From: Kribbella italica
Lineage (GTDB): Bacteria; Actinomycetota; Actinomycetes; Propionibacteriales; Kribbellaceae
DNA: 64,000 bases
NCBI RefSeq assembly: GCF_014205135.1
Contig: NZ_JACHMY010000001.1
Coordinates: 6,820,001 to 6,884,000, forward strand
Direction of reading: 5' to 3'
A program made the position numbers and the translations under genes. How positions within the stretch are numbered: the first letter of the stretch is position 1; every line of letters begins with the position of its first letter. Below the pieces are notes generated by a model, which saw only the letters and a program-made list of their open reading frames with translations, searched no databases and had not been told where the DNA came from. Shown piece after piece: positions 1-64,000 of this stretch.

Positions 1-1
1 C

Positions 2-550
2 GCGGGCACGCGCGCCGACGTACCGGGTGGTCCGACGCTCGAGCTCGAGCCGGCGTCGGTGGCGCGGCTGCCGTACGGCGCGGAGAACTTCGACGTCGTC
101 GTCTCCACCCAAGTCTTCGAGTACGTCGACGACGTCGCGGGCGCGCTCGCGGAGATCCGCCGCGTCCTCCGCCCGGCCGGCCGGGTCCTGCTGCTCGACA
201 CGGACTGGGGTTCGATCGTCTGGCGCTCCAGCGACGACGCGCGGATGGCCCGCGTCCTGACCGCGTTCGAGGAGCACCTGCAGGACCCGCACCTGCCGCG
301 GTCCCTCGGCGAAGCCCTCGACAAAGCCGGCTTCACCCGCACCCACCTGCAGGTCATCCCGCTGCTCAACGTCGGCTACGACCACCGCACGTACAGCGCC
401 GGCCTGATCGACATCGTCGCCGCGTTCGTCCCCGGCCGCGCCGACATCACCGAGGCGGAAGCCGAAGCGTGGGCCGACGAACTGCGCAGCCAAGGGGAGG
501 CCTACTTCTTCAGCCTCAACCGCTACCTCTTCGTCGCCTCGGCGATCTGA
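2..550 (+). CDS. SAM-dependent methyltransferase, 3' part (5' end outside window)
   Basis: The reading frame is open from the window edge, so the N-terminus and probably the glycine-rich SAM-binding motif I are missing. What remains looks like the second half of a Methyltransf_11 (UbiE-like class I) domain: an acidic strand-4 motif (ENFDVVVSTQVFEYVDD), then IRRVLRPAGRVLLLDTDW, the usual post-strand-4 helix and strand 5. The rest is a substrate-binding tail ending in SLNRYLFVASAI. It would transfer methyl from SAM to a small molecule that cannot be named from sequence. An inverted repeat 43 bases after the stop probably ends the transcript. The family is clear; the substrate is unknown. Confidence 0.85.
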   Translation, partial: AGTRADVPGGPTLELEPASVARLPYGAENFDVVVSTQVFEYVDDVAGALAEIRRVLRPAGRVLLLDTDWGSIVWRSSDDARMARVLTAFEEHLQDPHLPRSLGEALDKAGFTRTHLQVIPLLNVGYDHRTYSAGLIDIVAAFVPGRADITEAEAEAWADELRSQGEAYFFSLNRYLFVASAI

Positions 551-592
551 AGCGACCCAAGACTTCGCCGTACGCCGAGAAGGGTGGCCAGG

Positions 593-622
593 GGACGGGC
601 GCACCGTGGGATGCGCCCGTCC
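593..622 (+). terminator. Hairpin after the methyltransferase gene
   Basis: GGACGGGCGCA and TGCGCCCGTCC form an 11-bp perfect stem with an 8-base loop, followed by a weak pyrimidine tract. It lies 43 bases after the stop codon, so a transcription terminator is the simplest reading. The rest of 551–897 holds no gene that I can support. Confidence 0.55.
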
Positions 623-897
623 TCTTCGGTCGCCCTCCCGCCCCTCAGTGGGAGAACTCGCGGCTCGGTGAACTCCACCCATGCCCGAATGGGGCTGACT
701 GAACCGCGGGACATGACTACAGGTACCCCACCGCTGTCCGGTCACACCCGCTCCGGAGCGAAAACTTTGCATTCCTCGAACGCGTGGACCTGTAACGGTC
801 GCGGTCGGCCATGGACGGATGCCACCGGCGCTGCCTAACCTGGACCGCGGTTCCGTGGCAGGGGAGGTCGCGGACGTGAGGTGGGGGAAGGTGCACG

Positions 898-1011
898 ATG
901 ACGGACCAGCAGCGGTACGACGACGAGCTGACCGAGGCGGACCTGGACGAGCTCGAGGCACTCGGGGCGGCCGAGGACGCGGCCCGGATCCTCGGGGGAT
1001 TAGATGCCTGA
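898..1011 (+). CDS. Small acidic protein, 37 aa, coupled to the M15-like peptidase
   Basis: A short ORF (MTDQQRYDDELTEADLDELE... ending GGLDA) starts at ATG 898 after a strong Shine-Dalgarno stretch (GGGGGAAGG, 6-base spacing) and overlaps the next gene by 8 bases. It is very acidic (about a third Asp/Glu), predicted helical, with no signal peptide or Cys. I do not recognise a family. The good ribosome site and the overlap argue that it is translated and coupled to the peptidase; an inhibitor, chaperone or leader role would be speculation. It could also be a chance ORF. Confidence 0.45.
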   Translation: MTDQQRYDDELTEADLDELEALGAAEDAARILGGLDA

Positions 1012-1774
1012 GGCAAGGATGTCCTGGCGGGGCGCGACCCTGTGCACGCGCACCGTCGCGATGCTGCAGGCGGCCGAGAAGCTGGCCAAGGTCCCGTTCA
1101 CGATCATCCAGGGCTCGTACAACAAAGGCGGCGTCGAGGCCTCGGCCGGGACGCACGACGGCGGGGGCGCGGTCGACCTCGCGGCGGACAAGCTGACCGC
1201 CGCGCAGCGCAGGGCCGTCGTCCTGGCGATGCGGCAGGTCGGGTTCGCCGCCTGGCTGCGGACGCCGGCGCAGGGCAACTGGCCGTACCACGTGCACGCG
1301 ATCGCGGCCGGCGACAAGGACCTGTCCCGCGGCGCCGCGCACCAGATCGCGGAGTACCGGCGGTGCAAGAACGGCCTGGCCAACCGCGGCGCGGACGACG
1401 GCCCGCCCGGGTACTACGGGATGACCTGGGAAATCTACCTGAAGTACCACCCGGGGACGGCGCCCGCGGCCCAGGCGCCGCCGCAGCCGAACACGACGAT
1501 CTCGCTCGGCGCGATGGAGTACGCCCGGACGCACGACTCGATGAGCGGCGTCTGGGGCGCCGACCGGGCCCAGGTACTGGCCTGGGCGGCGCACCCGAAG
1601 GTCGCGGCGATCGGCAAGCACGAGACCAGGCCGCCGGCCGGAGTGGCGTGGCGGGTGCACTTCCAGCAGATGACGCGCAAGATCCAGCAGAAGTTCAAGC
1701 TGCCGGTCACCGGGCGGTTCGACGCGACGACGGCCGCGGTGATGAAGCGCTACGGGTACAAGATCATTGCCTGA
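1004..1774 (+). CDS. M15-like peptidase with C-terminal peptidoglycan-binding-like segment
   Basis: 256 aa. Residues 48–60 contain the pattern H51-D-G-G-G-A-V-D58, which resembles the HxxGxAxD zinc motif of M15 (VanY/D-Ala-D-Ala carboxypeptidase) enzymes, and WPYHVH (His96/His98) can supply the remaining ligands. The C-terminal ~50 residues (KFKLPVTGRFDATTAAVMKRYG) look like a peptidoglycan-binding helical repeat. The likely role is cleavage of cell-wall peptides. No signal peptide is visible at the N-terminus, so export is unclear. Start ATG 1004 follows GGGGGAT and overlaps the small ORF upstream. A phage-lysin origin is possible, but no other phage genes are nearby. Confidence 0.6.
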   Translation: MPEARMSWRGATLCTRTVAMLQAAEKLAKVPFTIIQGSYNKGGVEASAGTHDGGGAVDLAADKLTAAQRRAVVLAMRQVGFAAWLRTPAQGNWPYHVHAIAAGDKDLSRGAAHQIAEYRRCKNGLANRGADDGPPGYYGMTWEIYLKYHPGTAPAAQAPPQPNTTISLGAMEYARTHDSMSGVWGADRAQVLAWAAHPKVAAIGKHETRPPAGVAWRVHFQQMTRKIQQKFKLPVTGRFDATTAAVMKRYGYKIIA

Positions 1775-1783
1775 CGCAACGAC

Positions 1784-1815
1784 AAGGCCCCACCGGTAGC
1801 AGCCGGTGGGGCCTT
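1784..1815 (+). terminator. Rho-independent terminator after the M15-like gene
   Basis: AAGGCCCCACCGG / CCGGTGGGGCCTT forms a perfect 13-bp stem with a 6-base loop, 10 bases after the stop codon. The A-rich and T-rich edges suggest it can act in both directions. Confidence 0.85.
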
Positions 1816-1919
1816 GGTTGGTCCACTACCACCCGGGCACTCCCGGTGCAGCTGTGGGGTTGGAGAGCGGAACCGGCGCCGATGCAGGGGTCAAGACGCC
1901 GGCTCCGCTTGTCTTCGGG

Positions 1920-2231
1920 TTACCTCGGGCTCGCCGCCCAGGTCTGGGCCTGGTGGAACTCGAGGTGCTGCGCGGCGCCGGGCGATCCGACCGCGCCGAC
2001 GTGCTGCAGGGTGGGAACGACCACGGCCCGTACGTCGGTCCGCTTCGCCTCGTCCAGCAGCGCGCTGAACGCGGCGGACTGGGCGGCGTCCCGCTCGGTG
2101 TAGACCGTGCCGAGGGTGAAACCCTCCGTGGTGGCGTAGGCGACCAGGGCATCGGTCGCGGCGGCCAGCTCCTCCGCGCAGCTGAGCGCGTCGGCGCGGA
2201 CGTAACCGAGCAACGTCGGGCGGGGACTCAT
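1920..2231 (-). CDS. Stand-alone resolvase N-terminal-like protein, 103 aa
   Basis: Starts at ATG 2231, overlapping the upstream gene's stop as ATGA. The sequence (MSPRPTLLGYVRADAL... TLGTVYTERDAAQSAAF... VRAVVVPTLQHVG) follows the fold of the N-terminal catalytic domain of serine recombinases: the LGYVRxD strand, a central TERD-like segment and a VVPxLxH strand. The catalytic serine position (usually YxRxS) is not clearly present and there is no DNA-binding C-terminus. It is therefore probably not an active recombinase. Such short copies occur in actinomycetes as uncharacterised proteins, perhaps regulatory. The partner is the 62-aa gene upstream. Confidence 0.6.
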   Translation of the reverse strand: MSPRPTLLGYVRADALSCAEELAAATDALVAYATTEGFTLGTVYTERDAAQSAAFSALLDEAKRTDVRAVVVPTLQHVGAVGSPGAAQHLEFHQAQTWAASPR

Positions 2232-2416
2232 CGGACCGGGCCGCTGCTGACGAGAGCGGGCTCGTTGGTGACCCGCAGCGAGGCGAACCGCCGCCGCATG
2301 GCCTCCTCGTACTGCGCTGCCTGGTCGACGGTCGCGGTGTGGTCCGCGATGGTGTGAGCGCCGAACCAGACCCGCACGCGGCGCTGCTCTGCGGGGATCT
2401 CCAGCGACTCGGTCAT
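2228..2416 (-). CDS. Conserved small protein, 62 aa, unknown function
   Basis: MTESLEIPAEQRRVRVWFGA... ends with LVSSGPVR. It starts at ATG 2416 after a good ribosome site (GAAGGAAAG) and overlaps the next gene by 4 bases (ATGA), so the two are translationally coupled. It has a beta-rich first half (RVRVWFGAHTIADHTA) and a helical EEAMRRRFAS segment. No known domain is recognised. The pairing with a resolvase-like protein suggests a two-protein unit of unknown role. Confidence 0.6.
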   Translation of the reverse strand: MTESLEIPAEQRRVRVWFGAHTIADHTATVDQAAQYEEAMRRRFASLRVTNEPALVSSGPVR

Positions 2417-2808
2417 GGGGGCTTTCCTTCAGGTGTGTGAGGCGGCGAGTGGGACGCTCGGGCACCTCGAGGGGACGGGGACCGTGTGCTCGCTGCCGGT
2501 CGCCGACAGTGAGGAAGCCGGTGACCCACCTCACGTGCTCACGGGTGGTAAGGAAAGAACACCTCAAAAAGAGGTATCCCGGGAATAGACCGGGAAGGAC
2601 CTTTACAGAGGCCTTACGGCGCACCCGGTGAACGGATCGCGGCGCGAAGGAAAACCCCTGGTCAGGCCCGCTGGGACCGGTTCCGGCGGCCGTTCCGGTA
2701 CAGCCCTGTCAAGATTGTTCACAGGGATTTACCGATAACGATTCGGCCGCCGGCCGGTGCTCATTCGACGACCGTTGAATTGTCGGATGTCCAGGTAACC
2801 CTGAGCTA
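2417..2808. other. Intergenic region without a supported gene
   Basis: This holds the promoter side of the 62-aa gene (minus strand) and the downstream side of the MFS gene. A locally AT-richer patch at about 2555–2610 (reading TCTATTCCCGGGATACC on the minus strand) may contain the promoter. No RNA gene, repeat array or convincing ORF was seen. Confidence 0.4.
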
Positions 2809-4188
2809 TCAGGCGGCCACCGTACGGCGTACCAGGCCTGGTGCGCCGGCCGCCAGACCGAGCACCGCGGCAGCCAGCGGCACGACCAGCGCCGTACGGA
2901 AGTCGGCGACCGTCAACTCGTCGGCGGCGGCCAGTACGGCGGCGACGATCGCCAGGCCGAGCGCCGCGCCGAACTGGAAGGACGTGGTGAGCACGCCGCT
3001 CGCCAGGCCCTGCTCCTCCTCGGCGACACCGTCGGTCGCGGCGATCGTCAGCGGACCGTACGCGAGCGAGAACGCCAGGCCCAGCAGGAGGAACGTCGGC
3101 AGCATCGCGAGATAGGTCCAGTCCGCACCGAGCGGCAGGAACAGCGCGTACGCCGCGACGGCGAACCCGAATCCACCGAGCACCACCTTGGTGTTGCCGA
3201 AGCGGTTGACCAGCCACGGCGTCAGCGTCGGCGCGAGGACCGAGTCGATGCCGATCACCATCAGGGCCAGGCCGGTCTCGAGCTCGGACCAGTGCCGCAG
3301 TTCCTGCAGGTACAGCACGGCGATGAACTGGAACCCGACGAACGACCCGACCAGCGCGATCGCGCCGAGGTTGGCCCGGACGAGGCCGGCGTTGCGCAGG
3401 ATGCCGAGGCGGACCAACGGCGCCGGCGTACGGCGCTGGATGGCGACGAAGAGGGTGAGCAGGAGGAGTCCCGCGGCGAGCGTGAGCACGGTCTGGAGGG
3501 CGGGGACGTCGGGCGCGCGGACGACCGTGGCGACCAGCAGCATCATCGCGCCGGTCAGGGTGAACGCGCCGCCGAAGTCGAAAACCTTCTTCTCGGTGCT
3601 GACCGGTTCCTTCGGCAGCAGGATCAGCGCGGCCGGGAGCAGCACCGCGGACAGCAGGACCGGGGCGAAGAAGACCCAGCGCCAGTCGATCGCGGTGAGC
3701 AGACCGCCGACGACCATGCCGAGCGAGAAGCCGGCCGCCGCGATTCCGGCGTACACGAGCAGGGCCTTGTTGCGCTGCTTGCCCTCGGGGTAGCTGGTGG
3801 TGATGATCGACAGGCCGGCCGGGGTCATGAAGCCGGCCGCGATGCCGGTGACGAAGCGGGCCAGGATCAGCACCCAGCCGTCGTTCGCCAGCCCGCCGAG
3901 GCCGGAGAAGACGAGGAAGACGCCGAGCCAGCCGACGAACATCCGGCGCCGGCCGAGCAGGTCGGCCGCGCGGCCGCCGAGCAGCACGAAACCGCCGTAC
4001 CCGAGCACGTACGCGCTGACCACCCACTGCAGCTCGCCGGTCGACAGACCGAGCTCGGCGCGGATGGACGGCAGGGCGACGCCCATCATCGAGATGTCGA
4101 TGCCCTCCAGGAAGATCGCGCCGCAGAGCACCAGCAGCACCGCCCAGGCCCGGGCGCCGAGTCGGTGGGGTGCTTCTGTGGTTGACAT
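2809..4188 (-). CDS. MFS drug/metabolite exporter, DHA2-like
   Basis: About 459 aa from ATG 4188, chosen because GAGGA lies 8 bases upstream; an in-frame ATG at 4203 is the alternative. Repeated hydrophobic segments give roughly 14 membrane helices. The family signatures are visible: ISMMGVALPSIRAELGL in helix 1, a GGRAADLLGRRRMF loop motif A after helix 2, and GFMTPAGLSIITTSYP in helix 4. It should expel a hydrophobic compound using the proton gradient. It is transcribed divergently from an HxlR-type regulator with an inverted repeat between them, which suggests ligand-controlled expression. The substrate is unknown. Confidence 0.85.
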   Translation of the reverse strand: MSTTEAPHRLGARAWAVLLVLCGAIFLEGIDISMMGVALPSIRAELGLSTGELQWVVSAYVLGYGGFVLLGGRAADLLGRRRMFVGWLGVFLVFSGLGGLANDGWVLILARFVTGIAAGFMTPAGLSIITTSYPEGKQRNKALLVYAGIAAAGFSLGMVVGGLLTAIDWRWVFFAPVLLSAVLLPAALILLPKEPVSTEKKVFDFGGAFTLTGAMMLLVATVVRAPDVPALQTVLTLAAGLLLLTLFVAIQRRTPAPLVRLGILRNAGLVRANLGAIALVGSFVGFQFIAVLYLQELRHWSELETGLALMVIGIDSVLAPTLTPWLVNRFGNTKVVLGGFGFAVAAYALFLPLGADWTYLAMLPTFLLLGLAFSLAYGPLTIAATDGVAEEEQGLASGVLTTSFQFGAALGLAIVAAVLAAADELTVADFRTALVVPLAAAVLGLAAGAPGLVRRTVAA

Positions 4189-4213
4189 AGTTGAGTTCCT
4201 CATCGTTAGGTCG

Positions 4214-4228
4214 GTTATCTCTTGTAAC
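4214..4228. promoter_or_regulatory. Candidate HxlR operator between the MFS and HxlR genes
   Basis: GTTATCTCTTGTAAC is an interrupted inverted repeat (GTTA...TAAC) in the 64-base gap between two divergent genes, about 26–40 bases upstream of each start. HxlR-family proteins bind such short dyads as dimers. Assignment is by position only. Confidence 0.45.
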
Positions 4229-4252
4229 TGACTCCATCGTGAGGAACCATCG

Positions 4253-4687
4253 GTGAGTATGGAAGAAGGCACTTCAAAGGAACCGGGTTACTCCTGCTGC
4301 ACCGAGGACGCGTTCCAGTGGGACACGCGGGAGGACTGCGAGGTCCGGCAGATCCTCGACCGGATCGGCGACAAGTGGTCCCTGCTGGTGATCGCACTGC
4401 TCGACAACCGCAGCCTGCGCTTCTCCGAGCTGAAGAAGACCATCGACGGGGTCAGCCAGCGGATGCTGACCGTGACCCTGCGGCAGTTGGAGCGCGACGG
4501 GCTCGTACGGCGTACCGTCCACCCGGTCGTGCCGCCCCGCGTGGACTACGAACTCACCCCACTGGGCGTGACACTGCACGCGACGATCCAGTCCCTGGTG
4601 AACTGGACCGAAACCCACCAGAACCAGATCGCCCTGGCCCGCGCCGCCTACGACATCCGCACCGCCGCAGAGAAGGCCGGGGTGTAG
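4253..4687 (+). CDS. HxlR-family transcriptional regulator
   Basis: 144 aa, GTG start at 4253 (ATG 4259 possible). It has the HxlR winged-helix layout: an N-terminal cysteine segment (Cys15, Cys16, Cys29 in DCEVRQILDRIGDKWS), the recognition helix region LRFSELKKTIDGVSQRML, and the wing VRRTVHPVVPPRVDYELT. Cysteines at the N-terminus of HxlR/HypR/QorR-type proteins sense quinones, aldehydes or disulfide stress, so redox sensing is a reasonable inference. It faces the MFS exporter gene divergently and most likely controls it. Confidence 0.88.
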   Translation: MSMEEGTSKEPGYSCCTEDAFQWDTREDCEVRQILDRIGDKWSLLVIALLDNRSLRFSELKKTIDGVSQRMLTVTLRQLERDGLVRRTVHPVVPPRVDYELTPLGVTLHATIQSLVNWTETHQNQIALARAAYDIRTAAEKAGV

Positions 4688-5028
4688 TCCGCCACCCTTC
4701 CGCGCCGCGCCCCCGTCCTCCGCCCTCCTGCTTCCCGGCCTCCCGGTCCTCGGCCTCCTGCCCTCCGGCCCTGGGCGTCCTGCCCCCAGGGGCTCCGTGC
4801 CACGCGTCCCCGCGCACCGCGCACCCGCGCATCGCACCCCCGCGCCCCCGCGCATCACCAACCCGCGCCCTGCGCCCCGCGCACCGCGCACCCGCGCCGC
4901 CGCGCACCGCGCGCACCCGCGCCGCCGCGCCCCGCGCACCCGCGCCCCCTCCCCGCGCCCGCAGCCCCGGCCCCAGGCGCGCGGGGCTCCCGTGCTTTCC
5001 CTGTCTTTCCCGGAGATAGGGTCGAGGG
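4688..5028. repeat. C-rich low-complexity stretch
   Basis: The region is built from imperfect, irregular units such as CGCGCACC, CGCACCCGCG and CCTCCCGG on the plus strand, strongly skewed to C over G. Long frames in it code only for Pro/Arg/Ala low-complexity and are not credible genes. A comparable stretch lies at 38.5–39.25 kb. Confidence 0.7.
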
Positions 5029-5802
5029 ATGGGGATTGCCGCGCGGATTGCCGCCGCTCAGTTGTCAGGGCTCACCCGGAGCCGTCGCCAGATCGTTGCC
5101 GGCCCGCTGGTCGGGCTGTTGCACGACGACGACGTGTGGTTCCTCTCGGCCATGCTCGCCTCCGACCCCGGGGCGCCGTTCGACCCCGACGAGGTCTCCT
5201 GGGCGCTCGACACCATCCGCCAGGCCTTCGCCGCCGAGGGCCGTTGGCTGCACGGCGAGCTGATCGAGGAAGCCAATCCCGGCCTCGCCGAGGCCCTCAC
5301 CGAGCACGGCATGATCATCCGCTCGCGCCCGCCGCTCCTCGCCGTCGAGCCGGCCGGGCTGGTCGTCCCCGAGTTCCCCGACGGCATCACCGCATCGCTC
5401 GTCGCGACGCCTGAGGACCACGCCGCCTCCAACGCGGTCGCCGCCGACGCGTACGAGACCGAGGACTTCACCACCACCTTCCAGCCCGACCTCGCCAACG
5501 GTGGCGCCGTCCTGATCCGCGACAACGGCGTACCGGTCGCGACCGCCTCCTGGACCGCGATCGCCGACCGCGTCACCGAGGTCGCCGGCGTCGGCACCCT
5601 GCACTCTCATCGCCGCCGCGGCCTCGGAGCGCTCGCGACGGCGTACGCGACCGAGCAGGCGTTCTCCGCCGGTGCCGATCTCGCGTGGCTCACCCCCGGC
5701 GACGAAGGGGCCGACCGCATCTACCGCCGCCTCGGATACGCGCCCGAGGCAACGGCCGTGCACCTCGGCGACCCCGGCGGTCACCTGGACGACCTGGTCT
5801 AG
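5029..5802 (+). CDS. GNAT-family N-acetyltransferase
   Basis: 257 aa. The C-terminal half carries the GNAT fold: strand GAVLIRDNGVPVATAS, then VGTLHSHRRRGLGALATAYA, where HRRRGLGA matches the acetyl-CoA-binding motif A (Q/RxxGxG/A), and AWLTPGDEGADRIYRRLGYAP as motif B. The N-terminal half (residues 1–120) is a less conserved extension typical of two-domain GNAT proteins. The acceptor is unknown. Its end overlaps the convergent MFS gene by 4 bases. Confidence 0.8.
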   Translation: MGIAARIAAAQLSGLTRSRRQIVAGPLVGLLHDDDVWFLSAMLASDPGAPFDPDEVSWALDTIRQAFAAEGRWLHGELIEEANPGLAEALTEHGMIIRSRPPLLAVEPAGLVVPEFPDGITASLVATPEDHAASNAVAADAYETEDFTTTFQPDLANGGAVLIRDNGVPVATASWTAIADRVTEVAGVGTLHSHRRRGLGALATAYATEQAFSAGADLAWLTPGDEGADRIYRRLGYAPEATAVHLGDPGGHLDDLV

Positions 5803-7022
5803 GAGGGCTTCCGCGTCAGCTCCGCCGGATGACCCGGTACGGCGTACAGCGTGAGCGGCGCGGCCAGCACGGCCGATGCGGCCAGCAGGTTGAGTGTCAC
5901 CGGAAGGTCTGCCACCACGGTGATCGCCGGTGCGGCAAGCGCGCCGACGACCGCCGCCAGCGCGTCGACCGCGAAGAACAACGCACCGACCTGCGCGAGC
6001 ATGCCGGGCGTGGTGATGCGCTGCACGGTCGTCTCGGTCGTGATCAGGAGGACGCTGCCGGGCAGGCCGATCAGTACGGCGGCCGCGATCGCCCACGGGA
6101 CGTTCGGCGCGTTCACCAGCGCGAAGAACGCCGCGCCGGTCGCGAGCTGGGTCGCCGCGATCAGATCGCGGATCCCCAACCAGGACAGGGCTCTCACGCT
6201 GATCGCGGCGCCGAGCAGGTAGCCGGCGCCGAGGCCGGAGAACACGTAGCCGACGGTGTATCCCGGTGCGTCGAGCCGTTCGACCATCAACGGCACCAGC
6301 AGCGCGGTCAGCCCGGCGTTGGCGATCAGGAAGACGCCGTTGCCGGCCAGCAGGCCGCGCAGGGGCTTCGACCGTACGGCGTACTGGAGTCCCGCGAGGG
6401 GTCGGAGTGGTTGGTGCGGTGCTCTCGCCGGCCGGGTCCTGATCGCGGCAATCGTTGCTGCTGACAACAAGTAGCTCGCGATGTCGACCGCGAGCACGAA
6501 GGTGATTCCTGGTCCGGCCAGCAGTAGCGCGCCAAGGGGTGGTGCTCCCAGCCGGGTCACGCTTCCTGCGAAAGCCCTTGCTGCATTGGCGGCTGCGAGT
6601 TCTGGTCCGGTGCCGACGACGCTCGGCAGCAGTGCCCGTGAAGCCGGCCTGAAGACGGTGGTCGCGATGTTCTCGACCAGCACCGCCAGGTAGATCATCC
6701 ACAACCGCTCCGGCCGATCGGCGAACAGGATCACCGCCACTGCCGCCGCGCTGACCAGATCGGCCACCCACATGGCCCGGGCCAGATCCCAGCGGTCCAG
6801 CAGCACGCCGGCCCAGGGCCCGAGGAGCAATGCAGGCAAGGCTTCCAACGCTAAGGTCAAACCTGTCGCTGCCGCCGACCCCGTCAGCTGGAACACATGA
6901 AACGGGATCGCCACCACCAGCAGCCAGGACCCGACGCCTGAGACGGCCCCGCTGGTCCATACCAACCGGAAGTCCCGGTTCCCCCAGATGCTCACCCGCT
7001 CGACGGTATCCTCACAAAACAC
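5799..7022 (-). CDS. MFS transporter, 12-helix type
   Basis: Up to 407 aa. GTG 7022 is the longest start; GTG 6995 (VSIWGNRDFRLVW) fits the family start better, and neither has a well-spaced Shine-Dalgarno site. About 12 hydrophobic segments follow, with FRLVWTSGAVSGVGSWL in helix 1, a degenerate motif A (AGVLLDRWDLARAM) and a second-half LGIRDLIAAT loop. It resembles the macrolide-efflux/enterobactin-exporter branch (MFS_3). The substrate is unknown. It is divergent from an XRE regulator across a 39-base gap. Confidence 0.82.
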   Translation of the reverse strand: MFCEDTVERVSIWGNRDFRLVWTSGAVSGVGSWLLVVAIPFHVFQLTGSAAATGLTLALEALPALLLGPWAGVLLDRWDLARAMWVADLVSAAAVAVILFADRPERLWMIYLAVLVENIATTVFRPASRALLPSVVGTGPELAAANAARAFAGSVTRLGAPPLGALLLAGPGITFVLAVDIASYLLSAATIAAIRTRPARAPHQPLRPLAGLQYAVRSKPLRGLLAGNGVFLIANAGLTALLVPLMVERLDAPGYTVGYVFSGLGAGYLLGAAISVRALSWLGIRDLIAATQLATGAAFFALVNAPNVPWAIAAAVLIGLPGSVLLITTETTVQRITTPGMLAQVGALFFAVDALAAVVGALAAPAITVVADLPVTLNLLAASAVLAAPLTLYAVPGHPAELTRKPS

Positions 7023-7049
7023 TCCTAGGCAATACTGTTCTGAAGAGAT

Positions 7050-7061
7050 AGTCTGCAGACT
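7050..7061. promoter_or_regulatory. Perfect 12-bp palindrome abutting the XRE gene start
   Basis: AGTCTGCAGACT is a perfect palindrome ending at the base before the GTG start codon of the XRE regulator and close to the divergent MFS start. A repressor bound here would block both genes, so autoregulation is likely. There is no Shine-Dalgarno sequence between it and the GTG, suggesting a leaderless or near-leaderless mRNA. Confidence 0.5.
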
Positions 7062-7454
7062 GTGGACCTAGGCGCAGAACTCAGAGACCGCCGCAAGACC
7101 GCCGGCCGAACCATCGCCTCGGTCGCCGTCGACGCCGGCCTGTCCGTCCCGTACATCGCCAACCTCGAGAACGGCCGAGGCAACCCGACGGTCGCCACCC
7201 TCACCCGCCTGGCCGAAGCCCTGGGCACCACCTTGAGAGTCGACCTGGACGATCAGCCAAGCGTCGACCCCGACAACCTCAGCCCCCGCGCCGTACAGGT
7301 CATCGACCAGCTGGCGGCCACTCAAAGGCGAACAAAACAAGCGGTTCGCCGCGACCTGCACACCACGCTCGAAGGTCTGAAAGACCTGCTGGGAAGAGAA
7401 CCAACCACCCGCGACATCGACCGCCTCCTCGACCTAACCCTCCTGGGAAGCTAG
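7062..7454 (+). CDS. XRE-family HTH regulator
   Basis: 130 aa, GTG start. Residues 5–60 form a clear Cro/C1-type HTH (LRDRRKTAGRTIASVAVDAG, SVPYIANLENGRGNPTVATL, TRLAEALGTTLRVDL). The remaining helical tail (DLHTTLEGLKDLLGREPTTR) is uncharacterised. The start abuts a 12-bp palindrome. It is divergent from the MFS gene across 39 bases, so control of that exporter and of itself is the likely job. Confidence 0.85.
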   Translation: MDLGAELRDRRKTAGRTIASVAVDAGLSVPYIANLENGRGNPTVATLTRLAEALGTTLRVDLDDQPSVDPDNLSPRAVQVIDQLAATQRRTKQAVRRDLHTTLEGLKDLLGREPTTRDIDRLLDLTLLGS

Positions 7455-7619
7455 AAGCCCCGCCCTGAGAGGGCCGGAGCCTCAATCACCCAGCCGCACA
7501 CCGGGGTACGCCGCAGATGCCCAGGCGAGCAGTGGGTACGTCGTGGGCGCTCAGCTACGCAGGAGCGCGCCGGGCGTGCACGTCGTACGCGCTCGCCGCG
7601 CTCCAGCACTCGCTCGCGA

Positions 7620-10076
7620 TCACCTGACGGTGAAACCTGCCTTCCGGAAAGCGTCTGCCAGCGAGCCCTCGTCCATCGGGGTCTCCTTGTCACCCTGCTG
7701 GCCGCCGCGTCCGCCCTGGCCGCCGCCCGGCCCGCGTCCACCCGGCCCACGGCCGCCACCCTGGCCGCCCGGCCCGCGTCCGCCGCCACCCTGGCCCGGC
7801 CCACGGCCGCCACCACTCTGGCCCGGTCCACGACCACCGCCCTGGCTCGACCCGCGGTTCTGGCCGCCGCCCGAGCGGCCCGAGGTCGGTGTGCCGACCT
7901 CGTCGTCCAGGCGCAGCGTCAGCGAGATCCGCTGGCGCGGGATGTCGACCTCGAGGACCTTGACCTTGACGATGTCGCCCGGCTTGACCACCTCGCGCGG
8001 GTCCTTCACGTAGTTCTTCGACAGCGCCGAGACGTGCGCGAGCCCGTCCTGGTGCACGCCGATGTCGATGAACGCACCGAAGGCCGCCACGTTCGTGACC
8101 TGGCCCTCCAGCTTCATCCCCGGCTTCAGGTCGCCGATCTTGTCGACACCCTCGGCGAACGACGCGGTCTTGAACGCCGGCCGCGGGTCCCGCCCCGGCT
8201 TCTCCAGCTCGGCCAGGATGTCCGTCACCGTCGGCAGACCGAAGGTCTCGTCGACCAGCTCGGCCGCCTTGACCGACCGCAGCGCGGACGAGTTGCCGAT
8301 CAGCGCCTTCAGGTCGGACCCGGTCTTGTCGAGGATTCGGCGGACCACCGGGTACGCCTCCGGGTGCACGCTGGAGGAGTCCAGCGGGTCGGCGCCGTCG
8401 GGGATCCGGAGGAACCCGGCCGCCTGCTCGAACGCCTTCGGCCCGAGCCGCGCCACGTCCTTCAGCGCCGTCCGCGAGGCGAACGGTCCGTGGACGTCGC
8501 GGTGCTGGACGATGTTGTCGGCCAGGCCTTGGGTGATGCCGGAGACCCGGGTGAGCAGCGGCGCGGACGCCGTGTTCAGGTCGACGCCGACCGCGTTCAC
8601 ACAGTCCTCGACCACCGCGTCGAGCGATCGGGACAGCGAGTTCTCCGGGAGGTCGTGCTGGTACTGGCCGACGCCGATCGACTTCGGGTCGATCTTGACC
8701 AGCTCGGCCAGTGGATCCTGCAGTCGGCGGGCGATCGAGACCGCGCCGCGCAGCGAGACGTCCATCCCGGGCAGCTCCTGCGAGGCGAACGCCGACGCCG
8801 AGTACACCGACGCGCCGGCCTCCGACACCACGGCCTTGGTCAGCGAAAGCTCCGGGTGCTTCGCGATCAGCTCGGCGGCCAGCTTGTCGGTCTCGCGCGA
8901 CGCCGTACCGTTGCCGATGGCAATCAAGTCGACTTGGTGCGCGGCGCACAACGCGGCCAGCTGGGCGATCGACTTGTCCCACTGGTTCTGCGGGACGTGC
9001 GGGTAGATGACACCGGTCGCGGTCACCTTGCCGGTCGCGTCGACGACGGCGACCTTGACGCCGGTCCGGAAGCCCGGGTCGAGGCCCATCGTGGCGCGCG
9101 TGCCGGCCGGGGCGGCGAGCAGCAGGTCGCGCAGGTTCGCCGCGAAGACGCGGACGGCCTCGTCCTCGGCGGTCTGCCGCAGGCGCATCCTGAGGTCGAT
9201 GCCCAGGTGGACCAGGATCTTCGTCCGCCAGGCCCAGCGGACCGTGTCGAGCAGCCACTTGTCGCCCGGGCGGCCCTGGTTCTCGACGCCGACCTTGCGG
9301 GCGATGGTGGACTCGTACTCGGTCGGGCCGTCCGCCTCGACGCCGGCCGGTAGCGGCTCGACGGTCAGCGAGAGCACGTCCTCCTTCTCGCCGCGGAACA
9401 TCGCCAGGATCCGGTGCGACGGCATCTTGCCGAACGGCTCGTCGAAGTCGAAGTAGTCGGAGAACTTCGCCCCGTCGGTCTCCTTGCCCTCACGCACCGC
9501 GGAGGCGAGCCGGCCCTGGCTCCACAGCCGCTCGCGCAGCTCGCCGATCAGGTCCGCGTCCTCGGCGAACCGCTCGACCAGGATCGCGCGGGCGCCGTCC
9601 AGCGCGGCCTGCGGGTCGGCGACGCCCAGCTCGGCGTTCACGAACACCGCCGCCGCGGCCAGCGGCTCGTACGTCGGGTCGCTCAGCAGCCCGTCGGCCA
9701 GCGGCTCGAGCCCGGCCTCGCGGGCGATCATCGCCTTGGTCCGCCGCTTCGGCTTGAACGGCAGGTAGATGTCCTCCAGCCGCGACTTGGTCTCCGCGGC
9801 GAGGATCGAGGCCTTCAGGGCGTCGTCCAGCTTGCCCTGGCTCTCGATCGACTCCAGGACCGTCTTCCGGCGTTCCTCGAGCTCCCGCAGGTACCGCAGG
9901 CGCTCCTCGAGGTCGCGGAGCTGCGCGTCGTCGAGCTCCCCGGTGACCTCCTTGCGGTACCGCGCGATGAACGGGACCGTCGAGCCCTCGTCCAGCAGCC
10001 CGACCGCCGCCTTCACCTGCCCGACCCCGACCTCCAGCTCATCGGCGATCCGCTGCTCGATCGACTGCAAACCCAC
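7620..10076 (-). CDS. tex: Tex-family S1 RNA-binding protein
   Basis: 818 aa from GTG 10076, chosen because AGAGGGG precedes it by 9 bases; an upstream ATG at 10187 adds residues unlike the family. Domains in order: Tex N-terminal helical region ([20 protein letters not shown]), YqgF/RNase H-like domain ([20 protein letters not shown]), helix-hairpin-helix segments ([18 protein letters not shown]), and an S1 domain ([18 protein letters not shown]). Tex binds nucleic acids and influences transcription. After S1 comes a tail of about 85 residues very rich in Gly/Arg/Gln (GGGRGPGQ units), then a charged end. The tail is unusual and probably adds nonspecific RNA binding. Confidence 0.93.
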
Positions 10077-10198
10077 TGTGCCGTTCCCCTCTACGTCCAA
10101 CTGACTGCCGCCATCCTTCCCCATCCCACCGACCAACGGCGACTTGCGCCCCCCAACCTTGTGGACAAACCCGCGCCCGAGCCTCATGATCCGAACTC

Positions 10199-10618
10199 AT
10201 GAGGGGGATCGGCCGGAAGGCGTTCAAGGACGGCTCGCTGGTGCCGCCACCACGCCTGGTGCGCTACTTCACCGTGGTCATTGCGGTGGTGATGCTCGTG
10301 CAGCTGCGCGACGACCACACCCCGCAGGCGATCGCGTTCGCGGCGTTCTTCTGTCTGCTCGCCCTCGGGAACACCGTCGGAGAGAAATTTCTGTACGGCG
10401 ATCGCTCCCAGGACCACCCGGTCCTGGACGGCCTGCTGGGCGCCGTGCTGATGACGCTCAGCTGTTTCATCCTGCTGTCGTTCGTCCTCGGGAGCTGGAC
10501 CAGCTTGCTGATCGCGGTTCCGATCGGCATCGCCGCCGGCGGCTTCGGAGAACAGAGGCGCCGCGCCCGGACAGCAGTCGACCCGCCGTCCAGGGTGGAC
10601 GACGGGCCGACGAGCTGA
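10199..10618 (+). CDS. Small membrane protein, unknown function
   Basis: 139 aa with three or four hydrophobic stretches (RYFTVVIAVVMLVQL, AIAFAAFFCLLALGN, LDGLLGAVLMTLSCFILLSF, LIAVPIGIAAGGFGE) and an Arg-rich cytoplasmic tail. No catalytic motif or family is recognised. It lies divergently from tex and convergent with a DHA2-type exporter gene. Coding is supported by codon bias and membrane periodicity. Confidence 0.6.
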   Translation: MRGIGRKAFKDGSLVPPPRLVRYFTVVIAVVMLVQLRDDHTPQAIAFAAFFCLLALGNTVGEKFLYGDRSQDHPVLDGLLGAVLMTLSCFILLSFVLGSWTSLLIAVPIGIAAGGFGEQRRRARTAVDPPSRVDDGPTS

Positions 10619-10622
10619 CGAC

Positions 10623-12113
10623 TCAGGCGGCTTCCAGGACCTCGTCGGTCTGCTGGTCCGTCTCGACGGCCTCCCGAGTGGGCCGCATCAGGGTGCAGGC
10701 GATGACCACCGACGCGGCGACGATGCCGGCGGCTACCGCGAAGGAGTAGTGGAAGCCGCTGGTCAGCGCGTCCAGGGCCGGCTTGCCGGCTGTGGCGAGG
10801 GACTCGGTGCGGGTGGCCGACAGGGTGGCGAGGACCGCCAGGCCGAGTGCAGCGCCGACCTCGGCCGTCGTGCCGATCAGGCCGGAAGCGAGGCCGGCGT
10901 CCTCGGGCTTCACGTCGGCCATCGACAGGCCCATCAGGGCCGGGAAGCAGATGCCGCCGCCCAGGCCGAGCAGGACCAGGACCGGGAGGACGTGGACGAC
11001 GTAGCTTCCGCCGACCGGTGCCTGGGTGAATAGGACCAGCCCGATCACGATCAGCGACAGGCCGGCGATCAGCGGGCGGCGCGGGCCGAAGCGCATCACG
11101 AGCTTCTCGGAGTACTTGACCGACAGCAGGCCCATCATCAGCGTGGTCGGCAGGAACGCCAGCCCGATCTCCAGCGCGTCGTACCCGAGCACCCGCTGCA
11201 GGTAGAGCGAACCGAGGAAGAAGATGCCGAACATCCCGGACGATGACAGCGCCTGGATCAGGTTCGCGCCGGTCAGCGTGCGGGAGCGGAAGATCCGCAG
11301 CGGCACCAGCGGGTTGGCCGCGGTCGACTCACGGACGATGAAGCAGGCCAGCAGCGTTAGCGTCAGCGCACCGAGTGCGATCGTCCGCGGCGCGGTCCAG
11401 CCGAGCTCGGCGGCCGGGCTGACGATGGTGAACACGCCGACCATCAGCGCGGCGGTGATCAGCACAGCACCCGGTACGTCGGTCCCGCGGCCCAGACCGA
11501 GCCCCTTGTCCTGACCGATCAACCGCACGGCCAGCCACGCCGTCGCGATCCCGATCGGCAGGTTGATGAAGAAGATCCAGTGCCAGCTGATCGCCTGGGT
11601 CAGGACACCGCCGGCCAGCAGACCGATCGACCCACCAGCGGAGGCGACGAACGCGTAGACGCCGATCGCCTTGGCCTGCTCGCGCGGCTCCGGGAACAGC
11701 GTGACGATCATGCCCAGGATCACCGCGGAGGTCAGCGCGCCGCCGACACCCTGCAGGAACCGCGCGGCGACCAGCATCTCCTGCGAGCCGGCCAGCCCGC
11801 ACCACACCGAAGCAGCGGTGAAGAGCGCCAGACCGGCGACGAAGATGTTCCGCCGTCCGAGCAGGTCACCGAGCCGCCCGGCCAGTAGGAGCAGGCCGCC
11901 GAACGCGATCAGGTAGGCGTTCACCACCCAGGCCAGCGACGAGCTGGTGAAGCCCAGGTCGTCCTGGATCGCGGGCAGGGCCACGTTCACGACGGTCACG
12001 TCGAGCACGATCATCAACATGCCCGCGCAGAGCGTGTAGAGGGCGAGCCAGCGGGACCTGCCGCTGCCCTGCACGGCCGGCGTCGTCGCCAGGGATTCGG
12101 TGGTCGCGTACAT
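10623..12113 (-). CDS. MFS DHA2-family multidrug exporter (EmrB/QacA type)
   Basis: 496 aa, ATG 12113 preceded by AGAGGAG. About 14 transmembrane segments. The DHA2 signatures are clear: LDVTVVNVALPAIQDDLG in helix 1, GGLLLLAGRLGDLLGRRN (motif A), a GGSIGLLAGGVLTQ stretch (motif C) and HWIFFINLPIGIA after helix 6. It should pump amphipathic drugs or secondary metabolites against protons. It lies 56 bases downstream of the DUF624 gene on the same strand, but its function looks unrelated to sugar uptake, so co-transcription is uncertain. Confidence 0.9.
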   Translation of the reverse strand: MYATTESLATTPAVQGSGRSRWLALYTLCAGMLMIVLDVTVVNVALPAIQDDLGFTSSSLAWVVNAYLIAFGGLLLLAGRLGDLLGRRNIFVAGLALFTAASVWCGLAGSQEMLVAARFLQGVGGALTSAVILGMIVTLFPEPREQAKAIGVYAFVASAGGSIGLLAGGVLTQAISWHWIFFINLPIGIATAWLAVRLIGQDKGLGLGRGTDVPGAVLITAALMVGVFTIVSPAAELGWTAPRTIALGALTLTLLACFIVRESTAANPLVPLRIFRSRTLTGANLIQALSSSGMFGIFFLGSLYLQRVLGYDALEIGLAFLPTTLMMGLLSVKYSEKLVMRFGPRRPLIAGLSLIVIGLVLFTQAPVGGSYVVHVLPVLVLLGLGGGICFPALMGLSMADVKPEDAGLASGLIGTTAEVGAALGLAVLATLSATRTESLATAGKPALDALTSGFHYSFAVAAGIVAASVVIACTLMRPTREAVETDQQTDEVLEAA

Positions 12114-12169
12114 GCTGGTTCTCCTCTGGTCCGTAGGTTGCTTACACCCCTACGTCGAACCAGAGCGGC

Positions 12170-12799
12170 TCAATTTGACACGGTCTCCGAAGAATTTTCC
12201 CGACGGGTCCGCGGCGGCCGCGAGATCCAGTACGCGAGCAGCGCCGGCACCAGTCCCGACCAGATCACGAACAGTGTCGGCAGCCGGCCGACCACCAGGA
12301 ACCACGTGGCCAGCCCGACCACCCCGCCTGCGACCGCCAGGGACCGGCGCAGCAGGAAGAGGTTCGCCGTACGGAAGACGCTGCGCGTGGTCGCGTCGTC
12401 CCCGGCCTGCGGCATCACGGCGAGCGTGCTCAGGTAGAGCCCGACGATCATTCCGCTGAGCGGAACCAGGACGGCCAGCGCGAAGATCCGGACCGGGCCG
12501 TTGGTCGAGGCCCAGAAGAACAGCCCGAACGCGAGGGCCACGCCGCCGACGTACAGGGCGAGTCCGGACAGCCAGAAGCGCTTGAAGCACCACTTGAACT
12601 CGGTGAAGAACCGGCGCATCAGCGCGGGATGCTCCTGCCCGATCGCGTACGGCAGCACCCGCTGGAACGCGAACGCCGCCGGGAACAGCGTGACGATGCC
12701 GAGGCTCAGCAGCAGGAAGACCAGTTGCAGCATCAGCAGGTCGCCGACCAGCGAGAGCTTCGACAGCACGACGTTGGTCCGGCTGGTGGCGTCGCTCAC
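12170..12799 (-). CDS. YesL-like (DUF624) membrane protein
   Basis: 209 aa, GTG start at 12799 with AGGAGG 6 bases upstream. Five to six hydrophobic helices begin with LSLVGDLLMLQLVFLLLSLG and match the DUF624/YesL pattern, including a FFTEFKWCFKRFW loop. YesL-type proteins are regularly encoded beside carbohydrate ABC transporters; their biochemical role is unknown. Here it is divergent from the regulator of such a transporter, with shared operator-like sites between, so it is probably induced with the transporter. Confidence 0.75.
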   Translation of the reverse strand: MSDATSRTNVVLSKLSLVGDLLMLQLVFLLLSLGIVTLFPAAFAFQRVLPYAIGQEHPALMRRFFTEFKWCFKRFWLSGLALYVGGVALAFGLFFWASTNGPVRIFALAVLVPLSGMIVGLYLSTLAVMPQAGDDATTRSVFRTANLFLLRRSLAVAGGVVGLATWFLVVGRLPTLFVIWSGLVPALLAYWISRPPRTRRENSSETVSN

Positions 12800-12830
12800 A
12801 CCGGTTCCTCCTGGTTCATCGGCACAGAGA

Positions 12831-12867
12831 TGATCGTATGATCACAAACAATCACAAGCAGATCACA
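12831..12867. promoter_or_regulatory. Operator region: TGATC dyad and three phased ATCACA repeats
   Basis: TGATC-GTAT-GATCA (12831–12844) is followed by ATCACA at 12841, 12851 and 12862, spaced 10 and 11 bases, one helical turn apart. Phased direct repeats are typical of DeoR-type operators. The site sits between the divergent DUF624 and regulator genes. A related TTGATC... motif recurs at 13962–13978 before the transporter operon. Confidence 0.6.
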
Positions 12868-12889
12868 GCGCACAGGGGGGCCGAGCCGC

Positions 12890-13975
12890 ATGCTTGCACC
12901 GGAGCGCCACGAGCTGATCCTGCGAAGCCTGCGCCGGCACGGCCGGCTCCGGGTGGCGGAACTGGCCGCCGAACTCGGCGTCTCCGCGATCACAGTACGC
13001 CGTGATCTCGCCGAGCTGGACGCCGCCGGAATGCTCCGGCGGGTGCACGGCGGCGCGGTCGGGACGGGCCCGGCGGGCGCTTCGGCCGCGGGCAGCCAGC
13101 TGACGGTCGGCCTGGTCGTGCCCAGCTCGACCTTCTACTACACCGACGTGATCCGCGGCGCCGAGGCGATGGCCGACCGGTACGGCGCACGCCTGGTGCT
13201 CGGTGTCTCCGGGTACGACGTCCAGGTCGAGCAGGAGCGGATCGACAAGATCCTCAGCCTCGGCGTCGCCGGCCTGCTGCTCGCGACCGCGCTCGGCGAC
13301 AACCGCGCCGCCGAGACCGGCCGCCGGCTCGACGCGATCGACGTACCGGTCGTGCTGATGGAGCGCGCGTTCGGCTTCCCCGACGTCGGCAACGAGTACG
13401 ACCACGTCCGGACCGACCACGCGTACGGCGCGATGCTCGCGTTGCGTCACCTGGTCTCGCTCGGTCACCGCCGGATCGGGATCAACCTGAACGCCAGCGT
13501 CACGGCGTACTGGCTGCGGAAAGGGATCGCGGAGGCGGCGACGGCGCTCGGGGCCGACCTGTTCGTCTCACCGGTCGCCCTGCCCGCCCGCGGCGAGGAC
13601 CCCGACACCATCGCCCAGCTGGACGCCTTCCTGGCCGAGTGCGAGTCCCACGGCGCCAACGCCGTCCTCGTCCACTCCGACGAGCACGCCGCGCGCCTGG
13701 TCGAACGCGCGATGGAGCGCGGCCTCCGCGTCCCGGACGACCTGTCCGTGATCGCGTACAACGACGAGACCGCGGCCCTCGCCGTCGTACCGCTCACTGC
13801 CGTCTGCCCACCCAAGCTCCAGCTCGGCCAGACCGCCTGCGAGCTCCTGCTCCGCCGCCTGAAGGCGGGCCCCGGCCGGCGTTCGGCGACCCAGCACCTG
13901 AGCCTCCTGCCGGAACTCCGCGTCCGAGAGTCCTGCGGGGCGGCACTGGGCCAGGTCTCAGTTGATCGAATTTGA
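12890..13975 (+). CDS. Chimeric regulator: DeoR-type HTH fused to LacI-type sensor domain
   Basis: 361 aa. Residues 1–55 (ERHELILRSLRRHGRLRVAE, LGVSAITVRRDLAELDAAGM, LRRVHGGAV) are a DeoR HTH with the hallmark RRDL and HGGA motifs. Residues 70–345 are a LacI/GalR periplasmic-binding-like sensor (LTVGLVVPSSTFYYTDVIRG, VAGLLLATA, HRRIGINLNA, LSVIAYNDE). The effector should be a sugar. It controls, by position, the ABC operon downstream and the DUF624 gene upstream. The DeoR-head/LacI-body combination is known in actinobacteria but less common than canonical LacI proteins. Confidence 0.88.
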   Translation: MLAPERHELILRSLRRHGRLRVAELAAELGVSAITVRRDLAELDAAGMLRRVHGGAVGTGPAGASAAGSQLTVGLVVPSSTFYYTDVIRGAEAMADRYGARLVLGVSGYDVQVEQERIDKILSLGVAGLLLATALGDNRAAETGRRLDAIDVPVVLMERAFGFPDVGNEYDHVRTDHAYGAMLALRHLVSLGHRRIGINLNASVTAYWLRKGIAEAATALGADLFVSPVALPARGEDPDTIAQLDAFLAECESHGANAVLVHSDEHAARLVERAMERGLRVPDDLSVIAYNDETAALAVVPLTAVCPPKLQLGQTACELLLRRLKAGPGRRSATQHLSLLPELRVRESCGAALGQVSVDRI

Positions 13976-13978
13976 TCA
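13962..13978. promoter_or_regulatory. TTGATC repeat upstream of the sugar-transport operon
   Basis: TTGATCGAATTTGATCA contains two TTGATC units 10 bases apart, overlaps the regulator's stop codon and lies just upstream of the -35 box at 13995. It matches the TGATC motif on the other side of the regulator gene, so it is the likely second site for the same protein. Confidence 0.55.
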
Positions 13979-13994
13979 TTCGAGCGCCAGGGTA

Positions 13995-14023
13995 TTGACG
14001 GGGAAAGCCCTTTCCCATACTTT
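13995..14023 (+). promoter_or_regulatory. Promoter of the sugar ABC operon with dyad in its spacer
   Basis: TTGACG (-35, 13995–14000) and TACTTT (-10, 14018–14023) are separated by 17 bases. The spacer contains GGGAAAGCCCTTTCCC, an inverted repeat with 7-bp arms, like the AAAG/CTTT operators of LacI-family repressors. A bound repressor would occlude RNA polymerase directly. Confidence 0.65.
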
Positions 14024-14086
14024 CGCTGCACTCGGTGCGCCGGTCGTGACCTGACTGGGAGCACACGGCAGCGAAGGAGTTCCCCT

Positions 14087-15361
14087 GTGAAACGTAGTGC
14101 TGGGTTGGCGGTGCTGGTGACCGCGGTCGGACTGGTCGCGAGCGCTTGTGGCAACGGGGTGATCGACAAGAGTACGGACGGTGTCCCGCCTGCCGAGGCG
14201 ACCGGGACACTGCGGGTGCTGCTCCCGTCGTTCCCGGCCAGCAACGAGGGCCGCAAGGAGTTCGCCAAGGTGGTGGCGGACTTCTCGAAGAAGTATCCGA
14301 AGATGAAGGTCGAGCCCGACTTCGCGACGTACAACAACCTGAACGAGAAGATCTCGACCTCGATCGCGGCCGGCATCCCGTACGACGTGATGGTGACCGG
14401 TGTCGGCTGGGTGCAGCCGTTCGCGGCCAAGCGGATCTTCGCCGATCTCGGCGACTACGGGATCACCCCGGACGTGATCAAGACCAAGAGCACCGGGGCG
14501 CTGATCCCGGCGGTCTCGTACCAGGACCGGATCTACGCCTACCCGTTGCTGGCCGACGCCCGCGCCGTGGCGTTGCGGATCAGCGCGTTCAAGGAGGCCG
14601 GTCTGGACCCGAACGACCCGCCGACCTCGCTGGCCGAGATCAAGGTCGCGGCCGAGAAGCTCACCAAGCGGGACCAGGACGGCAACATCACCCGCAGCGG
14701 GTTCGACCTGGCCGGCGCGACCAGCTTCCGCCAGCCGTTCGTCACCTTCCTGGCCTCGACCGGGACGCCGCTGTACGTGAACAACGAGCCGAACTTCAAC
14801 AACGAAAAGGGTCTGGAGACCCTGAACTGGATCAAGTCGATGATCAACAACGTCCAGAAGTACGGGCAGCAGAACGCCGCCCAGCAGCCTCTGGTCTACA
14901 GCGGCGAGGCGGCGATGGGCATCGTCGGCGGCGCGATCGACTGCTCCGAGAAGGGCCTGGGCCAGGCGACCTGCGACGACCTGAAGTTCTTCCGGTTCAA
15001 CAGCGGCCAGGAGATCGAGTACGTCGGTGGCGACCTCGCCTCGATCGGCTCGCGCAGCCGGCACAAGGACGCGGGCTTCGCGTTCATCGAGTCGCTGACG
15101 CAGCCGGCCACCCTGGACGCGATGGCCAAGCTGAACAAGAAGCTCCCGGCGTACAAGGACGCCGCGAACTCGCCGCAGGCCAAGTCGAACCCGCTGAGCA
15201 AGTTCGTCGCCGAGGGTCTGCCGTTCACGGTCAACGAGAACAGCCCGCCGTCGAACTGGCTGGAGATGCGGTTCAACTTCGACTCCCAGCTCACCCAGGC
15301 GGTCCTCGGTCAGAAGGATCCCGCCAAGGTGCTGGCCAACCTGGCAGGACAGTCCCGATGA
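14087..15361 (+). CDS. Carbohydrate ABC transporter substrate-binding lipoprotein
   Basis: 424 aa. The N-terminus is a lipoprotein signal (VTAVGLVASAC) with the lipobox cysteine at about residue 21, so the mature protein is anchored outside the membrane. The body matches family-1 sugar-binding proteins: LRVLLPSFPASNEGRKEF, ISTSIAAGIPYDVMVTGVGW, YPLLADARAVALRISAFKEA and the C-terminal hinge segment. It delivers a sugar or oligosaccharide to the two permeases downstream, which overlap it in one operon. The ligand cannot be named. No ATPase gene is present locally. Confidence 0.9.
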   Translation: MKRSAGLAVLVTAVGLVASACGNGVIDKSTDGVPPAEATGTLRVLLPSFPASNEGRKEFAKVVADFSKKYPKMKVEPDFATYNNLNEKISTSIAAGIPYDVMVTGVGWVQPFAAKRIFADLGDYGITPDVIKTKSTGALIPAVSYQDRIYAYPLLADARAVALRISAFKEAGLDPNDPPTSLAEIKVAAEKLTKRDQDGNITRSGFDLAGATSFRQPFVTFLASTGTPLYVNNEPNFNNEKGLETLNWIKSMINNVQKYGQQNAAQQPLVYSGEAAMGIVGGAIDCSEKGLGQATCDDLKFFRFNSGQEIEYVGGDLASIGSRSRHKDAGFAFIESLTQPATLDAMAKLNKKLPAYKDAANSPQAKSNPLSKFVAEGLPFTVNENSPPSNWLEMRFNFDSQLTQAVLGQKDPAKVLANLAGQSR

Positions 15362-16302
15362 GCGCGACCCTCGAACGTCCGAGTCCCGCCCTGACGGCGC
15401 CCCGTACGGTTGCCCCCGGCAAGGACAGTCGCAAGCTGATCCGCAGCCAGGTCCGGGCCGGCTGGGTGCTGATCGCCCCGGCGCTGCTGCACTCCGGGAT
15501 CTTCATCGTGATCCCGGTGATCTTCGCGATCGGGCTGAGCTTCACCGACTACAGCTTCGGTGACTCCTGGGCCTGGGTCGGCTTCCAGAACTACTCCGAC
15601 CTGTTCAACGACGCCGACTTCCGCGCCGCGCTGAAGAACACGATCCTGTACGCCGTCGTGGTGATCCCGATCTCGATGGCGATCTCGCTGTTCATCGCGC
15701 TCGGGCTGAACCAGAAGATCCGCGGACTCGCCTTCTTCCGGACCGCGTTCTACATCCCGACCGTCACCGCGACGGTCGCGGTGGCGACGATCTGGCTGTG
15801 GATCTACAACCCGGGCTCGGGGCTGGCCAACGGGTTCCTGAGCCTGTTCGGCTTCGCGCCGAGCTCCTGGCTGTCCGACCCGGGGACGGCGCTGCCGTCG
15901 CTGATGGTGGTCGGCATCTGGCAGGGGCTCGGCACCAAGATCATCATCTACCTGGCCGCGCTGCAGGGGGTGTCGCGGGATCTGGTGGAGTCCGCGTCCC
16001 TGGACGGCGCCGGCCGCTGGCAGCGGTTCGTCAACGTCACCTGGCCCGCGCTCGGACCGGTCCAGTTCTTCGTCCTGATCACGTCGATCGTCGGCACCTT
16101 CCAGGTGTTCGACCTGGTCTACGTGATGACCAAGGGCGGTCCCGGCACCGAAACCACGGTGCTGGTGCTCGACATCTACCAGAACGCGTTCCAGGCACTC
16201 CGACTCGGCTACGCGTCCGCCGAGACGGTGATCATGATGATCCTGATCGCGGTCTTCATCGGTCTCGGACGCCTGCTGCAGAGGGCGGATGTCAATGACT
16301 AG
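15358..16302 (+). CDS. Carbohydrate ABC transporter permease 1 (MalF-like)
   Basis: 314 aa from ATG 15358, overlapping the binding-protein stop by 4 bases (ATGA). About six transmembrane helices. The EAA loop that docks the ATPase is visible as ESASLDGAGRWQRFVNVTWP. A long N-terminal segment precedes helix 1, as in the UgpA/MalF-type subfamily. It forms the channel with the next gene product. Translational coupling through the whole operon ensures balanced production. Confidence 0.9.
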   Translation: MSATLERPSPALTAPRTVAPGKDSRKLIRSQVRAGWVLIAPALLHSGIFIVIPVIFAIGLSFTDYSFGDSWAWVGFQNYSDLFNDADFRAALKNTILYAVVVIPISMAISLFIALGLNQKIRGLAFFRTAFYIPTVTATVAVATIWLWIYNPGSGLANGFLSLFGFAPSSWLSDPGTALPSLMVVGIWQGLGTKIIIYLAALQGVSRDLVESASLDGAGRWQRFVNVTWPALGPVQFFVLITSIVGTFQVFDLVYVMTKGGPGTETTVLVLDIYQNAFQALRLGYASAETVIMMILIAVFIGLGRLLQRADVND

Positions 16303-17197
16303 CGCAACGGTGTCCGTGGTCAGCGAGACCAAGGAGTCCACGGTCCGCACCGGCCGGATCGTCCTGTACGTCGCCCTGACGGTCGGCGCGATCCTGATGA
16401 TCACGCCGTTCCTGTGGATGGTGCTGACGGCGTTCAAGAGCGAGCTGGAGATCACCAAGTTCTCCTGGCTGCCCGGCGAGCTGCGCTGGAACAACTTCGT
16501 CGAGGCGATGCAGACGGCGCCGTTCCTGCGCTACTTCCGCAACAGCCTGATCATCGCGGTCGGCGAGACGGCGTTCACGCTCGCGGTCTGTACGACGGCC
16601 GGCTACGCGCTGGCGAAGCTGCCGATCCGCGGCGCGAAGGCCCTGCTCAGCTACTTCATCCTGCTGCTGATGGTGCCGTTCCAGATCATCCTGGTCCCGC
16701 TGTTCCTGATCGTGAAGTCGATCCCGCTGTTCGGCGGGAACAACATCCTCGGCCAGGGCGGGATCGGGTGGCTGAACTCCTGGTGGGGGCTCATCATCCC
16801 GCTCGGGGCGGCGCCGCTGTTCACCTTCCTGGCCCGGCAGTTCTACGTCTCGATCCCGAACGAGCTGGCCCAGGCGGCCCGGGTCGACGGGCTGGGGGAG
16901 TTCGGCATCTTCTGGCGGATCATGACGCCGCTGATCAAGCCGGCCCTGATCACCATCTGCGTGTTCCAGATCGAGGCGGCCTGGAACGGCTTCCTCTGGC
17001 CGCTGATGATCACCACGTCGGACGCGCTGCGCCCGCTGCAGCTGGGACTGGCGATCTTCGCGCAGAACCCGGCCGAGGTGCAGTGGCCCTACCTGATGGC
17101 CGGTACGGCGCTGGCGACGCTGCCGATGATCGTGATGTTCGTCTTCGCCCAGAAGCGGTTCGTCGAGGGCATGGCGAACGTGGGCATCAAGGGGTAG
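16289..17197 (+). CDS. Carbohydrate ABC transporter permease 2 (MalG-like)
   Basis: 302 aa, ATG 16289, overlapping the previous gene by 14 bases (ATG 16295 is an alternative). About six transmembrane segments. The EAA loop appears as ELAQAARVDGLGEFGIFWRI, and the family's TPFLWMVLTAFKS N-terminal helix and C-terminal RFVEGMANVGIKG are present. It pairs with permease 1. The operon stops here without an ATP-binding subunit, as is common in actinomycetes, where MsiK-like ATPases are shared. Confidence 0.9.
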   Translation: MSMTSATVSVVSETKESTVRTGRIVLYVALTVGAILMITPFLWMVLTAFKSELEITKFSWLPGELRWNNFVEAMQTAPFLRYFRNSLIIAVGETAFTLAVCTTAGYALAKLPIRGAKALLSYFILLLMVPFQIILVPLFLIVKSIPLFGGNNILGQGGIGWLNSWWGLIIPLGAAPLFTFLARQFYVSIPNELAQAARVDGLGEFGIFWRIMTPLIKPALITICVFQIEAAWNGFLWPLMITTSDALRPLQLGLAIFAQNPAEVQWPYLMAGTALATLPMIVMFVFAQKRFVEGMANVGIKG

Positions 17198-17221
17198 CCC
17201 TCCAGGGCTCGCACGAACGAG

Positions 17222-17264
17222 AAGAGCCGCCGTCGACCCACCTGGTCGACGCCGGCTCTTTTCG
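17222..17264 (+). terminator. Rho-independent terminator of the sugar ABC operon
   Basis: A 17-bp stem with one mismatch (AAGAGCCGCCGTCGACC against GGTCGACGCCGGCTCTT, 5-base loop) ends in TTTT, 25 bases after the stop codon of permease 2. Confidence 0.9.
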
Positions 17265-17617
17265 GTGGTTCGCTCTCAGGCCCCCCTAGAGAGTTCCCCG
17301 TGTTCCCCCCTTGTTACTTCCCCCATTTACTACCCCCCATTTCGGAAGGTGCCCCTCTGCAGGTGCTCGCCCCGCCCCGGGCGAGCACCTGCTGGGGCCC
17401 CCTCCACAAACCGGTGATCCCGAAGAAGCACCGGAGCGTCCACCAAGCCCCCCAGCCAGGCCGCTCGACCCTTTTATCGTCCCAAGGTGAAGTCCGTTAC
17501 ACGTTTCCTCCACCTTTTTCAGGAGATTCCCGGAGGATTTCAGTCCTGAACGGTCCGGAACACCGAATTGTCGCGTTCCGGGTCTTCGTGTTTACGCTGT
17601 GTGACGATCGCGGCCGC
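17265..17617. other. Gene-free region with a strong hairpin
   Basis: GCAGGTGCTCGCCC / GGGCGAGCACCTGC at 17359–17392 makes a perfect 14-bp stem, extended by flanking GCCCC/GGGGC. To its left is a C-rich tract (17280–17345). On the minus strand, AAAAAGGTGGAGGAAAC looks like a ribosome site but is followed at once by GTG TAA. The hairpin may terminate the TetR transcript or belong to an untranslated RNA. I see no credible protein gene. Confidence 0.45.
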
Positions 17618-18214
17618 TCAGCTCAGGTGGGCGTCCACGGCGCGGGTGACGAAGGTGTCGAGCTGGGTGGTGCCGAGGACCAGGTCCAGGGTCTTGGTGG
17701 CGCGGAGGACGGCGAGGCCGTGGAGGCTGGTCCACAGGCCGACGGTCCGCTCGGCAGCGTCGGCGGGGGCCACGGTGGCGACGATCCGGGTGAGGGACTC
17801 GAGCAGCGGCAGGGTCGTCGTCCGAAGGTTGCCTCCAGCACCTTCGAGCAGGTCGTGGCGGAAGATCAGCTCGAACATCGCGGGGCGTTCGGCGGCGAAG
17901 GCGAGGTAGCGCCGGCCGAGCTCGACCAGCTGGTCACGGGCCGCACCGTCGGCCGGCGCCGTCAGCCGCCCGGCGAGATCGGCCAGCCCGGTCGCCGCGA
18001 TCGCCGCCAGCAAGGAGTTGTGGGTCGGGAAGTAGCGCCGCGGCGCTCCGTGCGAAACCCCGGTCCGCCGAGTGATCGCCCGCAACGACAACGCCGCGAG
18101 CCCTTCCTCCTCGAGCAGTTCGACGCCGGCCAGCACCAACCGGTCGCGCAACGGGATCTCGTCCACCGCGCCATTCTTCCCCAGGAAGAAGCCTGTTCTC
18201 TTGCGCCCCGCCAT
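17618..18214 (-). CDS. TetR-family transcriptional regulator
   Basis: 198 aa from ATG 18214 (AGGAA 9 bases upstream); longer frames add non-family residues. The HTH is clear at residues 16–65: LRDRLVLAGVELLEEEGLAA, LSLRAITRRTGVSHGAPRRY, FPTHNSLLAAIAATGL. The C-terminal domain (YLAFAAERPAMFELIFRHDL) matches the TetR_C_13/WHG-type dimerisation domain. Its targets are not evident: it is divergent, by about 235 bases, from the DDN–hemerythrin gene, which is the natural candidate. Confidence 0.87.
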   Translation of the reverse strand: MAGRKRTGFFLGKNGAVDEIPLRDRLVLAGVELLEEEGLAALSLRAITRRTGVSHGAPRRYFPTHNSLLAAIAATGLADLAGRLTAPADGAARDQLVELGRRYLAFAAERPAMFELIFRHDLLEGAGGNLRTTTLPLLESLTRIVATVAPADAAERTVGLWTSLHGLAVLRATKTLDLVLGTTQLDTFVTRAVDAHLS

Positions 18215-18449
18215 GCCGTACGATTCCTGACGTGACTGCCGGGTCGGCTTCGAGCCAAGTACGAGTAGGGTTCCCGGCCGCGTTCTGAGCGCGGCGAGGG
18301 CCGATCGCGGCCCGCCTGTTCCACCTGATCGGCGTGTGAGTTCTGCCGCGCCTTCTTCCACTCCACAACTGCGGTCTGCGCTGCGCCGTACCCCCTCCCG
18401 CGCTCACTCGCGGGCCACTTCGTCATGCCCATTTCCCGAAAGGTCTTGA

Positions 18450-19274
18450 ATGCCGAACGCTTTCACCGAACAGATCATCCAGGAGTTCCGCGCCAACCAA
18501 GGCCAGGTCGGAGGCCCGTTCGACGGTGCCCGGCTGCTCCTGCTCACCACCACCGGCGCCCGGACCGGCCGCCGGCACACGGCAGTGCTGGGGTACTACC
18601 CCGACACCGCCGATCGCGTGCTCGTCGTCGGCTCGGCCGGTGGCGGCCCCAAGCACCCCGACTGGTACCACAACCTGCGCGCCAACCCACGCGTCACGAT
18701 CGAGACCGGCGCTTTCACGTACGACGCCGAAGCGACTGTCCTGCAAGGCGCCGAACGGGACGAGACCTTCGCCCGCCTGGTCGAGGCCGACGCAGGCTGG
18801 GGTGAGTACCAGCGCCAGACCACTCGGTCGATCCCGGTCGTCGCCCTCACCCAGGTCGAGGCCGGTCCGCCGAACGTCTCTTCCTTCGGCGAGTACCTGC
18901 AGCTCATCCACGGCGCCTTCCGCCGCGAACTCGCCTTGATCCGCAAGGAGATCGCAGCGTCGGGCGCCAACGCAGTCGGCCTCGGCGCCCAGCTCCGGAT
19001 CAACTGCCTCACGCTCTGCCAGGGCCTGCACAATCACCACACCGGCGAGAATCTGGGCATGTTCCCCGCCCTGCTCGACCGCTATCCCGAACTCTCGAAG
19101 GAGATCGGCGCCCTGCAGGCCGACCACGACAAGATTGCCCTGCTGCTCGACGAGCTGCAGGAACTGATCGGCACCGGCCGCCCGGTCGACGTACTGCCCG
19201 AGGTCGATCGCCTGATCGCGGAGCTCACCACCCACCTCGACACCGAGGAGGCGATCCTCATCCCCCTGCTCTGA
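18450..19274 (+). CDS. Fusion of DDN-type (F420) oxidoreductase domain and hemerythrin-like domain
   Basis: 274 aa. Residues 1–135 match the deazaflavin-dependent nitroreductase family (DDN): LLLLTTTGARTGRRHTAVLG is its signature and HPDWYHNLRANPRVTIETG the conserved core; this family uses reduced F420. Residues 150–272 look like a hemerythrin HHE domain, with helices carrying HGAFRRELALI, GLHNHHTGEN, DHDKIALLLDE and HLDTEEAILIPLL, whose His/Glu residues can bind a di-iron or haem-like centre. It may couple quinone or small-molecule reduction to oxygen sensing. The end overlaps the convergent SARP gene by 17 bases. Confidence 0.82.
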   Translation: MPNAFTEQIIQEFRANQGQVGGPFDGARLLLLTTTGARTGRRHTAVLGYYPDTADRVLVVGSAGGGPKHPDWYHNLRANPRVTIETGAFTYDAEATVLQGAERDETFARLVEADAGWGEYQRQTTRSIPVVALTQVEAGPPNVSSFGEYLQLIHGAFRRELALIRKEIAASGANAVGLGAQLRINCLTLCQGLHNHHTGENLGMFPALLDRYPELSKEIGALQADHDKIALLLDELQELIGTGRPVDVLPEVDRLIAELTTHLDTEEAILIPLL

Positions 19275-20310
19275 TCGCCACCGCGCCTTCGCGCACCTGC
19301 AGGCCCTGGATCGGGGCCCGGCTGGTCACCACGACCATCGGGCCTCGACCCGGCAGCAACGGCCGCACCTGCTCGGCGTCGCGCGCGTTGTCGAGCAGCA
19401 CGAGCATCCGCCGCCCGGCGGTCACCGTCCGGAAGAGTGCGGACTGCTCCTCGAGCCGTTCAGGGATCTCGGTCACGCCGACCGCGCGCAGCAGGTCGGA
19501 GCACCCTGCGGCAGACCCCTGCAAATCAAGGCGAATCTCCCCGTCGGGGAAGCTCTGCTCCCGAGCCCACTGCCGTACCAGCGCGGTCTTACCTTCGCCG
19601 TACACGACAGCCAGACCACTACCTCGCCGTACGGCGCTCAAGCCGTCATCACCCACCGGGAGCTCGCTCAGCCTCCGGTAGGCCTCCCGCAACTCCTCCG
19701 ACGGGTCCGCCCCGAGCTCCTCGGCCAGATGCGCTCGCACTGCCTCGTAGGCGTTCAGTGCCTCGTCCCGCCGGCCCAGCTGCTCCAGTACGACGATCAG
19801 CCGCGCCCACAACGACTCCCGCAACGGGTGGCGCCCAGCCAGCTCCTGCAGCTCGTCAGGCAGCGGGTCGGCCCGCCGCTCCACAGCCCCCAGGTAGCGC
19901 TCGGTCAACGTCGGGACGAACGTGCGGCGCAGGACCTCAGACCCGCAGTCCACCAACGGTTCTCCGCGCCAAAGCGCCAGCGCGGCGTCGACCGCGTCCT
20001 GGGCGCACAGCTCCTCGAACCGGCGTACGTCCACCTCAGCGACCAGCTGATACCCGGCAGGCCCGGACTGCACCTGCTCCACTCCCAGCGCCCGCCGCAA
20101 CCGCAGCACGGCGTTCTGCAGCGCAGCACGCGGATTGCTCGGCCGCCTGTCCCACAGCTGACCGGTCAGATCGGTTGCGTCGACCCAGCCGGTCCGCACC
20201 GCCAGTGCGGCCAGCAAGGCCCGCTGGCCCGGAGCGGTCACTAGTACAGGCTGTCCGTCGACTGCTACCTGCAGCGGTCCCAGCAACCCGACCTGGACCT
20301 GACAACCCAC
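19258..20310 (-). CDS. SARP-type regulator with shortened ATPase-like C-terminus
   Basis: 350 aa from GTG 20310, chosen for GGGGGAGG 6 bases upstream. Residues 1–90 form an OmpR-like winged helix (VQVGLLGPLQVAVDG, ALQNAVLRLRRALG), followed by a bacterial transcriptional activator domain (BTAD, residues 95–240). Residues 245–350 are the beginning of an NB-ARC/STAND ATPase, with a degenerate P-loop (VVYGEGKTALVRQWA) and a Walker B-like MLVLLDNARD; the protein then stops where the full-length paralogue at 21874–23562 continues for about 150 residues. It may be a truncated copy that still activates transcription. Targets unknown. Confidence 0.8.
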   Translation of the reverse strand: MGCQVQVGLLGPLQVAVDGQPVLVTAPGQRALLAALAVRTGWVDATDLTGQLWDRRPSNPRAALQNAVLRLRRALGVEQVQSGPAGYQLVAEVDVRRFEELCAQDAVDAALALWRGEPLVDCGSEVLRRTFVPTLTERYLGAVERRADPLPDELQELAGRHPLRESLWARLIVVLEQLGRRDEALNAYEAVRAHLAEELGADPSEELREAYRRLSELPVGDDGLSAVRRGSGLAVVYGEGKTALVRQWAREQSFPDGEIRLDLQGSAAGCSDLLRAVGVTEIPERLEEQSALFRTVTAGRRMLVLLDNARDAEQVRPLLPGRGPMVVVTSRAPIQGLQVREGAVAIRAGG

Positions 20311-20369
20311 CAGCGACCTCCCCCAGTGATCCCTCCGGCCACGGTAACCGCCGAAAGGATCACTGAGAG

Positions 20370-21788
20370 TCAGCGCAGGAACAGGTACCGGAAGGCGGCC
20401 TGGACGTTGGTGTTGGACGGGACGACCTGCAGGCTCGACGGAGGGTAGTCGAAGCTGGTCAGGTACGTCGAGTAGGTGATCCGCACCGGGCAGTCCGGAC
20501 CGTCGATCTGCACCCGGGCGTTCGACACGACCCGGCCGGTGCGCAGCTCGTAGACCTTCACCGGGACTGCGACCTTGTGGAAGGTGACGTCGGAGATGTT
20601 CTGCGGGTTCCGCTCGCTCCGGTAGGGGCAGGTCCGCAGCGACGTACCGTCCACGGCGTCCTCGGCGCAGACGACGATGACGGCGTTGCTGGCGTCGCTC
20701 GCCCGCCACGAGGCCGGGAGCCGCTTGGTGTACTCGTCGTCGCCCTCGAACATCCCCGAGTTGAAGCCGCCGGCGTACGGCCGGGCGCCGCTGAACTTCG
20801 CGGGGTTGGAGCAGTACGAGTTGCTCGCCAGCAGATTGCGTACGTTGGTCAGCTCGATCGCCAGCGTCGCCTGCCGGATGCCCGCCTTCGCCTTCGCCAC
20901 CCGCGAGTCCTTCGGGTACTGCGTCACCAGCTGCTGGTACGACGAACGCGCGGCGTCCCAGCTCTTCTGCCCCATCAGCCGATCCGCGCACCCGACGATC
21001 GCCGCCGGGGCCGTCTTCGTCACGGTCGCCTTCGACTGGTCCAGGAGGTTGTTGGTCGCCTTACGCTGCCGCAGCCAGTCGGTCACCCGGACGGTCCGGC
21101 ACGGGTCCGCCACCGGCAGGTCGTCGAGCCAGCCCTTCAGCGTCAGGTCGACGCCCTTGTCGTGGCCGGGCTCGGCCAGCACCGAGCCGAGGGTGCCAAA
21201 CCCGTCTTCGAGCGCGGTGTAGTCACCGGTCAACCCGGTGGCGAGCACGGCCTTCGCGTCGTCCAGGCGACCGCACAGCTGGACCTCCGCGTCGCCCTTC
21301 TCGGTACCCGGCGCGTCGACGAGCCGGTGCCCGAACCACAGCTCCTCCTGGGCGTCGGTCAGCTTGGCGCAGTCGCCCGCCTCGCGCGCGTCGGAGACCT
21401 CGCCCGCGATCCGGCCGGCGTCGTACCGGACGAATCCGATCGTCAGCAGGATCGGGATCGTGATGCCGAGCGCGACCAGCCGTTTGGTCAGATCTGATTC
21501 CTTCTGAGGCGCCCGCAAGGCCAGGAACAGCCCGTGCGCGATGACCAGCACCCACCAGCCGACCAGCGCGATCTCGCACCACGTCTGCTTCAGCACCAGC
21601 AGGAAGATCAGCAGGGCGCCGACGACCATCAGGTTGAGGATCGCGAGGCCCCAGCGCTTCATCATCACGTACCCGAGACCGAGCAGCGAAGCGTTCCCCA
21701 CCGCGACCGCGAGCGGATCCACCTTCGGTGCAGGAGGCGGCTGCTGCGGTGGTGGCGGCTGCCAGGCGTATTGCGGCGTGTAGCTCAT
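20370..21788 (-). CDS. Membrane-anchored protein with Pro-rich N-terminus, unknown function
   Basis: 472 aa. Pro/Gln-rich start (QPPPPQQPPPAP), three or four hydrophobic helices (residues 30–130: LGYVMMKRWGLAILNLMVVG, WVLVIAHGLFLALR, LVALGITIPILLTIGFV), then a large extracytoplasmic-looking region with paired cysteines and a TPR-like stretch (SWDAARSSYQQLVTQYPKDS) seen in tol-pal/YbgF-type repeats. The C-terminal 100 residues are beta-rich. It lies between two SARP-type regulator genes on the same strand. No enzyme motif is recognised. Confidence 0.6.
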   Translation of the reverse strand: MSYTPQYAWQPPPPQQPPPAPKVDPLAVAVGNASLLGLGYVMMKRWGLAILNLMVVGALLIFLLVLKQTWCEIALVGWWVLVIAHGLFLALRAPQKESDLTKRLVALGITIPILLTIGFVRYDAGRIAGEVSDAREAGDCAKLTDAQEELWFGHRLVDAPGTEKGDAEVQLCGRLDDAKAVLATGLTGDYTALEDGFGTLGSVLAEPGHDKGVDLTLKGWLDDLPVADPCRTVRVTDWLRQRKATNNLLDQSKATVTKTAPAAIVGCADRLMGQKSWDAARSSYQQLVTQYPKDSRVAKAKAGIRQATLAIELTNVRNLLASNSYCSNPAKFSGARPYAGGFNSGMFEGDDEYTKRLPASWRASDASNAVIVVCAEDAVDGTSLRTCPYRSERNPQNISDVTFHKVAVPVKVYELRTGRVVSNARVQIDGPDCPVRITYSTYLTSFDYPPSSLQVVPSNTNVQAAFRYLFLR

Positions 21789-21873
21789 CGGTCCCTCTCC
21801 CCAGCGCAGGCCTCGTCACTGTCAGTGTGCGACATTCGACGAGGGTTGAACCCCGGGTGTCAGGGACCTGCCA

Positions 21874-23562
21874 CTAGGTCAGTTCGACGGCGTACGCGCG
21901 AACCAGTTGATGGAACTCGAAACGCTTGCCGCGGGTGCGGCAGAGCAGATGCTGGTCGGCCAGATTGTCGAGGACCGCGCGGGCGTCGTACGGCGTGGTG
22001 CCGAGCAGCCAGGCCGCCGTCGACGTGCTGAACTCCGAGCCGAGATGCAGCCCGAGCAGGCGGAACGCGCGGGCGGCGTACGGGTCGAGCGCCTGGTACG
22101 ACCGGGCGAACACGGCCCGCAGGTCACCGCTCTCGTCGCCGATCGCGAGCGCCGTCAGGCGTCGCTCGCGCAGTTCGCTGGTCATCGCCTCGACGTCGCC
22201 GTCGGAGCGGACCGCCGCGATCGACAGCGCCAAGGGGATGTAGCCGCAGAGCTCCGCGAGCTCTTGGAGTACGGCGTTGTCCTGCTCGCCGGTCTTCGCG
22301 CGCAGGAGTTCGATGGACTCCTCGGCGGTCAGCTCGTCGAGCGCGATCCGCGGTGCGCCTTCCCGTACGGCGAGCCCGTGCAGCTCGTTGCGGCTGGTCA
22401 CCAGCGCGAGCGACCCGGGCCCTGGGATCAGCGGGCGGACGTGGTCGGCGTCGAGCGCGTTGTCGAGCACCAGGAGGCAGCGGCGGCCGGCCAGCGTCGT
22501 ACGGAGTAGTGAGCTGCGCGCCTCTACGTCGTACGGGATCTGGTGCTCAGGTACGCCTAGTCCGATCAGGAAGCTCCGCAGTGCGTTCTTGGCGTCGACC
22601 AGCTCGCCGGGGCCATAGCCCTGCAGGTCGATGAACAGCTGGCCGTCGGGGAACAGCTCCTTGTGCTGCTGCGCCCACTGCAAGGCCAGCGCCGTCTTGC
22701 CGATCCCGCCGAACCCGTGCAGCACAACCGTCGTCGACTCCACCGCCTCGTCGAGTGCCTTCAGCTGCTGAGCCCTGCCGACGAACGCTCCCCGTGCGGC
22801 CGGAAGCTGCTGCGGTACGACGTGCTTGGCGGACTGCTCCTCGCAGTCCAGCAGCTCGGCGTACTGGCGTCTCAGCTCCGGACCGGGATCAGCACCGAGC
22901 TCGTCGGCCAGCAGGACCCGCACCGCCTCGTAGCAAGCCAGCGCCTCGGCCGGACGCCCGCACTGCCTGAGTGCCGTGAGCAGCCGGGACCAGAAGGCCT
23001 CCCGCAATGGGAACCTGCCTGTCAGCTCCCGCAGCTCGGCCACGACCGCGCCATGTCGCCCTGCCGCCAGCTCCAGGTCGACCCGACGCTCCCGGGCACT
23101 CAGGTAGAGCTCGACCATCCGCTCCGACTCGACGTCGTTCAGCCACTTCGAAGCGACCCCCTCGAAGGGCCTACCCCGCCACAGCGCGAGAGCCTCGGTC
23201 AGCAGCCGCCGCTGCTCTGTCGGAGCCGTTGAGGCCTGCGCCTCACTCAGGAGCCGACCGAACCGTACGGCGTCCACGCGCTCCGGCGGGACGTCGAGTC
23301 GGTAGCCATCACCCTCGGTCCGGATCAGCGAGCCGCCCAACAGCCGCCGCAACCGCATGATCTGTGTCTGCGTGCTGTTCCGGACGTTGGCGGGAAGCTC
23401 CTCGCCCCACACCGCCTGCGCGAGCCGGTCCACCGACACCGTCCGCCCGACCTCACTGGCCAGCATCGCCAACGCCGCCCGGAGCCGCCCCGACCCGACC
23501 TCGATCTCCTGCCCCGCCACTGCCACCCGCAACGGCCCGAGCACGCCGATCTCCGCCTCCAT
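21874..23562 (-). CDS. AfsR/SARP-family regulator with NB-ARC ATPase domain
   Basis: 562 aa. Residues 1–95: OmpR-type winged helix (IGVLGPLRVAVAGQEIEVGS, STQTQIMRLRRLLGG). Residues 97–245: BTAD. Residues 255–510: NB-ARC, with an intact Walker A (GFGGIGKTAL), Walker B (CLLVLDNALD) and a GxP-like CGYIPLALSIAA. It ends with an HTH-like segment (RGKRFEFHQLVRAYAVE) and no TPR array. SARPs activate secondary-metabolism genes. No biosynthetic cluster is evident here, so its regulon is elsewhere or is the neighbouring membrane protein. Confidence 0.9.
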   Translation of the reverse strand: MEAEIGVLGPLRVAVAGQEIEVGSGRLRAALAMLASEVGRTVSVDRLAQAVWGEELPANVRNSTQTQIMRLRRLLGGSLIRTEGDGYRLDVPPERVDAVRFGRLLSEAQASTAPTEQRRLLTEALALWRGRPFEGVASKWLNDVESERMVELYLSARERRVDLELAAGRHGAVVAELRELTGRFPLREAFWSRLLTALRQCGRPAEALACYEAVRVLLADELGADPGPELRRQYAELLDCEEQSAKHVVPQQLPAARGAFVGRAQQLKALDEAVESTTVVLHGFGGIGKTALALQWAQQHKELFPDGQLFIDLQGYGPGELVDAKNALRSFLIGLGVPEHQIPYDVEARSSLLRTTLAGRRCLLVLDNALDADHVRPLIPGPGSLALVTSRNELHGLAVREGAPRIALDELTAEESIELLRAKTGEQDNAVLQELAELCGYIPLALSIAAVRSDGDVEAMTSELRERRLTALAIGDESGDLRAVFARSYQALDPYAARAFRLLGLHLGSEFSTSTAAWLLGTTPYDARAVLDNLADQHLLCRTRGKRFEFHQLVRAYAVELT

Positions 23563-23696
23563 GCCCCACCCTCCCCGAGTTCCCGCTCAGAGTAGGAGCG
23601 CCCGATTCTCTCAAGCAAACATTTGCATCAGCCTCGAAGCTTCGTGCTTGCAGTGCCCTTTCGGGCAAGCGGTGCGCGTCACCTGTCGGCTCATCC

Positions 23697-24320
23697 TCAC
23701 CCCGCTGACCGCCCGACCCAGGTCGCGATACACACTTCGTTGCCCTCGGCATCGGCCAGCACCCACCACTTCGGCGCGTGCTCGTCCGACACCAGCCGCC
23801 CACCCGCGGCCAACGCCGCCGCAACCCGAGCCTCCGCCAGGTCATGCGGCACGGCCACATCAAGATGCATCCGACTCCGCCCACCCCGAGCCACGTCCAT
23901 CTGCTGCAGCCCGAACCCCGGCCCCCGCCGTACCGGATCGAACAGGTAGTCCTCCCCAAGCTGCCCGTACCCCAGCACCACCCGCCAGAACGGCAACACC
24001 GCTTCCCCGACGAGCGCATCCAGCGTCACGTTGACAACCTGCACCGCACTCGGATCAGCCACGATCCCCAACCCAGCAGCCACCCCCGAAATCCGCCGAG
24101 CCACCTCCACATCCCGCCGCCCCAACGAAACAGTCACCCCGTCGACCCGCAGATCAACCCGCAAAACTTCCTCCGCCGCCCCCACCACCCCACCGATCCC
24201 CTCGACGAGCGCCACACCTTCGGCCAGCGACCCAGTCCTGAAATGCGCCGACACCAAGTGATAAACCGACCGCCAGTCCCCAACCCCACCCGCCGCATGA
24301 AACTCCCCAGCCGTCACCAT
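23697..24320 (-). CDS. PCD-like/VOC two-domain protein
   Basis: 207 aa from ATG 24320. The first half (WRSVYHLVSAHFRTGSLAEG, then a VTVSLGRRDVEVARRISGVA segment) resembles pterin-4a-carbinolamine dehydratase, though the catalytic His-His-Pro motif is not seen. The second half (VVLGYGQLGEDYLFDPVRRG, RMHLDVAVPHDLAEARVAAA, LADAEGNEVCIATWV) is a glyoxalase/VOC domain. This pairing is recurrent in actinobacteria as an uncharacterised protein. An enzymatic role in modifying a small ring compound is possible but unproven. Confidence 0.65.
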   Translation of the reverse strand: MVTAGEFHAAGGVGDWRSVYHLVSAHFRTGSLAEGVALVEGIGGVVGAAEEVLRVDLRVDGVTVSLGRRDVEVARRISGVAAGLGIVADPSAVQVVNVTLDALVGEAVLPFWRVVLGYGQLGEDYLFDPVRRGPGFGLQQMDVARGGRSRMHLDVAVPHDLAEARVAAALAAGGRLVSDEHAPKWWVLADAEGNEVCIATWVGRSAG

Positions 24321-24410
24321 GCCGGCGAACCTAACACCGCCGTCGCGCTGCGGGGGCTCCACAAGCTGCGGCACTGGTTTACGAAAGGAGACCGCAGCTA
24401 TCGCCCACCC

Positions 24411-24560
24411 TCACCAGCCACCGAAAGGCCCACGCGACTCCAAGTCTCCTGAACGCCGCCCCGGTCGTCCGCCCTCCAAGGCGTACTCGCCGGGCCGGCC
24501 TCGCAGCTCGGCGTTGACGCGGGTGTAGTCGGGCTCGATCTCGCTGACCCTTTGGCGCCT
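24411..24560 (-). pseudogene. Possible gene remnant (C-terminal fragment)
   Basis: An in-frame minus-strand stretch reads SEIEPDYTRVNAELRGRPGE, then YALEGGRPGRRSGDLESRGP and FGGW before a stop at 24411–24413. It looks like a protein C-terminus, but it has no start codon or ribosome site and a stop lies just upstream. It may be debris of a lost gene or chance coding in GC-rich DNA. Confidence 0.2.
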
Positions 24561-24605
24561 AGCATGCGATCACCAATTGACGGCTTTGCGTAGGGGAGTA
24601 CAGCC

Positions 24606-24995
24606 ATGAGGAAGTCCATTGCCCGCGTTGCGATCTCGATCGTTGGCGCGCTCGCTGTAGTGGTCGGCACGCCGGTGGTGGCGTCCGCGAACGACATGTC
24701 GTGGGGGCCGGTGCACTACAACGGGCGGGACGGGGGCAAGGCGAGTTTCAGCGACGCCGCGAACCGCGTGTACGTCACCGACAGGTTCGATGACGACTAC
24801 GTCGCTGTTCTCGATGTCTGGCGGGAGGGAAATCCCGGCGGGGACCACATCATCTGCAACGACTGGACCAACGAGGACGGGGCCTCGAGCTGCGCGTTGA
24901 TCTGGGCGGAGGACGTCGCGCTGAAGGGCAAGCTCTGCTTCCACGCAGGGTCCGACTGGAGGCACTGCACGCCGGTCAAGTCCTTCCACAGCTGA
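24606..24995 (+). CDS. Small secreted protein, unknown function
   Basis: 129 aa. The N-terminus is a classic Sec signal peptide: MRKSIAR, hydrophobic core VAISIVGALAVVVGTPVVA, cleavage near ASA-ND (residue 28). The mature ~100 residues contain four cysteines (ICNDW, SCALIW, LCFHAG, HCTPV) that could form two disulfides, and a beta-rich VYVTDRFDDDYVAVLDVWRE. GGGGAG upstream gives a usable ribosome site, and TTGACG at about 24576 could be a -35. Probably an exported small beta protein; no family is recognised. Confidence 0.7.
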   Translation: MRKSIARVAISIVGALAVVVGTPVVASANDMSWGPVHYNGRDGGKASFSDAANRVYVTDRFDDDYVAVLDVWREGNPGGDHIICNDWTNEDGASSCALIWAEDVALKGKLCFHAGSDWRHCTPVKSFHS

Positions 24996-25258
24996 ACTCG
25001 CCCCTCGCTGCCGTTGCCGAGAAGGTTCGGTGCCGGCTGCTCACCATCGGTCATCGGGCCGCGCCCCTGAACCCCGCACGATCGCTGCACTGCACTGCAC
25101 CACCAGCAAGCCCGACTGTCCGGACGCAGCGAGTGCCGGCCCCGCACCGAGACGCGATTGCCGACTACCTCGACACGATCCCCAGCAGCAACCGAACACC
25201 AAGAGCAGGCCCGCGGCACGATCCGACCAGCACCTCGCCTGCGTCCGAGACGGAATGA

Positions 25259-25295
25259 CTGTGGGGCGGTTCCCCGATCGGGAACCGCCCCACAG
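25259..25295. terminator. Perfect 16-bp hairpin, chromosomal flank of the left attachment site
   Basis: CTGTGGGGCGGTTCCC and its exact complement flank a 5-base loop. By geometry it is the original terminator of the tRNA-Ser gene (minus strand), now separated from the intact gene by the inserted element. The stretch 24996–25258 holds no other feature I can support. Confidence 0.7.
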
Positions 25296-25360
25296 CTTGT
25301 TCGTTCTCTGCGAGTGGCCGGATGGTGCACTGACCAGCGGAAACACCGATCAATCGGTCA

Positions 25361-25425
25361 CTCGGAGAGTGGCGGAGGATACGAGATTCGAACTCGTGAG
25401 GGGTTGCCCCCAACACGCTTTCCAA
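25361..25425. repeat. attL: 65-bp core identical to the tRNA-Ser gene end
   Basis: These 65 bases are identical to 38400–38464. They include the 3' part of tRNA-Ser from its encoded CCA up to the anticodon loop; after 25425 the similarity stops abruptly. The bases upstream (25301–25360) also match 38340–38399, with 6 differences. This is the partial tRNA copy left by site-specific integration and marks the left end of the element. Confidence 0.92.
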
Positions 25426-25519
25426 CTCAGCCCATCGGCGTCCGGGAAAGGTCGGGCGCTACTTCTACGGTCAGCGGGCACGATCGTGAACCGGTGACGA
25501 ACGGGCCTGAACGCCGGTG

Positions 25520-25540
25520 AATGAGACCAGAATTGAGACC
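25520..25540. repeat. Left putative integrase arm site
   Basis: A 21-base motif with two TGAGACC units 12 bases apart. It matches 38272–38292 in 20 of 21 positions and in the same orientation. It lies 95 bases inside the left core, comparable to the spacing at the right end, as expected for arm-type integrase sites in attP. Confidence 0.65.
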
Positions 25541-25604
25541 GTTGGTAGACGGGGTGCGCGCGGTTCTCAGGGCTTCACACGCACACCCCGCCGGTCTGTG
25601 TAGG

Positions 25605-25766
25605 TCAGTTCTCGTCCAGCCACTCCGCGCCGTTGGCAGTGCGGTGGTAGCCCTTGTGTTCTCCGAGGATGCACGGCATGCCGGTGTTCGGGTGGAGGCC
25701 GTCGCAGACGTCGGTCCCTGCCCATTCAACTCCGTTCACTTCGCGCCCCGTACGTGTGCCGTTCAT
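25605..25766 (-). CDS. Small AICE protein, 53 aa
   Basis: MNGTRTGREVNGVEWAGTDV, then CDGLHPNTGMPCILGEHKGY and HRTANGAEWLDEN. The Cys–x11–Cys spacing with HKGYHR resembles short zinc-knuckle-like proteins with CxLxxxHxGxHR segments common on actinobacterial mobile elements. Start ATG 25766 lacks a strong ribosome site, so it is the least certain part. It is divergent from the XRE/TPR gene. Function unknown. Confidence 0.5.
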   Translation of the reverse strand: MNGTRTGREVNGVEWAGTDVCDGLHPNTGMPCILGEHKGYHRTANGAEWLDEN

Positions 25767-25865
25767 GGATCCAGCTTGCCGACCACCAAGCGTGAGATCA
25801 CCAGTTCCCGCGTATCCCTCGCTCTCAGGATGCAGGGAGACAAACCGATAGGAGACACTGGACCG

Positions 25866-27026
25866 GTGACCTTCGGAGACCGGCTGAGGGAGTACCGGCA
25901 ACACCGAGGTTGGTCCTTGGCCGACCTCAGCAAAGCCACGCACTACCACCGCTCCTACCTGTCGAACCTTGAGAACGGCCGCAAGCTCCCCAACGAGGAT
26001 CTGGCCCGCGTTTGTGACGAAGTACTACGCGCCAAGGGCGAGCTGCTGGCAGCGGCCAGAGATGACACGGTCTCCAAGCTCGACCAGACTCCATGGCAAA
26101 CGGCCGAGCTCGTCCAACGGATGCAAGCCAGCGACACCACGGCAGGCACCCTTGAGAGCCTGCACTCAACCGTCGAAGAGCTGTGCTGCCAGTACAACCA
26201 CCGCGACGCCCTTGAGCTGCGGCAGGAAGCGCATAGCTGGCTACAGCACGTCACAGGCCTCCTGCGTCGTCCGGTCGGCCTGAAAGCCCACGCAGACCTC
26301 CTAGTGGCCGGTGGATGGCTTGCCTTACTGGCTGGGTGTGTCGAGTACGACCTAGGAATGCGAACAGCAGCAGAGTCCACCAGGACCGCAGCGATGCAGC
26401 TAGGTCTAGAGGCCGGCCACCCAGAGATCACCGGTTGGGGCCACGAGATGACTGCCTGGTTCGCTCTGACACAAGGCCGCTTCCGCCAGGCTGTCGACGC
26501 ATCCCAGCGTGGGCAAGCCATCGCGAAGACCAGCAGCGTGCATGTCCAACTCATCGCTCAGGAGGCCAAGGCCAAAGCGCGGCTCGGTGAGTCTGGGCTG
26601 CACACTGTGCTTGAGCGGGGTCGAGACGTCCTCGACCGCTTGCCCTACCCGGACCGGCCGGACAACCATTTCAAAATCGATCCCGCCAAGTGGGACTACT
26701 ACGCGATGGACGTTCACCGAATCGCCCGAGACGACGACCTGGCCACCAAGTACGCCAGCGCCGTCATCAGCGACAACATCACTCCAGACGGCCACGAACT
26801 AAGCCCAATGCGAGTCTCTGAGTGCCGCATCACCCTCGGCATGGTTGCAGGCCGCGAAGGCGACCTTGAGCAGGCCGTAGGCCTAGGCCTCACCGGCCTC
26901 AAGGACGGCCGCCAAAGCAAGGTCCACTTACAGATGATCGCCGGAGAACTTGACCAGGAACTCCGCCAACGCTTCCCCAGCGAGGGCCTCGTTACTGAGT
27001 TCGAAGAAGCCTTGCGCGGGCTCTGA
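25866..27026 (+). CDS. XRE-type HTH protein with TPR-like C-terminus
   Basis: 386 aa from GTG 25866, with AGGAG upstream (11-base spacing); the frame is open further upstream. Residues 3–65 are an XRE HTH (FGDRLREYRQHRGWSLADLS, YHRSYLSNLENGRKLPNEDL). Residues 80–386 are helical and TPR-like (AGCVEYDLGMRTAAESTRTA, GRFRQAVDASQRGQAIAKTS, MVAGREGDLEQAVGLG), as in regulators that sense peptides or partners. Such proteins are frequent in AICEs and Streptomyces. It may be a cargo regulator or may regulate excision; neither is shown by sequence. Confidence 0.8.
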   Translation: MTFGDRLREYRQHRGWSLADLSKATHYHRSYLSNLENGRKLPNEDLARVCDEVLRAKGELLAAARDDTVSKLDQTPWQTAELVQRMQASDTTAGTLESLHSTVEELCCQYNHRDALELRQEAHSWLQHVTGLLRRPVGLKAHADLLVAGGWLALLAGCVEYDLGMRTAAESTRTAAMQLGLEAGHPEITGWGHEMTAWFALTQGRFRQAVDASQRGQAIAKTSSVHVQLIAQEAKAKARLGESGLHTVLERGRDVLDRLPYPDRPDNHFKIDPAKWDYYAMDVHRIARDDDLATKYASAVISDNITPDGHELSPMRVSECRITLGMVAGREGDLEQAVGLGLTGLKDGRQSKVHLQMIAGELDQELRQRFPSEGLVTEFEEALRGL

Positions 27027-27275
27027 GACACCCGAGTTTTGGTGGGCGTTGTAGCGCTGGAGGTTGCCGTCGGTGAGCGTCTTCAGGGGCAACGAGGAGA
27101 GCCGAGTCGATCGGAGTGAGCGACGCTCGGCGGACCAGTTACGCTCTGGCCGCCACTCCACCTGAGACACGAAATACACGGCGTCAGCCATCGCCGCCGC
27201 ATAGACTGGACTTCTGGGCGCGGACGAGCTATAGCGGGTTGGCCGCGTGTCGATGACACTCAGAGGTGATCAACC

Positions 27276-27341
27276 ATGAGTATGAGGACTGAAGGGATGG
27301 TGATGCGTTGTCGAGTTCCACATGGGTCCCAAGGTCCCTGA
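27276..27341 (+). CDS. Possible 21-codon leader ORF before the cargo operon
   Basis: ATG 27276 follows a good ribosome site (GAGGTGATC) and the frame ends TGA, overlapping the next ATG as TGATG (27339–27343). The peptide MSMRTEGMVMRCRVPHGSQG is unremarkable. The arrangement suggests translational coupling that sets the level of the TIGR04255-family protein. It could equally be a misplaced start. Confidence 0.35.
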   Translation: MSMRTEGMVMRCRVPHGSQGP

Positions 27342-28102
27342 TGGCTGAGCATCGGCCGTTCTCCAGCGGGACCCACTACGCCAAGGCTCCGATCGTGGAG
27401 GCGATCCTCGAATTTCAGGTCGAGTCACCTCTGTCGGATCTCGATGAACTCCTCCCCTTGGCAGACCGGCTAGAGGGATGGAGCGATGCGACTCACGACT
27501 ACCTACTAGCTAGTGAGGTCGCGCTCTCGCCTGCCGGTGCGGAGGTGGCATCACCACAGCACGTCGCGCACATCTTTTCCCGCGCGGATCAAGCGAGAAC
27601 GCTGCATGCCGCCCTTGATCGGTGTGCCTACTCATGGGGCGCAAATTACGAGACTTGGGAAGAGCTTGCCAGCGAAGCTGTGGCGGCCTGGGAGGTCTAT
27701 CGAGACCTCGCGAAGCCAACCCACCTTCGGAGGATTGGTACCCGCTTCGTCAATGTTATAGATATTCCGTCAACTGTGGTCGAGATAAAAGATTATCTCA
27801 GAACGTCAGTAGATATATCGCCGTACTTACCGCAGGCGCTTGAGGGGTTCTTCATGCAGGTTGAAGTGCCGCTCGACTATGAACACCAAATGGGGGTAAA
27901 GATATCGTCCACCATTGCGCTCGCTCCTCCTGGAAGTACGCGCATAGTCTTGGATCTGGATACCTATAAGCGCTGCAATCTGGATCTTCAGGGCGCTGAC
28001 CTGACCGACAGGTTATGGTCAGAGTTGTCGACCTTGAGGGAAGCGAAAGACTACGTATTTGAGGCATGTATCACAGATGCAACAAGGGGGCTGATCAGAT
28101 AA
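27341..28102 (+). CDS. TIGR04255 family protein (AICE cargo)
   Basis: 253 aa from ATG 27341. The opening HYAKAPIVEAILEFQVESPL matches the start signature of the TIGR04255 family (PIVEA-hE), and the middle carries LRRIGTRFVNVIDIP and MQVEVPLDYEHQMGVKISST, in line with its beta-rich repeat core. Members are sporadic, often on mobile DNA, with no established biochemistry. The second half is AT-rich (ATA, TTA, AGA codons) compared with the flanks, a sign of recent acquisition. It heads a three-gene unit with the next two ORFs. Confidence 0.75.
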   Translation: MAEHRPFSSGTHYAKAPIVEAILEFQVESPLSDLDELLPLADRLEGWSDATHDYLLASEVALSPAGAEVASPQHVAHIFSRADQARTLHAALDRCAYSWGANYETWEELASEAVAAWEVYRDLAKPTHLRRIGTRFVNVIDIPSTVVEIKDYLRTSVDISPYLPQALEGFFMQVEVPLDYEHQMGVKISSTIALAPPGSTRIVLDLDTYKRCNLDLQGADLTDRLWSELSTLREAKDYVFEACITDATRGLIR

Positions 28103-28136
28103 ATTGCCGACCGCAAATACGAATCAAGAGAGTACG

Positions 28137-28361
28137 GTGAACCGCGCGAGCACGCGCAGTGCGCTAACGTCGGCGCCGGTGCAGGATGCTCAGCAGCGGC
28201 TTGCGTTCACGTCGCAGTTCTGGCGAGACCAGCAGGAGGTGTCGATGGCGATGCGCTCGCTGCCTTCAACTATGTTCAGGACGGTGACTCTCGACGGGGC
28301 CGGCGCGGACTCCTTGAAGGTGAAGAAATTCGTCGAACTCGTCGACAATGATGAGTGGTGA
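28137..28361 (+). CDS. Small unknown protein, 74 aa (AICE cargo)
   Basis: GTG 28137 follows GAGAG with 5-base spacing. The sequence (LTSAPVQDAQQRLAFTSQFW, RDQQEVSMAMRSLPSTMFRT, then a VKKFVELVDNDEW end) is helical at first and acidic at the end, with no recognised domain. It lies 34 bases after the TIGR04255 gene and overlaps the next gene by 7 bases, so the three are translationally linked. Its size and position would suit an adaptor or antitoxin-like partner, but that is inference. Confidence 0.55.
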   Translation: MNRASTRSALTSAPVQDAQQRLAFTSQFWRDQQEVSMAMRSLPSTMFRTVTLDGAGADSLKVKKFVELVDNDEW

Positions 28362-28918
28362 CTGAAGCCGACGAGGACTGGTCCGTCGTCGATTGTGACC
28401 GATGGCTTAGTCCAGGGGATCTTTTTACGAGCGTTCCAGTGCCCGTTATCCGGGACGTGACGGGGGCGACCTCGATGGTGATCAGCAGGGGTCCGGCCAT
28501 GCTGATCACTCACGGATGCTCGCTGGACAAATGCACGCGGTCTGGGGTGGCGAAGCTCGAACGCGCTCACTTTCTACCGCTGCAGAGTCTCCACTCCACC
28601 ACTGGGGACCGGCAACGACTGTTGAAAGACAAGCAGAAAGAGATCGAGCCTGTCGAGGGCCTTTATCTTGGAGAAGTTCCAAGATTCGGGGAAGCATTTG
28701 TCGCGATGTCAGACCCATTCTCGGTGCCAGCAGACTATTTTGCCCTAGAGGTCATTCAAGTTGTTGAGCCTTCGGGAAAGCCGGGTTGGCGAATAGTGCC
28801 GGGTCAAAACGATACTCGTTTCGGGCGTATCAAACAGGTATGCCTTGATCATTTCCACCGCAAGTGGATCGGCTACTGGACGCGCTTGGCTATTGATGAG
28901 AAGCAATCCGATGCGTGA
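28355..28918 (+). CDS. Unknown protein with THGCSLDK motif, 187 aa (AICE cargo)
   Basis: GTG 28355 (or 28358) overlaps the previous stop. The protein has a beta-rich start (VPVPVIRDVTGATSMVISRG), then PAMLITHGCSLDKCTRSGVA. The hydrophobic strand followed by T/S-H-x-C-x-h resembles the (I/V)SxxCDh motif in a group of uncharacterised mobile-element proteins; a metal or nucleotide site is possible. The end (RFGRIKQVCLDHFHRKWIGY) is basic. Codon use is less GC-biased than in the AICE core genes. Its 3' end overlaps the convergent GNAT gene by 29 bases. Function unknown. Confidence 0.6.
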   Translation: MVTEADEDWSVVDCDRWLSPGDLFTSVPVPVIRDVTGATSMVISRGPAMLITHGCSLDKCTRSGVAKLERAHFLPLQSLHSTTGDRQRLLKDKQKEIEPVEGLYLGEVPRFGEAFVAMSDPFSVPADYFALEVIQVVEPSGKPGWRIVPGQNDTRFGRIKQVCLDHFHRKWIGYWTRLAIDEKQSDA

Positions 28919-29426
28919 CGGTGGGCCCGTCGAGTTGCTTTAGATCTTTCTGGAACAACGCGCCACTCATGCGGCCCGGGATGTTGCATGTGCGAACGTG
29001 CTGGAATCCGTGTGAGATGTAGTAGCTGTGCAACATGGTATTGGTGCTCCAGCAGTTCAACCGGATCCAGTGCTTGCCATCTTGGCGCGCCTGTCCGGTT
29101 ACCGCTTCAAGCAGGGCTGAGCCATAGCCGTTGCCGTGTTCTGTGACGAAGAATCGGCTTATGTAGGTCTGTGGCTCGGCTAACTCTTCAGGGCTCCAGA
29201 AGTCGACTTCTGGGTCGATAATCGCCATCATGGCGACCAGTTGGCCGTCGATCTTCCAGCCGACGAAGGGGAAGCGGTCGAAGTCGTGGTCGATGTTGGC
29301 GTGGACCTGGGCCATGTCGAGGCCGCCCCGGTATTGGTCGGTGCCCTTCGTTGCGAGCCATTCGCCTGCGTCGTCGCGGACCTGGTGGACGAGCTGCCGG
29401 TGCGATTCGTCAAGGGTGATGAGCAT
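28890..29426 (-). CDS. GNAT-family acetyltransferase in operon with GntR
   Basis: 178 aa. GNAT fold: WKIDGQLVAMMAIIDPEVDF, then YISRFFVTEHGNGYGSALLE (acetyl-CoA motif: HGNGYGSAL), and LNCWSTNTMLHSYYISHGFQ as motif B. Its ATG overlaps the GntR stop by one base (TGATG), so the two are coupled. AICE and ICE GntR repressors are often followed by a small accessory gene; the acetyl acceptor is unknown. It could acetylate a small molecule or a protein such as a toxin. Confidence 0.8.
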   Translation of the reverse strand: MLITLDESHRQLVHQVRDDAGEWLATKGTDQYRGGLDMAQVHANIDHDFDRFPFVGWKIDGQLVAMMAIIDPEVDFWSPEELAEPQTYISRFFVTEHGNGYGSALLEAVTGQARQDGKHWIRLNCWSTNTMLHSYYISHGFQHVRTCNIPGRMSGALFQKDLKQLDGPTVTHRIASHQ

Positions 29427-30157
29427 CAGTCGTCCGAGTTGAGGTCGTAGGAGACTTCTACGCGGTCGGCGGCCATGCGGGAGACCATGTAGCGAACCGG
29501 TCGGCCCTCGGCGTCGTAGCCGACGCGGCTATGGACGAGTAGCGGGGTGCCCGGCGCCATCATGAGGCGCTGCGACTCGTCTGCGCTGGGCATGCGGGCC
29601 GTGAGGAGGTCGTGCCAGCGGGTCTGCTTGTGGCCACTTGCGGCGAGTAGACCGCCTTTGACTGCGAGGTCTTTGGGATTCCAGAACAGATCACTCCCGT
29701 CCGTTACGAACGGCGGGAAGTAGGAGTCGCTGAGCTGGTGAGGTTCGTCGTTGACCCAGCGGAGGCGATTTCGTGCCTGGATCGCTGTACCTACAGGGAT
29801 CTTGAGCGCTTCGGCGACATCGGCCGGCGCCTCGATGCTGAGGATTTGCATGTCGTTCCTGGGGATCCCACCTTGAGCCCTGATCGTGTTCGACCAGGCG
29901 TCGCCATCGTTGTTGTGGGCCTTCTCCCACTCGGCCATTTTCCATTCCCAGCGGTGAATCTTGCGGACTTGCCGGGTCCTGCCCTGGCTGCTGGTAATCA
30001 GTCCTTCGGCCTCTAGAAGGGCCAGTGCAGCACGCACCGTGTTCCGGCTCGCGCCGTAGCGCTCCACCAGCTCGGCCTCACTGGGCAGGGGGGAGCCTGG
30101 CTCCCCGAGCGAGTCGCGGATCAGCCGCGCAACCCGCTCTTGCAACGTCTCTGGCAT
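29426..30157 (-). CDS. GntR/UTRA-type transfer repressor (KorSA-like)
   Basis: 243 aa. Residues 1–70: GntR winged helix (LQERVARLIRDSLGEPGSPL, PSEAELVERYGASRNTVRAA, LEAEGLITSSQGRTRQV). Residues 95–240: UTRA ligand-binding domain (IEAPADVAEALKIPVGTAIQ, LVHSRVGYDAEGRPVRYM, DRVEVSYDL). In AICEs such proteins (KorSA of pSAM2) repress replication and transfer genes and their own transcription. The gene is divergent from the transfer region, with an inverted-repeat operator array between them, which fits that role. Confidence 0.88.
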   Translation of the reverse strand: MPETLQERVARLIRDSLGEPGSPLPSEAELVERYGASRNTVRAALALLEAEGLITSSQGRTRQVRKIHRWEWKMAEWEKAHNNDGDAWSNTIRAQGGIPRNDMQILSIEAPADVAEALKIPVGTAIQARNRLRWVNDEPHQLSDSYFPPFVTDGSDLFWNPKDLAVKGGLLAASGHKQTRWHDLLTARMPSADESQRLMMAPGTPLLVHSRVGYDAEGRPVRYMVSRMAADRVEVSYDLNSDD

Positions 30158-30170
30158 CTCAATTCCTCTC

Positions 30171-30247
30171 GTCTACTTGACAAGCTTAGCCAGCTTGTTC
30201 CAACATGTCACTCAGGCAACTTGTTCCCACAAGCTGTACAAGTAGAC
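30171..30247. promoter_or_regulatory. GntR-type operator array between the repressor and transfer genes
   Basis: Outer arms GTCTACTTG (30171) and CAAGTAGAC (30239–30247) are exact inverted copies 77 bases apart. Inside are further CTTGTTCC direct repeats (30194, 30220) and ACAAGC units (30180, 30229). GTCTAC is the half-site pattern of GntR/HutC regulators. Several dimers could bind and shut both promoters. Confidence 0.7.
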
Positions 30248-30345
30248 CAAGACCGATAGGACCCGAAAGACGACGCCCCGGCGGTGGCACCCGCCGAGGC
30301 GTCTGGGGTCGCTCTCATCCGTTTCTGCAGAGGAGCACGCAACCC

Positions 30346-30594
30346 ATGAGCATCATCTCCCTTCCGGCCTCCCGCAGCGAAGACCCAAGTGCAGCAGACC
30401 TGGCCGAGATCGAGCAGGAGTGGCCGCTGATCGCGGCCGAGCTGGATTTGCTGGATGCCGAGATCGCCTATATCACCGCTGGCCCTGCCGCATCGGTTCT
30501 GGACCGGCGCCGGGTACGCCGCGCCGAACGCCGCGTTTTGGCCGTGAGCCGCGAACTGGCCACCGACGAGGTCATTGTGGACGGTGCCGCATGA
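30346..30594 (+). CDS. DUF6284-like small AICE protein
   Basis: 82 aa from ATG 30346, with AGAGGAG 10 bases upstream. It is a helical protein, IEQEWPLIAAELDLLDAEIA, followed by DRRRVRRAERRVLAVSRELA. This layout (acidic helix then Arg-rich helix) fits the DUF6284 family of AICE and Streptomyces proteins as I know it; function unknown. It is the first gene of a run of overlapping genes leading to traB, so it is under the GntR-type operator. Confidence 0.6.
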   Translation: MSIISLPASRSEDPSAADLAEIEQEWPLIAAELDLLDAEIAYITAGPAASVLDRRRVRRAERRVLAVSRELATDEVIVDGAA

Positions 30595-30953
30595 GCGCCG
30601 CTGCCATGGCCCGCGCCGCTGACGCTGCCTACGAGGCGATTCGGACTTTGAACCACGAAACGCTCGCCCGATCGGTGGCCGCCCCGGAGGCGTACGACGT
30701 ACTCGGCAACCTGCAACAGGTCGGATTCGCCTTGGACCAGTTGACGCGCCAGCTCGGCGCCGGACTGGTCCGGTCACTGACCACGCACGACGTGTACGAC
30801 GACAAGGGCGACCCTGCCAAGAGCGTCGCGCTCGCGGTCGACTCGCTGCTGTTGGCGGGGCAGCACGCCCGCCGAGTTGGGGAATGCCTGACGAACGCGC
30901 AAGCCGTGATCGCGGGCCAGGGCAACACCGGCGTCAAGGAGGCTCGGTCATGA
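30591..30953 (+). CDS. Small AICE transfer-region protein, 120 aa
   Basis: ATG 30591 overlaps the upstream stop as ATGA. The protein is all-helical (AMARAADAAYEAIRTLNHET, PEAYDVLGNLQQVGFALDQL, SVALAVDSLLLAGQHARRVG) and neutral, with no membrane segment. Proteins of this type recur next to spd/tra genes in AICEs and have no defined role. Overlap with both neighbours shows operon membership. Confidence 0.6.
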   Translation: MSAAAMARAADAAYEAIRTLNHETLARSVAAPEAYDVLGNLQQVGFALDQLTRQLGAGLVRSLTTHDVYDDKGDPAKSVALAVDSLLLAGQHARRVGECLTNAQAVIAGQGNTGVKEARS

Positions 30954-31768
30954 GCATGCCGCTTCGTAGCAGCTACCCGGTTCCTGTTGAGGACCTGATC
31001 CCGACCGCCCGCAAGCTGGCTGCGGACCTGGGCACGGTCCCTTCTCGGAACCGGATCATGAAGGAATTCCGGATCGGTGCGGACAAGGCCCGTGCGATCC
31101 GCGACGCGCTCACCGAGCCGACCCCGGACCCAACGCCGGAACCGGCTGCGCCGCATCTGAAGGCGGTTGAGAACCGGACGGACCTGGAACCGACCGCGAG
31201 TGACGATGAGATGCCCTCCGCGCCGAGGGAGGGGGCATCTCCGCAGGTCACGCCTCCTACAGACCTGGGCACGGTTGCCGAAACCACCCAACCCGAGGAG
31301 GTTCCCGCGGCTGCCGCTCGGGATGCCAACCCGATCCGTTCGTGGCCGGTGCTGTTGCTGGCGCTGCCCGCGTTCGTCGCGGTCTGGTCCGGCTGGGTCG
31401 GGCTCGGTGAGCTGACCGGGTTCGGTGTGGTCCACCCGCTGCCGGGGATCGCGGACAGCTTCACCATCAACTCGGCCATCACGCTACCGATCGGTGTCGA
31501 GACGTACGCCGCGTTCGCGCTGCGGGTGTGGCTGTCCGGTCAGGTCCCTGTACCGGCCCGTCGGTTTGCGAAGTGGTCTGCACTGTCCGCGCTCGTGCTC
31601 GGCGCGCTCGGCCAAGTCGCCTACCACCTCCTAGACGCCGCTGGGGTCACCCAGGCGCCCTGGTGGATCACCACCGTCGTTGCCTGCCTTCCGGTCGCCG
31701 TACTCGGCATGGGCGCCGCCCTCGCCCACCTGATCCACCTTCAGCCCACCGAAAACGGGGAGAAGTGA
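30950..31768 (+). CDS. Membrane protein of the transfer region (DUF2637/SpdB-like)
   Basis: 272 aa. The N-terminus carries a short HTH-like segment (VPSRNRIMKEFRIGADKARA) and a Pro/Glu-rich linker. Residues 125–265 have four hydrophobic helices (WPVLLLALPAFVAVWSGWVG, AITLPIGVETYAAFALRVWL, ALSALVLGALGQVAYHLLDA, TVVACLPVAVLGMGAALAHL). This layout matches spread proteins (Spd/DUF2637) that help plasmid DNA move between hyphal compartments after TraB-mediated entry. It ends 2 bases before traB. Confidence 0.7.
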   Translation: MSMPLRSSYPVPVEDLIPTARKLAADLGTVPSRNRIMKEFRIGADKARAIRDALTEPTPDPTPEPAAPHLKAVENRTDLEPTASDDEMPSAPREGASPQVTPPTDLGTVAETTQPEEVPAAAARDANPIRSWPVLLLALPAFVAVWSGWVGLGELTGFGVVHPLPGIADSFTINSAITLPIGVETYAAFALRVWLSGQVPVPARRFAKWSALSALVLGALGQVAYHLLDAAGVTQAPWWITTVVACLPVAVLGMGAALAHLIHLQPTENGEK

Positions 31769-31770
31769 CC

Positions 31771-33975
31771 ATGCCCGAGAATGCCAATGAGATCCCCGAG
31801 CCGATCGACCTGGACGCCCGCCGCGCCCGCCGTGACGACACCGCCCCGGCCGCCTCGGCTGAGTCGACCGAAAGTGCCGGCGTAGCGGTGCCGCTGTCGG
31901 TTGGTGAGGTCGAGCGGATGGATACCGCCTATGAGGTCGCGTTGGACGACGACGCGGAGACCGGTGCGGGCAAGGTGTTGGTGCCGGTGGATACGCCGGG
32001 TTTGGCGGTGCCGGTGACGCCGGGGGAGCGGCTGCCGATCATCCCGGTTCACCTGCTCCCGCAGAACCTTCGCGCCACGGTCCGGCGTGCGGTGGTCCGG
32101 TCGGGTCACGTGGCCGCGTTCCACGCGGTCCGGTCGCCGTGGTACGGCGCCAAGCTGGCCTGGTTCGCCGGTCGTGGCTTCGCTCGTGTGGTCAGCAACC
32201 AACTGCGGTGGTGGTGGGTGCCGAACTCGTTTGCCCTTGAGCAGAAGGCTGCTGACGGCAACGAGCTGAAGGAGTGGGAGAAGATCCACCGCGAGCTGAA
32301 GCGGACCCGGCTGTGGCGTGGCGGCGTTCTCGCGGCCCAGAACCTTGGCCTTGCCATCAGTGCGCCAATTGCCCTGAACGCTGCTCCTACGGCTGCTGTG
32401 GCGCTTGCTGGTGCTGGTCTGGTCGCTGCGGCGGCGCATTACGGGCGTCCGGCTGGTCAGACCCTGGTCGGTACGGCGGTGGTCGCTGCACGGTTCCGGA
32501 AGCTGAACTCTGACATCGTGCTGCGCGCCTACTACGCGGCCGGACTCGGCAAGCCGGACCGTGCCGACCAGGAGGTGCGGTTCGGGTCGCAGATGTCGCG
32601 TGATGCCCGCAACACCGGCTCTCAGGTGCTGGTGGATCTCCCGTATGGCAAGGGCTGGTCGGACGTGTCCGGTAGCAGGGAGAAGATCGCTTCCGGGCTG
32701 GACGTGCACGTGAATCAGGTGTTCCTGACGCCGGACAAGACCAGCTCGCGCCGCCACACGTTGTTCGTGGCCGACCGTGACCCACTCGCCGTCCCGGTCG
32801 GCCGGACATCGTTGCTGGACTGCAAGCGCCGGTCGATTTGGAAGGCGTTCGTGATCGGCCGCGATGAGCGGGACTCGCCGGTCAAGCTGTCGCTGATGTG
32901 GAACTCGCTGCTGGTCGGCGCCCAGCCCCGCAAGGGCAAGACGTACTTCGCGCGCCTCCTGGCGCTCTACGCCGCGTTGGATCCGAACGTCCGGTTGATC
33001 GTGGTCGACGGGAAGAACTCGCCGGACTGGCTGGCGTTCAAGAAGGTTGCCCACCGCATCGTTTTCGGCACCCATCCCAACCCGAACACTGATGACCCGA
33101 TCGAGACGTTCCGGGCGATCCTCGACGAGATCCTTGCCCACATCGACCGGGTGAACAGCATTCTGACGACGCTGCCGGTGGAGCTGTGCCCGGAAGGCAA
33201 GCTCACTGAGGAACTGCACAACGATCCCCGCTACCCGGACCTGCACGTCCTGGTGCTGGTGATGGAGGAGTTTCAGGTGTACTTCGAGACTGAGGACCAG
33301 GCGGTCAACAAGGAGATCGCCGCCAAGCTGTCCCGTATCCAAGCCGTCGGCCCGTCGGCGGGTGTGATCATCGAGTCCAGCTCGCAGAAGCCGTCCGGTG
33401 TTGGTGCGGGCGACGTGGCGCGGTTGTTCAACCGGTACAGGGATAACCACACGCTGCGGTTCGCGCTGAAGTGTGGCAACCGGGTCGTGTCCGAGGCGAT
33501 CTTGGGCGGTGACGCCTACCAGGAAGGCTTCGACGCAGCGACCCTGCCGGTCGGTGACGAGTACCGGGGCGTCGGCTACCTGTACGGCGCCTCCGACGCG
33601 ACGCCGACCGTGCGGACCGAGCTGGCCGACGCGACCGACGCGGACAAGATCCTGACCGCCGCTCGCGTGCTGCGGGAACGGCTCGGACTGCTGTCCGGCA
33701 TGGCGGCAGGCGAGGAGATGCAGCGCGGTAGCCGTGACGTCCTGGCCGACATCCTCACCGTCATGGGCGCCGACACTGCTGCCCACTGGGACACGATCGC
33801 CGGTCGGTTGGCCGACCAGATGCCGGAGCAGTACGACGGCACCACGCCGGACGCGATCTCGGCTCAGGCGCGCGGGCTGAACGTGTCCAGCGTCAACGTG
33901 AAGCGCGACGGCGCGACCCGCAAGGGCGCCAAGGCCGACGACATCCGCGCCGCCATCGCCCGCCGCAACACCTAA
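31771..33975 (+). CDS. traB: TraB/FtsK-type DNA translocase for conjugation
   Basis: 734 aa from ATG 31771. An N-terminal membrane-proximal region (LGLAISAPIALNAAPTAAVA, then ALAGAGLVAAAAHYG) anchors it. The ATPase core has Walker A GAQPRKGKTYFARL (about residue 388) and Walker B LHVLVLVMEEFQVY, as in FtsK/SpoIIIE proteins. The C-terminal ~90 residues (VLADILTVMGADTAAHWDTI, ISAQARGLNVSSVNVKRDGA) look like the winged-helix DNA-recognition domain that reads short repeats in the clt locus. AICE transfer needs only this hexameric pump. The GGTAGCGG array begins 55 bases after its stop. Confidence 0.9.
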   Translation: MPENANEIPEPIDLDARRARRDDTAPAASAESTESAGVAVPLSVGEVERMDTAYEVALDDDAETGAGKVLVPVDTPGLAVPVTPGERLPIIPVHLLPQNLRATVRRAVVRSGHVAAFHAVRSPWYGAKLAWFAGRGFARVVSNQLRWWWVPNSFALEQKAADGNELKEWEKIHRELKRTRLWRGGVLAAQNLGLAISAPIALNAAPTAAVALAGAGLVAAAAHYGRPAGQTLVGTAVVAARFRKLNSDIVLRAYYAAGLGKPDRADQEVRFGSQMSRDARNTGSQVLVDLPYGKGWSDVSGSREKIASGLDVHVNQVFLTPDKTSSRRHTLFVADRDPLAVPVGRTSLLDCKRRSIWKAFVIGRDERDSPVKLSLMWNSLLVGAQPRKGKTYFARLLALYAALDPNVRLIVVDGKNSPDWLAFKKVAHRIVFGTHPNPNTDDPIETFRAILDEILAHIDRVNSILTTLPVELCPEGKLTEELHNDPRYPDLHVLVLVMEEFQVYFETEDQAVNKEIAAKLSRIQAVGPSAGVIIESSSQKPSGVGAGDVARLFNRYRDNHTLRFALKCGNRVVSEAILGGDAYQEGFDAATLPVGDEYRGVGYLYGASDATPTVRTELADATDADKILTAARVLRERLGLLSGMAAGEEMQRGSRDVLADILTVMGADTAAHWDTIAGRLADQMPEQYDGTTPDAISAQARGLNVSSVNVKRDGATRKGAKADDIRAAIARRNT

Positions 33976-34029
33976 ACCGCGCGGGCAACAGAGAGTCACC
34001 AACTCATCAGGGGCAGCGGGACAGCCGGA

Positions 34030-34224
34030 GTAGCGGCCTGGCCGCTACCGGTAGCGGCAACGCTACCCGTCCCGCTACCCCGCAACCCAGACCTGACCAG
34101 GCCGTTCATCCACGCGTAGCGGGTAGCGGCCACGGCTCCTCACGCCCAAAACAGCCCTCTGGAGGCATTCCATGCCCAGCAGTGCCGCTACCCCCTACCT
34201 GGTCGCCGCTACCCACGGTAGCGA
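34030..34224. repeat. GGTAGCGG iteron array, ten copies in both orientations
   Basis: Copies of the core GTAGCG (mostly as GGTAGCGG or its complement CCGCTACC) lie at about 34030, 34042, 34050, 34061, 34072, 34116, 34122, 34185, 34206 and 34217. The array starts 55 bases after traB and runs into the next gene. In mobile elements of this type the TraB recognition repeats (clt) lie near traB and are 8-mers, so this is the leading candidate; replication iterons are the alternative. Confidence 0.75.
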
Positions 34225-34507
34225 GATGGCCGCCACCGTCCACACGGCCGGACAGGTCGCCACCGTCGCCCTGGCCGTCACCGCCTGTGCCGTCTTCTAC
34301 CTCCTCACCTGCGCGGTCTGGCCGTTCGGGAAGTGCCGACGCTGCAAGGGCGCAGGCAAGTTCAAGTCCCCATTCGGCAACGCGCTCCGGCACTGCGGGA
34401 AGTGCGACGGCTCGGGTCTGCGGGTCCGGTTCGGCCGCAAGGTCATCGGCTACTACCGCCGCACCCGCAGCGCGGGCAGCAACTCGACCAGCAAGGGAGA
34501 CAAGTGA
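34172..34507 (+). CDS. Membrane-anchored DnaJ-type zinc-finger-like AICE protein
   Basis: 111 aa, ATG 34172 after TGGAGG. One transmembrane helix (TVALAVTACAVFYLLTCAVW), then CRRCKGAGKFKSP and CGKCDGSGLRVR, two CxxCxGxG units as in the DnaJ cysteine-rich zinc domain, and a basic tail. Such proteins recur in AICEs and actinobacterial plasmids near rep genes. It may bind DNA or protein at the membrane. The 5' end contains iteron copies. Its stop overlaps the prim-pol start (TGATG). Confidence 0.7.
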   Translation: MPSSAATPYLVAATHGSEMAATVHTAGQVATVALAVTACAVFYLLTCAVWPFGKCRRCKGAGKFKSPFGNALRHCGKCDGSGLRVRFGRKVIGYYRRTRSAGSNSTSKGDK

Positions 34508-35385
34508 TGACCGAGACCCTGACCGCAGCACTCGCCGCCGCAGCACACGGCTGGCCAGTGTTCATGCTCGGCCGCTCCAAGCGGCCGGTCGCCAACTGCG
34601 AGCCCTGCCGGATCGCCACCGACCATGACCCCGCGTCCTGCGGTCACCTGACCTGCCACGGGTTCTACGCCGCCACCACCGAACCGGATCGCATCACGGC
34701 GCTTGTTGCTGCCGTTCCCTACGGCCAGCTCGCCGTCCGCACCGGCGCCGTGTCCGGCCTCCTGGTGGTCGACGTCGATCCTGCGCACGGCGGAACGGAA
34801 AGCCTCAACCGGTTGCTGATCGGCGGGTTGCTGCCGCGCACTCGGCGGGTGATCACCGGCTCGGGTGGCCTGCACTTGTACTACCGCCACCCCGGCCAGC
34901 ACCTGCCGTCGCGGCCGATGCCCGGCCACCAGGGAATCGACATCAAGGCAGACGGCGGGTACGTCGTCCTCCCGCCGTCGATCCACCACCGCACCGGCCT
35001 GCCCTACCGGTGGGCGACCATCGGCGCGGCCGAGGTGATGGAGATGCCCCCCGCCTTGGTCACGGCCTGCCTGCCCCCTGCGCCGGCCGAATTGGCGACC
35101 CTCCAACCGGGCTCGACCACGGCGCGACCGGGCGGGGGCATCTCCCACCCGGACAAGCTCCTCGACGCTCACCTGGACGCCGTACGCCGTGCCCCGAAGG
35201 GGAAGCGCCGGGCGACCCTGTACGGCGCCGCGCGAGGGGTCGCGCGGATGGTCGCAGCCGGTGCGATCGACCCCGCCGACGCGGTCACCGCGCTGACCTT
35301 CGTCGGACACCAAGCCGCCCAGACCGACCGAGACATCAAAGCCGCCATCGACGGCGGTTTCCGCGACGAAGGGATCGCCGCATGA
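34507..35385 (+). CDS. Bifunctional primase/polymerase (prim-pol) replication protein
   Basis: 292 aa. Prim-pol domain in residues 1–190: the start ALAAAAHGWPVFMLGRSKRP, a cysteine cluster (NCEPCRIATDHDP, SCGHLTCHGFY), the catalytic VVDVDPAHGG, then ITGSGGLHLYYRHP and IDIKADGGYVVLPPS. These match the DxD-like metal site, the GGxHhYY histidine and the DhK(A/G)xGG(Y/F)hVhPPS motif. It should synthesise primers and extend DNA to start plasmid-mode replication. The C-terminal ~90 residues are helical. It overlaps the DUF3631 gene. Confidence 0.88.
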   Translation: MTETLTAALAAAAHGWPVFMLGRSKRPVANCEPCRIATDHDPASCGHLTCHGFYAATTEPDRITALVAAVPYGQLAVRTGAVSGLLVVDVDPAHGGTESLNRLLIGGLLPRTRRVITGSGGLHLYYRHPGQHLPSRPMPGHQGIDIKADGGYVVLPPSIHHRTGLPYRWATIGAAEVMEMPPALVTACLPPAPAELATLQPGSTTARPGGGISHPDKLLDAHLDAVRRAPKGKRRATLYGAARGVARMVAAGAIDPADAVTALTFVGHQAAQTDRDIKAAIDGGFRDEGIAA

Positions 35386-36704
35386 CCACCGACAACCACG
35401 ACCAGGCCGACGCCATCGACGGCGCCGAGCTGCTGGACGACGTGGCCGCGACCATCGGCCGCTACGTCATCTTGCCCAGCACGTCCGCCTTGATCGCAGT
35501 GGTTCTGTGGATCGCCGCCACGCACGCCATGGAAGCCTGGAACTGCGCCGCCCGGCTCGTCATCCGCGCACCCGAACGACGCTGCGGGAAGTCACGGCTA
35601 CTCGACATGGTCGAAGCCATGTGCCACCGGCCGCTGATGACCGTCAACGCCAGCCCGTCAGCGGTCTACCGCGCCATCGGCGCGAATCCGGGTCACCCGC
35701 CGACGCTGCTGATCGACGAAGCAGACACGATCTTTGGCCCGAAGGCAGGCGACAACGAAGCGCTGCGCGGTCTGCTCAACGCCGGTCACCAGCGCAACCG
35801 TCCAACGCTGCGGTGGGATGCCAGCACCCGGCAAAACGAGGAGATCGAGACGTTCGCTATGGCCGCCCTCGCGGGCATCGGCGCGATGCCGGACACGATC
35901 GAAGACCGCGCGGCCGTGATCCGGATGCGTCGCCGTGCGCGCGGTGAAACCGTCGCGCCGTACCGGATCCGCCGTGACGGCCCGGACCTCGACCTGCTGC
36001 GCCAGCGACTCAACCAGTGGATCACCCCGCACATCGACACACTCACCGACGCCACCCCGGATATGCCGCTGGAAGACCGTGCTGCCGACACCTGGGAACC
36101 GCTGATTGCTCTGGCCGATCTGGCAGGTGGGCAGTGGCCGCGCGCCGCCCGCAAAGCTGCCCTGTCTCTGACCAGCGACCACGACGCGAGCGATGAAGGA
36201 TCAATCCCGACCCGGCTGCTGGCCGACTGCCGTACCGCGTTCCAGGACGCCGACGCGCTTCAGACCGCTGTCCTGCTCGAACGGCTCTGCGCCGACCCTG
36301 AAGCGCCCTGGGCGACGCTGGGCGCCAACGGACTCACGGCCATGAAGATGGGCAACCTGCTGCGCGATTTCGAGATCCGCAGCGACACCATCCGCTTCAC
36401 CACCGGCCAAGCCAAAGGCTACGTCCGCAGCGATTTCACCGACGCATGGAACCGCTACTGCCCCGACCCAAAACCAGCGTCCGGGGAAGCCGTACCAGCC
36501 GTACCAGCCTCAACATCGCAGGTCAGCCCCGAAGAGGCTTCCCCCACTGGTACGGCTCAAGCCGTACCAAGCACCCAAGCCTCCTTGACCCTGACCTGCG
36601 AAAACGAGCCTGGTACGGCTGGTACGCCTTGGGGACCCCGACCCGTTCCACCCCTCTCCGACGACGGCGCCACTGACACCAATCACACCCGAGCGACCGC
36701 ATGA
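35382..36704 (+). CDS. DUF3631 helicase-like replication protein
   Basis: 440 aa from ATG 35382 (ATGA overlap). P-loop region APERRCGKSRLLDMVEAMCH (Walker A-like xxxCGKS), Walker B TLLIDEADTIFG and sensor-like DASTRQNEEIETFAMAALAG, followed by the DUF3631 C-terminal domain (NGLTAMKMGNLLRDFEIRS, KGYVRSDFTDAWNRYC). With prim-pol it forms the AICE RepPP-type module. The last 70 residues are low-complexity and their DNA holds six AGCCGTACCA repeats, so the gene end probably doubles as the origin. Confidence 0.85.
   Translation: MTTDNHDQADAIDGAELLDDVAATIGRYVILPSTSALIAVVLWIAATHAMEAWNCAARLVIRAPERRCGKSRLLDMVEAMCHRPLMTVNASPSAVYRAIGANPGHPPTLLIDEADTIFGPKAGDNEALRGLLNAGHQRNRPTLRWDASTRQNEEIETFAMAALAGIGAMPDTIEDRAAVIRMRRRARGETVAPYRIRRDGPDLDLLRQRLNQWITPHIDTLTDATPDMPLEDRAADTWEPLIALADLAGGQWPRAARKAALSLTSDHDASDEGSIPTRLLADCRTAFQDADALQTAVLLERLCADPEAPWATLGANGLTAMKMGNLLRDFEIRSDTIRFTTGQAKGYVRSDFTDAWNRYCPDPKPASGEAVPAVPASTSQVSPEEASPTGTAQAVPSTQASLTLTCENEPGTAGTPWGPRPVPPLSDDGATDTNHTRATA
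36488..36629. repeat. AGCCGTACCA iterons in the 3' end of the DUF3631 gene
   Basis: Decamer AGCCGTACCA or its complement occurs at 36488, 36497, 36548, 36560, 36611 and (one mismatch) 36620: two direct, one inverted, one direct, two inverted. The coding sequence here is Pro/Ala/Thr low-complexity, so the constraint seems to be on DNA. Replication origins inside or just after rep genes are usual in AICEs, which makes this the best oriV candidate. Confidence 0.7.
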
Positions 36705-36973
36705 ATGACCACAGGGAGCTGTTCGTGACTAACGCTCATGAGGGAGATGCCCAGTTGCAGCAGGCAACTAATGAACTGGCTCCGCTGCTGCTCACGGTTG
36801 AGGAGGCGGCAGCACGTCTCGGGCTTGGACGCACGTTCACGTTCGCACTCATTGGATCGGGCGAGCTGGAGTCTGTCGCCGTTGGCCGACTGCGGAGGGT
36901 CCCAGTCGAATGCCTGACGGAGTACGTGAACCGACTTCGCTCGGCCGCTCACCAGCACCAGACAGCCGCCTAG
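36701..36973 (+). CDS. xis: Excisionase (Xis), MerR-type HTH
   Basis: 90 aa, ATG 36701, overlapping the upstream stop as ATGA. The core LLTVEEAAARLGLGRTFTFA, then LIGSGELESVAVGRLRRVPV is the HTH_17/excisionase pattern. Such proteins bend att DNA to favour excision by the neighbouring integrase. It lies 12 bases upstream of int in the same operon, the standard AICE xis–int order. Confidence 0.88.
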   Translation: MNDHRELFVTNAHEGDAQLQQATNELAPLLLTVEEAAARLGLGRTFTFALIGSGELESVAVGRLRRVPVECLTEYVNRLRSAAHQHQTAA

Positions 36974-36985
36974 GAGGAGTTGAGA

Positions 36986-38263
36986 ATGGGACGCAAACCG
37001 AACCACGCCTCAAGCATCTACAAGGGCTCAGACGGTGGCTGGCACGGCCGAGTCACCGTCGGAGTCAAGGACGACGGAACGCCGGACCGGCGACACGTGC
37101 GCGGCAAGAGTGAGGCCGTCGTAACGAAGAAGGTGCGTGAGCTGGAGCGCTCCCGCGAGGACGGCAATGTCCGCAAGGCAGGAAAGCCGTGGACAGTAGA
37201 GATGTGGCTGAATCACTGGCTTGAGAACATCGCGCGGCCGAGTGTTCGAGAGTCGAGCTATGCGGCCTACGAGGTCGCCGTACGGAAGCACCTGATTCCT
37301 GGGATCGGTGCTCACAGACTCGACAAGCTTGAGCCTGAGCACCTCGAAAAGCTCTACCGGAAGATGCAGGAGGAGGGGAGCAAGGCAGGGACGGCCCATC
37401 AGGCTCACAGAACGATCCGCACGGCTCTTGGTGTGGCGCATCGCCGGAAGCGCATCACCAAGAATCCCGCTGCAATGGCCAAGCCGCCGCGAATCGATGA
37501 TGTGGATGACGAGGTAGAGCCGTACACCGTGGCTGAGGTCCAGCTCATTCTCGAGGAGGCCAAGAAGTCGCGGAACAGCACCCGATGGGCCTTCGCGCTT
37601 GCGCTTGGACTTCGCCAGGGCGAAGCGCTCGGCCTGATGTGGTCGGACGTCGACCTGGACAAAGGAGTACTCAGAGTCCGCCGAAGCCGGGTGAGGCCAA
37701 AGTACGAACACGGATGCGGTGACCAGTGCGGTAGGAAGCACGCGGGCTACTGCCCTGATCGACGGCAGGTCGGGCCGGAGGTCGCTAACACGAAGTCGAA
37801 GGCTGGCCGCCGCAGCATGGGGCTACCCGACAAGCTAGTAGAACTCCTGCGGGCGCATAAGAAGCAACAGGACGCCGAGCGATCAGCGGCGCGGCAGCTC
37901 TGGCAAGAAGGTGGTTGGGTGTTTGCGTCGGAGACAGGAGAGCCCCTGAATCCGAACACTGACTACCACCGGTGGAAGGAATTGCTGACAGCGGCTGAAG
38001 TCCGAGAAGGTCGGCTGCATGACGCCCGGCACACCGCCGCAACGGTTCTCCTGGTGCTCGGGGTGCCGGAGCGGGCAGTGATGGGGATCATGGGCTGGTC
38101 GACAACGGCCATGGCTGCCCGCTATCAGCACATCACCGAGGCAGTCCGTCGCGACATTGCCGACCGGGTCGGCGGCTTGCTCTGGGCCGTTCCCGACCTG
38201 CCTGCGACTCCGGAGGATCGAGACGAGGAAGGCGGAGCAGCGGGGGTCGCCGTACCGGCCTGA
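36986..38263 (+). CDS. int: Tyrosine recombinase integrase
   Basis: 425 aa from ATG 36986 (AGGAGGAG upstream). N-terminal arm-binding region (KPNHASSIYKGSDGGWHGRV), SAM-like core-binding domain (WLNHWLENIARPSVRESSYA, RTALGVAHRRKRI), and catalytic domain with Arg in LGLRQGEALGLMW, the HDARHTAATVLLVLG box (HxxR), MGWSTTAMAARYQH (His/Trp position) and the nucleophile Tyr in RYQHI. It integrates the element into tRNA-Ser and, with Xis, excises it. It lies about 140 bases from the attR core, as is typical. Confidence 0.95.
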   Translation: MGRKPNHASSIYKGSDGGWHGRVTVGVKDDGTPDRRHVRGKSEAVVTKKVRELERSREDGNVRKAGKPWTVEMWLNHWLENIARPSVRESSYAAYEVAVRKHLIPGIGAHRLDKLEPEHLEKLYRKMQEEGSKAGTAHQAHRTIRTALGVAHRRKRITKNPAAMAKPPRIDDVDDEVEPYTVAEVQLILEEAKKSRNSTRWAFALALGLRQGEALGLMWSDVDLDKGVLRVRRSRVRPKYEHGCGDQCGRKHAGYCPDRRQVGPEVANTKSKAGRRSMGLPDKLVELLRAHKKQQDAERSAARQLWQEGGWVFASETGEPLNPNTDYHRWKELLTAAEVREGRLHDARHTAATVLLVLGVPERAVMGIMGWSTTAMAARYQHITEAVRRDIADRVGGLLWAVPDLPATPEDRDEEGGAAGVAVPA

Positions 38264-38271
38264 CGGGGCCA

Positions 38272-38292
38272 AATGAGACCAGAACTGAGACC
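38272..38292. repeat. Right putative integrase arm site
   Basis: Two TGAGACC units 12 bases apart, matching 25520–25540 at 20 of 21 positions and in the same orientation. It lies 8 bases after the int stop codon and about 108 bases inside the right core. Confidence 0.65.
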
Positions 38293-38300
38293 ACACGAGA

Positions 38301-38334
38301 AACCGGCCCGGTCGCTGATGCGACCGGGCCGGTT
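38301..38334. terminator. Perfect 15-bp hairpin between int and the tRNA
   Basis: AACCGGCCCGGTCGC and its exact complement flank a TGAT loop. It serves as terminator for int (plus strand) and for tRNA-Ser (minus strand). It takes the position of the chromosomal hairpin at 25259–25295 but has a different sequence: the element brings its own. Confidence 0.8.
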
Positions 38335-38399
38335 CTACTTCGTTCTCTGCGAGTGACCGGATGTTGCTCTGACCAGCGGAAACACCGGTCAATCGGCCC

Positions 38400-38464
38400 C
38401 TCGGAGAGTGGCGGAGGATACGAGATTCGAACTCGTGAGGGGTTGCCCCCAACACGCTTTCCAA
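38400..38464. repeat. attR: 65-bp core within the intact tRNA-Ser gene
   Basis: Identical to 25361–25425. It spans the tRNA 3' half plus 9 bases beyond the CCA. The crossover must lie within it, most likely in the anticodon-stem/loop part, as for other tRNA-targeting tyrosine integrases. Confidence 0.9.
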
Positions 38465-38496
38465 GCGTGCGCCCTAGGCCACTAGGCGAATCCTCC
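38409..38496 (-). tRNA. tRNA-Ser (anticodon GGA)
   Basis: Read on the minus strand from 38496: acceptor GGAGGAT pairs with ATCCTCC, discriminator G, and an encoded CCA at 38411–38409. The anticodon arm CACGC-TTGGAAA-GCGTG gives anticodon GGA (Ser, UCC). The T arm is CGAGTTCGAATCTCG and the long variable arm is class II. It is the integration site of the AICE and remains intact after insertion. Confidence 0.97.
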
Positions 38497-39315
38497 AAGC
38501 GGAGAGAATACGCGAGCGGGGTGGGCGGGGGGAAATCGGGGGTGGGAAGCCCCGGAGTGGATCGAGGAGAGCCCTTCCGGAGCCAACGCCGCCCGGCAAC
38601 CGGGTGCATGGAGGACGCCTCGTCTCCCGGCAACCAGGCCAGGGATACAGCCGCCAGCTGCCGACGCCGGGCGCCGATCCCCACAGTCGGGCCACCCGGG
38701 GACTCCTCCGCGTCCGGCAACCGGCCGGTACCAGGATCCTGCCGCCTGCCGCCTGCCGCCTGCCGCCTGCCGCCTGCCGCCTGCCGCCTGCCGCCTGCCG
38801 CCTGCCGCCTGCCGCCTGCGCGTCCCGTGCACGGGCGCATCGGGCCTAACGGGATCTGCTCCGCACCTCCTGGCACCCTGCCTCGCGATTCGCGGCATCG
38901 TCCCCCGAGCCTCCTGGCATCCGCGCACACGGTGGTGATCGAGCCGGGCCACGGCGGCTTCCCTGCACCTCCCGGCATCTGCCCCGCGTGCCTCCCGGCA
39001 TCGTCAGCGCGCCTCCCGCCACCGCCCCCGCGCCTCCCGGCACCTGCCACCGCCTCCCGGCGTCCGCCTCCCGCGCCTTCCGGCATCGCCCCGCGCCGCC
39101 CGGCACTTGCCTTTCCGCGCTTTGCGCCCGGCTCCCTCGCATCGCGCCTCCCGGCACACGGGCCCCGGCGTTTCACCTCCCGGCGCCCGCATCTCGGTTC
39201 GCTCGTCGGCGACCGGCGACCGGCGACCGGCGACCGGCTGGTGATAGCGGGGACGGCATGCGTGGGGTTGTGAAAACGGGAGGCTTGGGACCGGGGTTGG
39301 TTCTAGGGTCGGGGG
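38497..39315. repeat. Low-complexity region: 7-bp tandem repeats and CCTCCCGGCA-like units
   Basis: It contains a near-perfect tandem array of the 7-mer CCTGCCG at 38738–38819 (about 11.7 copies), a second array of CGGCGAC at 39207–39240 (about 4.5 copies), and between them many imperfect CCTCCCGGCAtC units. The long overlapping frames code only for Arg/Pro/Gly/Ala low-complexity and I do not accept them as genes. The end of the region holds the promoter of the acetyltransferase gene. Confidence 0.8.
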
Positions 39316-39960
39316 ATGAGTGGAGTGCCTGATCCTGATGTGGTGCGGCCGGTGGTGGGGGCTGAGCGGGTGGTGTTGCTGAAGCCGTTGGTGCGGTCGG
39401 CGTTGATTGAAGTGGGGGAGTACACCTACTACGACGACCCCGACGATCCGGAGGGTTTCGAGACGCGGAACGTGCTTTATCACTACGGGCCGGAGAAGTT
39501 GCGGATCGGGAAGTACTGCGCGCTGGGGACCGGTACGACGTTTGTGATGAACGGGGCCAATCACCGGATGGACGGGCCTTCGACGTACCCGTTTCCGATC
39601 ATGGGTGGGGACTGGGCTGCGCACTTCGGGCTGATCACCGGGTTGCCGGGCCGTGGGGACACCGTGGTGGGGAACGACGTGTGGTTCGGGTTGGACGCGA
39701 AGGTGATGCCGGGTGTACGGATCGGGCACGGGGCGATCGTCGCGACGGGGGCGGTGGTGGTCGATGACGTGCCGGACTACGGGATCGTCGGTGGGAATCC
39801 GGCGAAGGTGATTCGGCGGCGGTTCAGCGATGAGGACGTCGAGCGGCTGCTGGCGATCGCTTGGTGGGACTGGCCGGCCGAGGTGGTCACCCAGCATGTC
39901 CCGGCGATCATGGCGGGGAGCATTGACGAGCTGGAGAGCGTGTGGAAGTCCGTCCGCTAG
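39316..39960 (+). CDS. Xenobiotic acetyltransferase (CatB/Vat-like, left-handed beta-helix)
   Basis: 214 aa. Hexapeptide repeats of the LbH fold run from KLRIGKYCALGTGTTFVMNG to VMPGVRIGHGAIVATGAVVV, with the family hallmarks ANHRMDGPSTYPFPIMGGDW (catalytic His in NHRMD), GDTVVGNDVWFGLDA and VDDVPDYGIVGGNPAKVIRR. Vat enzymes acetylate streptogramin A and CatB acetylates chloramphenicol. Many chromosomal homologues have unknown acceptors, so resistance is only a possibility. Its 3' end overlaps the GNAT–SET gene by 19 bases. Confidence 0.88.
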   Translation: MSGVPDPDVVRPVVGAERVVLLKPLVRSALIEVGEYTYYDDPDDPEGFETRNVLYHYGPEKLRIGKYCALGTGTTFVMNGANHRMDGPSTYPFPIMGGDWAAHFGLITGLPGRGDTVVGNDVWFGLDAKVMPGVRIGHGAIVATGAVVVDDVPDYGIVGGNPAKVIRRRFSDEDVERLLAIAWWDWPAEVVTQHVPAIMAGSIDELESVWKSVR

Positions 39961-41039
39961 GCGCTGCCGACGTTGAGGCCGTCCAGGGGCTGATCGAGTC
40001 TGATCCGGGTTACAACGAGCGGATCACGGGAGCGCCGCCTGGCGCGGCTGACGCGCAGGGCCTGCTGACGATGCGGCCGCCGGGGCTGAGCGCCGAGGCG
40101 AAGGTGGTCCTTGGGGTGTTCGAGGGCGATGAGTCCGCGGCGGTCGAGGACGCACAATCCAAGGCGGCTGACGACGACGGGTCAGGGTCGTCCGAAGACC
40201 ATGGGTTCGGGGCGACGAACAGCGGCAAGTCGGCGGGTGGTGGCGGCGAGTTGGTTGCGGTTGTTGATCTTCTTCGCGGATATCCGGATGAGTCGGTTGC
40301 GTTCATTGGCCTGCTTCAGGTGCGTCGTGGCCGGCAGGGGCGCGGGATCGGGCGTACGGCGTACCGGCTGGTGGAGCAGTACGTCGTGGAGAACTGGATG
40401 GAGGTCCGACGCCTTCGGCTGGCGGTGGTCGATACGAACGCGGAGTCGGCGACGCCGTTCTGGGTTCGGCAGGGGTTCGAGGCGACCGGCGAGGCGAAGG
40501 CGTACGAGAACGAGGCGGTGACCTCGACGGCTCGGCTCTACGAGAAGGCGCTGTGCTGGGCGCATCCGCACCTCGTCGTACGGGAGTCGTCGATCGCGGG
40601 GCAGGGATTGTTCGCCACGGCACCGATCGCTGCCGGCGAGGTCGTCTCGGTGCTGGCCGGGCGCAAGGTGTCGACGGCTGAGCTGACCGAGCTGCTGAAG
40701 CATCCGCCGGTCGACACGATCACGCTGGAGGAGGATCTCCACCTGGTCCTTCCGAACGACCCGCGACCGGTCATTGCGTACGGCAACCACGGCTGCGACC
40801 CGAACACCTGGTGGACCGACGCCGTCACCCTGACCGCTCGCCGGGACTTCGCGCCCGGAGACGAGCTGACCAGCGACTACGGCACCAGCACGGGCATCCC
40901 GGACTGGCAGATGAGCTGTGCTTGCGGCTCAGCTCTCTGCCGTCGGCTGATCACTGGATCGGACTGGCAACTGCCGGAGCTTCAGGACCGGTACGGCGAC
41001 CACTGGATCCCCGAGCTGCTAGCCCGCCAGAATCGCTAG
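39942..41039 (+). CDS. GNAT acetyltransferase–SET methyltransferase fusion
   Basis: 365 aa from GTG 39942. Residues 1–200 are a GNAT domain with a Gly/Ser-rich insert (about 68–100) and the acetyl-CoA motif LLQVRRGRQGRGIGRTAYRL. Residues 206–345 are a SET domain: RESSIAGQGLFATAPIAAGE, NHGCDPN (about 282, the NHxC motif), FAPGDELTSDYG (catalytic Tyr) and a post-SET cluster CACGSALCRR. It would thus acetylate and methylate, probably lysines or amines, of an unknown target. Both active sites look intact. It overlaps the xenobiotic acetyltransferase gene and is probably co-translated. Confidence 0.85.
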   Translation: MEVRPLGAADVEAVQGLIESDPGYNERITGAPPGAADAQGLLTMRPPGLSAEAKVVLGVFEGDESAAVEDAQSKAADDDGSGSSEDHGFGATNSGKSAGGGGELVAVVDLLRGYPDESVAFIGLLQVRRGRQGRGIGRTAYRLVEQYVVENWMEVRRLRLAVVDTNAESATPFWVRQGFEATGEAKAYENEAVTSTARLYEKALCWAHPHLVVRESSIAGQGLFATAPIAAGEVVSVLAGRKVSTAELTELLKHPPVDTITLEEDLHLVLPNDPRPVIAYGNHGCDPNTWWTDAVTLTARRDFAPGDELTSDYGTSTGIPDWQMSCACGSALCRRLITGSDWQLPELQDRYGDHWIPELLARQNR

Positions 41040-41064
41040 CCATCAGGCGACAGCCGACCCGGTG

Positions 41065-41886
41065 TCAGAGCAAGGCGGGCGCCAGCGTTCGCCATTGCTC
41101 GGTCGGCTGTGGGCCTGTGATGCCGGTGATGACGTTGACGGCGACGTGGTCGGCTCCGGCGGTCAAGTGCTGGTGAAGACTCTCGGCGATCTGACCGGGA
41201 GTCCCCCACGCGGCCAACGCGTCGACCATGTGGTCTGGGAGCTCGGAGAAGTCGTCGTCGGTGAAGCCCATCCGGCGGAGGTTCGCGGCGTACCCGGGGA
41301 TGCCGGTGAAGAAGCTGATGGTGTCGCGGGCGATCGAGCGGGCTCGATCCGCGTCGGCTTCGACGACCACCAGATGGCTGACCGCCAGCAGTTTGTCGTC
41401 GCCCAATGCCGCCCGCGCCTCGGCTGTGTAGTCCGCCGTCACCAGGAACGGGTACGCGCCAGCGGTCCGCTCGCCGGCGAGCTTCAGCATCCGTGGCCCG
41501 AGCGCGGCCAGCAGTCGGTGCTCCTGCGGTACGGCGAGCTGATCGAGGTACTCGCCGAGTGCTGCCAGGGGATGCGATCCGTGCGCCCCGCCCAGACCGA
41601 CGGTGAACCGGCCAGGCGTCTCCGCCTCGACCGCGGCGTACGTCGCCGCCACGTCCTCGGCCGAGTAAGCGTCGACCGACAGGATCCCGGTGACATACCT
41701 GATCGTGTTCGTCGCCTCGACCAGGTCCCTGATCGTCTGGAGTCCGGGCAGCGGCCCGCCCGACAGCCAGATCACCGGGTAGCCCAACTCCTCGGCAACC
41801 CGGGCTGCTTCCAGCGACTCCGGTGAACTGGTCAACCCAGTGGTGATCCCGAACGGTCCGAACGACGGCTTGTTCACGCCACCCAC
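41065..41886 (-). CDS. LLM-class flavin/F420-dependent oxidoreductase
   Basis: 273 aa. Luciferase-like TIM-barrel: FGITTGLTSSPESLEAARVA, EELGYPVIWLSG at strand 2, TNTIRYVTGILSVDAYSAED, RFTVGLGGAHGSHPLAALG and the C-terminal WGTPGQIAESLHQHLTAGAD, VAVNVITG. The subfamily (TIGR03620-like short LLM) in actinobacteria usually uses F420 rather than FMN. The substrate is unknown. The gene stands alone, with the SRP RNA upstream. Confidence 0.85.
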   Translation of the reverse strand: MGGVNKPSFGPFGITTGLTSSPESLEAARVAEELGYPVIWLSGGPLPGLQTIRDLVEATNTIRYVTGILSVDAYSAEDVAATYAAVEAETPGRFTVGLGGAHGSHPLAALGEYLDQLAVPQEHRLLAALGPRMLKLAGERTAGAYPFLVTADYTAEARAALGDDKLLAVSHLVVVEADADRARSIARDTISFFTGIPGYAANLRRMGFTDDDFSELPDHMVDALAAWGTPGQIAESLHQHLTAGADHVAVNVITGITGPQPTEQWRTLAPALL

Positions 41887-41983
41887 CTTAGGTCGCCCGC
41901 TAACTGCTCACGCGGTGCCTGTGGACGCGGAGACTCAACGGTTTCCGCGGCAGGGAGCACACACCTGAGCGGGCCCGGACATA

Positions 41984-42076
41984 AGGATTCCCCGCGCACC
42001 CGGAAGAGCTCACTTACCCTTGCTGCCTTCCGGCCCTGGGGGAGTTGGGCGAGATACCGCCACGCGGGGAACCAGC
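41984..42076 (-). ncRNA. ffs: Signal recognition particle RNA (small bacterial, 4.5S type)
   Basis: On the minus strand the apical domain CAGGGCCGGAAGGCAGCAAG carries the conserved GGAA tetraloop context and the asymmetric-loop sequence that binds Ffh, and the ends GGTTCCCCGCG / CGCGGGGAATCC pair to close the rod. Length is about 90 nt. It targets membrane proteins to the translocon. Proximity to dnaX–recR is usual in actinobacteria. Confidence 0.95.
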
Positions 42077-42206
42077 CAAGAGTGTACGGGATCGCCACCG
42101 CGGATCGGGAATCGGCTCCGGCCGACGCTCGCGTCGGGGGCGGAGACGAGGCGACCGGAGCTGACTTGGATACTGGAGGCCGGGATTCGACCGGTGAGGG
42201 AGATCG

Positions 42207-43022
42207 ATGAGCGAGGACCGTCGCTACCTGCAGGAACTGATCATCGCCGAGCTCGGGGTGTCGCCGTCGTTCGATGCGGACCTCGAGATCGAGCGGCGGA
42301 TCGGCTTCCTGGTCGACCGGCTGCGGCTGGCCCGCTCCTCGGCGTACGTGCTGGGGATCAGCGGCGGCGTCGACTCCAGCACGGCCGGGCGGCTGTGCCA
42401 GCTCGCGGTCGAGCGGGTCCGGGCCGATGGCGGTGACGCGAGCTTCGTCGCGATGCGGCTCCCGTACGGCGTCCAGCACGACGAGGACGACGCTCAGCGG
42501 GCGCTCGAGTTCATCAAGCCCGACGAGACGCTCACCGTCGACATCAAGTCGGCCACCGACGCGATGGTCGGGTCGGTCTCCCACGCGGGACTCGGCGACC
42601 GCGCCGACTTCCACACCGGCAACATCAAGGCACGGCAGCGGATGATCGCCCAGTACGTCGTCGCCGGCGCGCGCGGCGGCCTGGTCGTCGGCACCGACCA
42701 CGCCGCGGAGGCCGTGATGGGCTTCTTCACCAAGTACGGCGATGGCGCGTGCGACCTGACGCCGCTCTCCGGCCTGACCAAGCGTCGCGTCCGCGCCCTG
42801 GGCGAACGGCTCGGTGCTGCCCCGGAGATCACCGGCAAGGTCCCGACCGCGGATCTCGAGTCCGACCGCCCGGGCGTACCGGACGAGACCGTGCTCGGGG
42901 TCACCTACGACCAGATCGACGACTTCCTCGAAGGTCGCGAGATCGAGCCCGAGGCGGCCGAGGTCATCATCGGCTACCACCGCCGCACCATTCACAAGCG
43001 CGCGGTCCCGGTCGCCGTCTGA
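42207..43022 (+). CDS. nadE: NH3-dependent NAD+ synthetase
   Basis: 271 aa. The ATP-pyrophosphatase P-loop SGGVDSS is at residues 52–58, followed by [60 protein letters not shown] (NaAD/ATP site) and [17 protein letters not shown]. The length equals the E. coli-type NadE without the glutaminase domain, so it uses free ammonia to amidate deamido-NAD. This is the last step of NAD synthesis in the cytoplasm. Start ATG 42207 with GGGAG upstream. Confidence 0.95.
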
Positions 43023-43053
43023 CCCTCCGTGGACCGCGGAGCCGGCCGGCAGC

Positions 43054-43923
43054 TCAGCGGAGCACGAACTCGGTGACGGCATCGGCGTACTCCGTGGGCT
43101 GCTCGGCGTGGACGAAATGGCCCGCGCCCTCGAAGCAGCGGTAGCTGCCGTTGGCGACATCAGTACGGAAATGGCGGATCTCCTCGGGACTCGTGACCGG
43201 GTCGTGCAGGCCTTTGATGAGCAGGGCCGGTTGGGACAGGCGGGTGAGGAACGGGACCAGGGACTCGTTGAAGCTGGTGCTCTGGGCAATGGTCTGGGCG
43301 AAGTAGCCGGCGCGTTCTTGAATCTCCTCTGGCAGGTCGCCGGAAGGAAGCACCAGGTCTCGGGAGGTCGGTCCGAGATAGATCTCCATCCGGCGCTCTC
43401 CGAGCTGCTGCAGCAGGGTGGTCCGATCGGTCCACATCTCGGTGGTCGCAGGGCCGGTCCAGGACAGCAGCCTGTTGGCCTCGTCCAGGAGTCCGAGCTC
43501 GGTGAGCATCGGTTTGGCGGACTCCACCAACGTGCGGGTGGCCAGGACCATGTCCCACGGCGGATTCTCGAAGATCACCCGACTGACCGACGACGGATGG
43601 TTCGCGGCGTACCGCAGCGCCAGGCGGCCGCCGTACGAGTGGCCGAGAATCGCCCAGTGCTCCAGCCCGAGCCGCTCGCGCAGCGCCTCGAAGTCCGCGA
43701 TCACGAGGTCCTCGGTGACCGGTCCGTCGATCGGGTCGGACTGCTGGACGCCGCGTTGGTCGACGCCGATCACGTGGAGCCGCTCGGCCAGTCGATCGCC
43801 CTGGTAGGCGAGGAAGTCGTAGGACCCCGCGCCGGGGCCGCCGTGGATGTAGAGCAGAGGTGGTGCGTCGGTGGCGCCGCGCTGGTCGACGTACAGGCGT
43901 GTGTCGCGAATCTCGGTCAACAT
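43054..43923 (-). CDS. Alpha/beta hydrolase (prolyl iminopeptidase-like)
   Basis: 289 aa from ATG 43923. Oxyanion segment YIHGGPGAGSYDFLAYQGDR (HGGPG is typical of proline iminopeptidases), VDQRGVQQSDP, nucleophile elbow GHSYGG (Ser), acid in GLHDPVTSPEE and catalytic His in GAGHFVHAEQP. It should cleave N-terminal Pro or a related amide or ester. It is divergent from the acyl-CoA dehydrogenase gene. Confidence 0.87.
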   Translation of the reverse strand: MLTEIRDTRLYVDQRGATDAPPLLYIHGGPGAGSYDFLAYQGDRLAERLHVIGVDQRGVQQSDPIDGPVTEDLVIADFEALRERLGLEHWAILGHSYGGRLALRYAANHPSSVSRVIFENPPWDMVLATRTLVESAKPMLTELGLLDEANRLLSWTGPATTEMWTDRTTLLQQLGERRMEIYLGPTSRDLVLPSGDLPEEIQERAGYFAQTIAQSTSFNESLVPFLTRLSQPALLIKGLHDPVTSPEEIRHFRTDVANGSYRCFEGAGHFVHAEQPTEYADAVTEFVLR

Positions 43924-44017
43924 GTGATCGAGAGTAGATCGGCCTAAGGTGGCAAAGAATGCACTCAGTAGGAACTCTTCAGGCATTCTTCCGGACGCAG
44001 AATCCAGGAGGCGTTGC

Positions 44018-45190
44018 ATGGTCGACTTCTCGCTCACCGAGGAACAGCAGGCGATCCGGGCCACCACCCGGGAGTTCGTCCGGCGGGAGCTGATGCCGCT
44101 GGAGAACGAAGTCCTGCGGCGCGAGCGGGAAGGGTTGCCGGGCGTCGAGCCGGACGTCGTGAAAGCCCTGCGGGAGAAGGCGAAGAGCTTCGGGTTCTGG
44201 GGGCTGAGCACGCCTGAGGAGTACGGCGGGATGGATCTCTCGGCGGTCGACCAGGCGTTGATCACGAGCGAGCTGGGCAGGACCTTCGTCCCGTTCTCCT
44301 TCGGCGGCGAGGCCGACAACATCCTCTACGAGTGCAACGAGGAGCAGCGTAAGGAGTACCTGCTGCCGACCATCTCCGGCGAGCGCAGGTCGTGCTTCGC
44401 GATCACCGAACCGGGCGCCGGCTCCGACACCCGGGCGATCCGGACGACGGCGCGGCGCGACGGCGACGAGTGGGTGATCCGCGGGGAGAAGACGTTCATC
44501 ACCGGCGGCAACGAGGCGGATTTCGCGATCGTGATCGCGGTGACGGACGGGGAGCTGGGGTCGAAGGGCGGCTTCACCGCGTTCCTGGTCGATCGGGAGC
44601 GGGGCTGGACGTCGGATCCGATCGTGACGATGGGGCAGGCGGTGCCCGCGACGCTCAACTTCGACGACGTCCGGGTGCCGGCCGATCATGTGCTGGGCGA
44701 GATCGGCCAGGGGTACGAGCTGGCGATGCGCTGGATCATGAAGGGGCGGTTCCTGATTCCGTCGCGGGGCATCGGCGCCTGCGAGCGGTTGATCGAGCTG
44801 GCGGTCGAGCACGCGAACAGCCGCGAGACGTTCGGCCGCGCGATCGGGGACAACCAGGCGATCCAGTGGATGATCGCCGACTCGGAGGTCGAGCTGGAGG
44901 CGGCGCGCTGGCTCGTCCTGTACGCCGCGTGGGTGGTCGACCAGGGCCGGCATCCGCAGCACGACAGCGCGATCGCGAAGCTGTACGGAACCAATACAGT
45001 CAACCGGGTCGCGGATCGTGTGCTGCAGATCCACGGCGGAATGGGCTACACGAAGGAGCTGCCGATCGAGCGGTGGTTCCGCGAGGTCCGCCTGTGGCGC
45101 ATCTTCGAAGGTACGGACGAGATGCAGCGGCTGATCATCTCCCGCGACCTGCTCCGCGGCTACCGCAAGCCGGGCGCGCACTTCCACTAG
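44018..45190 (+). CDS. Acyl-CoA dehydrogenase
   Basis: 390 aa from ATG 44018 (AGGAGG upstream). All family signatures are present: FAITEPGAGSDTRAIRTTAR (FAD/acyl-CoA signature 1), GEKTFITGGNEADFAIVIAV, SRETFGRAIGDNQAIQWMIA, QIHGGMGYTKELPIERWFRE, and IFEGTDEMQRL, where the Glu of FEGT is the usual catalytic base. It uses FAD to introduce an alpha,beta double bond into acyl-CoA. Together with the acyl-CoA synthetase at 46205 it suggests a fatty- or branched-acid degradation locus, possibly controlled by the MarR protein between them. Confidence 0.93.
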   Translation: MVDFSLTEEQQAIRATTREFVRRELMPLENEVLRREREGLPGVEPDVVKALREKAKSFGFWGLSTPEEYGGMDLSAVDQALITSELGRTFVPFSFGGEADNILYECNEEQRKEYLLPTISGERRSCFAITEPGAGSDTRAIRTTARRDGDEWVIRGEKTFITGGNEADFAIVIAVTDGELGSKGGFTAFLVDRERGWTSDPIVTMGQAVPATLNFDDVRVPADHVLGEIGQGYELAMRWIMKGRFLIPSRGIGACERLIELAVEHANSRETFGRAIGDNQAIQWMIADSEVELEAARWLVLYAAWVVDQGRHPQHDSAIAKLYGTNTVNRVADRVLQIHGGMGYTKELPIERWFREVRLWRIFEGTDEMQRLIISRDLLRGYRKPGAHFH

Positions 45191-45193
45191 CAC

Positions 45194-45592
45194 TCAGGCG
45201 GCGCGGGCCAGCTGAGTCAGGCGGTTGGTGAGGCGGCCGAGGCGGACCGCGGCGATTCCTCGGTACGCCGGGCGCAGGACCGTGGCGAGGGGACCGGACT
45301 GGCTGAAGGCGTGCGTGACCTCTCCGTCCGGGCCGATCATCCAGCTGGCGGTCTCGTGGAAGCCGGGGACCTCCCAGACGAACTCGACCCGGTCCGGCTC
45401 GATCACCGTGTACTTCAGCTCGCCGGTGAAGCGCGGGCGGACCTTCAGCTTGTACGGCGTACCGACTGTCGGCGTGGCCGGTCCGTCGAGGGAAACGAAG
45501 GCCTCGTTCCACTCCGGCAGGGCGCGCGCGTCGAGCAATGCGCGCCGGATCGCGTCCCGCGAGGCGGGGATGGTCGAGCTCGCGTACTCCAT
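45194..45592 (-). CDS. SRPBCC (START-like) small-ligand-binding protein
   Basis: 132 aa. Pattern of the polyketide cyclase/dehydrase branch: STIPASRDAIRRALLDARAL, PEWNEAFVSLDGPA at the N-terminus, LKYTVIEPDRVEFVWEVPGF in the strands and a long C-terminal helix (VRLGRLTNRLTQLARA). It binds a hydrophobic molecule in a deep pocket; the ligand is unknown. It lies directly downstream of the MarR gene (2-base gap), so it is co-transcribed with it. Confidence 0.75.
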   Translation of the reverse strand: MEYASSTIPASRDAIRRALLDARALPEWNEAFVSLDGPATPTVGTPYKLKVRPRFTGELKYTVIEPDRVEFVWEVPGFHETASWMIGPDGEVTHAFSQSGPLATVLRPAYRGIAAVRLGRLTNRLTQLARAA

Positions 45593-45594
45593 GG

Positions 45595-46062
45595 CTATTT
45601 CTCCTTCACGGTGTCGCGCCGGCGAGCCAGGGCCGCTCCGGCCGGGAAGGCCTCGGCGACGGCTCGCAGCGTGCTGATGGTTTCGTCGACCGGCTGCCCG
45701 GCGACCAGGTCGGCGATTCGCCGATGCAGCCGCTCCTCGGCGGTGACGACGCGCCGGCAGAGCTGACGCCCGCGCGAGGTGAGGCTGAGCGCCAGGTAGC
45801 GGCGGTCGACCTTGTCGGTCTCACGCCGTACGAGGCCTTGGCCGACCAGTCGCTCGACCAGCCGGCTCGGGCTCGTGCCGGTCTCGCAGACGAGCAGTCC
45901 GCCGAGCGCGTTGAGCGTCAACGGGCCGTGATCGCGCAGGACGCGGAGGACTTCGGCCTGTGACGGGGTGATCCCGAGCGGGCGGAGATCGGTGGCGAGC
46001 AGGCGATTTCCCTCGCGCTGGATCGCGAGCACCAGGTACCGCAGCTCCTCGGCCGGCTTCAC
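45595..46062 (-). CDS. MarR-family transcriptional regulator
   Basis: About 155 aa if GTG 46062 is the start; the frame stays open upstream and no Shine-Dalgarno site is visible, so a leaderless or longer form is possible. Winged helix: LGITPSQAEVLRVLRDHGPL, LTLNALGGLLVCETGTSPSR, LVERLVGQGLVRRETDKVDR (DxRxxxLxLT wing). It probably senses an aromatic or acyl-CoA ligand. It faces the acyl-CoA synthetase gene across a short, locally AT-rich gap, which is the natural target. Confidence 0.85.
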   Translation of the reverse strand: MKPAEELRYLVLAIQREGNRLLATDLRPLGITPSQAEVLRVLRDHGPLTLNALGGLLVCETGTSPSRLVERLVGQGLVRRETDKVDRRYLALSLTSRGRQLCRRVVTAEERLHRRIADLVAGQPVDETISTLRAVAEAFPAGAALARRRDTVKEK

Positions 46063-46204
46063 GAGAAATATATTACACGACACGTATGTCATGTCATCTG
46101 TTGCTTCCGGCACCGCGGAGCCGTGGGCGAGTGCATGGAAAGTGCGCAGAGAGTGCGTGGTGAGGTCATGGTCAAGGCGCCATCGGAACTGGCACAGTGG
46201 GGCC

Positions 46205-47830
46205 ATGAAGGGTCTGATGCAGGACTACCAGCTGTCCCTGGACACCATCTTCCGCCGGGCGGAGCAGTTCTTCCCGGACAAGACCGTGCACACCGGCGGC
46301 CCAGCGCCCGTGACCATGACGTACGGCGAGTGGGCCGCGCGGACCAGACGCCTGGGCGGCGTGCTCGACAACCTGGGGATCAGTGCCGACGGCCGGGTCG
46401 GCACGTTCGCCTGGAACTCGGGACGCCACCTCGAGCTGTACTTCGGCGCGCCCTGCACCGGGCGGGTCCTGCACACGCTCAACATCAGGCTCTTCCCCGA
46501 CCAGGTGGTGTACATCGCCAACCATGCCGAGGACGAGATCGTCTTCGTGGACCGCTCGCTGCTGGGGCTGTTCCTGCCGCTGCTGGACCGGTTGCCGTTG
46601 CTGCGGCACGTCGTCGTGATGGACGACCTGCCGGCCGGGGCACCGGGAGCCGAGCTTCCGGACGACGACCGGTTCCACGACTACGAGGAGCTGCTGGCCG
46701 CGGCTGAGCCGGTCGAGTTCCACGTCGAGGACGAGAACCAGGCGGCGGCGATGTGCTACACGAGCGGTACGACGGGCAATCCCAAGGGCGTCGTCTACTC
46801 ACACCGGTCGACCTGGTTGCACTCGATCGGCGTACTGACCAATGCCGGGATCGGGCTGCACGAGAGCGATACGGTGATGCCGGTGGTCCCGATGTTCCAC
46901 GCGAACGCCTGGGGGCTCGCGCACGCAGCGCCGATGGCGGGGGCGAGCCTGGTCTTCCCCGGGCCGGACATGTCGCCGCAGGGGATCCTGAAACTCCTGC
47001 AGGAACAAGAGGTCACGCTGTCGGCCGGCGTACCGACGATCTGGCAGGGGCTGCTCCCGCTGCTCGACGGTGTCGAGCTGCCGAAGCTGCGGCGGATCCC
47101 GTGCGGTGGGTCGGCGGTTCCGCTGGCGCTGTCGGAGGCGTTCCGGGAGAAGCTGGGCAAGCCGATCCTGCAGGCGTGGGGCATGACGGAGACCAGCCCG
47201 GTCGCGACGGCCTCGCATGTTCCCATCCGCGATCAAGGGCTGCCGGAGGACGAGCAGGCGAAGCTGCGGGCGCGGCAGGGACTGCCGTTGCCGGGAGTCG
47301 AGGTTCGGATCGTGGAGCCCGGGTCGACCACGCCGCTGGCGTGGGACGACGAGGCGACCGGTGAGCTGCAGGTGCGCGGGCCGTGGATCGCGGCGGAGTA
47401 CTACCGGCCCGATGCGGGAGTGGAGCTGAACACCGAGGACGGCTGGATGAAGACCGGGGACGTCGCGGCGATCGACCAGTACGGGTCGGTGCGGCTGGTC
47501 GACCGGACGAAGGACCTGGTGAAGTCCGGCGGGGAGTGGATCAGCTCGGTGGAGTTGGAGAACTTGCTGATGGCTCACCCGGCCGTGAAGGAGGCGGCGG
47601 TCATCGGCGTACCGCATCCGAAGTGGGACGAGCGGCCGCTGGCCTGCGTGGTGCTGCAAGAGGGCGAGTCGGCGACGGGCGAGGAGATCCTGGCGTACCT
47701 CGAGCCGCTGGTGGCGAAGTGGTGGCTGCCGGATGCGGTCGAGTTCATCGACGAGGTGCCGAAGACGTCGGTCGGCAAGTTCTCGAAGAAGGACCTGCGG
47801 AGCCGGTTCGCGGAGTACCACTTGGAGTGA
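46205..47830 (+). CDS. Long-chain/medium-chain acyl-CoA synthetase (AMP-forming)
   Basis: 541 aa from ATG 46205. AMP-binding motif [53 protein letters not shown], then [40 protein letters not shown] and the catalytic Lys in [13 protein letters not shown]. It activates a carboxylic acid to the acyl-adenylate and then acyl-CoA. The best fit is the FadD/alkK-type branch. It would feed the acyl-CoA dehydrogenase nearby. Confidence 0.92.
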
Positions 47831-47949
47831 CCCAGGGCCTCTGCGACGAGGTGTGGCTGGAGTTCGGCGTGGGCTGGGTGTGGTCCGTGGTGGGAGTGGA
47901 CCAGTGGCCGATGTGGCATGGACCGGGAACGTCGGTAAGGTGCGGTCGC

Positions 47950-48828
47950 ATGCGAGGGATCATCCTGGCCGGCGGTTCCGGCACCCGACTGCACCCGCTC
48001 ACGATGGCCGCGAGCAAGCAACTGCTCCCGGTCTACGACAAGCCGATGATCTACTACCCGCTGTCGACGCTGATGCTGGCCAACATCCGTGAGGTCCTGG
48101 TCATCACCACGCCGGACGACGCGGCGCAGTTCAAACGGCTGCTGGGCGACGGTTCGCAGTTCGGGATGGAGATCACGTACGCCGTGCAGCCGAGCCCGGA
48201 CGGGCTGGCGCAGGCGTTCCTGATCGGCGAGCAGTTCATCCAGAACGAGCCGGTCGCGCTCGCGCTGGGCGACAACATCTTCTACGGGCCCGGGCTCGGG
48301 GTGCACCTGCAGACGTTCAACGAGGTCGACGGCGGCGTGGTGTTCGCCTACCGGGTCGCGGATCCGACGGCGTACGGCGTGGTCGAGTTCGACGCCGACG
48401 GCAAGGCGCTCAGCATCGAGGAGAAGCCGAAGGAGCCGAAGAGCAACTACGCGGTTCCGGGGCTGTACTTCTACTCCGCCGATGTCGTCGACATCGCCAA
48501 GGACATCAAGCCGTCCGCGCGCGGTGAGCTGGAGATCTCGTCGGTGAACGAGGTGTACCTGGACGCCAAGCGGCTTCAGGTCGAGGTGCTGCCGCGGGGT
48601 ACGGCCTGGCTGGACACGGGGACGTTCGACTCGTTGATGGCGGCTGGGGAGTTCGTCCGCGCGGTGGAGATGCGGCAGGGGCAGAAGATCGGTTGCCCGG
48701 AGGAGATCGCCTGGCGTCGTGGGTTCATCGACGACGACGGGTTGAAGGCTCGCGCCGACACGCTGGCCAAGTCGGGGTACGGCACGTATCTGCACGGGCT
48801 CCTCGAGGAAGACGGCCCGCTGAGCTGA
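47950..48828 (+). CDS. rmlA: Glucose-1-phosphate thymidylyltransferase
   Basis: 292 aa from ATG 47950. Starts with the nucleotidyltransferase signature [20 protein letters not shown], then [33 protein letters not shown] (Mg site), [40 protein letters not shown] and [11 protein letters not shown]. It makes dTDP-glucose, the first step to dTDP-rhamnose and other deoxysugars. Unusually the rmlB/C/D genes are not beside it in this window. Confidence 0.95.
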
Positions 48829-49146
48829 GCTGCGAAGGTGCGCGCCGTGTGAGCCTCACGGGGGTAAGTCCCGCGAGGTCGGCAAGGCGACCGGCCTGTC
48901 CACGTCGGCCGGGCACCAGCGGGTCATCGGCCGTGCACCAGCGGGTCAAGCGCCTGGAGTAGCGCGGCTGCGGGACCTGGAGCGACCCAGTCGCCTTGGG
49001 CAGTCGTCGTACGTCGTACGCCGATATCGAGGGCATCGCCGCCGCCGTCGCGCACGCGACCCGGCGGCGGGTCGCAGCACGCGGGCTCGAACCTCGTGGC
49101 GTGATGTCGCCAGACGAATCCCCGGCCCGGAATTACGGTCGGTGGC
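48829..49146. other. Intergenic region with a short direct repeat
   Basis: It contains two 21-base copies, differing at one base and 22 bases apart (48906–48926 and 48928–48948, each ending GCACCAGCGGGTCA), and a TCGTCGTACGTCGTACG stretch at about 49005. No gene or RNA was recognised; the right end is the promoter region of the SnoaL-like gene. Confidence 0.4.
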
Positions 49147-49563
49147 ATGACATCTGCGGGAGTCGTTCTGGAGCATTTCTACCGGGCTGAGGCTGAGTAC
49201 GTGGCCGCGGGTGGGCCTGGGCGGGCGGACTTCGGGCCGGTGGCGGCGTTGCTGGATGACGAGGTGTGTCTGTGGTCGCAGCCGGGGCTTCCGTACAGCG
49301 GGGTCTGGCGTGGGCGGGAAGGGATCGAGAAGTTCCTGGGGGAGTTCAGTGCCACCTGGTCCGGGCTCGACTTCTTGTCCACGCGGCAGGTTGCCGAGGG
49401 GGATCAGGTCGCGGTGCATCTGGAGGTTCGGTTCACGGCTCAGTCGACCGGGCGGTCGCTGGAGACTTCGCTTGTTCAGGTGAATCGGGTTCAGGGCGGG
49501 CTGGTCACGGAGTTCCGGCCGTACTACTGGGATCCGGCTGCCGTCACCGCACTGGCAGGTTGA
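49147..49563 (+). CDS. SnoaL/NTF2-like protein
   Basis: 138 aa. The cone-shaped NTF2 fold pattern is visible: helix EHFYRAEAEYVAAGGPGRAD, FGPVAALLDDEVCLW, GREGIEKFLGEFSATW, then strands DQVAVHLEVRFTAQSTGRSL and TEFRPYYWDPAAV. Such proteins are small hydrolases, isomerases or binding proteins; no catalytic pair can be assigned. It stands alone upstream of dnaX. Confidence 0.75.
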   Translation: MTSAGVVLEHFYRAEAEYVAAGGPGRADFGPVAALLDDEVCLWSQPGLPYSGVWRGREGIEKFLGEFSATWSGLDFLSTRQVAEGDQVAVHLEVRFTAQSTGRSLETSLVQVNRVQGGLVTEFRPYYWDPAAVTALAG

Positions 49564-49592
49564 TCGGGCCTCGCGCAGAGCGAGGGGGTGTC

Positions 49593-49769
49593 GTGCAGGA
49601 GGTGCGTGACACGTGGCCGGCCGCGGGTGCGGTTGTGTGGGTCGGCGGGAGGTCGGTGATCGAGCTGTGTGAGGCGCGAGAGGGCGTTGACGGAGCTGGG
49701 TGGTCGGTGGGCCGGGTGCGGGCGGGTGGGCGGAGGCCTGTGCGCCGTACCGGGTCGTTGTCGAGTTGA
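49593..49769 (+). CDS. Possible 58-aa ORF upstream of dnaX
   Basis: A GTG start follows GAGGGGG by about 6 bases. The product (WPAAGAVVWVGGRSVIELCE, then an Arg/Gly-rich end) shows no domain. The gap between the SnoaL-like gene and dnaX is otherwise empty. It may be chance. Confidence 0.2.
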   Translation: MQEVRDTWPAAGAVVWVGGRSVIELCEAREGVDGAGWSVGRVRAGGRRPVRRTGSLSS

Positions 49770-49828
49770 ATCGCTGGGGCTGATGGGCTGGGGAGGAATT
49801 GTCGGCGCTCGGCGCTAGGGTTGCGGTC

Positions 49829-52800
49829 GTGGAAGCACCTCTTGCGTTGTACCGCCGGTATCGCCCGGAGACGTTTGCCGAGGTGATCGGGCAGGACCAT
49901 GTCACGGCACCGTTGCGGAACGCGCTGAGCAACAACAGGGTGAACCACGCCTATCTGTTCTCCGGTCCACGTGGGTGTGGCAAGACCACCAGTGCGCGGA
50001 TCCTGGCGCGGGCGATCAACTGTGAGAAGGGCCCGATCGCGGAGCCGTGCGGGGTGTGCAAGTCGTGCACCGATCTGGCGCGCGGTGGGCCGGGCAGCAT
50101 CGACGTGATCGAGATCGACGCGGCGTCGCACGGTGGTGTCGACGACGCGCGGGACCTGCGCGAGCGGGCGTTCTTCGCGCCGGTCGAGAGCCGGTACAAG
50201 ATCTACATCATCGACGAGGCGCACATGGTGACCACGCAGGGCTTCAACGCCCTGCTGAAGCTGGTCGAGGAACCGCCGCCGCACCTCAAGTTCATCTTCG
50301 CCACGACCGAGCCGGACAAGGTGATCGGGACGATTCGGTCCCGGACCCACCACTACCCGTTCCGCCTGGTGCCGCCGAAGGCGCTAGGGGATTACATGGC
50401 GACGCTGTGCGAGGCCGAGGGCGTGGCGATCGCGCCGGCCGCGCTGCCGTTGGTGGTGCGGGCTGGTGCCGGGTCGGTGCGCGACTCGCTGAGTGTGCTC
50501 GACCAGCTGATCGGTGGGGCCGGGCCGGAGGGTGTGACGTACGAGCTGGCGGTTGCGCTGCTCGGCTTCACGCCGGACTCGTTGCTGGATGCGTGCGTTG
50601 ACGGGTTTGCGGCGCATGACAGCCGGGCTGTGTTCGAGACGGTCGAGAAGGTGATCGAGACCGGGCAGGACCCGAAGCGGTTCGCGGAGGACCTGCTGCG
50701 GCGATTGCGCGACCTGGTGATTCTGTCGGCGGTGCCGAACGCGGTCGCCTCTGGGTTGATCGAGGCGGCGGAGGATCAGGGCGAGCGGTTGCAGACCCAG
50801 GCCGCTGGGATCGGGCCGGCTGAACTGACCCGGGCGGCGGACATCGTAGCGGCCGGGCTGCTGGAGATGCGCGGGGCGACGGCGCCTCGGCTGCAGCTGG
50901 AGCTGATCTGCGCGAAGGTGCTGCTGCCGGGTGCTGACGATTCGACCAACGGGATTCAGGCTCGGCTGGATCGGATGGAGCGGCGGCTCACGATCGGGGT
51001 GCCTGCTGGTACGGCGGACGCGGCGCCGGCCGCGCGGCCGGGCGGTGGGGCGGCTGCGGGTGGTGACGTGGCGGACGGGCGTGGTGCGGGTCCGGTCGGT
51101 GGCGCTGAGGTGGCTGGGCCGGGTGGTGCTGGTCGGGCTGCGGCGGCAGGTGCTGGGGATGGTGGGTCGGGCGGAGCTGGCACGCCGGGTGCGGGTGCTG
51201 GTGCTGGTGCGGCTGACGGGCGGGCTGCGAGCGGCGCGGGCGGAGCTGATGGTTCTGCGGTGAGTGGTCCGGGCCGGGGCGATGGTTCGACGAGCACGGG
51301 CGATGGCTCGGCGGTGGGTGGAGCTGGTGGCTTGGCTGCTGCTGGTGATGCGGCTGCTGCTGGCGGTTCTGGTTCGAGTGGTGGCGCTGGCGGGACCGGG
51401 TCCGGTTCGGCGGGTGGGGTGTCCCCGGCGGGCGGGTCTGGTGGTGCCGGCTTGGCGGGTGCTGGGACTGGCGGGGCTGGGCGTGGTGGGGGTTCGGCGC
51501 CTGCGGGTGCTGGGGCGAATGCTTCGGGGAGTCGGACTGGGGCTTGGGCCGATGAGTCCGGTTCGGCCGCTGGGGTGACGGGTGGGCAGTCGCCTGCGGC
51601 TGCGCAAGTGGCGCCGGCTGCGGCTGCGCCGATTTCGACCGGGGTTGTGGGGCTGGCGGATGTTCGGCGGTTGTGGCCTGAGGTGCTGGAGGCGGTGAAG
51701 AGCAAGCGGCGGTTCGCTTGGATCATGCTCAGTCAGAACGCTCAGGTGATCGCTGTCGACGACCAGATTCTGACGTTGGGGCTGGTGAACGCGGGGGCTC
51801 GGGAGAGCTTTGCGCGGTCCGGCAGTGACGAGATCTTGCGGCAGGCGATGATCGACACGATCGGGTTGAACCGGCGGGTCGAGGCTGTGGTGGATCCGTC
51901 GACCGATCCGGGCGCTGGGTCGGGAGCGGGACCTCCGCCGGCGCCACCGTCCGCGCCGCCGAGTTCGTCGTGGGATCAGGCTCCGCCGGCGGGTAGTCAG
52001 CCGGGTCCGGGTGGTCCGGGTGGTGCTGCTGGATCGTTCGGCGATGGTGGCGCTGGGGCGTCCGGCGATGCGGGTGGTTCCGGTGGTTCTTACGGTGATG
52101 GTGGTGGGGCCGGAAGTTCGTACGGAGACAGCGGTGGGGCCGGGGCGGCGCACGGGGGTGGCGGCGGTGCTGGCGGTTCGCAGGGTGGTGCTGCCGGCGG
52201 TGCTGGTGGATCGCAGGGTGGTCCTGCCGGCGGCGCTGGTGATTCACAGGGCGCAGGCAGCGGGGTCGATGGTGCGCGGGGCGCGGCCAGCGGGGCCGAT
52301 GGTTCGCCGGGCGCGGGCTCGGATGTGGCAGGTGTGGGGTCTGATGGGCTGGGTGCCGGAGGGTCGAGTGCCGGTGGAGTTGGCTCTGGGGTGGGTGGTA
52401 CGGCTGCTTACGAGGCGCCGGGAGGTGGCGCGGGGGGCAGTGGTGGGACGGAGTACGACGGGCCGGGTGGATCCGGGGCTGGCGGTGTTGATGCCGGTGA
52501 AGTTGCTGGTGCGGCGTCGGGTGGGGTTGGAGACGGTGGGAACGCGGTAGCCGGCGGTGCTGCGGGTGGGGCCGAAGGTGGTGGGGTAGGTGGCGGTGGT
52601 GGTTCGCAGCCTGGCTCGGGAGCGTGGGCGGACGCAGGGACCGGTGGTGCAGGGGGCACCGGTGCTGGTGCGAACGGTGCTGGCGGTGCGGGGAACGCGG
52701 GCGGTGGAGCGGCGGGTTCGGTAGGGGATGCCGGGGCGGCTGGGCAGGGCGGTTCCTCGGGCGGTAGCGGCGGGGCTGGCTGGGGTGATGGTGCGGTTGG

Positions 52801-53197
52801 CGGGTCTGGGGTCGCTGGGGGTGCTGCGATTGGCGGTTCTGCGGTTGGGGCGTCTGCGGGCGGGGCGGTCGCCGTACAGGACGTTGCTGGTGTGGTGAGG
52901 GCTCCGCTGCAGGCTGATCAGCAGGCGGGTGGGCCGCCGGCTCCCTCGGCGGCGCCTGAGGTGGATCGGCGGGAGCAGGCCGCCAGCAAGCGGCGGGCTG
53001 CTGAGGCTGCGGTGGCGGCTGAGCAGGCGCGGAAGGCCGCGGCGGCGCCGGAGGTTCAGGAAGCGCCGTTGACGCCTGAGGAAGAGGCGATGGCGATCGG
53101 GGACGACGACGTCGTGCTGGAAGAGGACTCTCGGTCGCATACCGATCTGCTGCGGGAGACGCTGGGGGCGTCGATCATCACTGAAGAGCCGAACTGA
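49829..53197 (+). CDS. dnaX: DNA polymerase III subunit gamma/tau with extreme Gly-rich inserts
   Basis: 1122 aa from GTG 49829. Residues 1–240 are the clamp-loader AAA+ module: LYRRYRPETFAEVIGQDHV, Walker A GPRGCGKTT (46–54), zinc cysteines Cys65, Cys74, Cys77, Cys80, IIDEAHMVT, and sensor ATTEPDKVIGTIRSR. The helical collar follows to about 390. Residues ~394–603 and ~690–1043 are almost only Gly, Ala, Ser with Asp/Val, flanking a tau-like domain (DVRRLWPEVLEAVKSKRRFA). A charged helix ends the protein. Typical actinobacterial DnaX is roughly 600–800 aa. No frameshift site for a separate gamma was seen. Confidence 0.95.
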   Translation: MEAPLALYRRYRPETFAEVIGQDHVTAPLRNALSNNRVNHAYLFSGPRGCGKTTSARILARAINCEKGPIAEPCGVCKSCTDLARGGPGSIDVIEIDAASHGGVDDARDLRERAFFAPVESRYKIYIIDEAHMVTTQGFNALLKLVEEPPPHLKFIFATTEPDKVIGTIRSRTHHYPFRLVPPKALGDYMATLCEAEGVAIAPAALPLVVRAGAGSVRDSLSVLDQLIGGAGPEGVTYELAVALLGFTPDSLLDACVDGFAAHDSRAVFETVEKVIETGQDPKRFAEDLLRRLRDLVILSAVPNAVASGLIEAAEDQGERLQTQAAGIGPAELTRAADIVAAGLLEMRGATAPRLQLELICAKVLLPGADDSTNGIQARLDRMERRLTIGVPAGTADAAPAARPGGGAAAGGDVADGRGAGPVGGAEVAGPGGAGRAAAAGAGDGGSGGAGTPGAGAGAGAADGRAASGAGGADGSAVSGPGRGDGSTSTGDGSAVGGAGGLAAAGDAAAAGGSGSSGGAGGTGSGSAGGVSPAGGSGGAGLAGAGTGGAGRGGGSAPAGAGANASGSRTGAWADESGSAAGVTGGQSPAAAQVAPAAAAPISTGVVGLADVRRLWPEVLEAVKSKRRFAWIMLSQNAQVIAVDDQILTLGLVNAGARESFARSGSDEILRQAMIDTIGLNRRVEAVVDPSTDPGAGSGAGPPPAPPSAPPSSSWDQAPPAGSQPGPGGPGGAAGSFGDGGAGASGDAGGSGGSYGDGGGAGSSYGDSGGAGAAHGGGGGAGGSQGGAAGGAGGSQGGPAGGAGDSQGAGSGVDGARGAASGADGSPGAGSDVAGVGSDGLGAGGSSAGGVGSGVGGTAAYEAPGGGAGGSGGTEYDGPGGSGAGGVDAGEVAGAASGGVGDGGNAVAGGAAGGAEGGGVGGGGGSQPGSGAWADAGTGGAGGTGAGANGAGGAGNAGGGAAGSVGDAGAAGQGGSSGGSGGAGWGDGAVGGSGVAGGAAIGGSAVGASAGGAVAVQDVAGVVRAPLQADQQAGGPPAPSAAPEVDRREQAASKRRAAEAAVAAEQARKAAAAPEVQEAPLTPEEEAMAIGDDDVVLEEDSRSHTDLLRETLGASIITEEPN

Positions 53198-53499
53198 GGG
53201 TTCGATCTGTGCGGTCGCTGAGGTAGCTGGCGGCTGGGAAGGCAGCCTGTCTGGGGACGGGCTGCTTTGGCGTGCCCGCAGACTGCTGAGCAGGCGATAG
53301 CGAGTGCCCTGAGCCGGGCGGGGCAGGGCGGGGAGTAAGAACAGCCGTGGGGCGGCGGGCTAGGGGAGAAGGCGGGGCCGGGCGGGGACTGGGGAGAGCC
53401 GACCCGGGGGAGCGGGGCAGCCCAGCGGGCAGAGGAGGGAAGCGGGGAGGCTTGCGTCGGAGGCGGGGCTGGCGGCCTGTAGGTGCGCGTGTCAACAGG
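53198..53499. other. Intergenic stretch after dnaX
   Basis: G-rich on the plus strand from about 53340 to 53480 (GGGCGGGG-type runs), with no credible ORF or RNA gene. It leads directly into the DnaA-box cluster. Confidence 0.4.
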
Positions 53500-53613
53500 T
53501 TGTCCACAGGGTTGGGGATGGGGTGTGGATGACGGAAGCGGCGATGCGCGCGCTGTGGTGTGCACATGTTGTCCACATGGTGTGGATAAGTCCTGCCCAC
53601 AGGGTGTGGACAC
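53500..53613. promoter_or_regulatory. Cluster of DnaA-box-like 9-mers between dnaX and ybaB
   Basis: Exact consensus TTGTCCACA at 53500–53508 and 53569–53577 and exact TTATCCACA (minus strand) at 53581–53589. One-mismatch copies are at 53524–53532 (TCATCCACA, minus) and 53605–53613 (GTGTCCACA, minus), and CTGCCCACA at 53593–53601 is weaker. Six sites in 114 bases is far above chance even in this genome. It is not next to dnaA/dnaN, so a DnaA-titration or DnaA-regulated promoter is likelier than oriC. Confidence 0.75.
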
Positions 53614-53707
53614 GTATCGGTTTCCGCTCGGTCACTGACCGGGGCTGGGGTTGTCGGAACGACCGGCTAGGCTCAGGGGCAAGCGGAAGAGTCCGACGGG
53701 AGATCGC

Positions 53708-54250
53708 GTGTTCGACGGTGGCGGTGGGCAGGGCGGGGGCTTTGACATGTCCGAGCTGCTCGCACAGGCACAGGCGATGCAGAGCCAGCTGATGGAGGCT
53801 CAGGCCAACCTGGAGAACCAGGAGGTCGAGGGCACCGCGGGTGGTGGTCTGGTGACCGCGATGGTGTCCGGAACGGGTGAGCTGCTCAGCCTGACGATCA
53901 ACCCGCAGGCGGTGGATCCGGACGACACCGAGACGCTGGCCGACCTGATCGTGGCCGCCGTACGGGACGCCTCGGAGAATGCCAAGGAGGTGGCGGCCCG
54001 CGCGATGGGGCCGCTCGCCGGTGGTCTGGGCGGAGGTCTGCCCGGGTTCGGTGGCGGCGCTCCGGAGACCGTGCCGGGCGACGACCAACTCCCCGGCGAC
54101 CAAGTCCCTGGCGACCAGCGGCCAGGCGACCAGCGGGCAGGCAACGAACTGCCGGGCAGCGAGCGCGGCAACCAGTTGCCGGGCAACGGCCAGGGTCCGA
54201 ACTTCGGGTTCACCCGTCCGGGCTCCGAGCCCGGTCAGAACCCGGGCTGA
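53708..54250 (+). CDS. YbaB/EbfC nucleoid-associated protein with PGDQ-repeat tail
   Basis: 180 aa from GTG 53708 (GGGAGA upstream). The YbaB core [76 protein letters not shown] is complete (about residues 18–105). The family forms dimers that bind DNA and is usually paired with dnaX/recR. The C-terminal 70 residues are extra: Gly-rich, then near-repeats of PGDQ/PGNG, probably disordered. It lies 1 base before recR. Confidence 0.92.
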
Positions 54251-54251
54251 C

Positions 54252-54851
54252 GTGTACGAAGGGGCCGTCCAGGACCTCATCGACGAGCTCGGCCGGCTCC
54301 CCGGCGTCGGTCCGAAGTCCGCGCAGCGGATCGCGTTCCACCTGCTCGCCGCCGACGAGACCGACGTCCGCCGGCTGGCCCACGTGCTGATCCAGGTCAA
54401 GGAGAAGGTCAAGTTCTGCGAGATCTGCGGCAACGTCTCCGAGGAGACGCAGTGCCGGATCTGCCGTGACACGCGCCGAGACCTCGCGCTGATCTGCGTG
54501 GTCGAGGAGGCCAAGGACGTGGTCGCGATCGAGCGGACCCGTGAGTTCCGCGGCCGCTACCACGTGCTCGGCGGCGCGATCTCGCCGATCGAGGGGATCG
54601 GGCCGGACGAGCTGCGGATCCGCGAACTGATGCAACGGCTGGCCAGCGGCGAGGTGACCGAGATCATTCTCGCCACCGACCCGAACCTCGAAGGCGAGGC
54701 GACCGCCACGTATCTGAGCCGGTTACTGAGGCCCATGGGGTTGCGTGTGACTCGTTTGGCCAGTGGACTACCTGTAGGCGGTGATCTCGAGTACGCCGAC
54801 GAGGTCACACTCGGACGGGCGTTTGAAGGGCGACGATCGATCGATGACTGA
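54252..54851 (+). CDS. recR: Recombination mediator RecR
   Basis: 199 aa from GTG 54252. HhH ([20 protein letters not shown]), C4 zinc finger ([17 protein letters not shown]), Toprim domain ([35 protein letters not shown]) and the Walker-like C-terminus ([20 protein letters not shown]). With RecO it loads RecA at gaps. It starts right after ybaB and overlaps the DUF5063 gene by 8 bases, so the three are one operon. Confidence 0.97.
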
Positions 54852-55488
54852 ATCAACCGATATTGCGGAACGCGCGTTGGACACCGACAACGAGGACCTG
54901 ACCGAGTTCGCCGAGCAGATCGCGGACCAGGTGCAGAGCTTCCTGATCTCGGTGCGCGACATCGCAGGCCAGCCGGACGAGGACGGTGTCGACGAGGGTC
55001 TCGCCTCGCTGCCGTACCTGTTGCTCGAGGTCAGCCAGCTGCTGCTGGCCGGTGGCCGGCTCGGTGCGTTCGAGGACTTCGTACCGGCTGAGCGCTTCGA
55101 GAGCGACGCCGGTCCGGATCCGGACCTGGACGCGATGCGCGACCGGCTCGCGGTGCTGTTCGAGGGACTCGACGAGTACGCCGAGGTCTTCGACCCGTAC
55201 GCCGCGCCGCCGGAGATCACCGTCAACCGGCTCTCCGACGACCTGACCGCGATCGCGACCGACCTGGTGCACGGGCTCGCCCACTACCAGTCCGGCCGGA
55301 TCATCGAGGCGCTGTGGTGGTGGCAGTTCTCCTACGTCTCCACCTGGGGCGCCGCGGCGAGCGCCGTACTGCGGGCGATCCAGTCGCTGATCGCGCACGA
55401 CCGGCTGGAGCCGGCGCACGATCCGGAGACCGAGGCGTCCGACCGTGAACTGGTCGAGGTCGCCGAGGAAGCCGTCCAGCGCCGCTGA
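54844..55488 (+). CDS. DUF5063 family protein
   Basis: 214 aa, ATG 54844. A helical acidic protein with [60 protein letters not shown] and the conserved [23 protein letters not shown]5063 genes are consistently found after recR in actinobacteria, which suggests a link to recombination or replication, but no activity is known. The overlap with recR indicates coupling. Confidence 0.88.
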
Positions 55489-55754
55489 GCACGAGCTGCG
55501 AGCCAGCCGAGCAACCGCAGTCACCAGAACCAGTACGACGACCGGCAGGACGTCCACGCCCGGTGGCGTGAGGTGGCGCAGCACCGGGCCGTGCAGCATG
55601 CCGGTCGTCGTCACGAGTGAGGCGAACGGCCCGAGGACCGGGTGCTCGAGGTCGGCGAGCACCTTCTTCGGCGTACAGGCTCCGGGGAGCGCGCACAGCC
55701 CTCCGGGGTGTTCCTGGGATAGCGTGAGCCGCCGGTGAGGCCGAGGAGGCGCGC

Positions 55755-57242
55755 GTGCAGCACGAGGAGCCGGCGGTGGTCGGTCCGTTCGTGATCCAGT
55801 CGCGGCTGGGGAGCGGTGCGATGGGCACGGTGCACCTGGCCCGGTCGCCCGGTGGGCGGCTGGTCGCTCTGAAAGTGGTGCGGTCCGAGCTCGCCGACGA
55901 CCCGGGGTTCCGGGCGCGGTTCGGCCGGGAGGTCGAGGCGGTCCGGAAGGTCGGCGGGGCGTTCACGGCTGCCGTCATCGACGCGGATCCCGACGCCGAG
56001 CGGCCGTGGCTCGCGACCGAGTTCTTGCCGGGGCCGACCTTGCAGCAAGCGGTCGACGGGCAAGGGCCGCTGCGGCCGGACGGTCTGCGGTACGTCGCCG
56101 CGGGGTTGGCCGAGGCGCTGGTCGCGATTCATCGCGCCGGGGTGGTGCACCGCGATCTCAAGCCGTCGAACATCCTGCTCACCGACAACGGGCCGCGGGT
56201 GATCGACTTCGGCATCGCGCGGGCGCTCGAGGACGTGAACCTGACGGCCACGGGGATCGTGGTCGGTACGCCGGGCTACCTGTCGCCCGAGCAGATCACC
56301 GGCGGAGCGATCGGGCCGGCGTCGGATCTGTTCTCGCTCGGCGGGGTGCTGGTGTTCGCGGCGAGCGGGCAGGGGCCGTTCGGTCGTGGGCCGCTGAGCG
56401 CGTTGATGCATCGGGTTGTGCACGAGGAGCCGCGGGTTCCGCCGCTGCCTGACGATGTCGCCGGGGTGGTCCGCGGGTGTTTGCAGCGCAGGCCGGAGCT
56501 GCGGCCCGCGCCGGGCGACGTACTGAAGGCGTTGAGTCCGGTGCATCCCGTGCCGTTGCCTATGGCAAGCACGATGCACCTGCCCAAGCCGGCGCCGACG
56601 CGGGTGGACGAGATGCCCAAGAGCAGCACCTTCGCGGACCCGCCGGCCCCGGCACGTCTGCCGATCGAGGGAGGTTCGCGGCAAGTGCTGCAGGGGCCGA
56701 ACACGCCGCCGAAGCCCGCACCGATCCGCCCAGCCCCCGTAGGTCCCAGCTTCACCACCAGCCGGACCTACTCGATCCTGATGTCCCTTTGGCTGTTGGT
56801 GTTCACCGTCGCCACCAGCTGGTTCTCCTCCTACTCCGCCGAGATGGGCTTCGGCGGACAGGCCCTGGTCTGCTGGCTGATCAGCCTGGTCGGCCTCTGG
56901 TTCCTCGCCTGGCGACTGCCGTTCCTCTTCGGCAGGAAAGTCCGACTGGTCGTGAACGCCGACGGCCTGACGACGACGCGCGCCGGCCGCACCGGATTCG
57001 TCCCCTGGGCCGGTGTTTCCCGGATCCGCCTGGTCGGCCACTCCCGGCGCGTCTGGCTCGTGGTCTGGCTCGACCCGGCCCGCGCCGCCGACCTGCCGGC
57101 GTCGCCTCGCCGCTTCCACGGCGGCCACCGCGTCTTCCCGGTCGCGCACGGCGCCACCAGCCGGCGCCGGCTCCGCCAGATCGGAGAGCTGCGCTCCGCG
57201 CTCACCTGGTACGCCGGCCGCCTGTTCGACGAGAACCACTGA
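55755..57242 (+). CDS. Serine/threonine protein kinase, membrane-bound
   Basis: 495 aa from GTG 55755. Kinase domain 8–260: GSGAMGTVHLARSPGG (Gly loop), VALKVV (catalytic Lys), VVHRDLKPSNIL (catalytic loop), VIDFGIARA (DFG), GTPGYLSPEQ (activation segment). A Pro-rich linker (260–330) leads to two transmembrane helices (ILMSLWLLVFTVATSWFSSY, ALVCWLISLVGLWFLAW) and a C-terminal ~110 residues resembling a bacterial PH-like domain (VRLVVNADGLTTTRAGRTGF), probably cytosolic. There are no PASTA repeats. Targets unknown. Confidence 0.92.
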   Translation: MQHEEPAVVGPFVIQSRLGSGAMGTVHLARSPGGRLVALKVVRSELADDPGFRARFGREVEAVRKVGGAFTAAVIDADPDAERPWLATEFLPGPTLQQAVDGQGPLRPDGLRYVAAGLAEALVAIHRAGVVHRDLKPSNILLTDNGPRVIDFGIARALEDVNLTATGIVVGTPGYLSPEQITGGAIGPASDLFSLGGVLVFAASGQGPFGRGPLSALMHRVVHEEPRVPPLPDDVAGVVRGCLQRRPELRPAPGDVLKALSPVHPVPLPMASTMHLPKPAPTRVDEMPKSSTFADPPAPARLPIEGGSRQVLQGPNTPPKPAPIRPAPVGPSFTTSRTYSILMSLWLLVFTVATSWFSSYSAEMGFGGQALVCWLISLVGLWFLAWRLPFLFGRKVRLVVNADGLTTTRAGRTGFVPWAGVSRIRLVGHSRRVWLVVWLDPARAADLPASPRRFHGGHRVFPVAHGATSRRRLRQIGELRSALTWYAGRLFDENH

Positions 57243-57260
57243 AGCCGGTTGAATGACCGG

Positions 57261-57911
57261 GTGTCTGTTCACGAACTGATCGCCCGGCTGCCCGATGTCG
57301 CGACCGTACGGCGGACCAGCCGCGCGCTCGCCGTCCTGGACCTGATCGTCTGCGAGGACCCGGCGTACCGGTACTACTCGTTCGACGCGCGCTGGTCGGA
57401 GACCGAGGAGGCCGCGCTGATGGTCGACGGGTCGGGTGACGAGTACTCGATCGTGTTCTCGCCGGACGGCGTCTTCGCGCGCGGGTTCGCGCACGAGTCG
57501 GCGATGTCGCCCTACGGGAACAACGGCGAGCTCTGGCCCGGACTGGTCGACGGCCTCCCGCCCGCGCTGCACGCGGCCCGGGACGAGCCCGCCTTCCGGG
57601 ACGACGAAGGCGGCGTGCTGAACGCGACGGCGTGCTTCTGGCGTACGGACGGGAACTGGGTCTGTGGACCGGCCGAGCCCGAGGGCGACGACGGCGCCGA
57701 GCGGCTCTTCGGGCTGCTGGCCGAGGGGCCGGAGGCCTACCTGACCTTCGCCGAGGAGTACTACGAGGTCGCGCTCGACCTGGACGCGATCCGGCACGTG
57801 TACGCGCTGATGCCGCTCAGCGAGTACGTCGTGACGATCCTCAACCGGAACCGCAGGCTGGCCGATCTCAAGGAGGATCTGGCCGAGATCGGCTACCCGC
57901 GAGAGTTCTGA
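57261..57911 (+). CDS. Unknown acidic protein, 216 aa
   Basis: Start GTG 57261 (TTG 57249 is possible). The sequence VSVHELIARLPDVATVRRTS, RALAVLDLIVCEDPAYRYYS, SDEYSIVF-like FSPDGVFARGFAHESAMSPY, EYYEVALDLDAIRHVYALMP has an alpha/beta pattern with conserved Trp and acidic residues that recalls SMI1/KNR4-like immunity proteins, but I cannot assign it. It follows the kinase gene by 18 bases and may share its transcript. Confidence 0.65.
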   Translation: MSVHELIARLPDVATVRRTSRALAVLDLIVCEDPAYRYYSFDARWSETEEAALMVDGSGDEYSIVFSPDGVFARGFAHESAMSPYGNNGELWPGLVDGLPPALHAARDEPAFRDDEGGVLNATACFWRTDGNWVCGPAEPEGDDGAERLFGLLAEGPEAYLTFAEEYYEVALDLDAIRHVYALMPLSEYVVTILNRNRRLADLKEDLAEIGYPREF

Positions 57912-57946
57912 ACTGATCGATCCAAAACTCTGGTACTCTCGTTCGC

Positions 57947-58522
57947 ATGGCCCGACCCAGGACGTTCGACGAGGACGCCGCGACCGACGCGGCGATGCGC
58001 GCTTTCTGGGCGAATGGTTACGAGGGCACCTCGACGCAGGACCTCTGTGAGGCGACCGGGCTCGGGCGGAGCAGCATCTACAACACCTTCGCCGGCAAGC
58101 ACGAGCTGTTCGAGCGCTCGCTGGCGCGGTACATCGATCGCAAGACCGGGTCGACGCTGAAGCTGCTGGGTGGTGACCTTCCGGTCGCGGCCAAGCTTCG
58201 TACGATGCTGGACGGTGCCGTCGACCCGCCGGAAGGCGAGCCGCCGGGCTGTCTGGTGGTCAACTCGCTGATCGAGCTCGCTCCACACGATGCTGCGGTC
58301 GCCGAGCAGTTGCGGGTGGACGAAGAGCTTCGCCTGACCGCGTTGACGACGGCGATCGAGGCCGGCCAGCGCGACGGGGACATCGCTGCGGACAAGGACG
58401 CCCGCAGCCTGGCGCAGTTCGTCGTCGCGACGATCTGCGGGATCCGGGTGCTGGCGCGCGGCGGGACCGACCGGGCCGTGCTGGCCGCGGTCGCGGCGAC
58501 CGCGCTGACCGCCCTGGTCTGA
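57947..58522 (+). CDS. TetR-family regulator
   Basis: 191 aa. HTH at residues 8–55 (DEDAATDAAMRAFWANGYEG, TSTQDLCEATGLGRSSIYNT, FAGKHELFERSLARYID). C-terminal domain typical of the TetR_C_16-like group with the conserved PGCLVVNSLIEL. No ribosome site precedes the ATG, so the mRNA may be leaderless. It is 19 bases upstream of a Cmx-type exporter gene on the same strand and probably represses the two-gene operon. Confidence 0.9.
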   Translation: MARPRTFDEDAATDAAMRAFWANGYEGTSTQDLCEATGLGRSSIYNTFAGKHELFERSLARYIDRKTGSTLKLLGGDLPVAAKLRTMLDGAVDPPEGEPPGCLVVNSLIELAPHDAAVAEQLRVDEELRLTALTTAIEAGQRDGDIAADKDARSLAQFVVATICGIRVLARGGTDRAVLAAVAATALTALV

Positions 58523-58541
58523 CCGAACTTTCTGAGGGGAC

Positions 58542-59729
58542 ATGTCGATGCCGCCTGCCATTTTCGTGCTGGGCCTTGCGATCTTCGCGCAGGGAACGTC
58601 CGAGCTGATGCTCGCCGGGCTGCTGCCCGAGCTGTCGAGCGACCTCGGCGTCTCGATTCCGACCACCGGGTTGCTGATCTCGGCGTTCGCGATCGGGATG
58701 CTGGTGGGCGCGCCGGTGCTCGCGGTCGTCACATTGCACTGGCCACGGCGTACGGCGTTGCTGAGCTTCCTCGCGGTCTTCGTGCTGGCCCACGTCGCCG
58801 GCGCGCTGACGCCGAACTACGCAGTACTGCTGATCACGCGGGTCGTCGGGGCGTTCGTGTACGCCGGGTTCTGGGCGGTCGCGGCGGTCACGGTCATCGG
58901 GCTGGTGCCGTCCGATCGGCGCGGCCGGGCGATGAGCATCCTGGTCGGTGGGTTGACGGTGGCAACCATCCTCGGCCTGCCGCTGGGGACGGTGGTCGGC
59001 CAGCACCTCGGGTGGCGCGCGGCGTTCTGGGGAGTCGCGGCGATGTCGACGATCGCCATGGCCGGGGTCGTGGCGACGGTACCGGCCGGTCGGTCGGCGA
59101 GCAGCGTTCCGAAGATCCGCGACGAGATCCGGGCGATGGCCAATCCGCCGCTGTGGCTGGCTTACGGGACGACGGCGTTGTCGATCGGCGCGTTGCTGGT
59201 CATCTTCAGCTACCTGGCGCCGTTGCTGGTCGAGGTGACCGGGCTGACGAGTGACTGGGTGCCGGCGGTGCTCGCCCTGTACGGCGTGGGCGCGCTGGGC
59301 GGGATCACGATCGGTGGGCGGACGGCGGATGCGAGGCCGTTCGGGACACTCTTCGCCGGGCTCTCCGCCGTCGTGGTGCTGTCGGTCGTGCTGGCGGTGT
59401 GGACTTCGCAGCCCGTCGTCGCTGTCGCCGCGATCACGCTGCTGGGCGCGGCCGGGTTCATGACCAATCCGGCGGTGAACACGCGGGTGTTCAGCCTGGC
59501 TGGGAAGGCTCCGACGCTGGCGGCCGCGGTGAACATCTCGGCCTTCAACGTCGGGATCACGGTGGCGCCGTGGGTTGGTGGCTTGGCGCTCGACGCCGGC
59601 GCGGGGTACTCGGTGCTGGGGTGGATCGGTGCGGTGTTCGCGGTGCTCGCGCTGGGGACGGTGGTGGTCGCCGGGAGGCTGCAGGCCTCCGTACGGGATG
59701 AGGTCAGTCCGGCAGCATCGGTACGGTGA
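58542..59729 (+). CDS. MFS exporter, Cmx/CmrA chloramphenicol-efflux type
   Basis: 395 aa with about 12 transmembrane segments. Helix 1 AIFVLGLAIFAQGTSELMLA, GLLPELSSDLGVSIPTTGLL is the signature of the Cmx/CmrA/AraJ branch, followed by VIGLVPSDRRGRAMSILVGG and GLPLGTVVGQHLGWRAAFWG. Characterised relatives export chloramphenicol; others export sugars or arabinose-like compounds. With the TetR gene it forms an inducible exporter unit. The 3' end overlaps convergent dinB by 26 bases. Confidence 0.88.
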   Translation: MSMPPAIFVLGLAIFAQGTSELMLAGLLPELSSDLGVSIPTTGLLISAFAIGMLVGAPVLAVVTLHWPRRTALLSFLAVFVLAHVAGALTPNYAVLLITRVVGAFVYAGFWAVAAVTVIGLVPSDRRGRAMSILVGGLTVATILGLPLGTVVGQHLGWRAAFWGVAAMSTIAMAGVVATVPAGRSASSVPKIRDEIRAMANPPLWLAYGTTALSIGALLVIFSYLAPLLVEVTGLTSDWVPAVLALYGVGALGGITIGGRTADARPFGTLFAGLSAVVVLSVVLAVWTSQPVVAVAAITLLGAAGFMTNPAVNTRVFSLAGKAPTLAAAVNISAFNVGITVAPWVGGLALDAGAGYSVLGWIGAVFAVLALGTVVVAGRLQASVRDEVSPAASVR

Positions 59730-60906
59730 GGCCCTGGTCGCGGCCGAGCAGGATGCCGCGGGTGATCGCGTTGATGCCGAACTTGTCCTTGACGTGGTCG
59801 AGCGCGCTGTCCAGCTCGTCGTTGCTGGCCTTGTCGAACGGGAGGGCCAGCTGGACTGTCGACTCGTTCTCCAGGTTGCCGACCGCAATGCCGACGAGTG
59901 TGACGCCCTGCTTCTCGATCATCGGCGTGGCCTCGGCCATCAGGGCGCGCGCGGTGACGAGCAGGGTGCGCGTGTGATCAGTTGCCTGGGGCAACGTGTG
60001 CGAGCGGGTCGCGCGGGTGAAGTCGTCGAAGCGCAGCCGTAGGGTGACGGTCCGGCCGGAGCGCCCGGCCGATCGCATCCGGCGGGTGACCCGGTCGACG
60101 AGACCGGCCAGCACGGCGTCCAGGGTCTCGGGCGACTTCGGCGAACGGCCGAGCGCGCGCTGGGAGCCGATCGAGCGGCGGCGCTTGCCGACCTCGATCG
60201 GGCGCGGGTCGCGGTTGTGGGCGAGGGCGTGCAGGTGCCGGCCCGAGGCGCGGCCGAGCATCGCGATCAGCGCGGCCTCGGGCAGCATCGCGACGTCGCC
60301 GACCTTCGTGAGGCCGCGGGAGCGGAGCTTCTCCGCCGTGACTTCGCCGACGCCCCACAGGCGCTCGACGGCGAGCGGGTGCAGGAACCCGAGCTCCTGG
60401 TCGGGCGGCACCTCCAGCAGGCCGTCGGGTTTGGCGACGCCGCTCGCGACCTTCGCGAGGAACTTGGTCCGGGCGACGCCGACGGTGATCGGCAGGCCGA
60501 CCTTGGCGAGGACCTCGGCGCGGAGCCGGCGGGCGATCTCGACCGGCGTACCGGCGATCTTGCGCAGGCCGGCGACATCCAGGAACGCCTCGTCGATCGA
60601 CAGGCCCTCGACCAGCGGGGTGGTGTCCTCGAAGACCTTGAAGACGGCCTTGCTGGCTTCGGAGTACGCCGACATGCGCGGCTGGACGACGATCGCCTGC
60701 GGGCAGCGGCGCATCGCCTGGCCGCCGCTCATCGCCGTCCGGACGCCGAGGGCCTTGGCCTCGTAGCTGCAGGCGAGCACGACGCCGGCGCCGACGATCA
60801 CCGGGCGGCCGCGCAGACGGGGGTCGTCCCGCTGCTCGACCGACGCGTAGAAGGCGTCGAGGTCGGCGTGCAGGATCGTCGCCTCACCGGTTTGGGACAC
60901 GAACAC
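59704..60906 (-). CDS. dinB: DNA polymerase IV (Y-family)
   Basis: 400 aa, GTG 60906 (in-frame GTG 60900 possible). Motifs: ILHADLDAFYASVEQRDDPR (metal Asp), GVVLACSYEAKALGVRTAMS, LSIDEAFLDVAGL (catalytic Asp-Glu), VGVARTKFLAKVASGVAKPD, HhH region LWGVGEVTAEKLRSRG, and the little finger (TVTLRLRFDDFTRATRSHTL). VQLALPFD near the C-terminus is a good beta-clamp-binding motif. It copies damaged DNA. A LexA box overlaps the start, so SOS induction is expected. Confidence 0.95.
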   Translation of the reverse strand: MFVSQTGEATILHADLDAFYASVEQRDDPRLRGRPVIVGAGVVLACSYEAKALGVRTAMSGGQAMRRCPQAIVVQPRMSAYSEASKAVFKVFEDTTPLVEGLSIDEAFLDVAGLRKIAGTPVEIARRLRAEVLAKVGLPITVGVARTKFLAKVASGVAKPDGLLEVPPDQELGFLHPLAVERLWGVGEVTAEKLRSRGLTKVGDVAMLPEAALIAMLGRASGRHLHALAHNRDPRPIEVGKRRRSIGSQRALGRSPKSPETLDAVLAGLVDRVTRRMRSAGRSGRTVTLRLRFDDFTRATRSHTLPQATDHTRTLLVTARALMAEATPMIEKQGVTLVGIAVGNLENESTVQLALPFDKASNDELDSALDHVKDKFGINAITRGILLGRDQGLTVPMLPD

Positions 60907-60913
60907 ATGTTCG
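60900..60913. promoter_or_regulatory. LexA (SOS) box at the dinB start
   Basis: CGAACACATGTTCG (minus strand CGAACATGTGTTCG) matches the actinobacterial SOS box pattern CGAAC-N4-GTTCG exactly. It overlaps the dinB start codon, with a TATATG-like -10 just upstream on the minus strand (about 60915–60920). LexA binding would block initiation. Confidence 0.88.
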
Positions 60914-60998
60914 CATATACTGTTCGTGCGAGCTAGGGATGCTCATTGGTCTGGGTAGGGAGAAATCCTGAGGCGGGGGGTTGATGTGACAGGACAGA

Positions 60999-62213
60999 AT
61001 GCGGTCTATGGACCTGTCGGCGTACCGCGCACTCTGGAGAACTCGTGGGGTGGCGTCGCTGCTGGCCTCGGCCTTGGTGGCGCGGCTGCCGGTGATGGCG
61101 TCGGCGGTGCCGATGTCGTTCCTGGCGAAGGACGCGGCCGGGAGCTTCGGCTGGGCAGGCGTGGTCGCGGGCGCCTACTCGGTCGGTACGGCGCTGGGCG
61201 GGCCGATCTGGTCGCGACTGGCGGACCGGCGGGGTGGCAAGTGGGTCGTCATCGGGACCGGGATGGGGTGGAGCCTGGCGATGTTCGTGCTGGCCCTGCT
61301 GCCCAACGACTGGTACCGGTTGATGCCGGTGGTGTCCGCGCTCGCGGGGGCGTTCGTGTCGCCGATCACCGCGACGCTGCGGGCGGCCTGGCCGCGGTTG
61401 GTCCAGGGGCCGCGGTTGCGCGCGGTCTACGCGCTGGACGCGACCGCGCAGGAGGTGCTGTTCGCGATCGGGCCGATGCTGGGCGCGCTGGTGGTCAGCT
61501 TCGTGAACCCGCGGGCCGGTGTGCTGTCGGCCGCGGCGATCGCCCTGGTCTCGGTCTGGTGGTACGGCGTGCAGCAGCAGCCGGCGATGCGGCACGACGA
61601 GACCGTACGCCGGTTGACGGCGCCGCAACTGCTCTGGCATCGGCACCGGCTGCCGCTGATCCTGGCGTTCGCGTTCTGCGTCACCGCGTTCGCGTCGGTG
61701 TCGCTGGGGATCGTCGCGTTCGCCGACGACCACGGGAACCGGTTGATCGCCGGTGTGCTGGAGACGGTGTGGGCGGTCGGCAGCCTGGCCGGCGGGTTGA
61801 TCGTCGGCGCGCTGCCGGGCCGGCGGAACTCGTTCGTCTGGCGGCGGGCGCTGCTGGTGTCGGTCGGCATGCTGGCGTGCGTCTTCGCGACGTGGTCGCC
61901 GGTGTCGCTCGGGATCGCGCTGCTGCTGTCGGGCTGCGTCCTGGCGCCGACGGTCGGAGCGTTGTATGAGCGTCTAGGAGCGATGACGCCCGACTCGGTG
62001 CGCACCGAGATCTTCGGCTGGATGGGCAGCGGCGCCATGATCGGCGGAGCCGTCGGCTCGGCGTTCGCGGGCCTGGTCGTCGAAGCCTTCGGCGTCCGCT
62101 ACGTGTGGCTGATGGCCGCAGTCCTGACCCTGCTGGCGACGCTGTCCCTGCTGCACATTCCACCCCACCGGCCGTCCGACGACGCAACAGTCGAAGAGGT
62201 CGCCGTCGCCTGA
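60999..62213 (+). CDS. MFS transporter, unknown substrate
   Basis: 404 aa (ATG 60999; ATG 61008 is also possible). About 12 hydrophobic segments; ASALVARLPVMASAVPMSFL in helix 1, GTALGGPIWSRLADRRGGKW as motif A, and a weaker second copy LPGRRNSFVWRRALLV. The charged C-terminus is cytoplasmic. This branch is widespread in actinomycetes as uncharacterised MFS proteins. It is divergent from dinB with about 90 bases between. Confidence 0.85.
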   Translation: MRSMDLSAYRALWRTRGVASLLASALVARLPVMASAVPMSFLAKDAAGSFGWAGVVAGAYSVGTALGGPIWSRLADRRGGKWVVIGTGMGWSLAMFVLALLPNDWYRLMPVVSALAGAFVSPITATLRAAWPRLVQGPRLRAVYALDATAQEVLFAIGPMLGALVVSFVNPRAGVLSAAAIALVSVWWYGVQQQPAMRHDETVRRLTAPQLLWHRHRLPLILAFAFCVTAFASVSLGIVAFADDHGNRLIAGVLETVWAVGSLAGGLIVGALPGRRNSFVWRRALLVSVGMLACVFATWSPVSLGIALLLSGCVLAPTVGALYERLGAMTPDSVRTEIFGWMGSGAMIGGAVGSAFAGLVVEAFGVRYVWLMAAVLTLLATLSLLHIPPHRPSDDATVEEVAVA

Positions 62214-62513
62214 GCCGGGGGGCGGTGGTGGAGTGGGGATCGGTGGGGTGCCGTGTCGGCGGTGATGCGGGGGTCGGCGGTGATGCCGGGGTGTGGGTGG
62301 TGCTTGGTGTGCGGTGGATCCACGAGACGGATGCTGTGGGTGCCGAGGGCGGTGGTGCCCTGGTGAGGATCGCCGGGTGAGGCTTCTGGGTGACGTGGCC
62401 GGTGTCGGTGTGCTGGCGTGCGGTGGGTCCGCGTGACAGATGCTGTGGAGGTCGTTCTGATGCCCGCTGCTGGGTCAGTCGCATGGGGTCGGGGAGGTGG
62501 GATGTCTGCTGGG
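62214..62513. other. G-rich intergenic stretch
   Basis: Imperfect short repeats (for example GGGTCGGCGGTGATGC recurring at about 62250 and 62270) and strong G-over-C skew on the plus strand; no convincing ORF, RNA or terminator. Confidence 0.4.
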
Positions 62514-62918
62514 TTAGTCGCGTGGGGGCGGGTCGGTGCCGTCTTCGGTGGACTGGTAGGCGGTGATCTTCCAGTCGATGAGTTCTAGGTCGGCCTCCAG
62601 TTGGGTCAGGTCGATGGCTACTCGTTCGCGGTGGGCTCGGAGGAGGGCGAGGCGTTCGGTGCGGAGGTGGTCGCCGGCTCGGACGTGTTGGGCGAACTCG
62701 CGGACCTGTTCGACGGGCATGCCGGTACGGCGGAGGCGTAGGAGGATGTCGAGCAGGCCGAGAGTGTCGGGGGTGAAGCGGCGGCGGCCGCCGGTGTCTC
62801 GGGGGAGGTCGCCGAAGAGGCCCTCGCGGTCGTAGTACCGCAAGGTCTCCACTGGCAGGCCGGAGAGTCGTGAGGCCTCGCCGATGGTGACGGCTTCTGC
62901 CAGTTCTTCCTGCATCAT
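62514..62918 (-). CDS. MerR-family regulator
   Basis: 134 aa. HTH VTIGEASRLSGLPVETLRYY, DREGLFGDLPRDTGGRRRFT is diagnostic; VEQVREFAQHVRAGDHLRTE, then a coiled-coil dimerisation helix (LALLRAHRERVAIDLTQLEA). No metal-binding cysteines are present, so it belongs to the small-molecule or redox branch without Cys. It is followed by no obvious partner. Its promoter lies in the 33-base gap before the AHSA1 gene end. Confidence 0.88.
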   Translation of the reverse strand: MMQEELAEAVTIGEASRLSGLPVETLRYYDREGLFGDLPRDTGGRRRFTPDTLGLLDILLRLRRTGMPVEQVREFAQHVRAGDHLRTERLALLRAHRERVAIDLTQLEADLELIDWKITAYQSTEDGTDPPPRD

Positions 62919-62951
62919 CCCGGCAGCTTGTTACCTGGAGCGCGCTTCAGG

Positions 62952-63473
62952 TCAAGCTTTGAGGAGGTCTTCCCAGAGCGGCTTCAGGTTCTGCTGGGCT
63001 TCGGACCAGGAGACTTCCGCCGGGTCCTGGTCGGCGAGGAGGCTGGTGAGGCGGTTGAGGAAGTCCTCCCAGCCGTAGCCGTACTCGACGGCTGTCTTCT
63101 CGGTCACCTGGGAGTGGGTGAGGGTGAGGATCGTGGTGTCGTCGGCGGGTTCCAGGTGGAGGTCGACGGTGGAGTCGGGTTCGCCGGGCCAGGTCCAGTC
63201 GGCCTGCAGGGTGGTCGGGGCGGTGCAGGTGGTGATGTGGAGTTCGGCGACGTCCTGGTCCGGCGGGGACATGGTCAGGCGGACAGTGCCGCCGACCTGT
63301 CGATCGCCGGTGACTTGACCGAGCCAGCGACCAAGGCGGGACGGTGTGGTCCACGCGGACCAGACGTCCTGGACGTCGGCGGCGTACGTCCGTCGCAGGA
63401 CGACGGAGTAGGTGCCGGTTGTCGACCGGGTGATCGTTCGAGTGGTGCCCAGCAGTTGTTCGAGATCAGGCAT
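62952..63473 (-). CDS. AHSA1/SRPBCC-domain protein
   Basis: 173 aa from ATG 63473. AHSA1 pattern: VLRRTYAADVQDVWSAWTTP, SRLGRWLGQVTGD, VGGTVRLTMSPPD, then strands ending ILTLTHSQVTEKTAVEYGYG, WEDFLNRLTSLL. This family binds hydrophobic ligands. Its start lies inside the end of the ArsR gene (8-base overlap); ArsR–AHSA1 pairs are very common in actinobacteria and are taken to be a sensor–effector unit of unknown ligand. Confidence 0.85.
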   Translation of the reverse strand: MPDLEQLLGTTRTITRSTTGTYSVVLRRTYAADVQDVWSAWTTPSRLGRWLGQVTGDRQVGGTVRLTMSPPDQDVAELHITTCTAPTTLQADWTWPGEPDSTVDLHLEPADDTTILTLTHSQVTEKTAVEYGYGWEDFLNRLTSLLADQDPAEVSWSEAQQNLKPLWEDLLKA

Positions 63474-63873
63474 CTGGAGCCTCCGAGGACGATGCCGACG
63501 GGGAGGACGGCGATCGGGTGGACGGCGACGAAGAAGACGAAGAGGACGACGACGCCGCGCGGCGACCGCGACGCAGCTCGGTGTCGAGCGCGTCCAGCCG
63601 GTTGGTCCAGAACTTGCGGTACCGATCGAGCCAGGCGTCGATCTCGCGCAGCGGGTCCGTGTCGACGGCGTACAGACGCCGGGTGCCGTCGACGGTGACC
63701 GTGGCGAAGCCGTTGTCGCGGAGCACGCGCAGGTGCTGGGAGACGGCCGGCTGGCTGATGCCGAACTCACCGCCGATGGTGGCCGCGATCTGGCCGGCCG
63801 GCAGCTGCCCGTCGGCGAGCAGTTCCAGGATCCGGCGCCGGACCGGGTCGCCGAGGATGTCGAAGGCGTGCAT
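63466..63873 (-). CDS. ArsR-family regulator with Ser-rich tail
   Basis: 135 aa. Winged HTH: FDILGDPVRRRILELLADGQ, LPAGQIAATIGGEFGISQPA, VSQHLRVLRDNGFATVTVDG, TRRLYAVDTDPLREIDAW. No ArsR metal Cys motif is present. The last 25 residues are nearly all Ser/Pro with a run of nine Ser, encoded by a repetitive TCGTCG/TCTTCG tract (63510–63560). The tail is probably dispensable. It probably represses itself and the AHSA1 partner. Confidence 0.88.
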   Translation of the reverse strand: MHAFDILGDPVRRRILELLADGQLPAGQIAATIGGEFGISQPAVSQHLRVLRDNGFATVTVDGTRRLYAVDTDPLREIDAWLDRYRKFWTNRLDALDTELRRGRRAASSSSSSSSSPSTRSPSSPSASSSEAPDA

Positions 63874-63945
63874 GCCCTCAGTATTTCAGTGATGACTTAT
63901 ATAAACAAGTGGTCCACCGCCCGGAAGGTCTTCGGCGCCGGGCAG

Positions 63946-64000
63946 TCACCGCCAGTGTTCCTGCGCGCCGCGCGGCCGGCCGCCGAACGGGTAGCCCAGG
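63946..64000 (-). CDS. C-terminal end of a minus-strand gene (partial)
   Basis: In-frame LGYPFGGRPRGAQEHWR then TGA (63948–63946), reading in from the window edge. It is too short to identify; the basic, aromatic C-terminus is protein-like but the call rests on the open frame only. Confidence 0.3.
   Translation of the reverse strand, partial: LGYPFGGRPRGAQEHWR

Follow-up and report, generated by a model that had tools for sequence, protein, structure and literature searches.

A traB-linked array of octamer sites as the predicted clt locus of an actinomycete integrative and conjugative element

The array lies in an AICE inserted in tRNA-Ser(GGA)

The stretch of DNA analysed here (the window, 64,000 nucleotides) corresponds to C1:6820001-6884000 of a complete 8,885,108-base Kribbella italica genome. 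The repeat array that is the subject of this work is carried by an actinomycete integrative and conjugative element (AICE) of 13 kb, which has tRNA-Ser(GGA) as its insertion site. Two 126-nt direct repeats that are 95% identical mark the att sites; the left copy occupies positions 25300-25425, and the right copy (38339-38464) extends into the tRNA-Ser(GGA) attachment gene (38409-38496, minus strand). Between them lie a gene for a GntR-family regulator (29426-30157, minus strand) and, all on the plus strand, genes for the 734-aa FtsK/SpoIIIE-type DNA translocase TraB (31771-33975), a small ORF (34172-34507), a Prim-Pol primase/polymerase (PF09250; 34507-35385), a DUF3631/RepAM-type replication protein (35382-36704), an excisionase (HTH_17; 36701-36973) and a tyrosine integrase (36980-38263). 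DUF6284 and a 294-aa ORF are also found between the att copies. The product of the small ORF is hydrophobic in its N-terminal part, has zinc-finger-like CxxCxGxG motifs and is possibly Spd-like; a PHROGs scan gave only weak matches to families of unknown function.

The tyrosine integrase, tRNA att repeats and Rep and TraB modules by which an AICE is recognized are all present, and the gene order is the standard AICE layout. The element resembles the RepAM/Prim-Pol AICEs pMEA300 and SLP1, which combine a tyrosine integrase, Xis, Prim-Pol and/or DUF3631, TraB and a tRNA attachment site; the RepAM replication protein is DUF3631 (PMC3218068).

Several other features were observed in the window. 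The left end of the element encodes an NsdA-like regulator (25521-27026) and a TIGR04255 protein (27308-28102), which are probably cargo. Repeats of the ACTTG/CAAGT type at 30150-30250, in the interval from the GntR gene to the next ORF, are likely the GntR operator. A 7-bp tandem repeat, CCTGCCG, occupies 38738-38833, just beyond the right att site. A neighbouring second AICE had been suspected from short repeats; the domains encoded at 10.6-23.6 kb proved to be those of transporters and regulators, and this candidate was rejected.

Composition and layout of the array

An earlier note, made from the sequence alone, had described ten copies of GGTAGCGG in both orientations just after the translocase gene and running into the next coding region. 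The predicted clt array (about 34029-34224, both strands) does contain ten exact GTAGCG cores, five on each strand (34030+, 34043-, 34051+, 34061-, 34073-, 34116+, 34123+, 34186-, 34207- and 34218+), but only six of these are full GGTAGCGG octamers (34042-, 34050+, 34072-, 34122+, 34185- and 34206-). The four remaining cores deviate from GGTAGCGG at one outer base only, and additional degenerate sites are present at 34080 and 34192. The position was as described: 54 bases separate the end of the traB stop (33975) from the first core, and the 3′ part of the array overlaps the small ORF, whose ATG is at 34172.

The sites are arranged irregularly. A perfect 16-bp palindromic pair, CCGCTACCGGTAGCGG (34042-34057), forms a head-to-head arrangement that is found at this place in most relatives, and is followed by two minus-strand sites, ACGCTACC and CCGCTACC (34060-34079). 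A conserved non-repeat block, CTGACCAG (consensus CTGAYCWG; 34093-34100), precedes the next GTAGCG core by 15 nt. That core belongs to a plus-strand direct-repeat pair with a 7-bp step, CGTAGCGGGTAGCGG (34115-34129), which is also kept in most relatives. A second conserved block, GCCCAAAAC (34144-34152), lies upstream of the ribosome-binding site, and the last sites (CCGCTACC twice, CCCCTACC and GGTAGCGA; 34185-34224) lie within the initial codons of the small ORF.

The earlier note had called for a chromosome-wide count of the hexamer as a measure of local enrichment. GTAGCG occurs 2879 times in the 8,885,108 bases (0.324 per kb), as compared with 10 times in these 195 bases, and GGTAGCGG occurs 513 times in the chromosome. 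Outside the array, the maximum per 195 bases was 2 in the rest of the 64 kb window and 3 in a sample of 400 kb. For 10 copies in 195 bases, the Poisson probability was estimated as ~1e-19 per position, or ~1e-12 after a genome scan. We also considered a chance or compositional cluster in GC-rich DNA, as head-to-tail microsatellites of this genome contain other 6-mers at 8-17 copies per 195 bases. Density alone is therefore not unique to the array, and its layout and conservation carry as much of the argument as its density. What distinguishes the array is the combination of mixed orientation, irregular spacing and conservation. Its density against a background of 0.32 per kb, its mixed orientation, a layout kept in dozens of relatives and the absence of a reversed control pattern (below) together refute the chance reading, to which we assign a negligible probability. 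A chromosome-polar (KOPS-like) role of GGTAGCGG was also dropped, as the octamer was found on both strands throughout 20 samples of 20 kb.

TraB combines an FtsK motor fold with a C-terminal winged helix

Fold comparison of the TraB model identified DNA-bound FtsK motors (6t8g, E 5.7e-13), and the protein also matched an FtsK/SpoIIIE-like PHROG (E 1.5e-17). TraB gave no Pfam match at E 0.001, and a sequence search against solved structures gave no credible match. Long N-terminal helices span residues 97-225 in the model. The last 95 residues were modelled with high confidence as a winged helix (pLDDT 87), the fold neighbours of which had middling scores; FtsK gamma was absent among the fold matches listed for this domain, which does not exclude it. 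The winged-helix domain (residues 655-734, encoded by 33733-33972, plus strand) is the predicted reader of the octamer. Its recognition helix comprises residues 693-702, and N709 (33895-33897, plus strand) and K711 (33901-33903, plus strand) are situated in the strand and wing that follow this helix.

The array is coupled to traB

We surveyed 38 Kribbella genomes with the strict spaced pattern GGTAGCGN{2,8}CGCTACCN{2,10}CGCTACC, using the reversed pattern as a control. The strict pattern was found 20 times, and each of the 20 matches immediately followed a traB, or a contig-split piece of one, that had been located independently, whereas the reversed pattern was absent from the same 38 genomes. 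As expected of a clt locus, the array adjoins a tra gene and is inherited with it. Among the matches listed for exact GTAGCGGGTAGCGG, eight coincided with loci and two more lay beside known traB arrays. The only two matches listed away from traB, both exact GTAGCGGGTAGCGG direct repeats, had raised the possibility of arrays without traB in Kribbella; they were dismissed as chance occurrences inside a gene without an array, which was labelled IstB-like from a reading of its sequence only.

The closest TraB relatives come from Kribbella. Coupling extended well beyond the genus. An equivalent array directly follows the traB stop in nearly all of 30 relatives from named genomes, and nearly all further loci from genome searches likewise had one. 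Across Actinomycetota, an equivalent array occupies this position in most TraB relatives. We then scored 89 loci (56 in the close family) by a blind octamer score against 3560 matched control windows. In the close family, 47 of 56 loci reached or exceeded the 95th percentile of the controls, and 45 of all 89 loci reached or exceeded the 99th. The distant arrays with CTAG-type sites were weak by this octamer statistic, 12 of 33 reaching the 95th percentile. A phylum-wide search with the Actinomadura TraB returned its own genome only.

As a positive control, the same blind motif search was applied to the Streptomyces venezuelae plasmid pSVH1. It returned GACCCGGA, of which five exact copies occupy the gap immediately behind traB; we take this octamer to be the TraB site published for the plasmid.

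Independence of the array from the replication module

A second reading, also raised in the earlier note, is that the array is a replication origin consisting of iterons for Prim-Pol, DUF3631 or another Rep encoded just downstream. The array is immediately upstream of the replication genes, iterons commonly adjoin rep, and the plasmid pWTY27 has an iteron origin that is bound by its own RepA (PMC3583192). However, an iteron origin would be inherited with its Rep, and we found the same array with unrelated replication modules. GGTAGCGG arrays accompany Prim-Pol and DUF3631 in the window element and in L021-L023, L026, L027, L033 and L035; a remote Prim-Pol and an AAA_25 protein in L024, L029 and L031; DUF3631 without Prim-Pol in L034; and DUF3987/DnaB in L039. 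The distant CTAG-type arrays occur with DUF3987 or RepSA. Because the array persists with completely different replication modules, with homology between the Rep proteins lost while the array stays, it tracks TraB and not Rep. Together with the position behind traB of all 20 strict Kribbella arrays, these results make an origin highly improbable, and we favour a clt locus, the interpretation for which the earlier note had argued.

Octamer switches accompany changes in the TraB wing

The octamer in most close relatives is GGTAGCGG. The earlier note had suggested that it would be a new specificity. One correction is needed here: the octamer is not confined to this element but is common to TraB relatives of many genera. 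Other octamers were found nonetheless. In L032, L037 and L044 the site is GGTCGCGG, switched across the whole array; in L047 it is GGTAACGG; and six elements of another family have G/T-GTAAC. On a tree of the TraB motor, the TAAC class needs two origins and the TCGC class up to three.

Three elements of one strain, Actinomadura montaniterrae CYP1-1B, allowed a close comparison. L039 and L049, both with GGTAGCGG, are identical at TraB residues 690-734. L044, which has GGTCGCGG, is 76% identical to them over these residues as compared with 81-96% in the rest of TraB, while much of the spacer text of its array is kept. A two-residue insertion in the wing tip is common to L044 and L037.

Two positions of the wing region were associated with the octamer class. 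Residue 709 is N or D in 46 of 46 rows of the TAGC and TCGC classes and A or P in 7 of 7 TAAC rows, which represent two independent origins. Where the sites are of the TGTA type, residue 711 is R or Q (10 of 10 rows); among the other 43 rows it is K in 39. By itself N709 is only suggestive, because in a null test 2 of 47 pseudo-groups likewise had a comparable winged-helix column that separated them; the weight of the case for a code switch lies in the agreement of several lines. The recognition helix is nearly constant among the one-base code classes. Different repeats thus appear to be matched to their own TraB, in a correlative sense. A partial Mantel test of array distance against winged-helix distance was positive, but an equal value was obtained with a control stretch from within traB, and the test is not counted as evidence.

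Two minor observations concern the switches. In L038 (Actinomadura geliboluensis), one direct-repeat site contains GTAACG and the rest of the array GTAGCG, and TraB residue 717 is unusual; this is possibly an intermediate state. In the window element, replacing GCT by GCG at 34185-34224, as in the GGTCGCGG code, would be synonymous in the frame of the small ORF (Ala-Thr kept).

Conserved blocks within the array

The non-repeat block CTGAYCWG was present in 53 of 89 arrays as compared with 3.8% of control windows, and CCCRAAAAC in 48 of 89 as compared with 2.4%. In most cases CTGAYCWG is separated from the site that follows by 15 nt or by 4 nt; these distances differ by 11 bp, about one helical turn. 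Similar block text is found in pSVH1 and pSG5. A second binding partner may act at the two blocks, or they may have a function in the leader.

These blocks bear on a third reading, in which the array is an operator or RNA element, that is, a set of regulator sites or leader hairpins of the downstream small ORF. The blocks require some explanation other than the octamers, palindromic sites are situated upstream of the ribosome-binding site, and concerted changes would preserve possible RNA pairing as well. Against this, the GntR promoter region (about 30150-30250) contains ACTTG-type repeats and not GTAGCG, the array is constant while the kind of small ORF that follows it differs between groups, and the octamer switches track TraB wing residues. 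We therefore regard an operator or RNA element as very unlikely, and return below to the array as a clt locus.

Comparison with known clt systems and proposed function

One of the closest parallels is the clt/TRS of pSVH1, in which an octamer cluster likewise lies directly after traB and ahead of a small gene. The two systems also share upstream GntR and spd genes, a TraB that is an FtsK homologue with a C-terminal winged helix, and similar CTGACCTGCG/AAAC spacer text. They differ in that the pSVH1 octamer is GACCCGGA, mostly in one orientation, on a plasmid with another Rep, whereas here GGTAGCGG forms head-to-head as well as direct pairs and the host element is an AICE with Prim-Pol and DUF3631. 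The pSVH1 TraB reads its repeated 8-bp motifs via helix alpha-3 of the winged helix (PMC3583192); in contrast, the recognition helix here hardly varies between one-base code classes.

The position is also that of the Streptomyces pWTY27 clt, which consists of the last 16 bp of traA and 159 bp downstream and whose short direct and inverted repeats are footprinted by TraA, although those repeats are TGACACC and CCCGCCC (PMC3583192). The clt loci of pJV1 and pIJ101 likewise consist of clustered short direct repeats that Tra-dependent transfer requires in cis (PMC3583192), but with other sequences: nine CCGCACA[CG][CG] in pJV1, and 5-bp repeats plus an inverted repeat near korB in pIJ101. For AICEs clt has so far been a gap; no clt was described for pSAM2 (PMC9513070). 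We found no description of the present array in the accessible literature, most subscription papers being outside the search.

The best explanation of these data, and one that we hold with considerable confidence, is that the array is the clt of the AICE and that the octamer is a specificity code, predicted to be read mainly by the part of TraB that follows the recognition helix, namely the strand and wing with N709, K711 and the wing tip. By analogy with the pSVH1, pJV1 and pWTY27 plasmid systems, TraB would bind the array and load as a hexamer, and the array would be required for transfer. Most likely, TraB would load on the octamer cluster, and the loaded TraB would then pump the excised double-stranded element into the neighbouring cell.

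A broader proposal is more tentative, and we give it slightly less than even weight: AICEs across Actinomycetota would use a modular TraB-clt address code in which the clt layout is conserved and the octamer is rewritten together with a few TraB strand and wing residues while the recognition helix stays constant, and the fixed-phase CTGAYCWG would mark where a second partner in the transfer complex contacts the DNA. Such ideas become testable once a clt is recognizable from sequence and comes with natural one-base code switches and candidate residues for specificity; the cross-compatibility of elements is one example. The array can also serve as a marker for finding and classing AICEs.

If true, the modular code predicts which co-resident elements can move each other, and this genome encodes two further TraB proteins. 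A second AICE-type traB (L052; G000:C1:4516321-4521510) specifies a TraB that is 73% identical; it has a GGTAGCGG array of its own, and a Prim-Pol is encoded close by. The third, distant TraB (L053/L112; G000:C1:7174178-7184000) is ~30% identical and is followed by CTAG-type sites and a divergent Prim-Pol. The window element and L052 (C1:6.85 and 4.52 Mb), both with GGTAGCGG arrays, are predicted to be cross-compatible, whereas L053, with its CTAG-type sites, is predicted to have a different transfer specificity and to be incompatible with the two GGTAGCGG AICEs.
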